From: Candidatus Scybalocola faecavium
GTDB lineage: Bacteria; Bacillota; Clostridia; Lachnospirales; Lachnospiraceae
Length of the DNA stretch: 64,000 bases
Assembly (NCBI GenBank): GCA_018713145.1
Contig: DVFP01000021.1
Span: forward strand, 1-64,000
Direction: 5' to 3'
Shown: piece by piece, positions 1 through 64,000 of the stretch
How positions within the stretch are numbered: the first letter of the stretch is position 1
Layout of the letters: every line of letters begins with the position of its first letter
Program-made: the position numbers and the translations under genes
Notes under the pieces: generated by a model
What the model was told of the DNA's origin: nothing
Databases searched by the model: none
What the model saw: only the letters and a program-made list of their open reading frames with translations

Positions 1-130
1 CCTTGAACAGGAGATGCTTATATTATAACTGGAAATTTTGGCCGCTTAATGTGTCCTTGGCTGACCGCCATTTAAGTCACAGGTTGGCCGCCAAATATGG
101 CACAGGTGGCCGTTTAGGCTGGCAGTCTGC
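1..130. repeat. Short GC-rich direct repeats (TGGCCGCY... about every 22-23 bp), possibly the end of an IS21-like element extending left of the window
   Basis: TGGCCGCTTAATGTGTCC / TGACCGCCATTTAAGTCACAGG / TGGCCGCCAAATATGGCACAGG / TGGCCGTTTAGGC start at about 39, 62, 85 and 107; no transposase ORF is visible in the window. Confidence 0.35.
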
Positions 131-460
131 ATTTTTTGAAAATTTGTGAAATATATGGTTTTGCAAAATGGTATTTAACATATGGATAGCTTAATACAAT
201 TGAAACAGATTTACAAAGAAATTTTGTTAAAATGGATAAGAGGAAAATTTTAGGGAATTCCAGAGAAATATAAAACATATCTGATTAGTAGTAATTTACC
301 ACCAGATGTTGTGGAAATGCCGTGCTACTATTGAGCTGGTAGTATTGATGTCAAAAGACAGAAAATAGAACGGAGAAAAGTACACAGTAATGGAATAGCA
401 GTCCAGTCCGGATCTCCATTCCCCCGCCTGAAATCCCCCAATCCCCCCTCGCCCCATGAA

Positions 461-489
461 TTGACACCCTGTAGTTATAATGCTATAAT
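461..489 (+). promoter_or_regulatory. Sigma-A promoter of GNAT gene with BlaI-like half sites
   Basis: TTGACA (461-466), 17 nt, TATAAT (484-489); flanking TGTAGTT and AACTACA half sites. Confidence 0.7.
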
Positions 490-530
490 AAATAAAACTA
501 CAAACCGTCAATTAATCAAAGGAGATCACT

Positions 531-1046
531 ATGATATTTATGGAAACGGATCGTTTGGTCATCCGCAATATCGAACCCAAGGACGTAGATATAATGTATG
601 ACTATCGTAACAATGAAATCTGCGCCAGGTATCAGCGGGGGCAGGCAAGGGACTATGATCGTATCCGTGTACTGGCAGAACGCCGCAAGGACGATAGAGT
701 ATCCGTTAAAGCGCCCTTTATGGCAGCGGTTGCTTTGAAAGAATCCGATGAAATGGTGGGGGAAATTGTTGTGGTGCCCGGCGAAGGCACTATCTCACTG
801 GGCTATACATTTTCCTTTAGACACCAGAGGAAAGGTTATGCCTATGAATCATTAACAGGGCTTATCAATCTGCTCCATGAGCGTTACCCGGAGCGGGCCT
901 TTGTCAGTTTTACAGAACCTGAGAATGAACCCAGTATAGCTCTGCTGAAAAAATTAGGATACAAAGATATGGGCTATGTTCCGTCTGAGAAATCTCAGAT
1001 GTTTGGCAAATGGTTAAATCAGGCAGAGAAAACAGAGAGAGTATAA
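531..1046 (+). CDS. GNAT family N-acetyltransferase
   Basis: METDRLVIRNIEPKD... GNAT-like fold signature (ALKESDEMVGEIVVVP, ISLGYTFSFRHQRKGYAYESL); RBS aaaggaga upstream. Confidence 0.85.
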   Translation: MIFMETDRLVIRNIEPKDVDIMYDYRNNEICARYQRGQARDYDRIRVLAERRKDDRVSVKAPFMAAVALKESDEMVGEIVVVPGEGTISLGYTFSFRHQRKGYAYESLTGLINLLHERYPERAFVSFTEPENEPSIALLKKLGYKDMGYVPSEKSQMFGKWLNQAEKTERV

Positions 1047-1134
1047 GCAGCAGGGGAATACCAGATGATATGTATATTCTGCGTAGTGCATGCTTTAACA
1101 CTTTACAGGTCTGTTAATAAAAGTTGCTCATTGA

Positions 1135-1163
1135 TTGACAATATGTAGTTTAAATGCTATAAT
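1135..1163 (+). promoter_or_regulatory. Promoter/operator of blaI-like gene
   Basis: TTGACA (1135-1140), 17 nt, TATAAT (1158-1163); near-copy of the promoter at 461-525. Confidence 0.75.
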
Positions 1164-1205
1164 AAATAAAACTACAAACCATCAATTAATTAAAGGGGGT
1201 ATAAT

Positions 1206-1595
1206 ATGAACCAGCATATTTCCATTTCCGAGTCGGAGTGGCGGGTGATGAAGGTTCTTTGGGATAACCATCCCCAAACACTTCCGGAAATACTGGATCG
1301 ATTGAAGGATACCGGGTGGAGCAAGACGACGATCCAGACGTATCTAGCCCGTCTGGTAAAAAAGGGGGCATTGCTGACGACGCGCCAGGGGAAGGGGTAT
1401 TTGTATGATCCGGCAGTGTCTGAGAGGGACTGCCAGCTTGCGGAAAGCCGCAGCTTTTTAAAACGGGTGTATGACGGATCTCTGTCGGAAATGGTTATGG
1501 GATTTGTAAAAAGCGGTGATCTTTCCCGGGAGGAGTTAAAGGAATTAAGAAATCTCATCGATGAGCAGGAGAAGAAGGATGGAAATCTTAAGTAA
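1206..1595 (+). CDS. BlaI/MecI/CopY family transcriptional repressor
   Basis: ISESEWRVMKVLWDNHPQTLPEILDRL...GWSKTTIQTYLARLVKKG winged-helix motif. Confidence 0.92.
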   Translation: MNQHISISESEWRVMKVLWDNHPQTLPEILDRLKDTGWSKTTIQTYLARLVKKGALLTTRQGKGYLYDPAVSERDCQLAESRSFLKRVYDGSLSEMVMGFVKSGDLSREELKELRNLIDEQEKKDGNLK

Positions 1596-2550
1596 TATTT
1601 TTTATGGCATGATTTTTGTTTCTGCCATGGGCAGCGTATTTTGTCTTTTGTCCCTTTTGGCAAGTCATATTTTGGGATGTACTTTACCTTTGTGGTTTTC
1701 CTTGTGTGGCATGGCATTTTTTTTATTTCCCTTCCTTTCTCCGGACGTATTTTTTATATCTCCGGAAAAAGAGGAATGGTTTAGGGGCTTTTATATTGCC
1801 TGCCGCATATGGATCGGGGGATGCGTCGTGCTTGTTGTGGGACTCAGCCTGCGGACTTTGCTGGCCAGGCGGGCGTTAAAAAGCTGCCGGATGTGCGACA
1901 GCAAGCGAATCAGGGAGGCGTGTTTTCAGACCGCTGCCCGGATGGGACTTAAGAAAATGCCCGGGCTGTATTGGGGGACTTTGGATCAGCCGATATGTGT
2001 TGCCGGGGCAGTGGGTCCGGTGATCCTTATGAATGAGGAAATCGTGGAAAAGCTCACAGATACGGAATTGATAGCAGTGTTTTTTCATGAGCTGACCCAT
2101 ATGCAGCGGCGGCATATTCTTTTGGAGCGTATTTATGACTGTGTGTGCATTTTAAACTGGCCAAATCCCTTTGTCTGGATCGCCAGAAGGGAGTTTTCTC
2201 TTCACTGCGAAACGGATTGCGATGCCCGGGCGTTAAAGGTATCCGGGGGACGGCTGACTCAGATCCAGTACGCTTCGTCGGTCCTTCGCCTGCTGGAACT
2301 GTCCGGAGCCGGAAAGATAAGGACCGGCAGAGAAACCGGCGCCCTTAGCTTTCTTTTTACAAAGCGCAGGATCAAACGGATCCTTACAACGCCATCAAAG
2401 ATTAAAACCGGGATCGTGACGGCGGCATTGGCTCTTTGCCTTGTACTGATGCTGATCTTTTCCATGGGATTCAGCAGACAGCATTTTTATCCTTATCCGG
2501 CTTATAACGTGGGAAATGAATATGCGGCAGGGGCACAAGGTGACCGCTGA
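1579..2550 (+). CDS. M56 family metallopeptidase (BlaR1-like, no penicillin-binding sensor domain)
   Basis: HELTHMQRRH zinc motif, several TM segments; short (about 323 aa) with no C-terminal sensor. ORF opens at 1561; ATG at 1579 has a better RBS. Confidence 0.88.
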   Translation: MEILSNIFYGMIFVSAMGSVFCLLSLLASHILGCTLPLWFSLCGMAFFLFPFLSPDVFFISPEKEEWFRGFYIACRIWIGGCVVLVVGLSLRTLLARRALKSCRMCDSKRIREACFQTAARMGLKKMPGLYWGTLDQPICVAGAVGPVILMNEEIVEKLTDTELIAVFFHELTHMQRRHILLERIYDCVCILNWPNPFVWIARREFSLHCETDCDARALKVSGGRLTQIQYASSVLRLLELSGAGKIRTGRETGALSFLFTKRRIKRILTTPSKIKTGIVTAALALCLVLMLIFSMGFSRQHFYPYPAYNVGNEYAAGAQGDR

Positions 2551-2607
2551 TCCATGTAAGCAGGATGTGAGCAGCCCCCCTTGTTTTATACCTGTTTATC
2601 GGGGAGC

Positions 2608-2704
2608 ACTTTCATATAACGCGGATTACAGTGCTTTCATATAATGGGGACTACAGTGCCGTGCAGCGTGGTTTACAGTATTTTCATATAATGCGGGTTG
2701 CAGT
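2608..2704. repeat. Degenerate tandem repeat, unit about 25 bp (CTTTCATATAAtGCGGaTTACAGTG)
   Basis: TTTCATATAA at about 2610, 2635 and 2682, each followed by G-rich...TACAGT/TGCAGT. Confidence 0.7.
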
Positions 2705-2734
2705 CAGTGACCCGTATTTTTATAAAAAATAAAT

Positions 2735-2746
2735 CTACAAATGTAG
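2735..2746 (+). promoter_or_regulatory. BlaI-like dyad operator upstream of ABC transporter
   Basis: CTACA-AA-TGTAG dyad; possible promoter TTGCAG (2698-2703), 17 nt, TATAAA (2721-2726). Confidence 0.6.
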
Positions 2747-2763
2747 TTAAAAAGGAGGCAATT

Positions 2764-3660
2764 ATGCAAAGGAATATTGAAATCTGTCATTTTACAAAAA
2801 GGTATAAAAATGGCGTTACGGCCCTGGAGGATGTCAGCTTTCAGGTGGGAAGGGGTGTTTTTGGCTTATTGGGACATAACGGGGCGGGAAAGTCCACGCT
2901 GATGAAAGGGCTGGTGACGGTTCTGGCGCCCTCGTCCGGGCGGATTTGTGTCTGCGGTTATGATACAGTAAAGCAGGGCAGTGAAGTCCGGGCAAGAGTA
3001 GGGTATCTGCCCCAGGAGCTGGCCATGTACCCATCCCTTTCCGTGTTTGATTTTGTAAATTATATGGCATGTCTGAAAGGGGTTCATGACAAAAAAGAAG
3101 TGTATAAGGTGCTGGAGGAAGTGGAAATGGCGGAATTTTCCAGACGCAGGATCGGACAGCTTTCCGGGGGCATGAAGCGGAGAGTGGGCATTGCCCAGGC
3201 TCTTGTGGGAAATCCCCGGATTCTTGTGGTTGACGAGCCTACCGCTGGACTTGATCCGGAGGAGCGGGTGCGTTTTCGGGGCCTTTTGTCCCGGTACGCT
3301 AGGGAGGACCGGACAGTTTTGCTTTCCACCCATATTGTTGAGGATGTGTATCAGCTTTGCGAAAATATTGCTGTTTTGCGGAAGGGCCGCCTGTTTTACG
3401 CCGGTACATCGGCGGCGCTGATGGAGCAGGTGCGGGGCCGGGTAAAAATCCTTCATTTGGAAAATGAGGCCCAGCTCATTGCCCTGCAAAAGAAAGCAGT
3501 AGTATTATCTACAGCCTATGACCGTCAGGGACTGACAGCCAGGATCATGGATGAAAATGGGGTGTTTTCTCAAAACGGCGGATTTTTACAGGCGGAACCG
3601 GCTGAGGTGACCCTGGAGGACGCATATGTGTATTGTATGGGAGGAAAGGCTCATGAATAA
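2764..3660 (+). CDS. ABC transporter ATP-binding protein
   Basis: GLLGHNGAGKST Walker A, LSGGMKRRVGIAQAL signature, ILVVDEPTAGLDP Walker B. Confidence 0.95.
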   Translation: MQRNIEICHFTKRYKNGVTALEDVSFQVGRGVFGLLGHNGAGKSTLMKGLVTVLAPSSGRICVCGYDTVKQGSEVRARVGYLPQELAMYPSLSVFDFVNYMACLKGVHDKKEVYKVLEEVEMAEFSRRRIGQLSGGMKRRVGIAQALVGNPRILVVDEPTAGLDPEERVRFRGLLSRYAREDRTVLLSTHIVEDVYQLCENIAVLRKGRLFYAGTSAALMEQVRGRVKILHLENEAQLIALQKKAVVLSTAYDRQGLTARIMDENGVFSQNGGFLQAEPAEVTLEDAYVYCMGGKAHE

Positions 3661-4414
3661 AATGTTTGCAGTGATCCATTATGAGTTTAAAATGCAGTTT
3701 TTCCGTCTTGGGTCATGGGGGGTTTTTGCTGCCGCGGCAGTCCTTTCTCTGCTGGATAATTTCCCGTCAGCCGGAAATCTAGCCCGCCTGGAGTTTTTAA
3801 AAGATCCGGCATATTTTGTGTACCGGGTCATGAGCCTGGACAGTCTCGTGTTGTTATTTGGCTTAATGTTTTTGCTGGCGGGGCGTATCCCTCTGGATAG
3901 AAAAACCGGGATGACGCCTGTGCTTATGGCGTCCCGCCTGAAAAAATGGCAGTATGTATCCGGGAAGCTGCTGGGGGGATTTTTGTATGTTTACGCTATG
4001 GTATGCATTTTCCTTCTGGCAGATACGGTCATTTACTTTATTGCCGCGCCCTTTAAGGCAGCATTGGCCGACTGTGCCATCCCTCTGGCTAAAGCGTGGA
4101 TTTTCTGCGCCTTTCCGGTAAGCTTGTGTGTAAGCTTTTGTTCAGTGGCATTGGCGGGAATGATGGATATTCGTCTGTTTTATATTCTTGCTGCCATATA
4201 CTTTGGGGTTAATGCCATGTATGTCGGTTCGGCGGAGACTATGCCCTTTTATCTGCTGACCAGCGGTGACCTGGTCCGTCTGTTGTGGGTGCATCCTAGG
4301 TGGCCCTTTGTAACTATGGAAAGCGTGTGGGCTAATGGAGCCTTTCTTTTGGGAACCGGGCTTGGAGCGGGATGCCTTTTGTTTTTAAAACATAAATTTT
4401 GGAGGGTACAATGA
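3656..4414 (+). CDS. ABC transporter permease-like membrane protein
   Basis: Multiple hydrophobic helices, directly downstream of and overlapping the ATPase gene. Confidence 0.75.
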   Translation, partial: NKMFAVIHYEFKMQFFRLGSWGVFAAAAVLSLLDNFPSAGNLARLEFLKDPAYFVYRVMSLDSLVLLFGLMFLLAGRIPLDRKTGMTPVLMASRLKKWQYVSGKLLGGFLYVYAMVCIFLLADTVIYFIAAPFKAALADCAIPLAKAWIFCAFPVSLCVSFCSVALAGMMDIRLFYILAAIYFGVNAMYVGSAETMPFYLLTSGDLVRLLWVHPRWPFVTMESVWANGAFLLGTGLGAGCLLFLKHKFWRVQ

Positions 4415-5064
4415 CGGATCAAACAAAAAATAAGATGATAACAGAGCAAATGAAAAATGAGATAAAGATCATGGGAATCAATTTTTTTATTGTGTCCGGG
4501 GCGCTTTTGACAGGGATCCTTGTGTTGGGAGGTATTTCCGGAGAGCTACTTGATTTTTATCCGGTGAGCTTTGAAGTGATCTTTCCTTTTTTTACAGCCA
4601 TTGCTGTGGGAGAATGGGGAAAGATAAAGGCAGACAGTAATTTTGACATGATCGCCGCTCAGACCCGGTCTCTTTTTAAATGGACCACCTTAAGGTACTT
4701 TACAGTTTTTGGCATTTCAGGTGTTTTTGCCATCCTGACCATGGCAGGGGCATCCCTGATCCGTTATCAGCGGCCTTTATGGGAACTGATGGCCATGTAT
4801 TTTCCTACGGCGTTCTTTTTATCCTCTTTATGCGGGCTGGCGGGCATCCTGTGCCGGCAGGAGCATATAGCTGCCTTAGTCAGCGGTATCGTATGGATGG
4901 TTATGCTTTTGGTGAGGAGTTTGCTGAGAATACCCGGCATAGAGTATATTTACCTGTTTATCCGGTTTGCCGGGGATGAGAATCATATCTGGCTGTGGAA
5001 TAAGGGAATCCTTACATTGATGGGTTTTGTTTTGTGGGGGATGATTTACCGGATTTTAAAATAA
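4411..5064 (+). CDS. Membrane protein, probable second permease subunit of the ABC system
   Basis: About 6 TM helices, ATGA-type coupling with previous gene. Confidence 0.65.
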   Translation: MTDQTKNKMITEQMKNEIKIMGINFFIVSGALLTGILVLGGISGELLDFYPVSFEVIFPFFTAIAVGEWGKIKADSNFDMIAAQTRSLFKWTTLRYFTVFGISGVFAILTMAGASLIRYQRPLWELMAMYFPTAFFLSSLCGLAGILCRQEHIAALVSGIVWMVMLLVRSLLRIPGIEYIYLFIRFAGDENHIWLWNKGILTLMGFVLWGMIYRILK

Positions 5065-5068
5065 AAAA

Positions 5069-5149
5069 TGCGGATGACAGGAATCGAACCTGCACACCGA
5101 AGTACCAGATCCTAAGTCTGGCGCGTCTGCCAGTTCCGCCACATCCGCA
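5069..5149 (-). tRNA. tRNA-Leu (anticodon TAG)
   Basis: Reverse complement TGCGGATGTGGCGGAACTGGCAGACGCGCCAGACTTAGGATCTGG...GGTTCGATTCCTGTCATCCGCA folds as a cloverleaf. Confidence 0.95.
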
Positions 5150-5153
5150 TAAT

Positions 5154-5225
5154 GAGACATCGGGGGTTCGAACCCCGGACACCCAGATTAAAAGTCTGGT
5201 GCTCTACCAACTGAGCTAATATCCC
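5154..5225 (-). tRNA. tRNA-Lys (anticodon TTT)
   Basis: Reverse complement GGGATATTAGCTCAGTTGGTAGAGCACCAGACTTTTAATCTGG...GGTTCGAACCCCCGATGTCTC. Confidence 0.93.
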
Positions 5226-5265
5226 ATAACAATATAAATGCAGGGTCGTTTATTACCCTGCAAAC

Positions 5266-5337
5266 TGGGCTAGCTGGATTCGAACCAGCGTAATGCAGGA
5301 GTCAAAGTCCTGTGCCTTACCGCTTGGCGATAGCCCA
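5266..5337 (-). tRNA. tRNA-Gln (anticodon TTG)
   Basis: Reverse complement TGGGCTATCGCCAAGCGGTAAGGCACAGGACTTTGACTCCTG...GGTTCGAATCCAGCTAGCCCA. Confidence 0.95.
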
Positions 5338-5460
5338 TCAATAATCCATTCTGTGAAACGATATTAATGATAGCAAAATCAGGCGTTTTTGTCAACAGTT
5401 TTTCCGTGTATAAATTTTTATTTGCCGGGCCATCCTAATGAAGGTAAGGAGGAATGTATT

Positions 5461-5778
5461 ATGACAAATTTAAAATGTAATGCAAAAAACTGTATCCACA
5501 ATGAAAGCCCGTATTGCTGTATTTCCCATATTTGTGTTGGAGGAACAAAGGCTATGACTGAGTCAGAGACTTGCTGCGACAATTTCCAGGAACGCCGGGA
5601 AAATGCAATGAACAGTTGCTGCAGCAAGGAGAAAAATCCTATGGTGGATATTGAATGTAAAGCAAGCCATTGTATTTACAATGAAGCCTTCCGCTGTCAG
5701 GCAAAGGAAGTCTGTATTTCCGGTCCCAGCGCCAGTGTTTGCGATGAAACCCGCTGCTCTACTTTTAAGGCCAGATAG
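5461..5778 (+). CDS. DUF1540 domain-containing protein (two Cys-rich repeats)
   Basis: Two CxxxxCxYNE/HNE...C...C blocks; ATG at 5461 follows AAGGAGG; ends in TAG. Confidence 0.8.
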   Translation: MTNLKCNAKNCIHNESPYCCISHICVGGTKAMTESETCCDNFQERRENAMNSCCSKEKNPMVDIECKASHCIYNEAFRCQAKEVCISGPSASVCDETRCSTFKAR

Positions 5779-6077
5779 GATGCGGACTTAAAAGCGAGAA
5801 CCGCAGCTCTTCATTTTGGAAGAGGGACTTTTGCCCGGGGCTTGATTTAAACGATGACTTTGGCAGGAACTACGGCAGTTTCAGGCTGGCCGCGCCGGCT
5901 GGAAAATTTCTTCTGGCGCGGCTGTATGCCGGGCATTTCTATGTATATCCGCCTGTTTTTTTGGAGAATGTGTAACTATTCCGTCAGATCTGCGCATTTT
6001 CTGGGCAGACCGTGAGAAAATGATTTAAGAGTGCAAAAATCTCATCGACTAAGGCGATTTGAAATGGATTTTTGCAT

Positions 6078-6105
6078 GTAATAGTTCAGTTGGCTGAACT
6101 GTTAC
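6078..6105. other. Stem-loop upstream of citrate synthase promoter
   Basis: GTAATAGTTCAG-TTGG-CTGAACTGTTAC, 12-bp stem with one wobble. Confidence 0.75.
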
Positions 6106-6134
6106 AAGAATGTTTTGAAAATAGGATTAAAAGG

Positions 6135-6164
6135 TTGACAATTTTGTGACATTTCATTTATAAT
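6135..6164 (+). promoter_or_regulatory. Promoter of citrate synthase
   Basis: TTGACA (6135-6140), 18 nt, TATAAT (6159-6164). Confidence 0.75.
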
Positions 6165-6441
6165 GGTAGAACAGAGCATTTTACATATAGACAAGATCAT
6201 CTGCTAAGCGCAGGATATGCAGTAGTAGGTATATCTGCTGCTAACATTCAAAGATCCTGCAGTTATTATTCATTTCGTGGTTGTTGCTGGGAGGATGACA
6301 GGATTATATTTTCCCGGACAAACAGATTTAATCCCCAGGATGTACCTGTAAAATTGTTATCATTGTATTAAAAGCCGATCCGATGTTTCTTTCGGAGGAT
6401 GACTTTTACTATTTTTTAAATATTAGAGAGGTGGGTGGCTT

Positions 6442-7806
6442 ATGGCTGAGAGAGATATTAATGAAATCACACCGGAGATTTTAGAGTATGCCCATATGTG
6501 CAACGATAGTGGTGTGATTAATCCGGAGCTTTACACAAAGTATGATGTAAAGCGGGGGCTTAGAGATATTAACGGAAAGGGTGTTGTGGCTGGCCTGACA
6601 CATATTTCCGATATTATTTCGTCAAAGGTTGTAGACGGAAAGTCTGTGCCCTGTGATGGTGAGCTGTATTTCCGCGGAATCAATATTAATGATATTGTTC
6701 ATGGATTTATCAGTGAAAAGCGGTTTGGATTTGAAGAGGTGGCCTATCTGCTTTTATTTGGCAATCTTCCCGACAAAGCCCAGCTGACGGAGTTTAAGAA
6801 GGTATTATCTTCCTATCGCTCCCTGCCTACAAACTTTGTCCGGGATGTTATTATGAAGGCTCCAAGTAATGATATGATGAACACATTGGCACGCAGCGTT
6901 TTAACACTGTACGCTTATGATGATAAGCCGGATGATACAACCATTCCCAATGTGCTGCGTCAGTCCCTGATGCTCATTAGTGTATTTCCGATGCTGTCTG
7001 TGTACGGCTATCAGGCGTATAATCATTATATTTGCGGAGATAGTTTCTATATACATAACCCGGATCCGGAGCTTTCTACAGCTGAGAATATTCTGCGTAT
7101 GCTCCGCCCGAATATGAGCTATACCGCTATGGAAGCAACTGTACTGGATCTGGCTTTAGTGCTCCATATGGATCATGGCGGCGGTAATAACTCTACATTT
7201 ACTACCCATGTAGTTTCCTCTTCCGGTACGGATACTTATTCTACTATTGCGGCAGCCCTTGGCTCGTTAAAGGGACCGAAGCATGGCGGCGCGAATATTA
7301 AGGTAGTGGAAATGTTCCAGGATATGAAGGCGCATTTAAGAGATCCTAAGGATGAGGATGAAGTAAGAGCGTACTTGAAAAAGCTGCTCCATAAAGAGGC
7401 TTTTGATAAGAAGGGGCTTATTTATGGTATGGGACATGCAGTTTATTCCATTTCTGACCCGCGAGCGACGATTTTTAAAGCTTTCGTTGAAAAACTGGCT
7501 GTGGAAAAACACAGAGAAAATGATTTTGAGCTGTATTCCATGATCGAACGGCTGGCGCCGGAGGTCATTGGAGAGGAACGCCGTATTTATAAAGGTGTCA
7601 GTGCGAATGTTGACTTTTACAGCGGCTTTGTTTACAGTATGCTGGATCTGCCCACCAAGCTTTTTACACCAATGTTTGCCACTGCCCGTATTGTAGGCTG
7701 GAGTGCCCACCGTATTGAAGAGCTGATCAATTCAGATAAGATCATCCGTCCGGCTTATAAGGCGGTTCAGGAGCATTTGCCCTATGTGCCTTTGGAAGAA
7801 AGGTAG
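6442..7806 (+). CDS. Citrate/2-methylcitrate synthase
   Basis: LHMDHGGGNNSTF, GSLKGPKHGGAN, GMGHAVYSISDPRA, NVDFYSGFVY motifs. Confidence 0.95.
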   Translation: MAERDINEITPEILEYAHMCNDSGVINPELYTKYDVKRGLRDINGKGVVAGLTHISDIISSKVVDGKSVPCDGELYFRGININDIVHGFISEKRFGFEEVAYLLLFGNLPDKAQLTEFKKVLSSYRSLPTNFVRDVIMKAPSNDMMNTLARSVLTLYAYDDKPDDTTIPNVLRQSLMLISVFPMLSVYGYQAYNHYICGDSFYIHNPDPELSTAENILRMLRPNMSYTAMEATVLDLALVLHMDHGGGNNSTFTTHVVSSSGTDTYSTIAAALGSLKGPKHGGANIKVVEMFQDMKAHLRDPKDEDEVRAYLKKLLHKEAFDKKGLIYGMGHAVYSISDPRATIFKAFVEKLAVEKHRENDFELYSMIERLAPEVIGEERRIYKGVSANVDFYSGFVYSMLDLPTKLFTPMFATARIVGWSAHRIEELINSDKIIRPAYKAVQEHLPYVPLEER

Positions 7807-7860
7807 AAGGCAGCCTAAGTTTGGGTTACAGATCCACAGATGATGGAGAAAGATCATATT

Positions 7861-8325
7861 ATGGAAATTGAGAGAAAGTTTCTTGTTAAAAGGATGCCCC
7901 AAGATTTGGACCAGTATCCGTGTCATCAGATCGAACAGGGATATTTGTGTACGGATCCGGTGGTGCGGATCCGGCGTCAGGATCATGAGTATTTTCTTAC
8001 TTATAAGTCTTCCGGATTAATGGCCCGCCAGGAGTATAATCTGGATCTGAATGAAACTGCTTATGTTCACCTGAAAGAGAAGATCGATGGAAATCTTATT
8101 ACGAAAAAGAGATATTGTATTCCGCTTAACAGTTTTTTGACTGTGGAGCTGGATGTGTTTGAAGGGACTTTTTCGGGGGTGATTCTGGCGGAGGTGGAGT
8201 TTGCCACTGTGGATGAGGCGCAAAGGTTTGATCCGCCGGAATGGTTCGGCCAGGAAGTGACTTGGTCGCCAAAGTACCATAACAGTACGTTAAGTCAGGC
8301 GGATCCCATGGATTATAAAAAATAG
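7861..8325 (+). CDS. CYTH domain-containing protein
   Basis: MEIERKFLV N-terminal motif, VRIRRQ, ITKKRY, VELDVFEG, EVEF. Confidence 0.92.
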   Translation: MEIERKFLVKRMPQDLDQYPCHQIEQGYLCTDPVVRIRRQDHEYFLTYKSSGLMARQEYNLDLNETAYVHLKEKIDGNLITKKRYCIPLNSFLTVELDVFEGTFSGVILAEVEFATVDEAQRFDPPEWFGQEVTWSPKYHNSTLSQADPMDYKK

Positions 8326-8519
8326 CTTTCTTTTGTATGTTTTTTTGAAACGGATCTTTCGCACAGGAACTTTTACATGTATTGTAACAAACTTCCAACA
8401 TATATTTTCAGGTATTGCAGATAATACCATTACAGACATAAAGATGATATGAACGTCAAAATACCTTTTGATGTCCTGATTATAAATATGTCTGAATATC
8501 ATATATGGAGGAAAAAACC

Positions 8520-8753
8520 ATGTCAAACACAAGCGGAACAGGTTCCAACGGAAGCCGTATGGAAGTACCTGAAGCAAAAGAAGCAATGAACAGATTTAAA
8601 ATGGAGATTGCCAATGAGCTTGGCGTAAACTTAAAGCAGGGCTACAATGGCGATCTGACCAGCGCTCAGACAGGATCTATCGGAGGCGAGATGGTTCGCC
8701 GTATGATCAAGAAACAGGAAGAGCAGATGTCCGGACAGAATTCCGGTATGTAA
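8520..8753 (+). CDS. Alpha/beta-type small acid-soluble spore protein
   Basis: EVPEAKEAMNRFKMEIANELGV...GDLTSAQTGSIGGEMVRRMIKKQEE. Confidence 0.93.
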   Translation: MSNTSGTGSNGSRMEVPEAKEAMNRFKMEIANELGVNLKQGYNGDLTSAQTGSIGGEMVRRMIKKQEEQMSGQNSGM

Positions 8754-8766
8754 TTAAAAATTAAAT

Positions 8767-8800
8767 GAAGCGCCCCGGCGATGCCGGAGGCGCTTCGTTC
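8767..8800 (+). terminator. Intrinsic terminator-like hairpin after SASP gene
   Basis: GAAGCGCC-CCGGCGATGCCGG-AGGCGCTTC then short T-rich tract. Confidence 0.6.
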
Positions 8801-8986
8801 CTTTTGCGATACCTTAGGAGGCCGCGGGACAGACATCTTTTGCGGATCTTGCCGGATTCTTTACGGAAACGGCAGAAACATTGATTTTTAATATCATATT
8901 TTCATTCCTTTCTTTCAGATGATGCATGGAAAACGGTCCAAGCTTTCCTATTTAATAAGTATGTGAAAAAAGTGCTTTTCATATTT

Positions 8987-9568
8987 TCAGCCCATGATTC
9001 CGCTGATAAATATTTCAATGCCGATAAATATAAGGATAGCGCCGCCGAAAATGGACGCCTTTCCGGCCAGGTGTGTGCCGAATTTTTTGCCGATGTACAC
9101 GCCGCAGGTACATATGATAAAGGTAACTGCGCCGATGATCAGCGCCTCCACGATGGCTTCGGCCCATGAAAGCTGGGCAATGGTAAAACCTACAGACAAA
9201 GCATCTATGGATGTGGCAACGCCCTGGATCATAAGCGCCGCGAAGCCTACAGCCGGCTTTTCCTCGTCCCCGTTTTTGTTTTTTATCCCTTCAGCCAGCA
9301 TTTTTCCGCCGATAAAGCACAGCAGGATCAAAGCAATCCATGGAATAAATTTCTGAAAGGATTCAAACAGGTTCGCAATGGTGTGAACACAGAAGTAGCC
9401 GATCAAGGGCATAAGGAACTGAAAAAAGGTAAATGTGGCAGAAATGCCAAGCATTTTCCGTTTCCCCATAGCAGGTTCATTCAGACCATTAGCCATGGAA
9501 ACAGAAAACGCGTCCATGGCAAGGCCCACACCAAAGGCAATGGCATTAAGAAAAAACATGAAATCCAT
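8987..9568 (-). CDS. mntP: Manganese efflux pump MntP
   Basis: AFGVGLAMDAFSVSMANG and GVATSIDALSVGF repeats, 6 TM, 193 aa. Confidence 0.93.
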   Translation of the reverse strand: MDFMFFLNAIAFGVGLAMDAFSVSMANGLNEPAMGKRKMLGISATFTFFQFLMPLIGYFCVHTIANLFESFQKFIPWIALILLCFIGGKMLAEGIKNKNGDEEKPAVGFAALMIQGVATSIDALSVGFTIAQLSWAEAIVEALIIGAVTFIICTCGVYIGKKFGTHLAGKASIFGGAILIFIGIEIFISGIMG

Positions 9569-9749
9569 TTTTCTTCCTCCAATGTTTATTTTTACATAAT
9601 CATCCTATGGCTTATATTAGAAATTTTTCACCTCCTTTATTCCTGCGGCAACGATCCGGGGGGACATGATTGCTGCAGGTTTTTGACCGGAACAGCAGAT
9701 ATGCGTGCCAGATATAGGTCCGGGGTCATGGAAATTTTCCATGAAACAG

Positions 9750-9785
9750 AAAAACTCAGGTACAGCCTTGTAGGCAATACCTGAG
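9750..9785 (-). terminator. Second terminator-like hairpin in mntP leader
   Basis: RNA-sense CTCAGGTA-TTGCCTACAAGGCTG-TACCTGAG-TTTTT. Confidence 0.75.
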
Positions 9786-9795
9786 TCCCGTAATT

Positions 9796-9840
9796 AAAAA
9801 AAGAGATCCATGTATCCCACAACGGTCATACATGAGTCTC
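9796..9840 (-). terminator. Riboswitch expression-platform terminator
   Basis: RNA-sense GAGACTCATGTAT...ATACATGGATCTC-TTTTTTT; 5' arm includes the aptamer P1 3' strand. Confidence 0.8.
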
Positions 9841-9916
9841 GCATATTAAAGCAAGCCAGGCTGATCTGCCAGTATGTTGACTTGCTGCGCATGGAAGCGC
9901 TTGCTACTCCCTCAAT
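9833..9916 (-). ncRNA. yybP-ykoY (Mn2+) riboswitch aptamer upstream of mntP
   Basis: RNA-sense TTGAGGGAGTAGC...GTCAACATACTGGCAGATCAGCCTGGC...GCGAGACTCA matches remembered yybP-ykoY elements; sits 5' of mntP. Confidence 0.88.
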
Positions 9917-10161
9917 CAGATTTTACTAGGTTATCATGATTTTTTGGAAAAGTCAATAGAGCGGGATCGTATTTTTCGCCGGATTGGCCGTTTTTACCCT
10001 TAAAATGGCCTTTAAAATGTAAATTTCTCTATTTACATATTTGAATTGCTATAATATAATAAGCTTTAGAGTGCGTAAAAATAGGTGTATATAGGGCGAT
10101 GCTTACGGATGCCTGTTACCATCAGATAAAGGATTACGCAAATATCAAGGAGGATTTAATC

Positions 10162-11445
10162 ATGAGTGTACAAATTGAAATGTTAGAGAAGAATATGGCC
10201 AAACTGACCATTGATGTTCCGGCGGAAGAATTTGAAAAAGCCATTACAAAAGCTTATAATAAAAATAAAGGTCAGATTTCCATTCCTGGTTTCAGAAAGG
10301 GCAAAGTGCCTCAGATCATGGTGGAAAGAATGTATGGCCCGGCCATCTTTTATGAGGAGGCTGCCAACTATGTTATGCCTGAAGCTTATGAAAAGGCTGC
10401 AGAGGAATCCAAACTGGATATTGTTTCCAGACCGGCTATTGATGTAACACAGATGGAAAAAGGCAAGGATTTTATTTTCACAGCAGAAGTTGCGATTAAA
10501 CCGGAAGTAACTTTAGGACAGTATAAAGGTATTGAAGTTGAAAAGACTGAGATCACTGTAACGGATGAGGAAGTAGATGCTGAACTTAAAAAGACTCAGG
10601 AGCAGAACTCCAGAGAAATCAGCGTAGACCGTCCTGCCCAAAAAGGTGATACAGTAGTGATCGACTATGCAGGTACCATTGACGGAGAGGCATTTGAAGG
10701 CGGATCTGACAAGGGACATTCTCTTGTTCTTGGCTCCAATTCCTTTATTCCCGGCTTTGAAGATCAGCTTGTTGGCGCTGCAGCAGGATCCGATGTGGAT
10801 GTTCATGTAACTTTCCCTGAAGATTACCATGCAAAAGATCTTGCCGGCAAGGAAGCTGTATTTGCCTGCACCGTTCATGAAGTAAAGACAAAAGAATACC
10901 CGGAGATTGATGATGAGTTCGCTCAGGATGTTTCCGAGTTTGATACACTGGCTGAATATAAGGAAGACATTAAAAAGCACATTACTGAAAGAAAAGAAAA
11001 TGAAGCTAAGTCTGCAAAACAGCAGAAGGTTATGGATCAGATCATTGAAAATGCAACAATGGAGATCCCTGACGCTATGGTAGATACCCAGGCTGCCAAT
11101 ATGGTGGATGAGTATGCCCAGAGACTGAGCTACCAGGGACTTTCTCTGGATCAGTATTTTAAGTTTACCGGCTTAAATGCTCAGACATTAAAAGATCAGT
11201 TAAAGCCTCAGGCATTAAAGAATATCCAGAGCCGTCTTGTTCTTGAAGCAGTGATCGCTGCTGAGAACATTGAAGTTTCTGACGATGAGTTTAATGCAGA
11301 AATCGAGAAAATGGCATCCGCTTACCAGATGGAAGCTGACAAAGTAAAAGAGCTTCTTGGTGAAGAGGGCGCAGAAAATATTAAGAAAGACCTGGCTGCA
11401 CAGAAAGCTGTTGAATTTGTAACAGACGCAGCCGTTGAAAAGTAA
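10162..11445 (+). CDS. tig: Trigger factor
   Basis: PGFRKGKVPQIMVERMYG, PPIase domain GDTVVIDYAGTIDGEAFEGG; upstream of clpP-clpX. Confidence 0.97.
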   Translation: MSVQIEMLEKNMAKLTIDVPAEEFEKAITKAYNKNKGQISIPGFRKGKVPQIMVERMYGPAIFYEEAANYVMPEAYEKAAEESKLDIVSRPAIDVTQMEKGKDFIFTAEVAIKPEVTLGQYKGIEVEKTEITVTDEEVDAELKKTQEQNSREISVDRPAQKGDTVVIDYAGTIDGEAFEGGSDKGHSLVLGSNSFIPGFEDQLVGAAAGSDVDVHVTFPEDYHAKDLAGKEAVFACTVHEVKTKEYPEIDDEFAQDVSEFDTLAEYKEDIKKHITERKENEAKSAKQQKVMDQIIENATMEIPDAMVDTQAANMVDEYAQRLSYQGLSLDQYFKFTGLNAQTLKDQLKPQALKNIQSRLVLEAVIAAENIEVSDDEFNAEIEKMASAYQMEADKVKELLGEEGAENIKKDLAAQKAVEFVTDAAVEK

Positions 11446-11515
11446 ATTTTGATCTGAACAGTTCGGCAGGGCACGCATTTTGCTGCCCTGCCGTTAAAGG
11501 ACAGGAGGAATTAGT

Positions 11516-12100
11516 ATGAGTTTAGTACCTTATGTCATTGAACAGACAAGCAGAGGAGAGCGTTCCTATGACATTTTTTCAAGATTGTTAAAGGATCGTA
11601 TTATCTTTCTTGGCGAAGAGGTCACAGACGCTTCCGCTAGTCTTATCGTATCACAGCTTTTATTCCTGGAATCTGAGGATCCGGGTAAAGACATCAGTCT
11701 TTACATTAACAGCCCCGGCGGCTCCGTGTCTGCAGGTTTGGCCATTTATGACACTATGAACTATATTAAGTGCGATGTGTCCACGATCTGCATGGGTATG
11801 GCTGCCAGCATGGGTGCTTTCCTTCTTGCAGGAGGAACAAAGGGCAAGCGTTTTGCGCTGCCAAACTCTACGATCATGATCCATCAGCCTTCCGGCGGCG
11901 CTCAGGGACAGGCTACGGATATTAAGATCGTAGCAGACCGGATCATTGAGACCCGTAAGCAGTTAAACCGTATCCTTTCTGAGAATACAGGGCAGCCTCT
12001 TTCTCAGATTGAGATCGATACAGAAAGAGATAACTATATGAGCGCTGAAGAAGCAAAGGCTTATGGCCTTATTGACGACGTTATTAAAAATAGAATGTGA
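11516..12100 (+). CDS. clpP: ATP-dependent Clp protease proteolytic subunit
   Basis: [12 protein letters not shown] (Ser), [12 protein letters not shown] (His). Confidence 0.98.
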
Positions 12101-12109
12101 GGTTAGCCT

Positions 12110-13408
12110 ATGGCAGGTCGTATGGATGACAAAAAGTTACAGCCCAGGTGCTCTTTTTGCAATAAGACTCAGGATCAGGTCCGCAAGCTGATTGCCGGAC
12201 CAAACGCCTATATCTGCGATGAGTGTGTGGATATTTGCGCGGAGATTATCAATGAGGAATTTGAAGATGAGCAGGATTACGGGGATATTAACCTGTTAAA
12301 GCCTGTGGAGATCAAAAATTTCCTGGATCAGTATGTGATCGGACAGGATGATGCCAAAAAGGTATTGTCCGTGGCTGTTTACAACCACTACAAGAGGGTC
12401 ATGGCAGTTAAGGATCCGGATATTGAACTTCAAAAGAGTAATATTATTATGGTGGGCCCCACAGGTTCCGGTAAGACTCTGCTGGCACAGACATTGGCAA
12501 AGCTTTTAAATGTGCCTTTCGCCATTGCCGATGCTACAGCTTTGACCGAAGCCGGTTATGTGGGTGAGGATGTGGAAAATATCCTGTTAAAATTGATCCA
12601 GGCGGCAGACTATGATATTGAGCGTGCTCAGTATGGTATTATTTATATTGACGAGATCGATAAGATCACTCGTAAGTCGGAAAATGTTTCCATTACAAGA
12701 GATGTTTCCGGTGAAGGTGTTCAGCAGGCCCTTTTAAAGATCCTGGAGGGCACCATTGCCAGCGTTCCCCCGCAAGGCGGACGCAAGCATCCTCATCAGG
12801 AGTTTATCCAGATCGATACAACGAACATCCTGTTTATCTGCGGCGGTGCCTTTGATGGACTGGAAAAGGTAGTTGAGTCCCGAATCGGCAAAAAGTCTAT
12901 TGGATTTAATGCCGAGATCGGCATGACCCCGGATGAGGTGAATGTAGGTGAGCTGTTAAGAAAAGCTCTTCCGGAGGACTTTGTAAAGTACGGACTGATT
13001 CCTGAATTTATCGGCCGTGTGCCGGTAAGCGTGGCATTAGATCAGCTGGATGAAGAAGCTTTGATCCGCATTTTAACAGAGCCAAAGAGCGCTATTACAA
13101 AACAGTATAAGCGTTTATTTGAATTAGACGGCATTTCTCTGGACTTTGAGCAGGGCGCTATTGAAGCCATTGCCAAGAAAGCTCTGGAGAGAAAGACCGG
13201 CGCCAGAGGTCTTCGTGCCATTATGGAAAGTACCATGATGGATATGATGTTCTCCCTTCCTTCTGAGGAACAGGTGGAACACTGCCTGATCACCAGAGAT
13301 GTGGTGGAAAAGGGTGAACCGCCGATCTTGACTTATGGAGACCGGGTGATTGCCAAAAAGCCTGCAGCGCGTAAGCTGCCTAAGAAAAACAGCGGCGAGA
13401 TCGCGTAA
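12110..13408 (+). CDS. clpX: ATP-dependent Clp protease ATP-binding subunit ClpX
   Basis: Zn-finger [18 protein letters not shown]...[34 protein letters not shown]. Confidence 0.98.
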
Positions 13409-13503
13409 GAACAGGCGGAGCCATGCAAAGGGGCTCTATACAGTGGGCGGAAAGATATTTTCCGTACCCGAAAGATACAAATACATACAAAAGATAAACA
13501 AGG

Positions 13504-13529
13504 GGCTGTGCCAGATGTCTGACACAGCC
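13504..13529 (+). promoter_or_regulatory. Hairpin immediately upstream of lon
   Basis: GGCTGTG-CCAGATGTCTGA-CACAGCC followed by TTTATC. Confidence 0.5.
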
Positions 13530-13546
13530 TTTATCAGGTGAGAAAA

Positions 13547-15868
13547 ATGAGTGAGATTAATTATACATTGCCGGTGATTCCCCTTCGGGGCATGACGGTG
13601 CTTCCGGATATGGTCATCCATTTTGACGTAAACCGGAAAAGATCCATCCAGGCTTTGGAAGCGGCCATGGTAGAAGAACAAAATGTTTTTCTTGTGGCTC
13701 AGCTGGATCCTGAGACAGACCATCCGACTCAGAAGGATCTTCATGTCATGGGAACGGTAGCAAAGATCAAGCAGTTGGTGAAGCTTCCCCAGGATACCGT
13801 CCGTGTGCTTGTGGAAGGATTGTTTCGGGGACGGCTGGATGCGCTGATTAAAGAGGAGCCTTTTATGGCCGCGGAAGTGACCATTTTTCAGGATGAAAAC
13901 CGTCCGGACGAGATCCACGGCGCAGCCATGGTCCGGTATTTAAGAAATCAGCTGGGGACGTATGCCTCCGTCAACAGCCAGTTTAGTGCTGAACTGGTCC
14001 GGAAGCTGGAAAATGAGGAAGATCCGGTCAAACTGTTGAATCAGCTGGCTACAAATATCCCTATGGACTATAAGGAACGGCAGCGGATTTTAGAGGCAGT
14101 AGATATTCAGGAGCGTTTTGAAACACTGATTTCCCTTATGGACCGGGAAGTAGACATTATCCGCATTAACAAGGAAATTTCAGCAAAAGTAAAAGAGCGG
14201 GTGGATAAAAGCCAGCGGGAATATGTTTTGCGGGAACAGCTTCGGGTCATCCGGGAAGAGCTGGGAGAAAATAATCTGACCTCTGAGGCTGAGGAATTTG
14301 AGCAGGCATTAAAAAAACTGAAGGCGGATAAATCCGTTAAGGCAAGGATTTCCAAGGAGATCGACCGGTTTAAGTCGACCGGGTATAACCCATCGGAAAA
14401 CGGGGTCCTCAGAGGCTATATTGAGACGCTTTTGGAAATGCCCTGGAACAAGGCCGGAAAGGATAACCCGGATACGAAAAAGGCCGAAGCCATCCTTCGG
14501 GCCGATCATTACGGCCTTGAGAAGGTGAAGGAGCGTATAGTGGAATATTTGGCAGTGCGCCATTTAGCCAAAAAAGGAGATTCTCCCATCCTCTGTCTGG
14601 TGGGGCCTCCGGGAACCGGAAAAACGTCGATCGGCCGGTCTGTGGCCCGTGCCCTGAACAAAGCATATGTGCGCATCAGCTTAGGCGGCGTCCATGATGA
14701 GGCAGAAATCCGGGGACACAGAAAAACCTATGTGGGAGCTATGCCGGGACGTATTGCCACAGCATTAAAAACTGCCGGAGTCAATAACCCGGTGATGCTT
14801 CTGGATGAAGTGGATAAGGTGGGAAATGATTATAAAGGGGATCCTTTTGCCGCCCTCCTTGAGGTTTTAGACAGTGAGCAGAATAATAAATTCCGGGACA
14901 ACTATATTGAAATTCCTATTGATCTTTCCAATGTTTTGTTTATTGCAACAGCAAACACAGTGTCCACCATTCCCAGACCCCTTCTGGACCGTATGGAAGT
15001 GATCGAGATCGGAAGCTATACGGAAAATGAAAAGGTTCACATTGCCCGGGAGCATCTTATACCAAAGCAGCTGGAACGCCACGGCTTTAAGGCAAAGCAG
15101 ATTTCCATCAGCGATAAGGCTTTGGAAAAGATCATTATGAATTACACCCGTGAGGCCGGGGTCCGCGGCCTGGAGCGGCGCATTGGGGATATTTGCAGAA
15201 AATGTGCCAAAAAGGTCATGTCCTCCAATGTGAAAAACATAAAGATCACAGAGAAAAATCTGGAAAAGTATCTTGGAAAGCCAAGATATACCTTTGATCT
15301 GGCAAATACTAAGGATGAGATCGGCGTTGTCCGGGGACTGGCCTGGACCAGCGTGGGAGGCGACACCCTTTCTGTGGAAGTGAATGTCCTTCCCGGTACA
15401 GGAAAGTTTGAGCTGACGGGACAGCTGGGGGATGTGATGAAAGAATCCGCCCGGGCCGGTATCAGCTATATTCGCTCCATGATCTCCAAATACGGTATTG
15501 ACAAGGAATTTTTTGAAAATAATGATATACATATCCATATTCCGGAAGGAGCTGTGCCTAAAGACGGTCCATCTGCGGGAATCACTATGGCTACGGCTAT
15601 GATTTCTGCTATTATTAAGCGTAAAGTGAGAGCAGATGTGGCTATGACGGGAGAAATCACTTTGAGGGGCCGTGTCCTGCCTATTGGCGGCCTGAAGGAA
15701 AAGGTGCTGGCAGCTAAGATCGCCAAGATCAAGACCGTGATCGTTCCGGACGCTAACCGTCAGGATATTGAAGAACTGGAAAAAGAGATCACCGATGGCA
15801 TTGAGATCCGTTTTGTATCGGTGATGGATGAGGTGCTGGATATTGCCCTCTGTCCGGAAGGAGAGTGA
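13547..15868 (+). CDS. lon: Endopeptidase La
   Basis: GPPGTGKTSIGRSVARAL; PKDGPSAGITMATAMISA catalytic Ser; GGLKEKVLAA Lys. Confidence 0.98.
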   Translation: MSEINYTLPVIPLRGMTVLPDMVIHFDVNRKRSIQALEAAMVEEQNVFLVAQLDPETDHPTQKDLHVMGTVAKIKQLVKLPQDTVRVLVEGLFRGRLDALIKEEPFMAAEVTIFQDENRPDEIHGAAMVRYLRNQLGTYASVNSQFSAELVRKLENEEDPVKLLNQLATNIPMDYKERQRILEAVDIQERFETLISLMDREVDIIRINKEISAKVKERVDKSQREYVLREQLRVIREELGENNLTSEAEEFEQALKKLKADKSVKARISKEIDRFKSTGYNPSENGVLRGYIETLLEMPWNKAGKDNPDTKKAEAILRADHYGLEKVKERIVEYLAVRHLAKKGDSPILCLVGPPGTGKTSIGRSVARALNKAYVRISLGGVHDEAEIRGHRKTYVGAMPGRIATALKTAGVNNPVMLLDEVDKVGNDYKGDPFAALLEVLDSEQNNKFRDNYIEIPIDLSNVLFIATANTVSTIPRPLLDRMEVIEIGSYTENEKVHIAREHLIPKQLERHGFKAKQISISDKALEKIIMNYTREAGVRGLERRIGDICRKCAKKVMSSNVKNIKITEKNLEKYLGKPRYTFDLANTKDEIGVVRGLAWTSVGGDTLSVEVNVLPGTGKFELTGQLGDVMKESARAGISYIRSMISKYGIDKEFFENNDIHIHIPEGAVPKDGPSAGITMATAMISAIIKRKVRADVAMTGEITLRGRVLPIGGLKEKVLAAKIAKIKTVIVPDANRQDIEELEKEITDGIEIRFVSVMDEVLDIALCPEGE

Positions 15869-15874
15869 AAAAGC

Positions 15875-16549
15875 ATGCATGTGATCAAAAGTGTAAATCT
15901 GGAAACCGTCTGTGGGATTACCAGTAAGCTCCCGGAAAATATCCACCCGGAGGTGGCTTTTGCAGGGAAGTCTAATGTAGGGAAGTCCTCCCTTATTAAC
16001 GCCCTGATGAACCGAAAGTCTTATGCCAGGATTTCCCAGCAGCCGGGAAAGACCCAGACCATTAACTTTTATAATATTAATGATGAAATTTATTTTGTGG
16101 ACCTTCCCGGTTACGGGTATGCCAGAGTGTCAAATGAGATCAAGGCCAAGTGGGGACGGATGATCGAAAATTATCTCCAAAGATCCATGCAGCTTCGTCT
16201 TGTGTTTTTGCTTATTGATATTCGCCATGAACCGTCCCAAAATGATAAGCATATGTATTCCTGGATCGTGGAAAATGGTTTTTATCCAGTGATCATTGCC
16301 ACAAAGGCAGACAAGATCAAGCGCAGCCAGCTTGCAAAGCATATGAAAATGCTACGTCTGGGCCTTAACGTCGCAGAAGGCACCCCGATGGTGCCATTTT
16401 CCGCCCTGACCAAGCAGGGGCGGGATGATATCTGGGAACTCATTGAAACTTACGCCCTGGATCAGGGGCCGGAGGCAGATGAGGCCGCCGCTGCGGAGGA
16501 TGGGGAGAGCCGGGCCCCGGCCGATGCGGCCGATGACGGCCATGCATAA
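15875..16549 (+). CDS. ysxC: Ribosome biogenesis GTPase EngB/YsxC
   Basis: EVAFAGKSNVGKSSLINALMNRK, QQPGKTQTINFY, DLPGYGYA. Confidence 0.95.
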   Translation: MHVIKSVNLETVCGITSKLPENIHPEVAFAGKSNVGKSSLINALMNRKSYARISQQPGKTQTINFYNINDEIYFVDLPGYGYARVSNEIKAKWGRMIENYLQRSMQLRLVFLLIDIRHEPSQNDKHMYSWIVENGFYPVIIATKADKIKRSQLAKHMKMLRLGLNVAEGTPMVPFSALTKQGRDDIWELIETYALDQGPEADEAAAAEDGESRAPADAADDGHA

Positions 16550-16573
16550 AATAGCGCCGACCGAAAGTCCTGA

Positions 16574-18394
16574 TTAAATGGAAAATCCTGCGTACTGAGT
16601 CATGTACAGTTCATAGTATTTTCCTTTTTTCTTAAGAAGCTGGTCATGGCTGCCCCATTCGGCAATACAGCCGTGATCCATAACAACGATCAAATCTGAA
16701 TCCCGGATCGTGGAAAGCCGGTGAGCGATGATGATGCTTGTCCGGTTTTCCATGATCTTTTGCATGGCATCCTGGATGGCCTTTTCTGTCCGGGTGTCTA
16801 CATTTGAGGTGGCTTCATCCAGGATCAGTATTCTCGGGTCTGCCACAAAAGCCCGGGCGATGGCCAGAAGCTGGCGCTGGCCCTGGCTGATGTTTTCACC
16901 GGAGCCGGTAAGGACTGTTTCCAGGCCCTGGGGCAGATTTTTTACCATAGTGTCACATCGGCTCATTTGGATGGCCTCGTCAATTTGTGCCTGAGAGGCA
17001 TGTTCATTGCCATAGGTCAGGTTGTGGCCCACAGTGTCTGTAAAAAGCACTGTGTCCTGAAGAACGATAGAAATATTTTTTCTAAGACTTTCCCGGGAAA
17101 TCTCCCGTATATTTTGTCCATTTATATAAATCTCCCCTTGCTGGGCATCATAAAAACGCATCAGAAGGTTGACAATGGTAGTTTTTCCGCTGCCGGTGGC
17201 GCCCACTAAGGCCACCTTTTTCCCTGAAGGCACGGTCAGTGTAAAGTCCCGGATCACCGGATGGCCGGGATTATAGGAAAATCCCATGTTCTTAAAGGAA
17301 ATGGTTTTGTCCGGCTCTGATGTCATTTCCTCACCGGACATGTCTTCATCTTTTTCCTCAAGGACGGAAAATACCCGCTCCGCACCGGCCAGGGCAGTTT
17401 GGAGCTGGCCGTAAATCTGGGCGATTTCGTTAATGGGTCGGGAAAACTGCTTGGCATAAACAATAAACGCGGAAATCACCCCCACAGAGATGAGTCCGTA
17501 GACGGAGAAAAATCCTCCAAAGGCGGCGATAATTACAAAGCCGATATTGCCGATACAGTTCATGATCGGCCCCATAACACCGCTGAAAACATCGGTGCGG
17601 ATCCCGGCTTTGGTCAGGTCATCGGCAGTATGGCAAAAATCGTCAGTGGTCCTGTCCTGATGGTTATAGGCTACAACAGTATGGTAGCCGGAGATCATTT
17701 CTTCCACAGTGCCGTTAAGCTCACCGAGAAGCTCCTGGCGTTTTCTGGAAAAGTGGCGGACCTTTTTTGACAGGATCCGGGTAGCGATCAGAGTAAGGAT
17801 CACTGTGGCAAAGCTTAAGAGGGCCAGCTGCCAGCAGTACCACAGCATAATCGCCACAGTGCCAATGATGGTTAAAACACCGGAGAATAAGGAGGGCAGG
17901 GACTGGGAAATGGTTGTGGAAATATTTTCTACGTCATTGGTCATGCGGCTCATAACATCTCCGTGAGAGTGGGTGTCCAGATACCCTATCGGCACTTGGA
18001 TGATCTTCCCAAATAGCTCTTCCCTGAGCCGGCGGACGATGCGCTGACTTAAATGGGCGCTGATAAAGTTCTGGAGCAGCTGACTGAGACTGTAGAGCAG
18101 GTATACGGCCAGCATAAAGACCAGTGTTGGGAGGAGTATTCCGTCTCTGCTTCCGGCGATAATATCAATGGCGCTGCTTTGGAGGCTTGGAGCGTAAACG
18201 CCGCATAGGGTTCCGAAAATAACTACAATGAGCATGGAAGCCACCATAAACTTTTCCTGGATAAAATAGGCGGCCAGCTTTTTTAAGGCCGCGCCGGCGT
18301 TTTGGGCATGTTCTGTTTGGGTGAATCGTTCATGTCGGTTCATTCCCGGAATATTTCTTTCCTGGAGCTTTTGTTCATTTCCCGTACTCATCAA
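16574..18394 (-). CDS. ABC transporter, fused permease/ATP-binding (half-transporter)
   Basis: ABC exporter TM domain, VGATGSGKTTIVNLL, ISQGQRQLLAIARA, ILILDEATSNVD. Confidence 0.95.
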   Translation of the reverse strand: MMSTGNEQKLQERNIPGMNRHERFTQTEHAQNAGAALKKLAAYFIQEKFMVASMLIVVIFGTLCGVYAPSLQSSAIDIIAGSRDGILLPTLVFMLAVYLLYSLSQLLQNFISAHLSQRIVRRLREELFGKIIQVPIGYLDTHSHGDVMSRMTNDVENISTTISQSLPSLFSGVLTIIGTVAIMLWYCWQLALLSFATVILTLIATRILSKKVRHFSRKRQELLGELNGTVEEMISGYHTVVAYNHQDRTTDDFCHTADDLTKAGIRTDVFSGVMGPIMNCIGNIGFVIIAAFGGFFSVYGLISVGVISAFIVYAKQFSRPINEIAQIYGQLQTALAGAERVFSVLEEKDEDMSGEEMTSEPDKTISFKNMGFSYNPGHPVIRDFTLTVPSGKKVALVGATGSGKTTIVNLLMRFYDAQQGEIYINGQNIREISRESLRKNISIVLQDTVLFTDTVGHNLTYGNEHASQAQIDEAIQMSRCDTMVKNLPQGLETVLTGSGENISQGQRQLLAIARAFVADPRILILDEATSNVDTRTEKAIQDAMQKIMENRTSIIIAHRLSTIRDSDLIVVMDHGCIAEWGSHDQLLKKKGKYYELYMTQYAGFSI

Positions 18395-20120
18395 TCTCTT
18401 CCTCCTTTCCCATTTGTGAATAGTAAATATCCTGATAGGTTTTGCATGTTTCCATCAGTTCATTATGAGTGCCGCAGGCGGCAATATGGCCATTTTCCAA
18501 AACGACGATTCGGTCTGCCCGGCGCACGGAAGGAATCCTCTGGGCAACAATGATCTTTGTGCTGTGGGGGCAGGTCTGACTTAGAGCGTCATAAAACTTG
18601 GCCTCGGTTTTTAAGTCCAGGGCACTGGTGGAATCGTCAAAAATAAGGATTTCCGGAGCTTTTACTACAGCCCGGGCAATGGACAGACGCTGCTTTTGCC
18701 CGCCGGAAAGGCTCATGCCCCGCTGGGCCACCGGTGTGTCATAGCCCTGGGCGGACTGAGTGATAAATTCACCGGCCTGGGCTGTCTGGGCGGCATTTTG
18801 GATCTGTTCCATCGAAGCATCGGGATTTCCCCAGGCAATATTTTCCCGGATAGTAGCGTAAAAAAGCTCGCTTTTTTGCAGGACGATACCGATCTTTTCC
18901 CTCAGTGCTTTCTGGCTGTACTGGCATACGTCAACGCCATCGACAAGGACTGTTCCCTGAGAGGCATCGTAAAACCGGGGAATCAAGTGGACAAGGGAAG
19001 TTTTGCCGCATCCGGTAGCTCCCATAATGGCTACGGTTTCCCCAGGGTGAATGGTCAGATCAATATGTTCCAGAACCGGCTGGCCGGAACCCGGGTAGGC
19101 AAAGGATACATCTTTAAAAATGATTTCTCCGGGGACAGTGCCATTTTCCAAAGGACCGTCTTTAAGGGCCGGCTCAGTGTTCAGGATTTCCTTCACCCGT
19201 TTCCAAGAGGCAATGCCCCGGGAAATGTTCTGGAACAGCATAACAAGCATCAGGATTCCGTTTAAAAGCTGAGTAGTATAGGTGATAGCTGCCATAATAG
19301 TTCCCGGGGTGGTCATACCCTGGCTTACTTCAAAGGAGCCGGCCATAAGGATCAGAGCGACAACCAGGTACATCAGGGCATTGATCACCGGATTCATAAA
19401 AGCAAAAATCACAAGGACTTTAAGCTAGGTTTTAATGAGGGCATCATTGGCTTTGCCAAAACGGAGCTTTTCATAGATTTCCCGGACACAGGCCTTAATG
19501 ATCCGTATGTTGGCTACGTCCTCCTGCATGATTCCGTTTAGGTCATCCAGCTGGGCCTGAAGCTTTGAAAACAGGGGATTTGCTTTAAACATGCAAAAGG
19601 TCAGGCATCCTACGATTACCGGGAAGGCACACAGGACAATGAAACCAAACTGGCGGTTTAGGCGGAACATGCAGAACATACTTCCAAACATGAGCATGGA
19701 GGTGCGGATCATGCCCCGGACAAACTGAGACACAAAGGTTTGGACCTGGGTAATGTCATTGGTCACACGGGTGACCAGAGAGCCGGCGCCGTAAGCGTCC
19801 ATTTGAGGAAAAGAAAAGGTCATGATCCGGCGGAAACAGTCCTTGCGGATTTCATTGCCGATGTTTTGACCGGACATATGAACAAAAACATTGTTTAGTG
19901 AGCCGCAAAGTCCCCCAAACAGCACCAGGCCGATCATGATCAGGCCAAGCTTTAAGATCAGGGTAAGGTCGCTGACCCCGCTGCTGTTTAAACCAAGCAC
20001 ACCGTCATCCACGATCTGGCTCATGATCCCGGGCTGGGCCAGATCCATGGACACCTCACCGATCATAAACAGTCCGGCGAGAATAGCATAAGGCAGATAT
20101 TGGCGGATATATTTCCACAT
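18375..20120 (-). pseudogene. ABC half-transporter interrupted by in-frame TAG
   Basis: ORFs 19425-20120 and 18375-19412 are in the same frame, separated by ACC TAG CTT; together they form one ABC exporter (TM plus GATGCGKTSLVHL/LSGGQKQRLSIARA). Confidence 0.85.
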
Positions 20121-20123
20121 AGT

Positions 20124-20585
20124 TTATTCTCCTTTACGGCCATGGACTTTGCCATGGGCGGCCCCGGGATACCGTTGGGCCCAGTCCAGGTTGATCTTAT
20201 CTAAAAGGGTTTGTAAGGTTTCTTTGTCTGAATCTGAAAGGCAGGCAAACATTTCCCTGTGGCGCTGCTGCCGCTGGGCCAGGGCTTCTGCCGCAGCGGC
20301 AGTTCCGGAAGCGGTGAGCCGGATATTAATGGCCCGCCGGTCTGTTTCGCTGGGAGTGCGGGTAATATAGCCGGCATTTTCCAACTTAGCGGCTACTTCG
20401 CTGAAGGAGCCGGGCTGGATGCCAAGCCGGAGAGTCAGTTCCCGCTGAGTGATCTGGCCACCCAGCTCATCCAGAACCATAAGGATACGCCTTTGGCTAC
20501 CCCTGCCTTCATATAAGGCCCGCATCACATGGTTTATATCCAGCAGACTCATGATCAGTTTATCATCGATGGTCGTTTGATTCAT
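20124..20585 (-). CDS. MarR family transcriptional regulator
   Basis: winged HTH: ITQRELTLRLGIQPGSFSEVAAKLENAGYITRTPSETDRRAINIRLT. Confidence 0.92.
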   Translation of the reverse strand: MNQTTIDDKLIMSLLDINHVMRALYEGRGSQRRILMVLDELGGQITQRELTLRLGIQPGSFSEVAAKLENAGYITRTPSETDRRAINIRLTASGTAAAAEALAQRQQRHREMFACLSDSDKETLQTLLDKINLDWAQRYPGAAHGKVHGRKGE

Positions 20586-20648
20586 AGCATACGCTCCCTT
20601 CTCACATTAAAATCGCAATTCAAATATTTAAAAAACGTGAAATAAAAT

Positions 20649-20698
20649 AAGGTACCTTGATATTGTAACCACTGGAAGGATAAATGTCAAGGTACCTT
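20649..20698 (-). promoter_or_regulatory. Promoter flanked by two AAGGTACCTT palindromes (probable MarR operators)
   Basis: Minus strand TTGACA (20690-20685), 17 nt, TACAAT (20667-20662); palindromes at 20649-20658 and 20689-20698. Confidence 0.8.
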
Positions 20699-20775
20699 AT
20701 TAATTTATGATAAAAAGGAAATAGAAAAGAAAACCCATTTTAGGAACTTACTGTTTTGTTCAAAACTATAATTTG

Positions 20776-21408
20776 TTATTTTAAGCCCAATGCTTTTTCT
20801 GCCAAAGCAAGTGTTTGTTCAATGCTTCTGTTTTCATCTCTGAGGATCACATGAAATCCAGAATACAAAAAACGGTCGTATCGTTCCTGAGAATTTATCC
20901 TCATCAAGCCTTGCCGATAGTTTTCCAATGCCTGTTCCGGGTCAGGTTCTTCCATGATTAACTGATAGAGAAATTGTTTGTCTCGATCCGGTCTTTCGAA
21001 AAAACGGCGTACCGATATTTGAGGATCGGCCAACATGATCAACACATGATTATGGTCAACAATCGTTTTCAGAGTTTCAAGGGAAATATTGGTATCTACA
21101 AAAATAGGCTTCTCTTCCTGGGTCATATCAGATAATATTTTCAGTTCCAAAGTTTCGCACTCTTTGGACACCCCATCGATCCATGTTTCATATGCTTCAG
21201 GGGTTCTTCTAATAAAATCATGCCAGTCTGTTAGATCTCGTGTATACGTTAGGCAGGGGAAATCTTCTTTGCTGAGTTGGGGCAGTAGCTTGTTATGATA
21301 ATTTTCTTCACAGGCAATTCCATTATACTTTTTTGCAAGCAGTTTAACCTTGGTTGATTTCCCAGCATATGCTGTTCCATTGATAAAGTAGAAGTTGGAG
21401 AAATGCAT
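20776..21408 (-). CDS. P-loop NTPase/kinase-like protein
   Basis: YFINGTAYAGKSTKVKLLAKKY Walker A. Confidence 0.65.
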   Translation of the reverse strand: MHFSNFYFINGTAYAGKSTKVKLLAKKYNGIACEENYHNKLLPQLSKEDFPCLTYTRDLTDWHDFIRRTPEAYETWIDGVSKECETLELKILSDMTQEEKPIFVDTNISLETLKTIVDHNHVLIMLADPQISVRRFFERPDRDKQFLYQLIMEEPDPEQALENYRQGLMRINSQERYDRFLYSGFHVILRDENRSIEQTLALAEKALGLK

Positions 21409-21569
21409 AATATTTATCCTTTAAATGTGTGATGATTACGGTTACAGATACGATTTTTTGTCCTTCCTCGAGTTTGGATATTCTTCGGAAAAGATTACTC
21501 ATATATCAAACAGATATAAATGATTGTCAGCTTCCAATTTATGTTTGATTCGGCTCTAAAATGATCGAC

Positions 21570-21834
21570 TACCTCCAAATATGGGGAAATGCCATTTATG
21601 ACCGTACAATTTGACTCCGAAATACCCCCAAATATGGGAAAACGCTGTTTTTGACCGTACAAATCGGCCTAAGAGTACCCCTAAATATGGAAAAATGCTG
21701 TTTTTGACCGTATAAAACGGTCTTGGACTACCCCCAAATATGGAAAATTCCTGTTTTTGACCGAAATCGAGGTCAAAATCCTACCCCCAAATACGTCAAA
21801 ATTTCATTTATGACCGAACTGGGGGCTTTGTTCC
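21570..21834. repeat. Five-copy intergenic repeat array, exact 53-bp period (about 35-nt repeat plus 18-nt variable segment)
   Basis: TACCCCCAAATATGGAAAAATGCTGTTTTTGACCG-like units start at 21570, 21623, 21676, 21729 and 21782. Confidence 0.9.
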
Positions 21835-21935
21835 TGGTTCCATATGAGCAAAAATCCAGTCTTCTTCGGCTGCCAAATAGATTTTGTTGATTATAGCCGT
21901 AGAATTTTCCAAAAACCACGGTTCCGTTCCAATTT

Positions 21936-22454
21936 TCAACTTAACATTAAAGTTTGAATCAGATAGCTGTAGATGTCAGCATTTTTTTTGTTCCAGTTGT
22001 CACATATGGCGATGGCCTGTTCCTTAGAGGTTACGCTTAAGGAGAGAGAGATCAGCTTGTGATGGCCTTCACGGACTTCACAGTTGACAATAAAAAGATC
22101 CGGTTTCTCCTGGTAATAATCAGCAATGGTTTCGCTTTCGTTGCGAAGCTGATAATGGTGCTCCTGGAGAAAAACATCTACGTCATCTTTCATTGCCTGA
22201 GGAATATTAGAACCAAAATACTCTAACGTTTCCTGACCGGAAGGGGTAATGGTGTAGTGTGAGCTGTTGCGGATCTGCCGTGAATGTATAAACTCAGCGT
22301 CCGTAAGCTCATTTAAAGCCTGCTGGAGCGTAAAATAGTTTGTATAACCTTTGTCAAGGATAAATTCCGAAATCTGGGAATTAGTTAAAGGAAAATCAAC
22401 TTTGTCTAGCATGTATAAAATGATTAGCTTATAGGTCGTCAGTGAATCCGTCAC
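21936..22454 (-). CDS. DUF4364 family protein
   Basis: TTYKLIILYMLDKVDFPLTNSQISEFILDKGYTNYFTLQQALNEL. Confidence 0.88.
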   Translation of the reverse strand: MTDSLTTYKLIILYMLDKVDFPLTNSQISEFILDKGYTNYFTLQQALNELTDAEFIHSRQIRNSSHYTITPSGQETLEYFGSNIPQAMKDDVDVFLQEHHYQLRNESETIADYYQEKPDLFIVNCEVREGHHKLISLSLSVTSKEQAIAICDNWNKKNADIYSYLIQTLMLS

Positions 22455-22527
22455 AGGCTCACTCTCCTTTCATTATTATTGGGCATGCCCTCTGCCCATA
22501 AGGGTATCCCCCTGCGGGATTTCATTG

Positions 22528-23583
22528 TTATTGGGGGAAGCGGCGTCCCTGCCAGGTCTGCCGGTCTTTAAATGTTTTATGGATGTAATTCATCACGTAT
22601 TTTTTATGACCGCTCCAGGTGGGAGCTATGAGAAGGCTTTTGGGACCGTCCCCGGTAATTCGGTGGATTACTATATTTGGCGGCAGGACCTCAATACACC
22701 GGATCAACAGGTCTGTATATTCTTCCAGGGTCAATATATGGAAAGGCTGCTTCTCATAAAGTTCAGCCAGATCTGTGTTTTGAAGCACATGAAGAAGCTG
22801 GGGCTTAATGCCCTGGATGGGCTGGCTGGCCAGATAACGGGCTGTAGATTCCATGTCCTCTGGGCTTTCCCCCGGCAGACCAAGGATCGTATGGACGATC
22901 ACCGGGATATTCCTTTCACTGAGGATGCCTAAAGCTTCCTCAAAAACAGACAGAGGGTATCCTCTGCGGATGCGGCGGGCAGTATCCTCATGGATAGTCT
23001 GAAGTCCCAGCTCGATCCATACAGGCTTTATGTAAGAAAGTTCCTGCAAAAAATCGCCAATCTCCGGCGAGATACAGTCTGGCCGGGTTCCGATGGAAAT
23101 AGCCGCCACTTCCGGATGGCGGGCTGCCGGAAAATAAACCTGACGCAGACGGGGGAGAGGCGCATAGGTGTTGGTATAGGCCTGAAAGTATGCAATATAC
23201 CGGTTTCCTGTGTTTTTTCCTTTTAAAAGCTTTTTACCTTCCCGAATCTGGTCATCAAAGCTTTGTCCCCGGCGGGCAGCAAAATCTCCGGAACCGCCCT
23301 CACTACAGAAAATACAGCCCCGGGTTCCTAAAGTGCCGTCACGGTTCGGACAGGTAAAGCCGCCGTCAATGGCCAGCTTGTAGATTTTTTCATGAAAGAC
23401 ATCTTTTAAATAACAGTCCAGGGAATAGTAAGGCTTTCCATTCCAGCGGTTGATAGCGTCTTTGTAGCTGGAGACTGTGGAAAACTCCATAGCCCCCGGA
23501 CCGCTATGGGTTTTGGATAGGGCGGATCCGGGGACAGATAAGGCGCTGGCCGGATCTGCCTTAACTCTATGGGTTTCAGTCAT
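22528..23583 (-). CDS. TIGR01212 family (YhcC-like) radical SAM protein
   Basis: FTCPNRDGTLGTRGCIFCSEGGSGDFA; YFQAYTNTYAP; start MTETHRV overlaps the malic enzyme stop. Confidence 0.9.
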   Translation of the reverse strand: MTETHRVKADPASALSVPGSALSKTHSGPGAMEFSTVSSYKDAINRWNGKPYYSLDCYLKDVFHEKIYKLAIDGGFTCPNRDGTLGTRGCIFCSEGGSGDFAARRGQSFDDQIREGKKLLKGKNTGNRYIAYFQAYTNTYAPLPRLRQVYFPAARHPEVAAISIGTRPDCISPEIGDFLQELSYIKPVWIELGLQTIHEDTARRIRRGYPLSVFEEALGILSERNIPVIVHTILGLPGESPEDMESTARYLASQPIQGIKPQLLHVLQNTDLAELYEKQPFHILTLEEYTDLLIRCIEVLPPNIVIHRITGDGPKSLLIAPTWSGHKKYVMNYIHKTFKDRQTWQGRRFPQ

Positions 23584-24730
23584 GGATATGATCCATGACG
23601 GCCTTGCTGACTGCTTCCACAGCCCGGGGATCAAAGGCGTAAGGCATAATATTATCCTCAGAAAGTTCCGCATCGGAAACAAGGGATGCAAGGGCCTGGG
23701 CGGCGGCCAGCTTCATTTCTTCAGTAATCTGGCGGGCACGTCCCTCAAGAGCGCCTTTAAAGATGCCCGGAAAAGCAACTACGTTATTGATCTGATTTGG
23801 AAAATCCGAACGTCCTGTGCCGACTACACGGGCGCCGGCAGCTTTTGCTATGTCAGGCATGATTTCCGGCACAGGGTTGGCCATGGCAAAGATAATGGCG
23901 TCTTTGTTCATGGACCGGACCATTTCCTCTGTGACAATATTGGGGGCAGATACGCCGATAAAAATATCCGCGCCTTTTAATGCATCGGCCAAAGTGCCGG
24001 TCTGGCCTTCCAGATTGGTCACTTCACACATTTTTTCCTGCATCCAGTTTAAGCCCTCATAGGCTTTACTGATAATACCGTACCGGTCGCACATAGTAAT
24101 GTGCTTAAAGCCATAGGTTAAAAGGAGCTTTGTAATGGCAATGCCAGCAGAGCCGGCACCGTTGACAATGACCTTACAATCTTCCTTTACTTTTCCGGTG
24201 ACTCTAAGAGCATTAATGACGCCTGCCAGAACTACGATGGCAGTGCCGTGCTGATCGTCATGAAAGACCGGAATATCCAAAAGCTCTTTTAAACGCTCTT
24301 CAATTTCAAAGCATCTGGGGGCTGAAATATCCTCCAGGTTAATGCCGCCAAAGGCAGGGGCAATATTGACAACGGTTTTAATGATTTCTTCAGTATCCTG
24401 GGTATCCAGGCAGATCGGAAATGCATTTACATTGGCAAAGGCTTTAAATAATGCCGCCTTCCCTTCCATAACCGGCATAGCAGCTAAAGGACCGATATTT
24501 CCCAGACCTAAAACGGCGCTTCCGTCAGAAACTACGGCCACAGTGTTGGCCTTTAAGGTGTAAGTATAGGCGGCTGCCGGATCCTTTGCGATTACTTTGC
24601 AGGGTTCTGCGACCCCGGGAGTATAGGCAAGAGCCAGATCTTCACGGCTCTTTACCTGGCATTTGGGAACTGTGTCGATTTTTCCCTGCCATTGTTCATG
24701 AAGCAAGAGTGCTTTTTCATTATTTGTCAT
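23576..24730 (-). CDS. NAD(P)-dependent malic enzyme
   Basis: LAYTPGVAEPCKVIAKDP, LGNIGPLAAMPVMEGKAALFK, FHDDQHGTAIVVLAG, NGAGSAGIA. Confidence 0.95.
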   Translation of the reverse strand: MTNNEKALLLHEQWQGKIDTVPKCQVKSREDLALAYTPGVAEPCKVIAKDPAAAYTYTLKANTVAVVSDGSAVLGLGNIGPLAAMPVMEGKAALFKAFANVNAFPICLDTQDTEEIIKTVVNIAPAFGGINLEDISAPRCFEIEERLKELLDIPVFHDDQHGTAIVVLAGVINALRVTGKVKEDCKVIVNGAGSAGIAITKLLLTYGFKHITMCDRYGIISKAYEGLNWMQEKMCEVTNLEGQTGTLADALKGADIFIGVSAPNIVTEEMVRSMNKDAIIFAMANPVPEIMPDIAKAAGARVVGTGRSDFPNQINNVVAFPGIFKGALEGRARQITEEMKLAAAQALASLVSDAELSEDNIMPYAFDPRAVEAVSKAVMDHIHD

Positions 24731-24769
24731 AGCTGTTCATCCTTTTTTAATTATTTTCGTAACCGTTTA

Positions 24770-24806
24770 AAACAAGGGCGTTCCGGCGGTCAGGCAGGAA
24801 CGCCCC
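24770..24806 (-). terminator. Intrinsic terminator after LacI-family gene
   Basis: RNA-sense GGGCGTTCC-...-GGAACGCCC-TTGTTTT. Confidence 0.75.
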
Positions 24807-24906
24807 TTTCATGGGGACTGGTCCATATTTTATTGCCAGCTGACTTTATTCTATCACAGAATTAAAAACCCGGCAATAACAAGCCGTCGCCATTCTTTAG
24901 GAAGCG

Positions 24907-25912
24907 CTAGGATGTGCGCAGGATCAGCGGAGTATCCAAAAGAATCTGGGGACTTGGGACAGGCTGATGGCTTAAATGGGCTAAAAGTATGGAAAGACAA
25001 TGGCTGGCCATATCTTCCATGGGAAGATAGACAGTGCTTAAAGGCGGGGTAGCGTACATGGCGTACTCTTTTTCACCATTTCCGATGCTGATGACAGAAA
25101 TAGTTTCGGGCACGGAAATTTTTGCCTGATTTAAGGTAAAAAGACAGCCGTAGGCGGCGGCATCTGACAGACAGTAAATACTGTCACAGCACTTTGTTTC
25201 ATTTAGGATACGGCGGGTCATGGCAGCCCCGGATTCCGGCGAGTTATGGCCATGGAGAATGTGATCGGGGGCTACCTGGATGCCATGGTCGGCCATGGTG
25301 CTGATAAAGCCAGCTATCCGCTGTTCCATACCTGGAAAAGTTGTATCCCAGGTTAAGATCCGGGGCATTTTTTTACCTTTTTGCAAAAGTGCTTCGCCAG
25401 CCAGAGCGCCCATGCGGAAATTGTCTACAGCAACACTGTAAAAGCCCGGAAGCTGACGGTTATATAAAACCACAGGCACCGGGAAGAAAGCATTTTTAAT
25501 AAAATCTATATCTGCCTGGGAAGTATTTGCCAGGATCGCTGCGTGAAAACGCCGGCCGGTAAGAAGGGCCTTCTGCCGGTTCAAATGATCTGTATCATAA
25601 GGGTAAACCGTAATTTCATAAGGTATATCCGTATTTTGGCGGACTGTTTCCAGGCCGTTTAAAAAACGGGAAAGCATTGTGGTGCGAAAATCCTTGGCCC
25701 AGTAAAGAGCAATGGTGTAGGGGGCATTTTTTTCACCTTCCCGAAGGGTACGGGCGGCAATGCTGGGCTGATACCCCAGATCCTTTACGGCCTTCCATAC
25801 CTTCTGGCAGGTTTTTTCAGATATTTTCCGCTCCTGGCTTTTTCCATTAAGAATAATGGACACGGTGCTGGCGGAAACCCCTGAGGCTTTGGCAATGTCT
25901 TTTACAGTAACC
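24907..25912 (-). CDS. LacI family transcriptional regulator
   Basis: VTVKDIAKASGVSASTVSIILNGK HTH; ORF opens further upstream (26007). Confidence 0.95.
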
Positions 25913-26201
25913 ATGATCATATTCCTTTCCGATGATACGCGATTTCCAATATTAAGTCCTGTTTGGACCCATATTCCCATGATATATAATCCGGCAAAAT
26001 AATGCAAGAAAAATCCTTCTGGAAAACCGTGGATCGCAAGGAATGATTTCTCTGCAAATGGCGGAGCATACAGCAGATCCGCCCGGATGAATACACATTA
26101 TTTTCACAGTTTCATCAAAAAATGTTCACAATGATTCCAATGATTGAACACACTTGATTCTTAAAATAAATTAGAATGAACAAGAAGGAGGCTCATACGG
26201 A

Positions 26202-27341
26202 ATGATAGAGGTTAAAAATCTCGTAAAGAAGTATGGTGACCACGTTGCAGTGGATCATTTGACCTTTACCGTGGAAAAGGGACAGATTTATGGATTTCTT
26301 GGTCCCAACGGTGCAGGAAAATCAACGACCATGAATATTATGACCGGCTATATCGGCGCCACAGAGGGTGAAGTGCTTATTGACGGCCATGACATTCTCA
26401 AAGATGCAGAGGCCGCAAAACGATGCATCGGATACCTTCCTGAAATCCCTCCGGTATATCCGGATATGACGGTGGAAGAGTATCTGCGTTTTTCGGCAGA
26501 GCTTAAAGGAATAAAAAAGGAGGAGCGGGAGGCTCAGATCGAAAAGGTCATGCGCATGACCCAGGTGGAAGATGTGGCCGGCCGATTGATCAAAAATCTG
26601 TCCAAAGGCTACCGTCAGCGTGTGGGCCTGGCTCACGCTATTATGGGATTTCCGCCGATTATCATTCTTGACGAACCTACGGTCGGCCTGGATCCAAAGC
26701 AGATCATTGAGATCCGTGAACTGATCAAGGAGTTGAGCAAGGAGCACACGATCATTTTAAGTTCCCATATTCTTTCTGAGATCAGTGAAGTGTGCGATTA
26801 TGTTATGATCATTGCCCATGGAAAGCTGATCGCCAGCGATACTACAAAAAATCTGACAAAGATGATGCAGGGACAAAATGTTTACAGCTTTATGGTCAAA
26901 GGAAGCGAGGCTCAGGTGCGGGACGCATTAGGGCGTGTCCGGGGGATTTCCAAGATGGATATAAAACCGTCCGGGGAAAACGGCATCGTAGATGTAACGG
27001 TAGAGTGCCAGAACGGGCCGGAAAATGGCCGGGAGGTTGGCGAAATGCCAGGCAGACCGGAAAAACCCATGGATTACCGGGAAGAAATATTTTATGCCCT
27101 GGCTCATGCAGAGTGTCCCATGATGGCATCCGCTAAATATGTATCCCTGGAGGATATTTTCCTTGAACTTACAGAAGAACATCCCGATACCCGGTCGAAG
27201 AAATCAAAACGCCGCTTTTTGTCAAAACGACAGAAGGAAGAAGAGACATGGGAGATTCCGGCAGATCCGGAAAATATGGAAGCGCTGGAAACAACCCGGG
27301 AAAATACACAGGAGGTAGAAGATCATGGCAGCAATTTATAA
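26202..27341 (+). CDS. ABC transporter ATP-binding protein (GldA-type)
   Basis: GFLGPNGAGKSTTMNIMTGYI, LSKGYRQRVGLAHA, IILDEPTVGLDPKQI. Confidence 0.93.
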   Translation: MIEVKNLVKKYGDHVAVDHLTFTVEKGQIYGFLGPNGAGKSTTMNIMTGYIGATEGEVLIDGHDILKDAEAAKRCIGYLPEIPPVYPDMTVEEYLRFSAELKGIKKEEREAQIEKVMRMTQVEDVAGRLIKNLSKGYRQRVGLAHAIMGFPPIIILDEPTVGLDPKQIIEIRELIKELSKEHTIILSSHILSEISEVCDYVMIIAHGKLIASDTTKNLTKMMQGQNVYSFMVKGSEAQVRDALGRVRGISKMDIKPSGENGIVDVTVECQNGPENGREVGEMPGRPEKPMDYREEIFYALAHAECPMMASAKYVSLEDIFLELTEEHPDTRSKKSKRRFLSKRQKEEETWEIPADPENMEALETTRENTQEVEDHGSNL

Positions 27342-28188
27342 AAAAGAAGTGCGTTCTTACTTTACATCAATGATCGGCTGCGTATTTGTGGCATTTGCCC
27401 TGGTCATTATCAGTCTTTATTTCTTTGCCAATAACTTGTATGGCGGCTATCCTTATTTTGGATATTCTTTATCTGCCACGGTTGTGGTCTTTTTGATCCT
27501 GATTCCTATATTGACCATGAAAAGTATGGCAGATGACCGGAGACAAAGAACAGATCAGATGCTCCTCACTGCGCCTGTCAGTACATGGAAGATCATTTTC
27601 AGCAAATATCTGGCTATGATCACTGTCTTTATGGTGCCGGTATGCATTATTTTATTTTACCCGCTGATTATGGGAGCTTACGGCACGATTTCCTATACCA
27701 TGGCTTACGCCTCAATTTTCGGTTTTGCCCTTATGGGATTTATGTGCATTGCCCTGGGGATGTTTATTTCGTCCATTACAGAGAGCCAGGTTATCGCTGC
27801 AGTGCTTACGTTCCTTGTTTTATTTATCGCTTACATGGCAGAGGCTATTGCAGACCTGATCCCTACAACTGCGTCAGTATCCATGATCGCATTTATGATC
27901 CTTGTGATCGCTGCTGCCCTGCTGGTGTATTATATGACCCAAAGCTATGTGCTGGGCGGCGCTGTAGGCGTTATCGGCATTGTGATCATTGCGGTTATGT
28001 ATGTAGCAGATTCCTCTGCCTTCCAGGGCGCTTTTGGAAATCTCATCAGCGCTTTATCACTGACCAGGCATTTTTATAATTTTTCCTCTGGTCTGATTGA
28101 TATTCCGGGGATTGTTTATTATCTTTCCGGCAGCTTTCTGTTTTTATTCCTGGCAGATCAGGCTGTGGAAAAACGTCGTTGGTGTTAA
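27325..28188 (+). CDS. ABC transporter permease (GldF-type)
   Basis: YKKEVRSYFTSMIGCVFVAFALV..., SMADDRRQRTDQMLLTAPVS. Confidence 0.9.
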   Translation: MAAIYKKEVRSYFTSMIGCVFVAFALVIISLYFFANNLYGGYPYFGYSLSATVVVFLILIPILTMKSMADDRRQRTDQMLLTAPVSTWKIIFSKYLAMITVFMVPVCIILFYPLIMGAYGTISYTMAYASIFGFALMGFMCIALGMFISSITESQVIAAVLTFLVLFIAYMAEAIADLIPTTASVSMIAFMILVIAAALLVYYMTQSYVLGGAVGVIGIVIIAVMYVADSSAFQGAFGNLISALSLTRHFYNFSSGLIDIPGIVYYLSGSFLFLFLADQAVEKRRWC

Positions 28189-28203
28189 GGAGGTTGCAGG
28201 AAG

Positions 28204-29766
28204 ATGAAGAAATTTTTAAATTTTAATGGAAAACAGTTCCGGCAGGGATCCTACAGCAGCGTTTTAATTGTGATCATTATTGCAATTGTGATTGTTGTCA
28301 ATCTGGCAGCTTCCCAGATCCCGTCCCAATATGCCCAGCTGGATGTGACAGATAACCAGATGTACAGCATCGGAGACCAGACACGGACACTGCTGGCTGA
28401 TCTGACACAGGATGTGGATATTTATTACATCTGTCAGGAGGGCAATGAGGATGATGTGATTTCTAAAATGCTGGATCGGTACGAGGATGGATCTTCTCAT
28501 GTTCATGTAACTCAGATCGACCCGGTGGTAAATCCTCAGTTTGCCGCCCAGTACACCGATGAAACGGTTTATGACAACAGTCTTGTGGTCGTATGCGGGG
28601 ATACTTATCAGTATGTGCCTTATAGTGATATGTATGTTTATGAAATGAACTATAACACTTATACGACACAGCAGACCGCCTATGACGGCGAGGGGCGCCT
28701 GACCAGCGCTATCAGTTATGTGACCAGTGATGATCTGCCGAAAATGTATATTCTTCAGGGACACAATGAACTGGAAATTTCGGAAACTCTTCAGGACAGG
28801 ATCACAAAACAGAATATTTCCACAGAAAACTTAAGCCTTTTGACTTTAGAGGCTGTACCCGAGGACTGTGACGTTTTACTGATTAATTCTCCGCAGACAG
28901 ACCTGTCTGAATCTGAGGCCCGGTATATTATTGATTACCTGGATAATGGCGGAAAGGTATTTATGACTTCCACATATACAGATACAGAAATGCCGAACTT
29001 TGATTCGATTTTAAGCCATTATGGTTTGTCTAAGGTAGATGGCATTGTAGTAGAGGGCAATGGCAATTATTATTATCCGGGTTATCCGTCCTACCTGCTG
29101 CCGGATTTTGGAAGCCATACCATTACTTCAGAATTTACTTCTAATCACCGGTATGTGATCCTTCCATCGGCTCAGGGGATCGCTGTTGGGGATGCCCCAA
29201 GAGATGGCGTGACCGTCAGCTCCCTTTTAACAACCAGTGATAATGCTTATTCTAAGGTGAATGTGACTACAGCTACCACCTATGATAAAGAAGATGGAGA
29301 TATTGACGGGCCTTTCGACCTGGCCGTAGCTGTCAGCGAGAAGATTGAAAACGAAGATACATCGGACGAGACAACCGCCGAAAGTACCGCAGATACAGCC
29401 GCGGACGAAACCAGCGGGGAGACAGCGGCAGACGAAACGACTGTTGAGGAAACGGATGAGACAGAAGCTGCCCAGGAAGAAGAGGATAAAGAGGCCCAGC
29501 TTGTTTATGTATCCACCTCCGGTCTTTTGGACGATACAATGAACTCAGTTGTATCCGGCGGAAACTATGATTTCTTTATGAACGCCATCAGCTGGATGAA
29601 CGGAGAAACTGCAAGCGTATCCATTGATCAGAAGTCCCTGACTTATGAGGCGCTTATGGTTACTGCCGGAAGTGCTAATATGTGGGGGATCGTACTGATT
29701 GCCGTCATTCCTCTGGCAATTTTGATCATTGGCGTTGTTGTTTGGGTTCAGAGGAGGAGACGATGA
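28204..29766 (+). CDS. GldG family ABC-type extracytoplasmic protein
   Basis: N- and C-terminal TM; YILQGHNELE, DVLLINSPQTDLSESEARYIIDYLDNGGKVFM; E/T-rich linker. Confidence 0.88.
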   Translation: MKKFLNFNGKQFRQGSYSSVLIVIIIAIVIVVNLAASQIPSQYAQLDVTDNQMYSIGDQTRTLLADLTQDVDIYYICQEGNEDDVISKMLDRYEDGSSHVHVTQIDPVVNPQFAAQYTDETVYDNSLVVVCGDTYQYVPYSDMYVYEMNYNTYTTQQTAYDGEGRLTSAISYVTSDDLPKMYILQGHNELEISETLQDRITKQNISTENLSLLTLEAVPEDCDVLLINSPQTDLSESEARYIIDYLDNGGKVFMTSTYTDTEMPNFDSILSHYGLSKVDGIVVEGNGNYYYPGYPSYLLPDFGSHTITSEFTSNHRYVILPSAQGIAVGDAPRDGVTVSSLLTTSDNAYSKVNVTTATTYDKEDGDIDGPFDLAVAVSEKIENEDTSDETTAESTADTAADETSGETAADETTVEETDETEAAQEEEDKEAQLVYVSTSGLLDDTMNSVVSGGNYDFFMNAISWMNGETASVSIDQKSLTYEALMVTAGSANMWGIVLIAVIPLAILIIGVVVWVQRRRR

Positions 29767-30863
29767 AAAATAAACAGACAGTAAAGCTGGCGGCTGCGCT
29801 GATCGTTCTTGTAGCTGCCGTAGGGATTTATTTTGGAATGTCTATGTGGAACCGGGCGGAGGAAGAGCAGGAGGCCGCCCAGGATTCCTCTATTGAGCTT
29901 TTGTCCATTACCAGCGATGATGTAACCGCATTTTCCTATGAATATGAAGGGGAAACCTATGCCTTTGTTAAGGAGGATGGTACATGGTATTATGAAGGAG
30001 ACAAAGATTTTCCGGTCAAACAGACCAGTATTACCGGAAAACTCAGCTCCGCAGTGAGTACCACAGCCAGCCGGGAAATTGAAATTTCAGAGGATAAGCT
30101 GGCAGACTATGGTCTGGACGATCCGGTAAATACGATTTCCATTACAGACAGTGAAGGGAATGAAACGGTTTTTGAGATCGGTGATTCAAATGCCACTACA
30201 GGAGAGTATTACTGCCGGTTAAATTCCAGCAATAAAGTGTACATGATCTCATCCACATTAAATACTATGATGTCCTTTGATCTGTATTCCGTAGTGGATA
30301 TGGAAGATTTTCCAACATTGGCTGTAGACTCCATTAAAGAGGTTACTGTGAATGACGGAAATGAAGTCCGTTCCCTGGATTCCAGCGAGGATTACATAGC
30401 ATTTTCCGCACTGTCAACCCTGACCTATGATTCTCATGTGGATTATGATTGTGAAGATCTGTCCCAGTACGGTCTGGATGCTCCTCAGTATGTAGTCACT
30501 ATCGGCTATCTGGAGGAAACTGAGGATGAAACCGAAAGTGAAACCAGTGAGACCGAAGCTGAAAGCGAGACTCAGGCAGCCGATGAGACAAGTGATACAG
30601 AAGAGACTGAGGAAACAGAGGAAACCTACGATCCTGCAGATCTGACTACTTATGTCTTAAGCATCGGCAATGCTACAGAAGACGGCTCCGCTTACTATGT
30701 GCGCCTTGGAAATTCCACTGAAGTGAACCTGATCAGCGCGGATAATGTGGAAACCATCATTGCGGCAGATGAAGAGACAGAAGCATCCACGGATGAAACA
30801 GAGGCAACAGAGGCATCTGCAGAAGATACAGAAGCATCCACGGAAGAGACTTCTGCTGAGTAA
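29763..30863 (+). CDS. DUF4340 domain-containing protein
   Basis: N-terminal TM, YAFVKEDGTWYYEGDKDFPVKQTSI, DYGLDDPVNTISITDSEGN; E/T-rich low complexity. Confidence 0.85.
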   Translation: MKNKQTVKLAAALIVLVAAVGIYFGMSMWNRAEEEQEAAQDSSIELLSITSDDVTAFSYEYEGETYAFVKEDGTWYYEGDKDFPVKQTSITGKLSSAVSTTASREIEISEDKLADYGLDDPVNTISITDSEGNETVFEIGDSNATTGEYYCRLNSSNKVYMISSTLNTMMSFDLYSVVDMEDFPTLAVDSIKEVTVNDGNEVRSLDSSEDYIAFSALSTLTYDSHVDYDCEDLSQYGLDAPQYVVTIGYLEETEDETESETSETEAESETQAADETSDTEETEETEETYDPADLTTYVLSIGNATEDGSAYYVRLGNSTEVNLISADNVETIIAADEETEASTDETEATEASAEDTEASTEETSAE

Positions 30864-30918
30864 AGAAATTAAAAAATGGGATGTGGGAAAGTATTTTTGT
30901 TCCCGCAGGCAATAAAAC

Positions 30919-30961
30919 CCCCGCTGCCTGGGTGATGGGATACCAGAGCAGCGGGGATTTT
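30919..30961 (+). terminator. Terminator-like hairpin after DUF4340 gene
   Basis: CCCCGCTGCCTGG...CCAGAGCAGCGGGG-ATTTTG. Confidence 0.7.
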
Positions 30962-30967
30962 GTGTTG

Positions 30968-31420
30968 TTACGGACACAAACCGCGGCTTTCGGCCTCTTG
31001 AATATGGGCCCGGATTTCTTTTTCATGGGCCTGGCAGTAGGCGTAGCTGTCTTTCATAAAGTCTTTAATGCTTTTGCTTCGGTACATATGATCCAGAGTG
31101 TCCAGAATCAGTGTACCTCCGGCTTTCATGTCAAAAAAGTAGGGATAAATGCACCCGCCCTCTTCTCTGGGAAAATAGGGATTGATGGAACTGAGTCTTG
31201 AGTCCTTCATAATGGATTCAACGACCATTTCGCTTAAGATCCATTTCAGGGACGGACGTTCATATTCTTCCCAGGAATCATGAAAGATTTCATGCCATAC
31301 ATAGAACCATGTAAAATGTATGATTTCATGAATACTTTCCCCTATTGCCCCTTTTTCACTGTTTTTATAGAAAATATCAAAACGGTGTTCCTTAAGAAAA
31401 CGAGGTTCAATAGGGTTCAT
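30968..31420 (-). pseudogene. C-terminal part of probable split zincin-like protein
   Basis: GESIHEIIHFTWFYVWHEIFHD...SEMVVESI; begins within the end of the ORF at 31407-31685 in another frame. Confidence 0.45.
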
Positions 31421-31685
31421 GCCAGTAGTCCTGGTATAAGGTTACCTTTTCATTAATTTCAGACTCTATATTTTTATAAATCTCCCTTAAAGTGTTTTCA
31501 ATGTAGTCCCGCCTTTGGGCAATGTCCAAACTTCGGGCATGATCTCTGTTAAGCTGGGGATAAAAATAATACAATGGTTCAGACCAGAAGTCGGATTCTC
31601 CTTCTGTCTGAAAGCCCATGATCTGGCAGATCATATCATCAATTCCCGGATTTACAAAAGTGACATTCATAAAAATCTCCTTCAA
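31407..31685 (-). pseudogene. N-terminal part of probable split protein
   Basis: MNVTFVNPGIDDMICQIMGFQ...TLYQDYWHEPY; 14-nt overlap with downstream ORF. Confidence 0.45.
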
Positions 31686-31772
31686 AATCTTTCTAGGTTG
31701 ATCTGACGGAAGATGAACAGGCGGTATCAGCGCCTGTTCATCTTCCGAAGTTTCATGTTTGCTTTCTTGCGG

Positions 31773-33251
31773 TTACCCCAAAATCTGTACCGTACTGATG
31801 GTCTGAGCAGGCACAATGACCCGGATTACGTGGCCGTTTAACCGGATGGCATAGGCCTTGTCAAGGGCAGAGCGGTTCAGCAGGACAAGGGCCAGAGAGT
31901 TGTCGGGATTTTTTGCAGCGACCATTTCTGTGATGCTGTCACACCGGGTAGAAGCGATGCGCACTGCTCCCGGCAGGATATATTTGGAAAAATGGCCAAT
32001 ATAATCGAAAGTGATAGTTTTTCTGAAGGTGCCGTCCTCATTAACAACAATAGGGCCGGTAAATCCTCCGGGAACATGACGGGGGCCGCCGTTTTTATCT
32101 ACACACAGATTCCAGTCGATCCAACGGTGCATCCCTGCGTTAAGATCCCCGATCATATCATGGGCATAGGCTTGAGCGTCCTGGAACTCTATGGTTTCCG
32201 GTGTGGTCGAATCTCCTGACAATGATGCGAAAAAGCTTTTCTGTCCGGGAACATGGAGACAGCAGCACTCGCTGGACATAAGGACTTTTCCGGGGAAAAG
32301 GTGCTGGGCAATATCCACTGCGTCAAAGTGGTCGCCGGAATACCAGTGGAAGGCGATACCATCGACCATATGATCTGTTGTCTCATCAATGATTTCCCGG
32401 GCATATTCCAGAAGCCGTTCTTTATTGTGATCCCATATAAAAATCTGGATCTTTCCTGCAAGACCTGCTTTTTCCATTTCCGGATAAAGATGATCCCGAA
32501 GAAATGTTTTTTGTTCCTGGGCAGTCCATACGCAGCTATCCCAGTTAGTGGCGGCGACGGTTTCATTTTGGACAGAGAGCATGGTCACAGGAAGTCCCTC
32601 GTCTAAATAAGCTTTCATGTATTTTACAAGATAGCGGGCCCAGTCTCCGTAATGCTCCGGCTTAAGGCTGCCGCCGTTGCACCGCTGGGGCTTTTCATAA
32701 TCCACCGGTGGCATCATAGAAGAAAAGAAATCGCCGCCGTAAACAGATGCGTCGTTTTTGGGCCTTGCAGGGGGCGTTTTCCAGCAGGCTGGCGGAGACC
32801 AGGGACTTAAAAGGATGCTTAACGGCTCAGGAGAAATCTCCATAGCTTCCTTCATGGCCCGGATACCGTAGCGCAGATCCCGGTCAATGGAAAAGGTTTT
32901 AAATTCCGGATCAGCCATGGGATCAGCCACAGCAGCATGTTCTTCAAGAGAATAGTCGCAGCTGTCAATAGGCATGCGGATAAATTTATACCGGTTCCCT
33001 TCGGGACTGAAATATTCATTGAGAAATTCTTTACGTGTCTGTGGGGACATGGTTTCCATGAGACTGGCCACAGACTCTGTAATTGCCCCGCCAAAACCTT
33101 CGATGGTCTGGAAGGTAATGTCCGGATACAGATTTAAAACATTGGATTCTAAGTGTCTGGTTTCATCTGCTTCAAGAGTTACAGGGATTTCCAGCGTTTT
33201 GGAAAATGTCTGGCCGTTTACGGCAAATGTAGTAACCTGTGTTGCTTTCAT
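31773..33251 (-). CDS. Glycoside hydrolase family 30 protein
   Basis: FQTIEGFGGAITES, LSPWSPPACWK, LSVQNE (acid/base), LMSSEC (nucleophile). Confidence 0.93.
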   Translation of the reverse strand: MKATQVTTFAVNGQTFSKTLEIPVTLEADETRHLESNVLNLYPDITFQTIEGFGGAITESVASLMETMSPQTRKEFLNEYFSPEGNRYKFIRMPIDSCDYSLEEHAAVADPMADPEFKTFSIDRDLRYGIRAMKEAMEISPEPLSILLSPWSPPACWKTPPARPKNDASVYGGDFFSSMMPPVDYEKPQRCNGGSLKPEHYGDWARYLVKYMKAYLDEGLPVTMLSVQNETVAATNWDSCVWTAQEQKTFLRDHLYPEMEKAGLAGKIQIFIWDHNKERLLEYAREIIDETTDHMVDGIAFHWYSGDHFDAVDIAQHLFPGKVLMSSECCCLHVPGQKSFFASLSGDSTTPETIEFQDAQAYAHDMIGDLNAGMHRWIDWNLCVDKNGGPRHVPGGFTGPIVVNEDGTFRKTITFDYIGHFSKYILPGAVRIASTRCDSITEMVAAKNPDNSLALVLLNRSALDKAYAIRLNGHVIRVIVPAQTISTVQILG

Positions 33252-33604
33252 AGCATAACCTCCTTTTTTTAAATGGCAGTGTAGCATCCCACCCTTGCGT
33301 CTTTGCGCCGCTGGGGGTCAGGCAGATATGCTTTTTATACAGGCACAAAAAGCATGTCCACTTGATCCTGGTGTTATCTTAGCATTAGAATATCATATTT
33401 TTATATTCCGCGCCTTTCTTTTTGAATCACAGTATTCCAGGATCCGATCAATTTTTAAGAGAAAAACTTGATAAAATTCCTTATATCGCTTATGATAATA
33501 CAAATATCAGCCATTGGCGGCGCGATGCAGCGTCCACTGCGGCAAAGATGTGAAATTGGTACAGCACGGAGTCATCCGAAACATTACGGACAGGAGATGA
33601 GAGC

Positions 33605-34648
33605 ATGGCTAAAGAAAGAGGCTATTATGAGCTGGATATGAATGCCAGATTTACCCCGGAAATGATGTCCTGCGCCCTTGTGGGAAATGTGATCAATAAC
33701 GGCCTTCACTGGCACAGGCACTTGGAAGTGATGTGCTGTGTCCGGGGAAGCTTCTGCATCCGGGCAGAACAGTCGGTTGTCCGGCTGTATCCGGGGGATT
33801 TTTTTACGATTCATTGTAATGTACCTCATGAAATTTTTGACGGGGAGCCGGATGGACTCCAGATTATTTTTTCCGCAGACGAGCAGATCCTCAGATGCAG
33901 TCCAGGGGAACGGTACTGCTTTGCTACTGTAGGCGAAAACGCAGTGGATCCCCGTGGCGATGAGGCGGGAAAATTCAGGAAAAGCGTGGCAGCGCTGGCG
34001 GCCATGCTGACGCCGGAAATATCTATGGAAAATAATGCCCCATTCCCCGGGAGCAGGGGTAAAAACAGTCGTGCTTTTCCGGAAAATGACTGGGAAAGCA
34101 GTTTTTTTACCCGGGAAAAGCAGTGGTACGCTTATCAGATGGAAACCTATGCATGTCTCATGTGTCTGGCCGGTCATAAAATATCCGGAAGCGCTGATGA
34201 AGGAAAATCCGGCAGCTTTGACCAGTTTCGGGCATGTGTGGAGCTGATCCGGGAAAATTACACCGGACCGTTAGATGCGGCGGTTCTGGCGTCAGCCCTT
34301 AAGGTGAGTCAGCCGACCATCTACCGGCTGTTTCGGAAAAATCTCGGCGTCAGCGTTAATGACTATATCCGTCTGGTGCGCGTCCGGGCGGCATGTGCCC
34401 TTTTGGAAAATACAGACCGGGAGATTACGGAAATTGCTTTTTCCTGCGGTTTTACAAGTCTCAGCAATTTTTACCGGATCTTTCATGAGGAAATGCATCA
34501 AACCCCTACAGAATACCGGAAGATGAAAAAACAGACCTACCGGGGAAATATTTTTCAGCGTCAGGTCATGGATCTGAACCAGTTTCAGTCTTTTTGTGAG
34601 CTGCCCTACACAAAGCAGGATATTTTAAACTATGGGGACATAGGCTGA
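33605..34648 (+). CDS. AraC family transcriptional regulator
   Basis: N-terminal cupin-like; C-terminal LKVSQPTIYRLFRKNLGVSVNDYIRLVRVRAACALLENTDREITEIAFSCGFTSLSNFYRIFHEEM. Confidence 0.95.
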   Translation: MAKERGYYELDMNARFTPEMMSCALVGNVINNGLHWHRHLEVMCCVRGSFCIRAEQSVVRLYPGDFFTIHCNVPHEIFDGEPDGLQIIFSADEQILRCSPGERYCFATVGENAVDPRGDEAGKFRKSVAALAAMLTPEISMENNAPFPGSRGKNSRAFPENDWESSFFTREKQWYAYQMETYACLMCLAGHKISGSADEGKSGSFDQFRACVELIRENYTGPLDAAVLASALKVSQPTIYRLFRKNLGVSVNDYIRLVRVRAACALLENTDREITEIAFSCGFTSLSNFYRIFHEEMHQTPTEYRKMKKQTYRGNIFQRQVMDLNQFQSFCELPYTKQDILNYGDIG

Positions 34649-34731
34649 AACCGGATTGTATTTATCAGGCCCCTGTGCTAAGATAAAGTCAGTATAAATT
34701 AAGGCAGTACAAAAGTTTGGAGGAATGACAG

Positions 34732-35328
34732 ATGACAACACATTTTACACATGCTTCGGCGCTGGAACTTTTAATGAAATATAACAAGGAGCCTTTTCAT
34801 ATTCAGCACGGACTGACGGTAGAAGGTTGTATGAAATGGTTTGCCCGGGAACTGGGCTATGGTGAGGATGAAGATTTCTGGGGCATCTGCGGGCTGCTCC
34901 ATGATATTGATTTTGAGCTTTATCCGGAAGAGCATTGTAAAAAGGCGGTGGAGCTTCTTGAAGCGGCTCAGGCTGAACCGGAAGTGATCCACGCCGTGTG
35001 CAGCCATGGCTATGGCATCTGCTCCCAGGTAGAACCGGAACATGACATGGAAAAGGTTCTGTTTGCTGTGGATGAGCTCACCGGGCTGATCGGCGCGGCT
35101 GCAAAAATGCGCCCGTCAAAAAGCGTAATGGATATGGAAGTAAAAAGCCTGAAAAAGAAATACAAGGACAAACGCTTTGCCGCAGGCTGTTCCAGGGACA
35201 TTATTGACGCAGGGGCAGCGCGGCTGGGATGGACACTGGAAGAACTGATGGAAAAGACCATTCTTGCCATGCGTTCCTGTGAGGTATCTGTGGCCGAGGA
35301 GATGGAAGGACTGGGACTGGGACTGTGA
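34732..35328 (+). CDS. HD domain-containing hydrolase
   Basis: WGICGLLHDIDFELYPEEH...VIHAVCSHGYG. Confidence 0.85.
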   Translation: MTTHFTHASALELLMKYNKEPFHIQHGLTVEGCMKWFARELGYGEDEDFWGICGLLHDIDFELYPEEHCKKAVELLEAAQAEPEVIHAVCSHGYGICSQVEPEHDMEKVLFAVDELTGLIGAAAKMRPSKSVMDMEVKSLKKKYKDKRFAAGCSRDIIDAGAARLGWTLEELMEKTILAMRSCEVSVAEEMEGLGLGL

Positions 35329-35756
35329 CGGGCGGAAATATAAGTGCTTGCCCCGGAGAGAGTGAAGCTGAGTCCCGGGAGCCTAAGGCTGGTGGCTGGG
35401 TACTGCTTGCCGCAACCTACCTGGGAAAAAATGTGCAAATCATCATTGACCGTCCCGCCGGAAGCCATCATCCGGAGCATAAAGACATGATCTACCCTGT
35501 GAACTATGGCTTTATCCCCGGGACACTGTCCGGGGATGGTGAAGAACTGGACGTTTATTTGTTAGGGGTAAATGTACCGGTAACCGAGTACAGGGCCAGG
35601 GTCATTGCCGTGATCCACAGATATAATGATGCGGAGGACAAGCTTGTTGCTGCCCCTGAGGGGATGTCCTTTACGAAAGAAGAGATCGCCCAGGCCGTTT
35701 ATTTTCAGGAGCGGTATTTTGACAGTGAGGTGGTGGCGATGGAGGTAGATATATGA
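35325..35756 (+). CDS. Inorganic pyrophosphatase-like protein
   Basis: VIIDRPAGSHHPEHKDMIYPVNYGFIPGTLSGDGEELDVYLLG; start uncertain. Confidence 0.8.
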   Translation: MTGGNISACPGESEAESREPKAGGWVLLAATYLGKNVQIIIDRPAGSHHPEHKDMIYPVNYGFIPGTLSGDGEELDVYLLGVNVPVTEYRARVIAVIHRYNDAEDKLVAAPEGMSFTKEEIAQAVYFQERYFDSEVVAMEVDI

Positions 35757-36015
35757 TCACTATCTACAAAAAAAAGAAAGACATACCTGAATATATGGAA
35801 TATGTAGAGCTTAATGATTTGTTTTTTAATCAAAATACCGCGGCTTGTCTGGATCATCAGGCAGCAGAGATTGTTAAGCGTATTGATGATACAAAGCTGT
35901 TTTAAATGTTTTATATTTTCCCGATAAAGTATTTTGCATAAAAGAGTGTGGAAATAATGCCCTGGAGGTCTTATACAGTCTTGACCGTGGTGCTGTGTAC
36001 AGTGATTTTGGATGA
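35753..36015 (+). pseudogene. Remnant of a short uncharacterised protein (possibly DUF4869-like) with internal deletion
   Basis: MITIYKKKKDIPEYMEYVELNDLFFNQNTAACLDHQAAEIVKRIDDTKLF* (35753-35905), then in a different frame LNVLYFPDKVFCIKECGNNALEVLYSLDRGAVYSDFG* (to 36015). Confidence 0.6.
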
Positions 36016-36159
36016 TAAAAATCAGTATTTGCTGATGGGACGTAATCCGAAAAATTTATTTACCGCTAAGGAAAATTTATTTGAGCTTGTCAGCACTAAA
36101 TGGGGAGATCAGATAAAGTTTGAAATTGTCCCATATCTATAATACCCTCGGAGGACGCT

Positions 36160-36831
36160 ATGAACAAAAGAAAAATCATCCTGCCGCTGCTTGGCGGCGT
36201 TTTAATCTTTTTTTTGATCCTTGCTTTTATTTTTGCTGTGTATGAGGGATGGATCCAGATCACATCCACAAAGCGGCCGGCAGACCGCTATGGGGAAAAC
36301 ATTCCCAAAGTGATCAGCGAAAAAGATACAGATCATGACGGGATTGACGATCAGACAGATATTTTGCAGGGGGCACTGTCCTATATCCAGACCCGGCCTA
36401 AGTATAAAAGCAGATATTATGCCTCAGGGTATCCGGATGACGGATATGGAGTGTGTACTGATGTGGTGGCCTATGGACTGAAAGCTGCCGGTTTTGATCT
36501 TCAAAAGCTGGTAGATGAAGATATTAAGGTAGATCCCCAGGCGTATCATGTAGACAGGGCGGACGCCAATATTGACTTCCGACGGGTTAGAAATCTCAGT
36601 GTATTTTTTAAAAATCACGCCCAGGCCCTGACACTGGATGTTCATGACATCAGCCAGTGGCAAGGCGGGGATATTGTGATTTTTGAAAATCATATTGGAA
36701 TCGTATCTGACCGGAGAAATGCCCGGGGCGTTCCTTATGTGATCCATCATAACAGTCCTTTCCAGATAAATTATGAAGAGGACATTTTGGAAAAGCGGGA
36801 TGACATTACCGGTCATTACCGGATGGAATGA
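36160..36831 (+). CDS. DUF1287 domain-containing protein
   Basis: GYPDDGYGVCTDVVAYGLKAAGFDLQKLVDEDI...DANIDFRRVRNLSVFF...WQGGDIVIFENHIGIVSD. Confidence 0.9.
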   Translation: MNKRKIILPLLGGVLIFFLILAFIFAVYEGWIQITSTKRPADRYGENIPKVISEKDTDHDGIDDQTDILQGALSYIQTRPKYKSRYYASGYPDDGYGVCTDVVAYGLKAAGFDLQKLVDEDIKVDPQAYHVDRADANIDFRRVRNLSVFFKNHAQALTLDVHDISQWQGGDIVIFENHIGIVSDRRNARGVPYVIHHNSPFQINYEEDILEKRDDITGHYRME

Positions 36832-37343
36832 AGGCTGTCCATCATTGCCTGGACCAAACGGTCCTGATCTGTCTGGTCCGGATGGGACAGGGCAGCGTCA
36901 AAGTTTTGGATAAAGCTTTGGATCATTGGATCTTCCGGCTTTGCTTCCAGCATTTTTTCATACCGGGCTCGGACATTTTCCGGCATTTTTCCTTGGCACA
37001 TAAACGAGCCGATGACTGTATTTCCGGCAGGCAGGTGGGAGGAAACATTAGTCAGGATCTTATTAAAATAATCCTGGGATTGGCCAAAGCCGGCAGTGCC
37101 GAAAAGAAAGACCTTTCTGTTTTTTAGGGACTGGAGGACCGCCTGGATGGCGGGGCTGCAGTCCCCTTTGTCTGTCCAAAAGCCGATAAAATAAGTAGTA
37201 TCTTCCGGAAATTCAGGCAGCTTTTGACATGCATCCGCATTGATGAGCTGCGTGGGGTTTTCTTTAGATAATGCATCTGCAAGGGTCTGGGCCAGAAGCT
37301 TGGTGTTGCCTGTACGGCTGGCGAAAAAAATCGGACAATTCAT
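36816..37343 (-). CDS. Flavodoxin family protein
   Basis: IFFASRTGNTKLLAQTLADAL FMN-binding motif; YFIGFWTDKGDC; FLFGTAGFG. Confidence 0.85.
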   Translation of the reverse strand: MNCPIFFASRTGNTKLLAQTLADALSKENPTQLINADACQKLPEFPEDTTYFIGFWTDKGDCSPAIQAVLQSLKNRKVFLFGTAGFGQSQDYFNKILTNVSSHLPAGNTVIGSFMCQGKMPENVRARYEKMLEAKPEDPMIQSFIQNFDAALSHPDQTDQDRLVQAMMDSLHSIR

Positions 37344-37387
37344 AAAAAAATCACCTTTCTTTTAATGTCTGATTATGGTATAACCTT

Positions 37388-37434
37388 TATGAGGACATTC
37401 TGGAAAATCGGGACGACATTACCGGTCATTACCG
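37388..37434 (+). repeat. Diverged copy of the 3' end of the DUF1287 gene
   Basis: TATGAGGACATTCTGGAAAATCGGGACGACATTACCGGTCATTACCG vs 36771-36822. Confidence 0.85.
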
Positions 37435-37577
37435 ATTCGATATTGGCGCAGGATGCGGGCGGCTTTGTGGTAAACTGCCCGACAGCAGCGTATGGGGGAT
37501 GAGGTTTCCCTGTATGATGGCCATTATAGTCCTGTTTTTAAAAGATTGCAATAGTTTAAGCAGATGGGGGTGTGGGG

Positions 37578-38090
37578 ATGTTTTTGCGGATGATCCTTGT
37601 AACGATCATGGGGATTTTGCTGTTAGGCTGGGTGATCTTTTGCGGGATCCAGTGGATCCGTCAGGGAAAGCGGGCAGTTTTTTACGGGGATTTTACCGGT
37701 CATATTAAGTGTGAAAAATGCGGCCGGGAATATACAGTCAGTGGGCCGGAATTTGCCAAAGGATCCATGGTCCGATCAAAGAGCACGGTCAGTACCGGGA
37801 TAAAAGGGGGCATGATGATCCGTCAAAGAAAGTACAGCTATTATGCCAGGAAATTTCACTGTCCTTTTTGTAAAAAGCGGGTTTATGGACAGGTCCTTAA
37901 TATAAATGAGCTTCAGGGACATATGACGGCTCCGGCGGTGAAGGCCGGCATACGCTGGCTGATTTTAATGTGCGTTGGAGGATTCCTCATTATGGCAGTG
38001 ATGGGGATTTTCATTAACTTTGCTGACGCGGCAGCACGGCGCCGGACAGACGCTTTGAGGCAGGAGTATTATTATAATGAAAGAGGTTGA
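37578..38090 (+). CDS. Zinc-ribbon membrane protein, uncharacterised
   Basis: Two TM segments; IKCEKCGREYTVSG...FHCPFCKKRVYG. Confidence 0.6.
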   Translation: MFLRMILVTIMGILLLGWVIFCGIQWIRQGKRAVFYGDFTGHIKCEKCGREYTVSGPEFAKGSMVRSKSTVSTGIKGGMMIRQRKYSYYARKFHCPFCKKRVYGQVLNINELQGHMTAPAVKAGIRWLILMCVGGFLIMAVMGIFINFADAAARRRTDALRQEYYYNERG

Positions 38091-38096
38091 AGCTTT

Positions 38097-39434
38097 ATGA
38101 CAAAAGATATGACAAAGGGGAGTCCTATACGGCTCATGCTGTGGTTTGCTATCCCTTTGCTGATCGGGAATCTTTTGCAGCAGACTTACAATATGATGGA
38201 TGCAGCTATTGTAGGTCAGTTTTTGGGAGCCAATGCCCTGGCAAGCGTAGGCTCTACCAGCAGTGTACAGTTTTTAGTCCTTGGTTTTTGTACCGGTATA
38301 TGTAATGGTTTTTCTGTGCCGGTGGCCCGGTATTTTGGGGCCGGAGACTATGGAAAGATGCGCAGCTGCATTACCCATGCCCTGATCCTGACAGCAGGAG
38401 CTGCCGTGATCCTGACAGCCGCCTGCGCCTTGTTGTGTCCTCAGATTCTTCAGATTTTATCCATTACTGAGGATATATATACAGATGCATACTGGTATCT
38501 GCTGATCATTTTCCTGGGGATGCCTTTTACCCTTTTATATAACCTTCTTTCCAGTATTTTAAGAGCCGTAGGAGACAGCAAGACCCCGTTTATCTTTCTG
38601 GCCTTTTCCGCAGCTTTAAATATTGGACTGGATCTTTTATGTATCCTTGTTTTCTCCTGGGGATGTGCCGGAGCCGCTATTGCAACCATTACCTCCCAGG
38701 CGGTCAGCGGTATCTGCTGTCTGATCTTTATTTTTAAACGGTTTAATTCCCTGATCCCAACCCACAAGGATCGGCATTGGGAAGGAAGCACATTTGCCAT
38801 GATGCTGGGCATGGGCCTGCCTATGGGGCTGCAGTTTTCCATTACAGCCATTGGAAGCATGGTCATGCAGTCAGCCAATAACGGCCTGGGCAGCGTCTAT
38901 GTTTCCGGGTTTACTGCCGGGGCCAGGATCAAACAGTTTGTTATGTCCCCCTTTGACGCTATTGCCACCTCGGTTTCCGTATTCTGCAGCCAGAATGCCG
39001 GGGCCAGGGAACCGGACAGGATCCGCAAAGGTTTTGTCCAGGGCCTTATCGCCGGTGTGGCTTATGGTCTGATTGCCGGGATGATCATGATCCTTTTTGG
39101 ACGGATATTGTCCATGCTTTTTGTCAGCGCGGACTCTGTACAGGTCCTTGACGCTTCAGCGCAATATTTGCGGTATATGGGATACTTTTTCTGGAGCCTT
39201 GGATTTTTAAATGTATGCCGTATGTGTACCCAGGGCCTTGGCTATTCGGGACGGGCAGTGATCTCAGGAATCATGGAAATGATCGCCAGGACCTTTGTCA
39301 GCTTTGTGTTTGTAGGCGCTTATGGCTATACAGCTATTTGCTGGGCAGACCAGACCGCATGGATCATGGCCTGCATTTACATTGTGCCTATGTGCCTTTT
39401 CTGTATACGAAAGGTATGCCGGGAAATGAAATAA
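38097..39434 (+). CDS. MATE family efflux transporter
   Basis: MTKGSPIRLMLWFAIPLLIGNLLQQTYNMMDAAIVGQFLGANALASVGST. Confidence 0.96.
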   Translation: MTKDMTKGSPIRLMLWFAIPLLIGNLLQQTYNMMDAAIVGQFLGANALASVGSTSSVQFLVLGFCTGICNGFSVPVARYFGAGDYGKMRSCITHALILTAGAAVILTAACALLCPQILQILSITEDIYTDAYWYLLIIFLGMPFTLLYNLLSSILRAVGDSKTPFIFLAFSAALNIGLDLLCILVFSWGCAGAAIATITSQAVSGICCLIFIFKRFNSLIPTHKDRHWEGSTFAMMLGMGLPMGLQFSITAIGSMVMQSANNGLGSVYVSGFTAGARIKQFVMSPFDAIATSVSVFCSQNAGAREPDRIRKGFVQGLIAGVAYGLIAGMIMILFGRILSMLFVSADSVQVLDASAQYLRYMGYFFWSLGFLNVCRMCTQGLGYSGRAVISGIMEMIARTFVSFVFVGAYGYTAICWADQTAWIMACIYIVPMCLFCIRKVCREMK

Positions 39435-39554
39435 ATAAAGAAATAAAAAAGATACGAATAAGAGGCTGGCGGGAATGAGACTTTTTGTCTGATTCCCGCT
39501 TTTAAAAAGCTTCCGTTTTCAAAATCGATCAAACACTCATCTCTTTTTTGCTTT

Positions 39555-40337
39555 TTATTTGCCCACATAAACCTGGACTTCATAATTCCATTGCAGGATT
39601 CCGGACACAACGATAAGCTGCAGCGTAAATCCCGGATCTGCACCGTATTTGGTACGGGCCAGGCGCGCTAGTGTGTCCAGCATATGTTCTCTGCTTTCCT
39701 CTGTGCAGGCAGCGCACAGGTATTTTCCTTCTGGCAGTGTTTTTAATCCCTCAGTGTCCACATAGCGGGTACAAAGGGCAAAGAGTCTTGATATGCCGTT
39801 TTCTGTATATATACCGGCCAGGTCTTCAAAGGCAAACTGATCTTTTAAGGCCGGAGGCACCTGATCATAAAAGTGGCTGAGATAATTCCAAAGATTATCC
39901 ACCGCAGGTTCTTTTAGGGTGTCTGAGAGAAAAATCACCCGCTGGGGATAGTTTTTTAGAACTATTCCGCCGGAATTTTCCTGCTGCTGCAATTTCTTCT
40001 CATAGTCCGCCCTGGCCAGACGGATCTTTGATTTGCTGTATTGGAGGGCAGCGATTTTTTCATCCGCCTTTTTTTCAGCTTCATCTAAAAAGTCAATGAT
40101 TTTTTCAAGATCGTCATATTCTAAAACCTTTTTTATCTCTTGTAAAGGCAGACCCATAAGCTGGAGGGCCCGCACTGTATTGAGCCGGACAATATCCTGG
40201 CGGGTGTAATAGCGGTAACGGGTCTGTTCGTCTTTTTTACCAGGCTTTACAAGACCGATGCGATCGTAGTGGCGCAGGGTTTCTCTGGTTGTATGGACAG
40301 CTTCTGCCGCTTGTCCGATTGAAAAATATCTCTCCAT
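39555..40337 (-). CDS. MerR family transcriptional regulator
   Basis: YFSIGQAAEAVHTTRETLRHYDRIGLVKPGKKDEQTRYRYYT. Confidence 0.95.
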   Translation of the reverse strand: MERYFSIGQAAEAVHTTRETLRHYDRIGLVKPGKKDEQTRYRYYTRQDIVRLNTVRALQLMGLPLQEIKKVLEYDDLEKIIDFLDEAEKKADEKIAALQYSKSKIRLARADYEKKLQQQENSGGIVLKNYPQRVIFLSDTLKEPAVDNLWNYLSHFYDQVPPALKDQFAFEDLAGIYTENGISRLFALCTRYVDTEGLKTLPEGKYLCAACTEESREHMLDTLARLARTKYGADPGFTLQLIVVSGILQWNYEVQVYVGK

Positions 40338-40441
40338 TTTTGTTTTCTCCTGTTGACCTTTGTGTTGCACAAAGGTTTATAATTCATTTTAGCATTGGAT
40401 ATGCAGAAAATCAATATTAATATAGGTATGGAGGAATTGGA

Positions 40442-41110
40442 ATGAAGAAAATTGTTTCACTTGCATTTACTTTGATGTTAGGTTGTTTTATGTTGACTGG
40501 ATGTTCAGACAAGGCGGAGCCATTTACCCAAAAAGAGTATACGGCGGATCCTGGGGAAATCACAGGGATTAACATTGATGTGAGGGACAGACAGATTCAA
40601 GTATCCCTGTCTCAGGATGATCAGATCCGTATTTCTTATTATGAAAACAGCAAAGAAGCTTATGATATTGGTGTTTCTGATGGGAATATATTAACCATGA
40701 CCAGCGCGGATAATAAAGAGTGGACCGACTATATAGGCGGAAAGCCTTCGGATGAAAACCGAAAAATCAAGCTTCTGATTCCGGATGCCCTTTTAGACAC
40801 CCTGACACTGTCTACGACAAATGAGGATATATCTCTTCCTTCTTTGACGGTTTCCGGAAGTATCAGTCTTTCCTCTAATGGGGGAAATATTGACTTTGAA
40901 AGCCTGGGCGTGGGCAGTGATCTGACATTGAATGTAAAAAACGGAAATATTTCCGGAGCCGTGGCGGGAAGTTATGAGGAATTTGCTATTTGGTCTGAAA
41001 GCAAAAAAGGAGAGAGTAACCTTCCAGGAAATAAAGACACTGGAGAAAAGACACTGAATGTAACCAGTAATAACGGTGATGTGAATATTGATTTTACAGG
41101 AGCAGATTGA
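40442..41110 (+). CDS. DUF4097-like beta-strand repeat lipoprotein
   Basis: Lipobox LTGC; LSTTNEDISLPSLTVSGSISLSSNGGNIDFESLGVGSDLTLNVKNGNISG. Confidence 0.82.
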   Translation: MKKIVSLAFTLMLGCFMLTGCSDKAEPFTQKEYTADPGEITGINIDVRDRQIQVSLSQDDQIRISYYENSKEAYDIGVSDGNILTMTSADNKEWTDYIGGKPSDENRKIKLLIPDALLDTLTLSTTNEDISLPSLTVSGSISLSSNGGNIDFESLGVGSDLTLNVKNGNISGAVAGSYEEFAIWSESKKGESNLPGNKDTGEKTLNVTSNNGDVNIDFTGAD

Positions 41111-41148
41111 TAAAAACAGCATCTTATAAAAAACAGTACCTTATAAAA

Positions 41149-41203
41149 ACAGCGCCAGCCGCTTCCGGTTTATTGGAAAGCCGCTGGCGCTGTTTTTAGA
41201 TAT
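41149..41203. terminator. Terminator between convergent genes
   Basis: ACAGCGCCAGC...GCTGGCGCTGT-TTTT with A-rich 5' flank. Confidence 0.8.
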
Positions 41204-41205
41204 TT

Positions 41206-43989
41206 TTAAAAGGGACGATTAAAATCTCCGGTTTTAGTAAACCGCAGAGACTTAAGTTCCATACCGGACATGGAGAAATACAGCTTAATATAATGATTTC
41301 TTCCGAAGATGACTCCCAGGTCTAAAGCCTGCTCCTGCCACTGCTTATCAGAGCCGTGGATGTTAAATGTTCCCTTGAGCTGGTTGTCATAAAAGACGGA
41401 GACAGACATTTGAGCCAGTTCCTGAGTATCTTCTTTAGCCTTCATTTGGGCAGATAATTGATAGATTCCGGGAATATCACAGGTAATACCAAAAACCTCT
41501 GTATGTCCCTGGTCTGTAGATACCTGGGACATATCAAGAACTGTGTCCTCTGTGATCTCATGATAAATCACCTGGGCACCGAAATCCATGCTGGACGCCT
41601 GTTCGCCGACAACCGTAAGATCATCCTCCGGTGTGCGGCCGAGATACCGGTCCATAACCGGGGAACGCATGATCACACGGCAGATATTTGCGGCACATCT
41701 CTGGAACTCTCCAAGGGTCGTTTGGCCGGACTGAAGAGATTCCATGGAATTATCTCCCATAGAGTTCGAAGCAGAGTCCGGAACAACCATAAACAGGTCA
41801 TTTTGTGCCCGTACCATAATTCCGGTATTTTTCGGAGATGCTTCTTCCCCTTCCTCATTCATAGGAGCCCACCAGTCGGTCATGACTAAGCCTTCAAAGC
41901 CCCACTGATTTCTTAAAACTTCTGTGACCAGATCATAATTTCCGGCAGTCCAAATGCCGTTAATGCCGCCGTAGGTGGTCATGATGGAGTAGGCGCCGCC
42001 ATCTTTAACAGCCATTTCAAAGCCTTTCAGATAAATCTCCCGAAGGGCTCTTTCAGAAACAACGGCATCCGTCAGGCGGCGGTGATGTTCCTGATTGTTG
42101 CAGGCAAAGTGCTTCACTGTGCCGGTGACCCCTGCATATCCCATGCCTTTGACCTGAGCGGCGGCCATGGTTCCTGTCACATAAGGATCCTCGGAAATAT
42201 ATTCAAAGTTACGGCCGTTTAAAGGATTTCTGTGAATGTTAATGCCAGGCCCCAGCAGTGTGTCAATATGGTTTTTCCTAAGTTCCATGCCTTCCATCTG
42301 ATAAAGCTCTTCTACCAGAGGAATATTAAAGGTACAGCCAAGGCATGTACCGTTTGGCATGGCAAAAGCAGTAGAGCCGCAGTCCATACGGATGCCGGAA
42401 GGACCGTCAGCGCAGCAGCCGGCAGGAATACCAAAATGCTCCAGACTTTCAGTAACGCCGCCAAAGGCTCCTGCGGTTCCCGGAGTTACCTTAGGGCTGC
42501 ACATACCTTCGCCCCGGACGATGCATGTAAGGTCTTCCTTAGAGAGCTGGGCAATAAAAGTATCCATGGAAATCTTTCCGTCATAGACGTCGGCCAGTTT
42601 ATATCCCTGATCACCGGTATAAGCTATATCTGCCGGGCGGGCGTTGATCCTCCGATCTTTTGGGGAAATGGTCCGCAAAGGTGCCGGTTCACTGGATAAA
42701 GTATAGGCGCCGTTTTCAAACACAGGCTTAAACCGGTCAAAGGCCTTAATGGGCGCAAGAGCTTCAGCAAGTTCCTGGGTCACGGTGTTTTCCTGAACGT
42801 GGAAAGTTCCGGCCAGTTGAGTATCTCTGACGCTTGTGCCGGCATAAATGGAGTATTCTCCGGCTTCCAGAACAAAGCAGGATTTATGTCCCGTGGATCC
42901 GCTGTCATCGTAGGAGGCCAGAGCGGACTTTTCAATGGAGAAATGAAGGGTCTGGCTGTCTCCGGGCATAAGCTCCTGAGTCTTTGCGTAGGCTTTTAAT
43001 TCAAGGGCAGGCTTTCCAAGAGCTCCCTGAGGAGCGCTGACATAAAGCTGGATCACTTCCTTGCCTTTATATGTACCGGTATTTTTTACACAAACATCTG
43101 TGGAAATAAGGTTGGCGTCCTCTTTAAAGTCGGTTACCTGTACATCAAAGGTTGTATAAGATAAGCCGAAACCAAAGGGGTATAAGACCGTATCTTTGGC
43201 AAAGGTTTCAAAATACCGATAGCCCACATAAATGTCTTCCTGGTAAACATTTACCCAGTCATCCCCAAAGTTTTTCGTAGACGGATAGTCGTTAATGTCC
43301 CGGGCAATAGTGTCGGTGAGCTTTCCGCAGGGAGAAACATTTCCCACGAGAACGTCTAAGACGCCGTTTCCACCTTCCTGGCCGCCCTGCCATGCATAAA
43401 GCACTGCAGAAGGATCATAAGCCTCCATCCATTTCATATCAATGATATTTCCCACATTTAAGATCACAGCCACCTTTTTAAATGCGCTGCATACCTTTTT
43501 CAGCATATCTTCTTCCACTGGGGTTAAAAGATAACTGCCTTCAGCCACTTTTGTATCCTGATCCTCACCGGCAGTACGGCCGATGATCACCAGGGCTATA
43601 TCGGATGTTTGGGCTGCTTTTGCCACAATATCCTCTGTTAAAGGCATTTCCTCCTGGGACCAGGGTTCCTGTCCCCAGCCGGCGCCTTTGTCAAAGGGAT
43701 GGTCTTTGATCCACTCTTCGTAAATGCCCATAAGCTCTTCATTTAAGCAAATATCCTCACAGCTTTTCAAGGCGTCTAAAATACCGGTCACATAGGTGGT
43801 ATTAACCAGGCCTCCGGAACCGGTGCCGCTTTTATAATAGGAAAAAGCGATGCGCCCAAATACAGATACACGTGTGTTTTTGGTCAGTGGAAGGGTGTTG
43901 TTTTCATTTTTTAACAGGACACATCCTTCCGCAGCGGCCTGCCGTGCCAAAGCTGCATATTTGTCCATATCCAATGTGTACTTTGCCAT
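41206..43989 (-). CDS. Glycoside hydrolase family 3 beta-glucosidase with permuted domain order
   Basis: GH3_C-like region (EGCVLLKNENNTLPL) at N-terminus; catalytic TIM barrel (KHFACNNQE, GFEGLVMTDWW) C-terminal. Confidence 0.93.
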   Translation of the reverse strand: MAKYTLDMDKYAALARQAAAEGCVLLKNENNTLPLTKNTRVSVFGRIAFSYYKSGTGSGGLVNTTYVTGILDALKSCEDICLNEELMGIYEEWIKDHPFDKGAGWGQEPWSQEEMPLTEDIVAKAAQTSDIALVIIGRTAGEDQDTKVAEGSYLLTPVEEDMLKKVCSAFKKVAVILNVGNIIDMKWMEAYDPSAVLYAWQGGQEGGNGVLDVLVGNVSPCGKLTDTIARDINDYPSTKNFGDDWVNVYQEDIYVGYRYFETFAKDTVLYPFGFGLSYTTFDVQVTDFKEDANLISTDVCVKNTGTYKGKEVIQLYVSAPQGALGKPALELKAYAKTQELMPGDSQTLHFSIEKSALASYDDSGSTGHKSCFVLEAGEYSIYAGTSVRDTQLAGTFHVQENTVTQELAEALAPIKAFDRFKPVFENGAYTLSSEPAPLRTISPKDRRINARPADIAYTGDQGYKLADVYDGKISMDTFIAQLSKEDLTCIVRGEGMCSPKVTPGTAGAFGGVTESLEHFGIPAGCCADGPSGIRMDCGSTAFAMPNGTCLGCTFNIPLVEELYQMEGMELRKNHIDTLLGPGINIHRNPLNGRNFEYISEDPYVTGTMAAAQVKGMGYAGVTGTVKHFACNNQEHHRRLTDAVVSERALREIYLKGFEMAVKDGGAYSIMTTYGGINGIWTAGNYDLVTEVLRNQWGFEGLVMTDWWAPMNEEGEEASPKNTGIMVRAQNDLFMVVPDSASNSMGDNSMESLQSGQTTLGEFQRCAANICRVIMRSPVMDRYLGRTPEDDLTVVGEQASSMDFGAQVIYHEITEDTVLDMSQVSTDQGHTEVFGITCDIPGIYQLSAQMKAKEDTQELAQMSVSVFYDNQLKGTFNIHGSDKQWQEQALDLGVIFGRNHYIKLYFSMSGMELKSLRFTKTGDFNRPF

Positions 43990-44110
43990 AGTATTCCTCC
44001 ATCATTTATGTCCTGAAATTTTCGGACAGATTTGCATGATTAGTATAGCACACCCCGGTCAAGCGCCGCAATCCTATTCTTTACTTAAATATACCGGATA
44101 TGTAACAGGG

Positions 44111-44146
44111 TGTTAGTGTTTACTGGCTTGCCAGTAAACACTAACA
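44111..44146. other. Perfect 16-bp inverted repeat with 4-nt loop
   Basis: TGTTAGTGTTTACTGG-CTTG-CCAGTAAACACTAACA; no T-tract. Confidence 0.9.
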
Positions 44147-44153
44147 ACAGCGG

Positions 44154-45077
44154 CTACACCATGTAAAGGGTGACCATTAAAGGCATGGTAACGATGCACA
44201 CCAGGGTGGTGAGCACATTAATAGAGCTGGCATAGGCGGCGTCCTGGTGATAGATCTGAGCCATTTGGGTCACAGTCACCGCTGACGGGGTGATGACAGC
44301 CAGAAGGCTGATCAGCAGGATGGTCTGGGTGTTCTCCATAGGGATCACAGCGGCTAAAAGCCGCAGGGCGATCAGGACGATGCCGGGGAGAAGGATCATT
44401 TTTAAAAAGGTAATCAGATAGATCCGTTTATTGGAAAAGACTTCTTTCCACCGGACAGCCCCTAAAAGCATGCCGATCATGATCATACTTACCGGACCGA
44501 TCAGGGAGGCCAGAGAATCTAAAGTATCGGACAGAATGGAGGGCAGGGAAATCTGTCCCAGGAAAAGCACCATGCCAATAATAATGGAAATAAGATTAAT
44601 ATTGGTGAGGATTTTTTTCAGATTGATCCCGGCCTTTCCCTGCATAAGTGACTGGCCGTGGGTCCACATGATCACCATCTGGACGCACAAAAACGCGCTG
44701 GCATAGATCACCCACTCTTTTCCCAGGACCGCAGTAACCAGGGGGATAATAAGATTTCCCGAATTAGAGTAAATCAGTGACGCCTTTTCCACCCGGCCCA
44801 GCTTCCAGATCTTCTGACAGATAAAAGTTATAAGAAACAGAAGGATATGGATGAAAATGGCAGCGCCTACAGCCAGAAGAAATCCATCCCGTATTTGTGG
44901 GGAATAGTCGATCTGGAAGGCGTTAATAATGACGCATGGCAGGATAATATAAATAGAAATAACAGATAAGGTCTGACTTTCCCCGGAGCAAAGAAGGCCA
45001 AGCTTTACCAGTGCGTATCCGCAGCCCATCATTAAAAAAAGAATAATGATCTGGCGGGTCAAGAGCAGTGGGATCAT
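44154..45077 (-). CDS. AEC family transporter (auxin efflux carrier-like)
   Basis: MGCGYALVKLGLLCSGESQTLSVISIYIILPCVIINAFQ; ~10 TM. Confidence 0.92.
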   Translation of the reverse strand: MIPLLLTRQIIILFLMMGCGYALVKLGLLCSGESQTLSVISIYIILPCVIINAFQIDYSPQIRDGFLLAVGAAIFIHILLFLITFICQKIWKLGRVEKASLIYSNSGNLIIPLVTAVLGKEWVIYASAFLCVQMVIMWTHGQSLMQGKAGINLKKILTNINLISIIIGMVLFLGQISLPSILSDTLDSLASLIGPVSMIMIGMLLGAVRWKEVFSNKRIYLITFLKMILLPGIVLIALRLLAAVIPMENTQTILLISLLAVITPSAVTVTQMAQIYHQDAAYASSINVLTTLVCIVTMPLMVTLYMV

Positions 45078-45294
45078 AGGAAAATTACCTCCTTAAAGTT
45101 TCGTTGTCGCAGGTATAACCGATGCCTATGAGGCTATTATATCATGTCCGCTGTCTCTGTCCAAAGAAAATCTTTTAATTATAAATGTGAAGTGATATAC
45201 TGATGATATAGCTTCACGGCAGCCGGAAAAACCTGCTGTTTCCGGCGTAAGGAAGAATAACAGGAAAGATGGTGCATCCAAAAGAGGAATACTT

Positions 45295-47154
45295 ATGCTT
45301 TATAAAATGAACGACGTAACATTAAGCGCCGGGGGAGAAACGATCCTGGATCATGTGGATTTTTTCATCCGGGGCAATGAAAAAATTGCCGTGGTCGGAC
45401 GCAATGGAGCGGGAAAGTCTACACTGCTGAAAGTCATCTGTGGAGAACTGACGCCGGACCGGGATGACCGGCGGTTTGAGCCGGGAATTTACAAATCCAG
45501 AAATGTAACAGTAGGGATGCTTTCCCAAAATGTGTTTCATGAGCCCCAGATGACCCTGGAGGCTTATTTGGACCAGCGATTAAAGGCCCTGGGACAGGAA
45601 TATGAGGCAGCCATGGCGTATAAGCAGGCATTTGACCGGAGTCTGACCCGCCTGGGATTTTTAGTGGAGGATCAGGCCCGAAAACTGGAAGATTTTTCCG
45701 GGGGACAGCAGACAAAGCTGGCGTTGATCTTTCTTTTCCTGGAAAAACCGGATATTCTCCTTTTAGATGAGCCAACCAATCATCTGGATATGGAAGCTTT
45801 GGAATGGCTGGAGGAAAACATCCGCTCCTACGAAAAGGCAGTAGTCATGGTCAGCCATGACCGGTTTTTCCTGGATCAGACCGCCCAGATCGTCTATGAG
45901 CTGAGCCGGGGGAAGCTGACCCGGTATGTGGGGAATTATAGTCAGTACCGGACCCAGAAGCTTAAAAATATGGAGCAGGAGAAAAAGGCCTATGAGCGGC
46001 AGCAGGCGGAAATCGCCAGACAAAATGAGCTGATCCGCCGGTTTAAAAACAAGCCTAAGAAAGCGGCTTTTGCCCGCTCCCGGAAGAAAATGCTGGAGCG
46101 GATGAAGCTGATTCCCAAGCCTGTGGGGGAGGAGGGGCATATTTTTACCGGGGAGATCCTTCCGGAGCGCCGGGGAAATAAATGGGTCATGGAGTGCGAC
46201 CATTTAGTCCTTGGATATGACCAGCCTCTGCTGGATCTGTCCTGGCGTCTGCGCCGGGGACAGAAGGTAGGGCTTATCGGGCCTAACGGCGCGGGAAAGA
46301 CCACTTTTTTAAAGACCTTAACCGGGCAGATCGAGCCATTGGCGGGAAAGTATAGCTTAGGCAGTGATATTTCCGTGGGATATTTTGATCAGAAAAGCGC
46401 CCAGATCGTTTCTGAAAAAACAGTGGCCGACCATTTTTATGACCAGTTTCCGTCACTGACTAAAAAGGAGGTTTATCAGACTCTGGGGGCCTATCTTTTA
46501 GGAGGCAGTATGGCTTCCCGGAGAGTGTGCGATCTGTCCGGAGGTGAAAAGGCCCGTCTGGTCCTTTGCGAGCTCCTTCAGAGCCGGCCAAATTTCCTTG
46601 TGCTGGATGAGCCGACCAACCATATGGATATTCCGGCTAAGGAAACGTTAGAGTCTGCCTTTAAGGCCTACAAGGGGACCATCCTTTTTGTGTCTCATGA
46701 CCGGTACTTTATTTCCCAGGTGGCGGATGCCCTTCTGATCTTTGAAGACCAGAAGGCTCGGTATTATCCTTTTGGATATAACCATTATGTCCAGAGGAAG
46801 CAGTCCATGGCCGGAGGCGATGGGGATCTGAGAGCCAGGCTGGATGCTCAGGAGGCAGCTATGATCGCCGGACTTCGGGCTGTGCCTGAGGCAGAGCGCC
46901 ATCAGCTTCGGGAGATTGGAACCCAGGAAGCCTACGAGGACTGGCAGATGCGCCTCGCCCTGGAGGATATGGCCCAGTGCCAGGCCAAGGCAGAGGCCCT
47001 TTGGGAAAGACTGTGTGAGTGTTGGGATGAAAGGTCAAAGGCCATGTATGAGGAAGCGGCGGCCCGGTGGCAGGAGGCCTGCCTTCACTGGTATGACGTT
47101 TACCTGGAAACAGAGCCGAGGGAGGAAAATGATGAAGAAGATCCAAATACCTGA
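45295..47154 (+). CDS. ABC-F family ATP-binding cassette protein
   Basis: Two ABC domains; FSGGQQTKLALIFLFLEKPDILLLDEPTNHLDMEALEWLE; LSGGEKARLVLCELL. Confidence 0.95.
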   Translation: MLYKMNDVTLSAGGETILDHVDFFIRGNEKIAVVGRNGAGKSTLLKVICGELTPDRDDRRFEPGIYKSRNVTVGMLSQNVFHEPQMTLEAYLDQRLKALGQEYEAAMAYKQAFDRSLTRLGFLVEDQARKLEDFSGGQQTKLALIFLFLEKPDILLLDEPTNHLDMEALEWLEENIRSYEKAVVMVSHDRFFLDQTAQIVYELSRGKLTRYVGNYSQYRTQKLKNMEQEKKAYERQQAEIARQNELIRRFKNKPKKAAFARSRKKMLERMKLIPKPVGEEGHIFTGEILPERRGNKWVMECDHLVLGYDQPLLDLSWRLRRGQKVGLIGPNGAGKTTFLKTLTGQIEPLAGKYSLGSDISVGYFDQKSAQIVSEKTVADHFYDQFPSLTKKEVYQTLGAYLLGGSMASRRVCDLSGGEKARLVLCELLQSRPNFLVLDEPTNHMDIPAKETLESAFKAYKGTILFVSHDRYFISQVADALLIFEDQKARYYPFGYNHYVQRKQSMAGGDGDLRARLDAQEAAMIAGLRAVPEAERHQLREIGTQEAYEDWQMRLALEDMAQCQAKAEALWERLCECWDERSKAMYEEAAARWQEACLHWYDVYLETEPREENDEEDPNT

Positions 47155-48517
47155 AAAAGTGGCATATATTATAAGAAATCTGGAGGAAAATGGCTATGAG
47201 GCTTATGCGGTTGGAGGCTGTGTTCGGGACAGTCTTTTGGGACGGGAACCTGGAGACTGGGATATTACCACTTCCGCAGCTCCATGGCAGGTCAAGGCAG
47301 TATTTCCCCGGACCATTGATACAGGGATCCAGCACGGGACAGTGACAGTGATGCTGGATAAGGAGGGCTTTGAGGTGACCACTTATCGCATTGACGGGGA
47401 GTATGAGGACAGCAGACATCCGAAAAATGTTTCCTTTACTTCAAATTTAAAGGAAGATCTGGCCCGACGGGATTTTACCATTAATGCCATGGCTTATAAT
47501 CCCGGTACAGGTATTGTGGATCTGTACGGGGGCATGGAGGATCTGGAGAAAAAGATCATCCGGTGCGTTGGCACTCCGGATCACCGGTTTGACGAGGATG
47601 CCCTGCGGATGATGCGGGCCGTGCGTTTTGCGGCTCAGCTGGATTTTGATGTGGAGGCGGACACCGCCCGGGCAGTCCGTAAAAAGGCACGATCTTTAAA
47701 AAAGATCAGTGCGGAGCGTATTGCCGCAGAACTGGTTAAGCTGGTAACATCCCCTCATCCGGAAAAACTGCATTTGGCCTGGGAGCTGGGCATTACCGGG
47801 GTGATCCTGCCGGAGTATGACCAGATCGTAGGTGTGGAGCAAAATACCCCAAATCATATTTATACAGTAGATGTGCATACTTTAAAAGCTATGGAAAATA
47901 TCCAGCCGGATCCGGTGCTGCGGCTGACCATGCTGTTTCATGATCTGGGAAAGCCTGCTGTGAAAAAGACCCTTTACGGCCGGGACATTTTTTACCGTCA
48001 TCCCGAGGTCAGCGCCAGGATGGCAAAGGATATATTAAAACGGTTAAAAATGGACAATGCTACCACGGACAAGGTGGTGCGCCTTGTAAAGTGGCACGGC
48101 CTTAAGTATGATGCCACACCGGTTCATGTGCGCCGGGCCCTGAACCGGGTGGGGGACGATCTTTTTGAGGATTTTATTAAAGTTCAGCGGGCCGATGTTA
48201 TGGCAAAAAGTCCTTCTGTGATCTTAAGAAAGCTGGAGCTTTTAGATGAAAAGGAAAAAATCTACCATGAGATTCTTGAGTCCGGCCAGTGCTACTGTAT
48301 AAAAATGCTGGCAGTCAACGGCCGTGACCTGATCTCAGAAGGCATTGCCCCGGGACCTTTACTGGGAGCAGTTTTAGACCGTCTTACAGAGCGGGTCATT
48401 GACGATCCGGCACTGAACATAAAGGAGACCCTTTTAAAGCTGGCTATGAAAGAAAAGGATAGTCCGGACATTTTTGAACCTAAAAAGGAATTTTTTTGGG
48501 AGGAGACAGGAAAGTAA
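47129..48517 (+). CDS. CCA tRNA nucleotidyltransferase
   Basis: YEAYAVGGCVRDSLLGREPGDWDITTSA; RRDFTINAMAYNP; HD motif LFHDLGKP. Confidence 0.95.
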   Translation: MMKKIQIPEKVAYIIRNLEENGYEAYAVGGCVRDSLLGREPGDWDITTSAAPWQVKAVFPRTIDTGIQHGTVTVMLDKEGFEVTTYRIDGEYEDSRHPKNVSFTSNLKEDLARRDFTINAMAYNPGTGIVDLYGGMEDLEKKIIRCVGTPDHRFDEDALRMMRAVRFAAQLDFDVEADTARAVRKKARSLKKISAERIAAELVKLVTSPHPEKLHLAWELGITGVILPEYDQIVGVEQNTPNHIYTVDVHTLKAMENIQPDPVLRLTMLFHDLGKPAVKKTLYGRDIFYRHPEVSARMAKDILKRLKMDNATTDKVVRLVKWHGLKYDATPVHVRRALNRVGDDLFEDFIKVQRADVMAKSPSVILRKLELLDEKEKIYHEILESGQCYCIKMLAVNGRDLISEGIAPGPLLGAVLDRLTERVIDDPALNIKETLLKLAMKEKDSPDIFEPKKEFFWEETGK

Positions 48518-49494
48518 TGAAGATTGGAACCATTGGCACAGGAGACATTGCGGATAAGATTATTGAAAATATTCAAAAGACGAAACACCTGGAATGCGGG
48601 GCAGTGTATTCCCGGAGCCGGGAGAAGGGAGAGGCCCTGGCAAAAAAGCGGGGCATCCCTAAGGTCTATACAGATCTGGAGGCTATGATGGAAGATGATG
48701 AAATTGACATGATCTACATTGCCTCTCCTAACAGCCTTCATTATGAACAGGCGCTTATGGCCCTGGAACACGGGAAACATGTGCTGTGTGAAAAGCCCAT
48801 GACACCCTCCTATGACCAGACCCGGGCCCTGTTTGACCTGGCAGTTAAAAAGGGACTGTTTTGCTTTGAGGCCGTGACTATTGGCCATGCGCCAAACTTC
48901 CGCCTGGTAAAAGAGCATTTAAAGGATGTAGGGCGGGTGCGTCTTGTGCTTTGCTCCTACAGCCAGTATTCTTCCCGGTACACGCTTTTAAAAGAGGGCA
49001 CAGTGACCAATGTTTTTGACCCGGCATTTTGCGGCGGCGCGCTGATGGATATAAATTATTATAATATTTATGAAGTGACTGCCCTGTTTGGACGACCTCA
49101 GACGGTGGCTTATTATCCCAATCTTTATGAAAACGGAGTGGACACTTCCGGCATTCTTATTATGACTTATCCGGATTTTGTGTGCCAGTGTACCGGGGCT
49201 AAGGACACCTGGGGCGTCAACAGTGTTCAGATCCAGGGGGAGGACGGCTATATTTATGTGGAAGGGAGCACAAATGCCAGCGGTCCGGTGCGGGTGGTGA
49301 CCCGGGAGCAGGAGGCCGTGTATGATCATCAGCCGGATGGTCATCAGTGGTATTATGAGCTTTTAAGTCTGGATGAGATCATTGGCGCCATGGATATGGA
49401 CCGGTGCCGGGAGCTGATGCAGGCCAGCCTGGATACAGCCTGGGTTTTAGAGCAGGCCAGAAATCCCAGATCGTCAAAGGATTTTTGTATGTAA
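48517..49494 (+). CDS. Gfo/Idh/MocA family oxidoreductase
   Basis: KIGTIGTGDIADKII; IYIASPNSLHYEQALMALEHGKHVLCEKPM. Confidence 0.95.
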   Translation: MKIGTIGTGDIADKIIENIQKTKHLECGAVYSRSREKGEALAKKRGIPKVYTDLEAMMEDDEIDMIYIASPNSLHYEQALMALEHGKHVLCEKPMTPSYDQTRALFDLAVKKGLFCFEAVTIGHAPNFRLVKEHLKDVGRVRLVLCSYSQYSSRYTLLKEGTVTNVFDPAFCGGALMDINYYNIYEVTALFGRPQTVAYYPNLYENGVDTSGILIMTYPDFVCQCTGAKDTWGVNSVQIQGEDGYIYVEGSTNASGPVRVVTREQEAVYDHQPDGHQWYYELLSLDEIIGAMDMDRCRELMQASLDTAWVLEQARNPRSSKDFCM

Positions 49495-49529
49495 CCAAAC
49501 GGAATGGCTATGATAATGGTGGGGTTTTT

Positions 49530-51563
49530 ATGAATGGAACAAAAAGATCATCTGCAGGAATTTTTATTCTTTGTATGACCCTTCTCCTTGTTTTATTTCC
49601 CGGAACCGTTTCTGCCCAGGCGGCGCAGGAAGAATCCGGCTTAAGCTGGGTCAAGGCTCCGGGGCAGATGGTTCTGGGGCTGTACGACTGGGACGGGGAC
49701 CTGCTTGTTTATTATTATACAGGGACTCGGTTCGGCTTGTGCCGTATGGATGCAGAAACCCGGGAAATCCTGGTCCGCCTGGAAGGCTTTAAGCAGGAAC
49801 TGTATCTGGAGCTGTGTCCGGATAACCTTCCGAAAGAGGGGAGGATTGGCCGATCCGATGCTCTTTTTGATACCTTTACCAGTCCTTTTGAGGAAGATGA
49901 GTCAGAGGAATCCGGGCTTTGGCGCTTCTTTAGGGAGCCTTCCCAGGAGGAAGAGGAGCCGGAAACTCTTTTAAGGCTTTATGACAGTGAAAAAGGCTGC
50001 TTTCAGTGGATGGACGAGGATTTTAATCTGATCTATGAGTATGACATGGAAGAAACTGTGACGTCCAGGCCGTTGATGGATCCGTCCAACCAATATATTT
50101 ATTATGTCCAAAATAGCGGCCAGGTGATACAACTGGACTGGCAGGCCGGAAAATCCCAGGTCATGGAAGTGGGCGGACCGTTCGCTGCGGCGCCTTATCT
50201 GGAAGGTATTTATAATGAAGGAACGATCCTTTCTGTTTCCGGTATGGTACGGGAATCAGATCCAGACCGGGAATATGACAATTATGTAAACTATAAAAAT
50301 TATATTCGTGTTTCAGACCAGCAGATCTTAAAAGTGTCGACCATATTTTCAGCCCTTTATGGTTCGGGAAGCGGGTATTATACCACATTGTACGGGCCTT
50401 TGAATCAGGCAGTGCTGGGAGATTTTTCAGACCCTGAAAAACGGTGGGAATTTATCTTTCCGGATTATGAAGAGTATGACAGTGTATTTGCATGGACAAA
50501 TGCCCGGCGGCTGATGACCTGTTATACTGATGAAGGGATTTCAGCCAGCTCCCACGCAGTGTTTTCTCTATATAATATGGATACGGGAGCAATGGAAGCC
50601 CAGACCCGGCTGGAGCTTGGCTCTAAGGAAAATAACCTGCGTCTGACTGTTGCCGGGTATCTTTCCGGGACGCAGACGGGGGTGTTTTCTGTCAGCACCC
50701 GGCCGGACCGGATCTATATGTGGGATACTAAGGCCAGCGGGGTGGCGTCAGACCAGTCATACAAGGTTCCCTATATGGAAGCTGATGCTGCAGATCCACA
50801 GGCTTTTGAGACCCTTGAAGAGACGGCTCGTACTCTGGAAGCGAGGTTTGATGTGGAGATTTATCTTGGAGATGACTGTCCAAGGCAGCTTTGGGGCTAT
50901 AAGGCCAGTCCTATTTATTCTGTGCCAAAGATCCGCAGAGCTCTTATGTATCTGGAAACCAGTCTGGAAAATTATCCTGAGGGTTTTTTTACTCAGCTGG
51001 CCCGTCCCGATGGAAGCCGGGTCCGGTTTTATCTGGTGGACAGCATGTCACCTGACGGTGAGGACAGCATTTCCTCATCGGTGGGGCTTTTTGGGGGCAG
51101 CGATGGGAATTATATTGCCCTGGCTGTAGATTCCCCAAGGGATATGCAGACTCTGGTGTATCATGAAGTGTCCCACGCCATTGATTATAAGCTGTCCGGG
51201 TATATGAACCAGAATTACATGGATGAAACATGGAGCGACTTAAACCCTCCGGATTTTTACTATAACTGGAGCTACCAGGCAAATGGGGCGGACATGTCCT
51301 GGGATTATGTATACAGTGTTTTTGACCAGGACCAGGAGATTTATTTTATTGATAAATATGCCAAGAGCTTTCCAACAGAAGACCGTGCCCGGATCATGGA
51401 ATATGCCATGGGCATGTATCCGGGAAGCATATATTTTTCATCGCCTCATGTCCTGGAAAAACTGGAATATATCAGTCGGGCCATCCGTGAGGGCTTTGAT
51501 ACTCAGGGGTGGCCAAAGGTGACCTGGTGGGAGCGGCCGCTGGCGATGCCGTCCGATGTCTGA
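49530..51563 (+). CDS. Secreted protein with C-terminal putative zinc metallopeptidase domain
   Basis: Signal peptide MNGTKRSSAGIFILCMTLLLVLFPGTVSAQA; LVYHEVSHAIDYKLSGYM (HExxH). Confidence 0.7.
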   Translation: MNGTKRSSAGIFILCMTLLLVLFPGTVSAQAAQEESGLSWVKAPGQMVLGLYDWDGDLLVYYYTGTRFGLCRMDAETREILVRLEGFKQELYLELCPDNLPKEGRIGRSDALFDTFTSPFEEDESEESGLWRFFREPSQEEEEPETLLRLYDSEKGCFQWMDEDFNLIYEYDMEETVTSRPLMDPSNQYIYYVQNSGQVIQLDWQAGKSQVMEVGGPFAAAPYLEGIYNEGTILSVSGMVRESDPDREYDNYVNYKNYIRVSDQQILKVSTIFSALYGSGSGYYTTLYGPLNQAVLGDFSDPEKRWEFIFPDYEEYDSVFAWTNARRLMTCYTDEGISASSHAVFSLYNMDTGAMEAQTRLELGSKENNLRLTVAGYLSGTQTGVFSVSTRPDRIYMWDTKASGVASDQSYKVPYMEADAADPQAFETLEETARTLEARFDVEIYLGDDCPRQLWGYKASPIYSVPKIRRALMYLETSLENYPEGFFTQLARPDGSRVRFYLVDSMSPDGEDSISSSVGLFGGSDGNYIALAVDSPRDMQTLVYHEVSHAIDYKLSGYMNQNYMDETWSDLNPPDFYYNWSYQANGADMSWDYVYSVFDQDQEIYFIDKYAKSFPTEDRARIMEYAMGMYPGSIYFSSPHVLEKLEYISRAIREGFDTQGWPKVTWWERPLAMPSDV

Positions 51564-51629
51564 GCAACCATGCAAGCAAGTTTGCCTGTTTGCTCAGCCG
51601 CCGTCCGGGCTTGTGGGGACAGGACAGAC

Positions 51630-51680
51630 GAAAGCCAGATGGCTCCGTGCTGGCGCACTCCCGCCATCTGGGCTTTCTTG
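51630..51680 (+). terminator. Terminator-like hairpin between secreted protein and rpsL
   Basis: AAAGCC-AGATGGC...GCCATCTGGGCTTTC. Confidence 0.6.
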
Positions 51681-51711
51681 AATATTTTCCAAAAATACGG
51701 GAAAAATCTGA

Positions 51712-51740
51712 TTGACAAGTGGAGAAAGAATTGATATACT
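51712..51740 (+). promoter_or_regulatory. rpsL operon promoter
   Basis: TTGACA (51712-51717), 17 nt, TATACT (51735-51740). Confidence 0.8.
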
Positions 51741-51840
51741 CAATGAGTGTGTGCAGGCCAGAGGCTGGTTTGCGTACAGCTTACCGAAGATGAATGATTT
51801 TCGGCAGCCACTTTTATTTAAATTTCAGGAGGTGAAAATA

Positions 51841-52263
51841 ATGCCAACATTTAACCAGTTAGTAAGAAAAGGAAGACAGACTGTAGAAAAGAAATCCACA
51901 GCACCGGCTCTTCAGAAGAGCTACAACTCTCTGCACAAGAAGACAACTGATATGTCCTCTCCTCAGAAGCGTGGTGTGTGTACTGCAGTTAAGACAGCTA
52001 CTCCTAAGAAACCTAACTCAGCTCTTAGAAAGATCGCCAGAGTTCGTCTCTCTAACGGTATTGAAGTAACAAGCTACATTCCAGGTGAGGGCCACAACTT
52101 ACAGGAGCACAGCGTTGTGCTGATCCGCGGCGGCCGTGTTAAGGACTTACCTGGTACAAGATACCACATCATCCGTGGTACACTTGATACTGCAGGTGTT
52201 GCAAAGAGACGTCAGGCTCGTTCCAAATATGGCGCTAAGAGACCTAAGGACGCTAAGAAGTAA
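51841..52263 (+). CDS. rpsL: 30S ribosomal protein S12
   Basis: [12 protein letters not shown]...[52 protein letters not shown]. Confidence 0.98.
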
Positions 52264-52313
52264 TTGTTTTCGATTTGTACTATTTGCGACGAATGTAGCA
52301 TTATTTTACCTGG

Positions 52314-52396
52314 AAAGCCCCGGAGGGCTTTGGGCTGACAGACAGGGGATCCCTGTGTGAAGCGGCAGGCCTTCGGCGGACGCAGATGGCTGCGGG
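52314..52396 (+). promoter_or_regulatory. Structured rpsL-rpsG intercistronic region (three consecutive hairpins)
   Basis: AAAGCCC-CGGA-GGGCTTT; ACAGGG-GAT-CCCTGT; CGCAG-ATGG-CTGCG. Confidence 0.6.
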
Positions 52397-52405
52397 TTAA
52401 TATAA

Positions 52406-52963
<558 letters not shown>

Positions 52964-53004
52964 TTTGCCGCTGGCTTCGTAACTAATTTAAGGAGGAATT
53001 ATCC

Positions 53005-55122
53005 TTGGCTGGAAGAGAATATCCATTAGAGAGAACCAGAAATATTGGTATCATGGCTCATATCGATGCCGGTAAGACCACATTGACCGAGCGTATCCTT
53101 TATTATACTGGTATTAACTATAAGATTGGTGATACTCACGAAGGTACTGCAACCATGGACTGGATGGAACAGGAGCAGGAAAGAGGTATCACGATCACTT
53201 CAGCTGCTACCACATGCCATTGGACACCTCAGGAATTCCACAAACCAAAGCCAGGTGCTCAGGAATACCGTATCAATATTATTGATACTCCTGGACACGT
53301 TGACTTTACGGTAGAGGTTGAACGTTCACTGCGTGTGCTTGACGGTGCTGTTGGTGTGTTCTGTGCAAAGGGCGGTGTAGAACCACAGTCCGAAAACGTA
53401 TGGCGCCAGGCAGACACTTATAATGTACCTCGTATGGCATTCATCAATAAGATGGATATTATGGGTGCAAATTTCTACGGTGCTGTAGAACAGATTAAGA
53501 CACGTCTGGGCAAGAATGCGATTCCTGTGCAGCTGCCAATCGGCAAAGAAGATGACTTCAAGGGAATCATTGACCTGTTTGAAATGAAAGCCTACATCTA
53601 TAATGATGAAAAGGGCGATGACATTTCCATCGTTGATATTCCGGAAGATATGAAAGATGATGCTGAATTATACAGAACAGATATGATCGAAAAGATCTGT
53701 GAGCTGGATGATGACCTTATGATGCAGTATCTGGAAGGTGAAGAGCCTAGCACAGAGCAGCTTAAGGCAGCATTAAGAAAAGGTACATGTGAGTGTACTG
53801 CTGTTCCTGTATGCTGCGGTTCCGCATACAGAAACAAAGGTGTTCAGAAGCTTCTGGATGCCATCATTGAATACATGCCTGCTCCTACAGACATTCCTTC
53901 AATCAAGGGTGTTGATATGGAAGGCAATGAGATCGAGAGACATTCTTCTGATGAAGAGCCTTTCTCCGCTCTTGTATTCAAGATCATGACCGACCCATTC
54001 GTAGGTAAACTGGCATTCTTCCGTGTTTACTCCGGTACTATGAATTCCGGTTCCTATGTTTATAACTCTACAAAAGATAAGAAGGAACGTGTTGGACGTA
54101 TCCTTCAGATGCATGCCAACAAACGTTCCGAGCTGGATAAGGTTTACTCCGGTGATATTGCCGCTGCTGTAGGTTTTAAGATTTCTACAACTGGTGATAC
54201 TATCTGTGATGAACAGCATCCGGTAATCCTTGAGTCCATGGAATTCCCTGAACCGGTTATCGAGCTGGCGATCGAGCCTAAGACAAAAGCAGGCCAGGGC
54301 AAGATGGGTGAGGCTCTTGCAAAACTTGCAGAAGAAGACCCCACATTCCGTGCTCATACAGATCAGGAAACAGGCCAGACGATCATTGCCGGTATGGGTG
54401 AGCTCCATCTGGAGATCATCGTTGACCGTCTCCTTCGTGAGTTTAAGGTAGAGGCTAATGTAGGTGCACCTCAGGTTGCTTACAAGGAAACCTTTACTAA
54501 GACTGTTGAAGTGGACAGCAAGTATGCAAAACAGTCCGGTGGACGTGGTCAGTATGGTCACTGTAAAGTACGTTTCGAGCCTATGGATCCCAATGGTGAA
54601 GAAACATTTAAGTTTGATTCCGAAGTTGTAGGCGGTGCTATTCCTAAGGAATATATCCCGGCTGTCGGCGAAGGTATCGAAGAAGCAGCTAAGGCTGGTA
54701 TCCTGGGCGGATTTCCTGTATTGGGCGTTCACGCTACAGTATACGATGGTTCCTACCACGAAGTAGACTCCTCTGAAATGGCATTCCATATTGCCGGTTC
54801 TTTAGCATTTAAGGATGCAATGAGCAAGGCAGGTGCTGTTTTACTTGAGCCTATCATGAAGGTAGAAGTAACTATGCCTGAAGAGTATATGGGCGATGTT
54901 ATTGGTGATATTAACTCCCGTCGTGGCCGTATCGAAGGTATGGACGATGTTGGCGGCGGTAAGATCATCAAAGCTTACGTTCCTCTGGCAGAAATGTTTG
55001 GATATTCTACAGACCTGCGTTCCAGAACACAGGGCCGTGGTAACTACTCTATGTTCTTTGAGAAATATGAGCCGGTTCCAAAGTCTGTACAGGAAAAGGT
55101 TCTTGCTGCAAAGGCTAAATAA
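53005..55122 (+). CDS. fusA: Elongation factor G (TTG start)
   Basis: [48 protein letters not shown]. Confidence 0.98.
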
Positions 55123-55209
55123 TTTGGCGTTTCGTTGTATAACTGTACCGGCCAACAGTCCGGCAGATGGAATTGTTGGCAAAATGCCGTAAAATTATAA
55201 AAAACAGGC

Positions 55210-55238
55210 TTGAATCTCATGCTGAAATGCAATATAAT
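55210..55238 (+). promoter_or_regulatory. Promoter upstream of tuf
   Basis: TTGAAT (55210-55215), 17 nt, TATAAT (55233-55238). Confidence 0.65.
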
Positions 55239-55378
55239 TAGTTTTAGCTAGGCGAAATATCTATCGACGGCCCTGCCTTTGTGTGGGGCGGCCGGTTTTC
55301 GCAGAAGGCCGCACATGCGGCGAGTCAGTTTATTATGCCCTGGCTTACAGGGTAATTATATTAAGGAGGACTATCAAA

Positions 55379-56566
55379 ATGGCAAAAGCTAAGTTTGACA
55401 GAAGCAAACCACATTGTAATATTGGTACCATTGGTCACGTTGACCATGGTAAAACAACTTTAACTGCTGCTATCACAAAGGTATTAGCAGAAAGAGTTCC
55501 TGGTAACGAAAAAGTAGACTTTGAAAATATCGATAAAGCTCCGGAAGAAAGAGAGCGTGGTATCACAATTTCTACAGCTCACGTTGAGTACCAGACAGCA
55601 AAACGTCACTATGCACACGTTGACTGCCCCGGCCATGCTGACTATGTAAAGAACATGATCACTGGTGCTGCTCAGATGGATGGCGCTATCCTTGTTGTTG
55701 CTGCTACTGATGGTGTTATGGCTCAGACAAAAGAGCATATCCTTCTTTCCCGTCAGGTAGGTGTACCTTACATCGTAGTATTCTTAAATAAGTGCGATAT
55801 GGTAGACGACGAAGAACTTCTTGAGTTAGTAGAAATGGAAGTAACAGAAGTTCTTGAAGAGTATGGCTTCAATGACTGCCCGATCATCAAAGGTTCCGCT
55901 CTTAAGGCTCTTGAAGATCCTTCAAGCGAATGGGGCGACAAGATCATGGAACTCATGGATACTATCGATGAGTACATTCCTGATCCTATCCGTGATACAG
56001 ATAAGCCTTTCCTTATGCCTGTTGAGGACGTATTCTCCATTACAGGCCGTGGTACAGTTGCTACAGGTAGAGTAGAGCGTGGTACACTTCATCTTTCCGA
56101 AGAAGTTGAAATCGTAGGTATCAAAGAAGAAACACGTAAGGTTGTTGTAACTGGTATCGAAATGTTCCGTAAACTTCTTGATGAAGCTCAGGCTGGTGAT
56201 AACATCGGATGCCTCCTTCGTGGTGTTCAGAGAAACGAAATCGAAAGAGGACAGGTTCTTGCTAAACCAGGTTCCGTACATCCTCACAAGAAATTTACAG
56301 CTCAGGTTTATGTATTAACAAAAGATGAAGGTGGCCGTCATACACCTTTCTTCAACAAATACAGACCTCAGTTCTACTTCAGAACAACAGACATCACAGG
56401 TGAAATCCAGCTTCCTGAAGGCACAGAAATGTGCATGCCTGGCGATAACGTAGAGATGACAATCGAGCTCATCCACCCGATCGCTATGGAACAGGGTCTT
56501 ACATTCGCTATCCGCGAAGGTGGACGTACAGTTGGTTCCGGCCGTGTTGCTACAATCATTGAATAA
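55379..56566 (+). CDS. tuf: Elongation factor Tu
   Basis: [38 protein letters not shown]. Confidence 0.98.
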
Positions 56567-56589
56567 TTAAAAGCTGATAAAGCTTATTG

Positions 56590-56621
56590 GGCTTCCCGAT
56601 TTTTCGGGAAGCCTTTTTTTT
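56590..56621 (+). terminator. Intrinsic terminator after tuf
   Basis: GGCTTCCCGATTTTTCGGGAAGCC-TTTTTTTT. Confidence 0.92.
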
Positions 56622-56726
56622 GCGCGATACGTCTGGCAAGCCGGCCGACATGCTTGCATGAGCGGACAATTGCCTGCGGATGGGGCGAATAGGTGAAAGA
56701 CTGAGTAGGCCTGGAAAGACTATGGG

Positions 56727-58400
56727 CTACCGGGTATGACTATCAATCTGCTCCGCGATCTCATACAATACAATACCGTACTCCGGCACCACTGTGTCCA
56801 GGATCAGGGCATCATTTACAAAAACTGTGTCTAAAGTGATCTTTGGAACACTGGTATATTTAATATATTGGACCATTTCCGGATCAATATTTTGAGGTGA
56901 GCCGGAATCCAGCCAGGTATTATAGGTGGAGCCATAGGATTCGCACAGCTGAGTCCTTCGCAGTAAATAAGACCCTGGGGACATGACGATAGCATGATGA
57001 AAAATCAACTCTCCCGGGGAATCAAAATACCGGTTCCGTTCTGTATAAGAGGGAGCTGTGTGGGCTTCCTTAAGCCATGACTCAAAATAAAAGCAGAAAT
57101 TAAAAATAAGCAGCTGCCAGCCCTCATCGGACCGGGTTAAAATATGACAGTCATCATATTCCAGGATGGTGTCCCCCAGTCTGCGGTAAAGGGCAAGGGC
57201 AAAATAGGCGGGCTTTTTAATGCCGAGCGTATCCATAAGGCCGGGGTTTCCGCTGAACATCCGGTCATCGGGATAAAGCTCGTCATTAGTATCATATAAA
57301 GTCCAGTAGGACAGACCGGCGCTGTCCTTTAGGGAATGAATAAAGGTATAAATCATATAAGGTCCCATAAAGCATGTATCCCGGGCATAGTCGCAGGGTA
57401 GATAGGATAGATTCCAGCTCATGGAAATCACAGGAAGTTCTCCAAAGCCCATGTGTCTGGAAAGCTCTTTCAGATCATGAAAGGTCTTTTCAGGGAGGTC
57501 CTTATTATAAGGAACAGAAAATGCCTCGCTTTGGGTTCTCGTCTGGGGAAAATGCCCTTTATTTTCAAGTCCGTCAGGGCAGCAGTAGGTATGGACAGCG
57601 ATATAATCCGGAAAAATATTATTTTTTCTGCAATAATCAAAAAACGCGGTGTACCAGTCCGTACCGCCGGGCATGGAGAAAGCCGGGGTTCCCATAATGA
57701 TGGCTTCATCGACTTTTTTAACCGCCTGCCAGGTGGCTTTATAAAATCTGAAAAAATCTTCCTGAGACTCATACCAGTAAGCCTCCTCAAGAGCCAGATT
57801 GGGACTGGTCCAGAAATCAAAATACCATGTATGTACCTGATTTTGTCCGTACCGGCGGATACAGTGGAGCATAAACTGAGACACAAGATCCGACCACCGG
57901 CTTAAAGATTTGGGAGAGCTGACATTGGGATGATACTGCCATCCGCAGGTCTGCTTTTTAGAGGCAAGGGAGCCGGGCATAAAGCCAATCTCCATGACAG
58001 GCTTTATGTTAAGGGAGACGAGAAAATCCAGGACCATATCAATGTAATTCCAGTTGTACCGCACATTATGATCCCCGTCCTCAAAATAAATGTACAGATC
58101 ATCTGAGAAAATATCCCGAATGCGCAGATAATCAAATTTCAGTTCCTGCCTGGCTGTGCGGATGGCCTCCTGCACATTGCTCTTAAGACAGCTGACAGCC
58201 CGCCCGCAAGTATTGATCTTTAACTGGCGGTTTTTAAGCAACGGCTTTTGACTGAGAAGATCTGTGCGCAGGGAAATATATTTTTGGCGGGTTTCATTTT
58301 GGCCATGGTGCATGGACCGGTTCCAGAAACGCTGGAAAAACTGGAAGTAGTTTTTTACATTAAATGGAATCTCCTCATACTGGATAGGGGGAAACCAGAT
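56727..58400 (-). CDS. GH39-like domain, apparent C-terminal part of an AraC-GH39 fusion; predicted catalytically inactive
   Basis: GH39-like throughout (LNIKPVMEIGFMPGSLAS, WYFDFWTSPNL, LPVISMSWNLSY, DSAGLSYWTLYDTNDE); ORF track opens upstream to 58643 but that part overlaps the AraC HTH in another frame. Confidence 0.8.
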   Translation of the reverse strand: MWFPPIQYEEIPFNVKNYFQFFQRFWNRSMHHGQNETRQKYISLRTDLLSQKPLLKNRQLKINTCGRAVSCLKSNVQEAIRTARQELKFDYLRIRDIFSDDLYIYFEDGDHNVRYNWNYIDMVLDFLVSLNIKPVMEIGFMPGSLASKKQTCGWQYHPNVSSPKSLSRWSDLVSQFMLHCIRRYGQNQVHTWYFDFWTSPNLALEEAYWYESQEDFFRFYKATWQAVKKVDEAIIMGTPAFSMPGGTDWYTAFFDYCRKNNIFPDYIAVHTYCCPDGLENKGHFPQTRTQSEAFSVPYNKDLPEKTFHDLKELSRHMGFGELPVISMSWNLSYLPCDYARDTCFMGPYMIYTFIHSLKDSAGLSYWTLYDTNDELYPDDRMFSGNPGLMDTLGIKKPAYFALALYRRLGDTILEYDDCHILTRSDEGWQLLIFNFCFYFESWLKEAHTAPSYTERNRYFDSPGELIFHHAIVMSPGSYLLRRTQLCESYGSTYNTWLDSGSPQNIDPEMVQYIKYTSVPKITLDTVFVNDALILDTVVPEYGIVLYEIAEQIDSHTR

Positions 58401-59229
58401 GATTATGGTTTTGTGCCAGCTTCTTTCGGAAAGCAGAGGGCGTTGTCTGATAATACTTTTTAAAACAGGCGCTGTAAGTCTTGTGGTCTCCAAAACCACA
58501 GGAAAGAGCAATATCTGTAATGGAATTTTCCGGATTGACCAGAGACAGAAGGGATTTCTGCACCCGATAAAAGTTAAGATATTCCACAAAACTTTTATTA
58601 AAATGCTTTTTAAAAAATGCGGAAAAATACTGGGGATGGACACCTACATAATCGGCAATGTCTTTTAAAGTGATTTTCTCCATATAGTTTTCATTAATAT
58701 ACCACAGTGTCCGGACGATGCGCTGGCGGGAATAGGAGCCGGCAAAAACGCTTTGGGCAGGTTCACATCCATACCGGTCAAGAAGGATGGACATAATGGA
58801 AGCTGCGGCGCTGACCATATGAAGATGGGATGTGGCTCTTACATTAATGGTATAAAAAACAAATTGGGAAATTTCCCGGGCAACTTGGTAATAAAGGGGA
58901 TCATCCAGATTGCAGCGAAGCTGATATTCACTAAAGCTGGTACATTCTTTGGCAGGACAGTAACTTTCAACAAAATCCCGGGTAATTTCCAGGATCAGCA
59001 TACAGCTTTCCCCATGAAGGGGAGTAAAGGCGTATAGTTCATATGGTGGAATAAAGCAAATGTCATTTGTCCTTAAAATATGCTGGCTGTCAGATAATGT
59101 GAGCGCAAATTCCCCATTAAGGATAAATGAGATCATATAACATTCACTGAACCGGCTGGCAGAATCAAATTCCCACTGGACATGCTGGGTAAAGGGGAGC
59201 TGATTTAAAGAAAACATATCTGTTGCCAT
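58375..59229 (-). CDS. AraC family regulator (cupin + HTH), N-terminal part of apparent AraC-GH39 fusion
   Basis: YMEKITLKDIADYVGVHPQYFSAFFKKHFNKSFVEYLNFYRVQKSLLSLVNPENSITDIALSCGFGDHKTYSACFKKYYQTTPSAFRKKL. Confidence 0.93.
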   Translation of the reverse strand: MATDMFSLNQLPFTQHVQWEFDSASRFSECYMISFILNGEFALTLSDSQHILRTNDICFIPPYELYAFTPLHGESCMLILEITRDFVESYCPAKECTSFSEYQLRCNLDDPLYYQVAREISQFVFYTINVRATSHLHMVSAAASIMSILLDRYGCEPAQSVFAGSYSRQRIVRTLWYINENYMEKITLKDIADYVGVHPQYFSAFFKKHFNKSFVEYLNFYRVQKSLLSLVNPENSITDIALSCGFGDHKTYSACFKKYYQTTPSAFRKKLAQNHNHLVSPYPV

Positions 59230-59552
59230 AATCCATGTCCTTTCTTTTTAATCTTCCTTCATTATATTCTAATTTCCTATAAAAATCAGCCATGCACTTT
59301 AAAAATCGTGATAATATACAAAAATTAATATTCAAAATTGATAAATAGGATAAACGAGGCGTTTTGTAAGATAAATTTCTGATATTCGTCTGAAATTATA
59401 AGATTACCTTTGGGACAAAAATAAGAATATTGCATTTTTAACTATAAAATCATAAAATCAAGGAAGTTTTTGGCTAATATTGAAGATATAATACACTCAT
59501 ATTGTGGTTGCTTTATTAATTCTGCATATTCTGTGAAGAAGAGGTGATGTAA

Positions 59553-61073
59553 ATGGGTGGTAAAAATAGCCAGGGCGCATTGATTTTCGAGAGCCGAGGC
59601 TTGTGCAAAAATTTCGGCCCCACAGTAGCTTTGGACCATGTGGATTTTAAGGTCTACCGGGGACAGATCACAGGTCTCATTGGTGAAAACGGCTCAGGAA
59701 AATCAACCATCACATCCATTGCGGCAGGGATGCAGCCGCCAACATCCGGAGAGATGTTTTTTAATGGAAAGCCCCATAAGCCATCCAGTATGATCGAAGG
59801 CGCCAAACTGGGCATAGGCATGATCGTCCAGGAACAGGGAACGATTTCAGGAATCACTGTGGCCCAGAATATTTTCCTGGGAGAGGAAGATCAGTTTAGG
59901 ACCATGGGAATGATCAGCCGGTCAAAGATGAACAGTGCAGCCAAAAAAGCGTTGGAGGATATAGGTTATACTCATGCAGATCCGTCCGCTTTGATCGACA
60001 CGTTAAATTTTCAGGACCGGAAGCTTGTGGAGATCGCGAAGGTGGTCTACAACAAACCGGAAATGCTTGTGGTAGATGAGACAACAACAGCACTGTCCCA
60101 AAGCGGCCGTACCATTGTCTATAATCTTATGAGAAAGATGCGGGATGAAAATAAGGCGGTTGTATTTATTTCCCATGACCTGGAGGAACTTATTGAAATC
60201 TGCGACACACTGACCGTACTCTGTGACGGTGTTTTGATCACTACTCTGGACCGTTCTCAGATGGACCCGGATAATATTAAAAAGTATATGGTAGGCCGGG
60301 AAATGAAGGGAGATTACTACCGCAGCGATTATGACAGCAAGGAAAGCCGGGAAGTTGTCCTTGAGGCGGATCAGGTCACTTCAGGAACCGGGATGCTTAT
60401 GAATTTTTCCATGAAGGTTTACAAAGGAGAAATCTTAGGGATCGGTGGTCTGTCCCACTGTGGTATGCATGAGCTGGGGAAGGTGCTTTTTGGAGATGAA
60501 AAGCTGCTTACCGGCCAGGTGATCCATAAGGCCTCCGGGGAAAAGATTACCACGCCTTTAAATGCCATGAAGCATGGTCTGGGCTATGTGTCCAAGGACA
60601 GAGACCGGGAATCCTTAGTGCTTACGGCTGCGATTAAAGATAATATTATTTCGGCAAGCTATGATAAGCTGGCGCCGAAAGGCATTATGAAAACCTCCAG
60701 TGTGCGCAGGTTTGTAGATGAGCAGGTAAAGAGCCTGTCCATAAAATGCGCATCGGTAAATCAGGATGTCCAGTATTTGTCCGGAGGAAATAAACAGAAA
60801 GTGGTCTTTGGAAAGTGGATCGGACGCAATTGTGACATTCTTATCCTGGACTGTCCTACCCGTGGTGTGGATATTGGCGTAAAAGCATCCATGTACCAGC
60901 TGATCTATGATATGAAGCGCCAGGGAAAGACTATTATTATGATCTCGGAGGAACTGCCGGAGCTGATCGGTATGAGCGACCGTCTTCTTATATTAAAGAA
61001 TGGCCAGCTGGCCGGAGAATTTTTCAGAAGTCCGCAGCTGAGTGAAAATGAAATTATCGAAGTGATGATATAG
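59553..61073 (+). CDS. Sugar ABC transporter ATP-binding protein (two ABC domains)
   Basis: GLIGENGSGKSTITSIAAGMQPPTSGEMFFNGKPH; YLSGGNKQKVVFGKWIGRNCDILILDCPTRGVDIG. Confidence 0.95.
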   Translation: MGGKNSQGALIFESRGLCKNFGPTVALDHVDFKVYRGQITGLIGENGSGKSTITSIAAGMQPPTSGEMFFNGKPHKPSSMIEGAKLGIGMIVQEQGTISGITVAQNIFLGEEDQFRTMGMISRSKMNSAAKKALEDIGYTHADPSALIDTLNFQDRKLVEIAKVVYNKPEMLVVDETTTALSQSGRTIVYNLMRKMRDENKAVVFISHDLEELIEICDTLTVLCDGVLITTLDRSQMDPDNIKKYMVGREMKGDYYRSDYDSKESREVVLEADQVTSGTGMLMNFSMKVYKGEILGIGGLSHCGMHELGKVLFGDEKLLTGQVIHKASGEKITTPLNAMKHGLGYVSKDRDRESLVLTAAIKDNIISASYDKLAPKGIMKTSSVRRFVDEQVKSLSIKCASVNQDVQYLSGGNKQKVVFGKWIGRNCDILILDCPTRGVDIGVKASMYQLIYDMKRQGKTIIMISEELPELIGMSDRLLILKNGQLAGEFFRSPQLSENEIIEVMI

Positions 61074-61083
61074 GAGGATGTGT

Positions 61084-62055
61084 ATGAGCGCTCAAAAAAC
61101 AAAGAAAAATTTTGGCAGTCTCCCAAAGCTGGCTCCCCTTATCGGCCTGGTGCTTGTAATTGTTTTCTTTGCCATCATTACCGGAGGAAGGCTTCTGTCA
61201 GCCACCAACCTTCAAAATATGGCAAGTCAGATGATCGTTACAGCTCTGGTTGCCGTGGGCGCGGTATTTGTCTTTGGCGTAGGAAATTTTGATATGTCTC
61301 TTGGCGGCTGTGTCCTTTTATCCGCTGTGCTGGGAGCCATGGCTGCCGTAAGATCCGGAAGCCTTGTGGTCACTTTTATTGTGTGTATCGGTGTTTCTGT
61401 GGTAGTGGCTTTACTTAAGGGCATTTTCTCATCTTATGTTACGGTGCCGTTTTTTATCTTCACTATAGTATTGTCATCGGTGATCTCCTCTATCGTTCTG
61501 GTGATCATGGGCAGTGAAACAACGATTTATTTAAACGATGCGGTAAAGCCGATTCCGTCCTTTAATTTTATGCAGATCACTGTGATCAATGTGATCTGTC
61601 TGGCATTATATTTTATCGCATGTCTGTTTTTGTTTAATTATACGCCTTTAGGCAGCAAGGTAAAAATGATGGGCGGGAACCCGGTATGTGCCAATCAGTC
61701 GGGTATTAACGGGAAAAAGCTCCAGGTCATTACATTTTTAATCAGCAGTATCGGCATTGCTCTGGCAGCCTTTATCCTGATTATCCGTACCCGGACGATC
61801 GGCTCTGCCACCGCAGGCTCTACCGGAACCGATGTGATGATCGCCCTGGTTTTAGGGGGCATGCCCATTTCCGGAGGCCCTAAGTCTAAGATCAGCGCCG
61901 GACTTGTGGGAGCTTTGATTATTACTGTATTAAACAGCGGATTGACGATTATGGGATTATCTACAGGCATTATCCAGATCCTTCGTGGTGTTGTCTTTGT
62001 AGCCGTAGTTCTTGTGGCCAGCTTCAGTTACAGAAGCAAGCTGCTTCCAAGATGA
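61084..62055 (+). CDS. ABC transporter permease (sugar/ribose type)
   Basis: TNLQNMASQMIVTALVAVGAVFVFGVGNFDMSLGGCVLLSAVLGAM; TRTIGSATAGSTGTDVMIALVLGGMPISGG. Confidence 0.93.
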   Translation: MSAQKTKKNFGSLPKLAPLIGLVLVIVFFAIITGGRLLSATNLQNMASQMIVTALVAVGAVFVFGVGNFDMSLGGCVLLSAVLGAMAAVRSGSLVVTFIVCIGVSVVVALLKGIFSSYVTVPFFIFTIVLSSVISSIVLVIMGSETTIYLNDAVKPIPSFNFMQITVINVICLALYFIACLFLFNYTPLGSKVKMMGGNPVCANQSGINGKKLQVITFLISSIGIALAAFILIIRTRTIGSATAGSTGTDVMIALVLGGMPISGGPKSKISAGLVGALIITVLNSGLTIMGLSTGIIQILRGVVFVAVVLVASFSYRSKLLPR

Positions 62056-62128
62056 TATAAGAAGTTTCTGGAAAAGAATTTGTAAATCAAGGGGATCTCC
62101 CCTGAAAGAGAAATGGAGGATTAAAAAC

Positions 62129-63382
62129 ATGAAAGTATGGAAAAGATTTGGAGCATTAGCATTATCCGCAGCAATGGTTATGGGAATGGCAGCCTGCGGT
62201 TCAGACAGCGGCTCTTCCACAGATACTCAGGCCGGCTCAGATGCGGGAACAGTTTCCGATGACGGCTCTCAGGCAGCGGATGACGGGGCATCCGGGGATG
62301 AGGGCGGTTCCGCATCCGGGGCATTTGCTTTAGACGGCACATGGCCGGAGGAAACCGTAAAGATCGGTTTTGTGGCTTATGATACGACTGCAGAGCAGTA
62401 TCTGGCATGTATGGATTATTTTGATTATCTTTCCCAGTATTTTAATATTGAGATCATGTCCTCTGAAAGCCTGGCAGATGCAGAAGGAGAGCTGAACTTT
62501 ATTTCAGACTGTGCTTCTGCCGGCTGCAAGGCGATCATCGGTTACTATAATGAAGCTAAGGCTGAGTCCGCAAAGGCTGCCATGGATCTTGGCATGTACT
62601 ACTGGGGCGGCTTTGGCGGCGATGAGGATGCCTATAACGAGGTTAAGGATAATGAGCTTTACCTTGGCGGTTACACCTTAGGCGATGCAGAGTATAACGC
62701 AGGTAAGAGTATGGCTGAGGCCCTTATTGAGCAGGGCTGTGAAAAGCTTGTTCTTTGCTCCGGCGGCGCTTCCTTTGGCGTCAGCATGTTTGTAGACCGT
62801 AAAGCAGGTTTTGAGGATGCTGTGGCAGAGGCACAGGAAGCCGGTCAGAGTGTTGAGATCGTATATGAAATCGAAGGATGGCCGGGAACCGACTCCTTTA
62901 CAGCAGATCAGACGGCAGTTCTTGATATGGATATTGACGCTATTGCATCCACCTTTGACGCTGCAATGTGGTTCCAGCCTTTAATGAACTCTGATAAAGC
63001 AGACACTGTAAAGTTGGCAGCTATTGGTGAAGTTAATGATACATATTATGATTTCTTTAATGACGGTGTTGTAACCTGTATCGTTTACGACTGTGAAGAG
63101 GTTGTTTTCGGAAATGCTATTCCTATGATCTTAAACGCAGTTAATGGTGACGCGGATGTGGTGCGCAACGATGACGGAACTGCAGCTCTGTTCCCGGTTC
63201 AGCGGTGGATCGTGACAGACATTGACAATTATAACGCGATTTATGATCTCCATGACAGCGGCGAGTTTGTTGTTTCCGCTGAGGATGTGGCAAATCTGAT
63301 TAAAGCGTATAATCCGGATACTACAGCCCAGCAGTTCTTTGATTTTTACGGCAATATTTCTGTAGACTCCGTAAGTGAATAA
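62129..63382 (+). CDS. Sugar ABC transporter substrate-binding lipoprotein
   Basis: Lipobox MGMAACGS, low-complexity linker, periplasmic-binding-protein-like domain. Confidence 0.9.
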   Translation: MKVWKRFGALALSAAMVMGMAACGSDSGSSTDTQAGSDAGTVSDDGSQAADDGASGDEGGSASGAFALDGTWPEETVKIGFVAYDTTAEQYLACMDYFDYLSQYFNIEIMSSESLADAEGELNFISDCASAGCKAIIGYYNEAKAESAKAAMDLGMYYWGGFGGDEDAYNEVKDNELYLGGYTLGDAEYNAGKSMAEALIEQGCEKLVLCSGGASFGVSMFVDRKAGFEDAVAEAQEAGQSVEIVYEIEGWPGTDSFTADQTAVLDMDIDAIASTFDAAMWFQPLMNSDKADTVKLAAIGEVNDTYYDFFNDGVVTCIVYDCEEVVFGNAIPMILNAVNGDADVVRNDDGTAALFPVQRWIVTDIDNYNAIYDLHDSGEFVVSAEDVANLIKAYNPDTTAQQFFDFYGNISVDSVSE

Positions 63383-63398
63383 GTAAGGGGTTTTGTTT

Positions 63399-64000
63399 AT
63401 GGGAAACTTGGCGAAAAAAGGTTTAAAAAATGTCCTTATGACCATTGCCATACCGGTGCTGACCTATCTGTTTTTTAAGATCGTGTGTACCCTTACCGGT
63501 CACCCGGATTTCGGGATAGGCTCAGACCTGCAGACTATTTTATATACCACCTTATATTCCGGGCTGATTGCCCTGGCCATGTCCTATAACCTGACCTGCG
63601 GACGTTTTGATTTTTCTGTGGGAGCAACCATTTTGCTGTCAGGCATTGTGGGAGGAAATATTGCAAAGGATATGGATCTGGGGGCCCTGGGCCTTCTGGT
63701 GTGTGTCGTGGCCATCGCTCTGGTGTGCGGACTGATCTCCGGACTGCTTTACGTGCTCCTTGGCCTTCCGCCGATGGTTGTGTCCATCGGTGTGACGATG
63801 GTTTATGAAGCAATCGGTTTAATGTATAATAAATCCAAAGGCGTCCGGCTCATTGGTAAAAATGATATGCTTGTCTTTGCCAGACCGCCCTATAGTGTGC
63901 TGGTTGTGTTGATTGCCGTGGCTGTGCTCATCCTGCTTTTTAATTTTACAAAGTTTGGTTATAACTGGCGGGCGCTGCGCAGCGGGCAGAAGATTGCCGT
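63399..64000 (+). CDS. Second ABC transporter permease, truncated by window end
   Basis: MGNLAKKGLKNVLMTIAIPVLTYLFFK...YNLTCGRFDFSVGATILLSGIVGGNIAKD...; no stop before 64000; absent from the ORF track. Confidence 0.88.
   Translation, partial: MGNLAKKGLKNVLMTIAIPVLTYLFFKIVCTLTGHPDFGIGSDLQTILYTTLYSGLIALAMSYNLTCGRFDFSVGATILLSGIVGGNIAKDMDLGALGLLVCVVAIALVCGLISGLLYVLLGLPPMVVSIGVTMVYEAIGLMYNKSKGVRLIGKNDMLVFARPPYSVLVVLIAVAVLILLFNFTKFGYNWRALRSGQKIA

Follow-up and report, generated by a model that had tools for sequence, protein, structure and literature searches.

Can a glycoside hydrolase fold that has lost both catalytic residues serve a transcriptional regulator as its sensor? The question is raised by a locus on the minus strand of the window, that is, the whole 64,000-nucleotide stretch of Candidatus Scybalocola faecavium DNA analysed here. 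An earlier note had recognised there a GH39-like domain with both catalytic glutamates replaced, attached to an AraC DNA-binding region, and had read it as an inactive xylosidase fold reused to bind an oligosaccharide and control transcription, with xylo-oligosaccharides as the ligands to try.

A GH39 Fold without Its Catalytic Glutamates

The regulator and its catalytic positions lie as follows.

58375–59229, minus strand: AraC-family N-terminal part, cupin-like plus two-HTH DNA-binding region; a 284-aa ORF stopping at a frameshift
56727–58373, minus strand: GH39-fold domain, TIM barrel plus beta domain (Pfam, PDB sequence match, AF2 and Foldseek)
57804–57806, minus strand: Ser codon at the acid/base Glu (XynB2 E160), Ser 190 of the GH39 frame; S/C/A/T/G across the clade described below
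57417–57419, minus strand: Ser codon at the nucleophile Glu (XynB2 E278), Ser 319 of the GH39 frame; D/S/N/H in 18 of the 19 clade rows

The AraC ORF has the two-HTH profile of the AraC/XylS family, with HTH_18 (E = 8e-20) and HTH_AraC above the Pfam cut-off and AraC_binding below it (E = 0.003). The GH39 frame belongs to its family by both profile and fold: it matches Pfam Glyco_hydro_39 with E = 1.3e-58 and the solved GH39 xylosidases with E of about 1e-57 in an alignment spanning the full domain, and the AlphaFold model of this part (pLDDT 82.6) adopts the GH39 fold, closest to XynB 2bs9/1px8 (Foldseek E = 3e-43, TM by target 0.86–0.87). The GH39 assignment of the earlier note is confirmed. 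The full-length model of the congener had a low pTM of 0.59, and the domain arrangement was therefore not used.

In the alignment to the solved xylosidases WNEPNL becomes WTSPNL and ITEYN becomes SMSWN. Neither the acid/base Glu (WNEP) nor the nucleophile Glu (TE[YFW]N) of an active GH39 enzyme is present, and the two serines fall exactly on the codons to which the earlier note had assigned them. To judge by its sequence, the window GH39 domain is catalytically dead.

The Window Clade among GH39 Proteins

In a quick tree the window protein falls in a 19-row clade (SH-aLRT 99) from Lachnospiraceae, Eubacterium ramulus, and Konateibacter, and all free-standing enzymes lie on one side of a single branch. 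Nineteen loci were drawn from species-representative genomes: Lachnospiraceae and other Clostridia MAGs together with E. ramulus ATCC 29099, Konateibacter massiliensis, and the congener Candidatus Scybalocola faecigallinarum. In the 19 clade rows the acid/base column holds Ser in 11 rows, Cys in three, Ala in three, Thr in one, and Gly in one; the nucleophile column holds Asp in 13, Ser in two, Asn in two, His in one, and Glu in one, L087 being the member that retains it.

Both glutamates are kept in all 37 free-standing GH39 proteins versus 16 of 59 AraC-GH39 fusions (Fisher p = 5e-14; the window is counted among the fusions, and three rows without the catalytic columns are omitted). Among the other fusions, 22 are without the acid/base Glu only, two without the nucleophile only, and 19 without both. 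A truncated row, L048 (2–1474), which looks free-standing and is without the acid/base Glu, was excluded as a probable fusion fragment. A survey of AraC-GH39 fusions, suggested by the earlier note, does recover the double loss, although the loss of one or both residues is common and not special to the window gene. The scan of genome contigs used one pattern that included the altered acid/base motif. The double loss is not merely a selection bias: about 13 loci from the contig scan also match FSDDL, an independent pattern, and proteins were searched without any motif pattern.

The window's genome contains five further AraC-GH39 fusions (L001, L002, L004, L005, and L006), two with both glutamates and three without the acid/base Glu. 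In L094 (9008–14228) a pseudo-GH39 regulator adjoins a free-standing GH39 protein with both glutamates, a natural paired comparison.

The Divergent Operon and the GH78 Neighbourhood

The genes transcribed away from the regulator are the following.

59553–61073, plus strand: sugar ABC transporter ATPase of the RbsA/XylG/AraG type, divergent from the regulator (ABC_tran, E = 1.5e-36)
61078–62055, plus strand: sugar ABC permease 1 (BPD_transp_2, profile match)
62129–63382, plus strand: substrate-binding lipoprotein of the transporter (position and synteny; lipobox-like AAC)
63393–64000, plus strand: sugar ABC permease 2, continuing beyond the window end (contig C7 63393–64409)
contig C7 64428–67199: GH78 alpha-L-rhamnosidase, following permease 2 and starting 428 bases beyond the window end

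The best NCBIfam match of the ATPase is a xylose/arabinose ABC ATPase, below the cut-off. Despite its clear synteny and position, the lipoprotein matches nothing in Pfam at E = 0.001, and it may represent an unrecognised solute-binding protein family. No obvious signal peptide was seen by eye in the GH78 protein, so cleavage is probably cytoplasmic.

The usual order, found at most testable loci and confirmed by Pfam, is the regulator divergent from the ABC ATPase, permease, binding protein, permease, and GH78. A GH78 gene stands beside the regulator at 14 of 15 testable clade loci versus none of eight other AraC-GH39 loci, each represented by 14–18 kb of sequence (p = 2e-5); five loci cut by contig ends were left out of this count. 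There are variants: in E. ramulus a GPH symporter and GH78 replace the ABC arrangement, and the GH78 at the regulator locus is the sole one detected in the genome; in L089 a GH2-like enzyme, named by eye, takes the place of GH78; and in L094 the operon is rearranged, with GH78 farther off. Past the GH78 gene, beyond the window, contig C7 carries a second AraC fusion of 772 aa (68817–71132, minus strand; L064 16817–19132), whose C-terminus has no Pfam match and resembles GH39 xylosidases weakly (E = 6e-4), with the acid/base loop seemingly missing.

The Pfam RhaA L-rhamnose isomerase was not found in the window genome, the congener, or E. ramulus (G000, G373, and G159; three of the five genomes searched). 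Rhamnose itself may for this reason not be the nutrient. The missing match suggests that the cell may be after the aglycone or partner sugar, as with flavonoid rutinosides, or that it employs a different isomerase. The genomes without a RhaA match still carry GH78, with 9–10 Pfam matches in the two congeners and one in E. ramulus.

A Candidate Operator

The divergent intergenic regions of the clade contain a 16-bp word near TCTTATTTTTTTGGAC, repeated directly at exactly 32 bp. In the window its halves are:

59388–59403, minus strand: putative operator half-site 1, TCTTATAATTTCAGAC (clade motif)
59356–59371, minus strand: putative operator half-site 2, TCTTACAAAACGCCTC; a degenerate copy lying 32 bp from the first, with equal spacing in the congener L077

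With a matrix in which no spacing is encoded, the 32-bp spacing scored 117.8 against 35.4 for the next one, and none of eight shuffled sets exceeded 21.9. About 10 of 17 loci have a strong repeat, constant in orientation, and several have a weak one. In the window and the congener the clade matrix is not passed by both halves, half-site 2 falling short in the window, and TCTTA is kept at the 32-bp distance. Early motif searches caught the ATPase coding sequence, and a leave-one-out version with few starts found ribosome-binding sites and other optima, the 32-bp spacing being best in four loci only; the repeat is clear only after trimming of coding ends and ribosome-binding sites, and its consensus is provisional and without cross-validation. 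Scanning the same intergenic DNA for promoters yielded nothing above the chance level.

The Remodelled Pocket

Pocket positions were taken from the substrate-binding residues reported in PMC7242879 plus a few neighbours, mapped to XynB2 by sequence alignment. Within the clade they are conserved at 0.83 versus 0.60 for the remaining columns, and none of 5000 random sets scored as high. One replacement is uniform:

58116–58118, minus strand: Arg codon at the pocket position of XynB2 H53; all 19 clade rows have Arg here, against His in 33 of 33 free-standing GH39 proteins

The equivalents of H228 and Y230 are retained in the clade, and that of N280 mostly. Among the changed positions, G54 is replaced by Asp or Asn, N159 by Thr (17 of 19), F166 by Tyr (18 of 19), and F337 by Pro (17 of 19), and E323 is mostly Asp; R86, D/N87, T189, Y199, and P377 stand as near-invariant new pocket residues. 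With the GH39 beta-xylosidases (XynB2, PDB 2bs9/2bfg; XacXynB, 6uqj) the window protein has in common the fold and the H228, Y230, and N280 equivalents; unlike them, it belongs with an AraC part and has both catalytic glutamates and the xylose-pocket residues H53, N159, F321, and F337 replaced, W315 in part. Such a pattern would be expected of a pocket under selection to bind something else, not of one in decay.

The ligand first considered fares poorly here. Xylo-oligosaccharides were rejected as first choice on two grounds: the genes linked to the regulator code for a sugar importer plus an alpha-L-rhamnosidase, and the xylose-pocket residues have been lost. This synteny and these missing residues would suit a rhamnoside-responsive regulator.

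Proposed Working of the Regulator

The fold, the double Glu loss, the conservation of the altered pocket, the synteny, and the repeat are computed, and the scheme built on them adds, by inference, the identity of the ligand, its binding, activation rather than repression, and cytoplasmic cleavage. In intact relatives a single protein of about 840 residues combines the AraC-type regulator with a GH39 fold devoid of both catalytic glutamates. The divergent ABC transporter would import an intact rhamnose-containing glycoside, which the dead GH39 pocket would hold uncut; the glycoside-bound regulator would then attach to, or work from, the operator formed by the 32-bp direct repeat between the genes, turning on the transporter-rhamnosidase operon, until cytoplasmic GH78 cut the glycoside and ended the signal. 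We give a probability of about 60% to this main reading, a pseudo-glycosidase regulator whose dead GH39 pocket senses an imported rhamnoside and switches on the operon for its uptake and cleavage. The more specific proposal, that a gut-bacterial AraC clade has made GH39 into a non-cutting receptor for an intact rhamnose-containing plant glycoside and, acting at the 32-bp direct-repeat operator, thereby drives expression of its own importer and rhamnosidase, is in our judgement evenly poised. The idea of an inactive GH39 fold as an AraC sensor thus survives well, supported by the clade, the altered yet conserved pocket, the synteny, and the operator-like repeat, and it parts company with its xylo-oligosaccharide ligand.

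Several observations run counter to the main reading: the nucleophile Glu persists in one clade member (L087), a GH2 enzyme takes the place of GH78 at one locus (L089), the window copy is frameshifted, the putative operator has a degenerate form in the window and a weak one in several loci, and the window genome, the congener, and E. ramulus gave no Pfam RhaA match. The N-terminal cupin could also be the real sensor. In classical AraC regulators the ligand is sensed by the N-terminal domain, and the GH39 part might accordingly be a structural or oligomerisation module only, L-rhamnose or the glycoside being sensed by the cupin-like domain. This is the strongest of the alternatives, though an unlikely one: an AraC-like N-terminal domain does lie upstream of the HTH region, as a weak match, and that region can be aligned across the clade, but a mere scaffold would not need a pocket that ranks among the most conserved positions of its domain and carries clade-specific new residues.

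The Frameshift in the Window Copy

The main reading, in which the GH39 pocket is the sensor, must also accommodate the state of the gene in the window, where the AraC and GH39 parts occupy different frames.

58387–58391, minus strand: C5 homopolymer with one extra base, C4 in the congener (pairwise alignment with L057/L077, three-frame translation)

The extra C puts the AraC frame one base off the GH39 frame in the window contig, and the first 85–90 or so residues of the 638-aa ORF starting at 58643 are AraC sequence read out of frame. In the orthologue from Candidatus Scybalocola faecigallinarum, 80% identical, the whole gene is a single 840-aa ORF, and the remaining clade members likewise have AraC and GH39 fused in a single ORF. 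The str operon (fusA, tuf) beside the regulator and the divergent ABC operon are both kept in the congener, which identifies the window gene as a true orthologue of the congener gene. The attachment of GH39 to the AraC region, as first described, consequently holds for the congener and the other relatives, and in the window it is interrupted by a one-base frameshift. Programmed frameshifting at the C run was rejected, the shift being absent from other members and the next codon not being a stop. Because the contig belongs to a draft genome that is only 80.7% complete, a sequence error and a recent mutation are both possible, and the window copy may be either a recently broken gene or an error of this kind.

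That frameshift is also what would favour regarding the window gene as a decaying pseudogene whose serines arose by neutral decay. We consider this improbable, more so than the scaffold: the Ser/Ser pair is found in the intact congener as well, the double Glu loss is common to the clade, the dN/dS of the GH39 part against the congener is about 0.06 (indicative only, dS being near saturation), and the shift sits in a homopolymer of a draft assembly. Least probable, and very unlikely, is a weak or unusual enzyme whose Asp at the nucleophile position acts on activated substrates, in a bifunctional enzyme-regulator family with the window copy as an exception; Asp in 13 of the 19 clade rows and Glu in one would suit it, but the acid/base Glu is missing from all 19, Thr replaces the preceding N159 in 17 of them, Ser occupies both positions in the window and the congener, and no clade-wide new Glu or Asp is seen at the two catalytic motifs.

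Relation to Known Systems

The preferred reading, a regulator with a non-cutting GH39 receptor, has its nearest described counterpart in AryK of Staphylococcus (NCBIfam NF047455; PMC3922988), which likewise joins a GH39-like C-terminus to an AraC-type N-terminus and for which genetic work showed an effect on central metabolism and on exotoxin genes (PMC3922988). The AryK model matches both halves of the window regulator (E = 8e-32 for the AraC ORF), at scores far short of its cut-off of 850 bits: 110 for the AraC ORF, 42 for the GH39 ORF, and 162 for the intact congener. Two AryK-like relatives show other partial losses, one keeping an acid/base-like SEP motif and the other the nucleophile motif. 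An AraC-like domain has been noted N-terminal in some GH39 proteins (PMC8543862). AraC-GH39 fusions in general share the domain order and length of the window clade, 16 of 59 having both glutamates; the clade differs from them in its separate supported branch, the double loss, and the rhamnosidase synteny.

RhaS/RhaR and other rhamnose regulators (PMC3870299) are also of the AraC family, linked to rhamnose genes, and served by repeat-type operators, reported as inverted 17-bp repeats in E. coli RhaR or as direct repeats with 21-bp periodicity; the putative operator of the window clade, a direct repeat of 32 bp, is unlike these, and GH39 is not mentioned in that paper. A literature search by title and abstract, with subscription papers mostly outside its scope, found no study of an AraC-GH39 or AraC-glycoside hydrolase pseudoenzyme sensor. 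Judging from the proteins compared here, degenerate AraC-GH39 proteins are widespread, AryK-like relatives included; what is new is a coherent clade united by the double loss, in which the pocket has been remodelled and to which a defined target operon and a candidate operator can be assigned.

Glycoside hydrolase pseudo-enzymes are poorly documented as ligand sensors in one-component regulators. If the main reading is true, the clade would offer a genetically tractable sensor of dietary rhamnosides in bacteria of the gut, among them E. ramulus, which degrades flavonoids, and would show why many "GH39" annotations on AraC proteins should not count as xylosidases.
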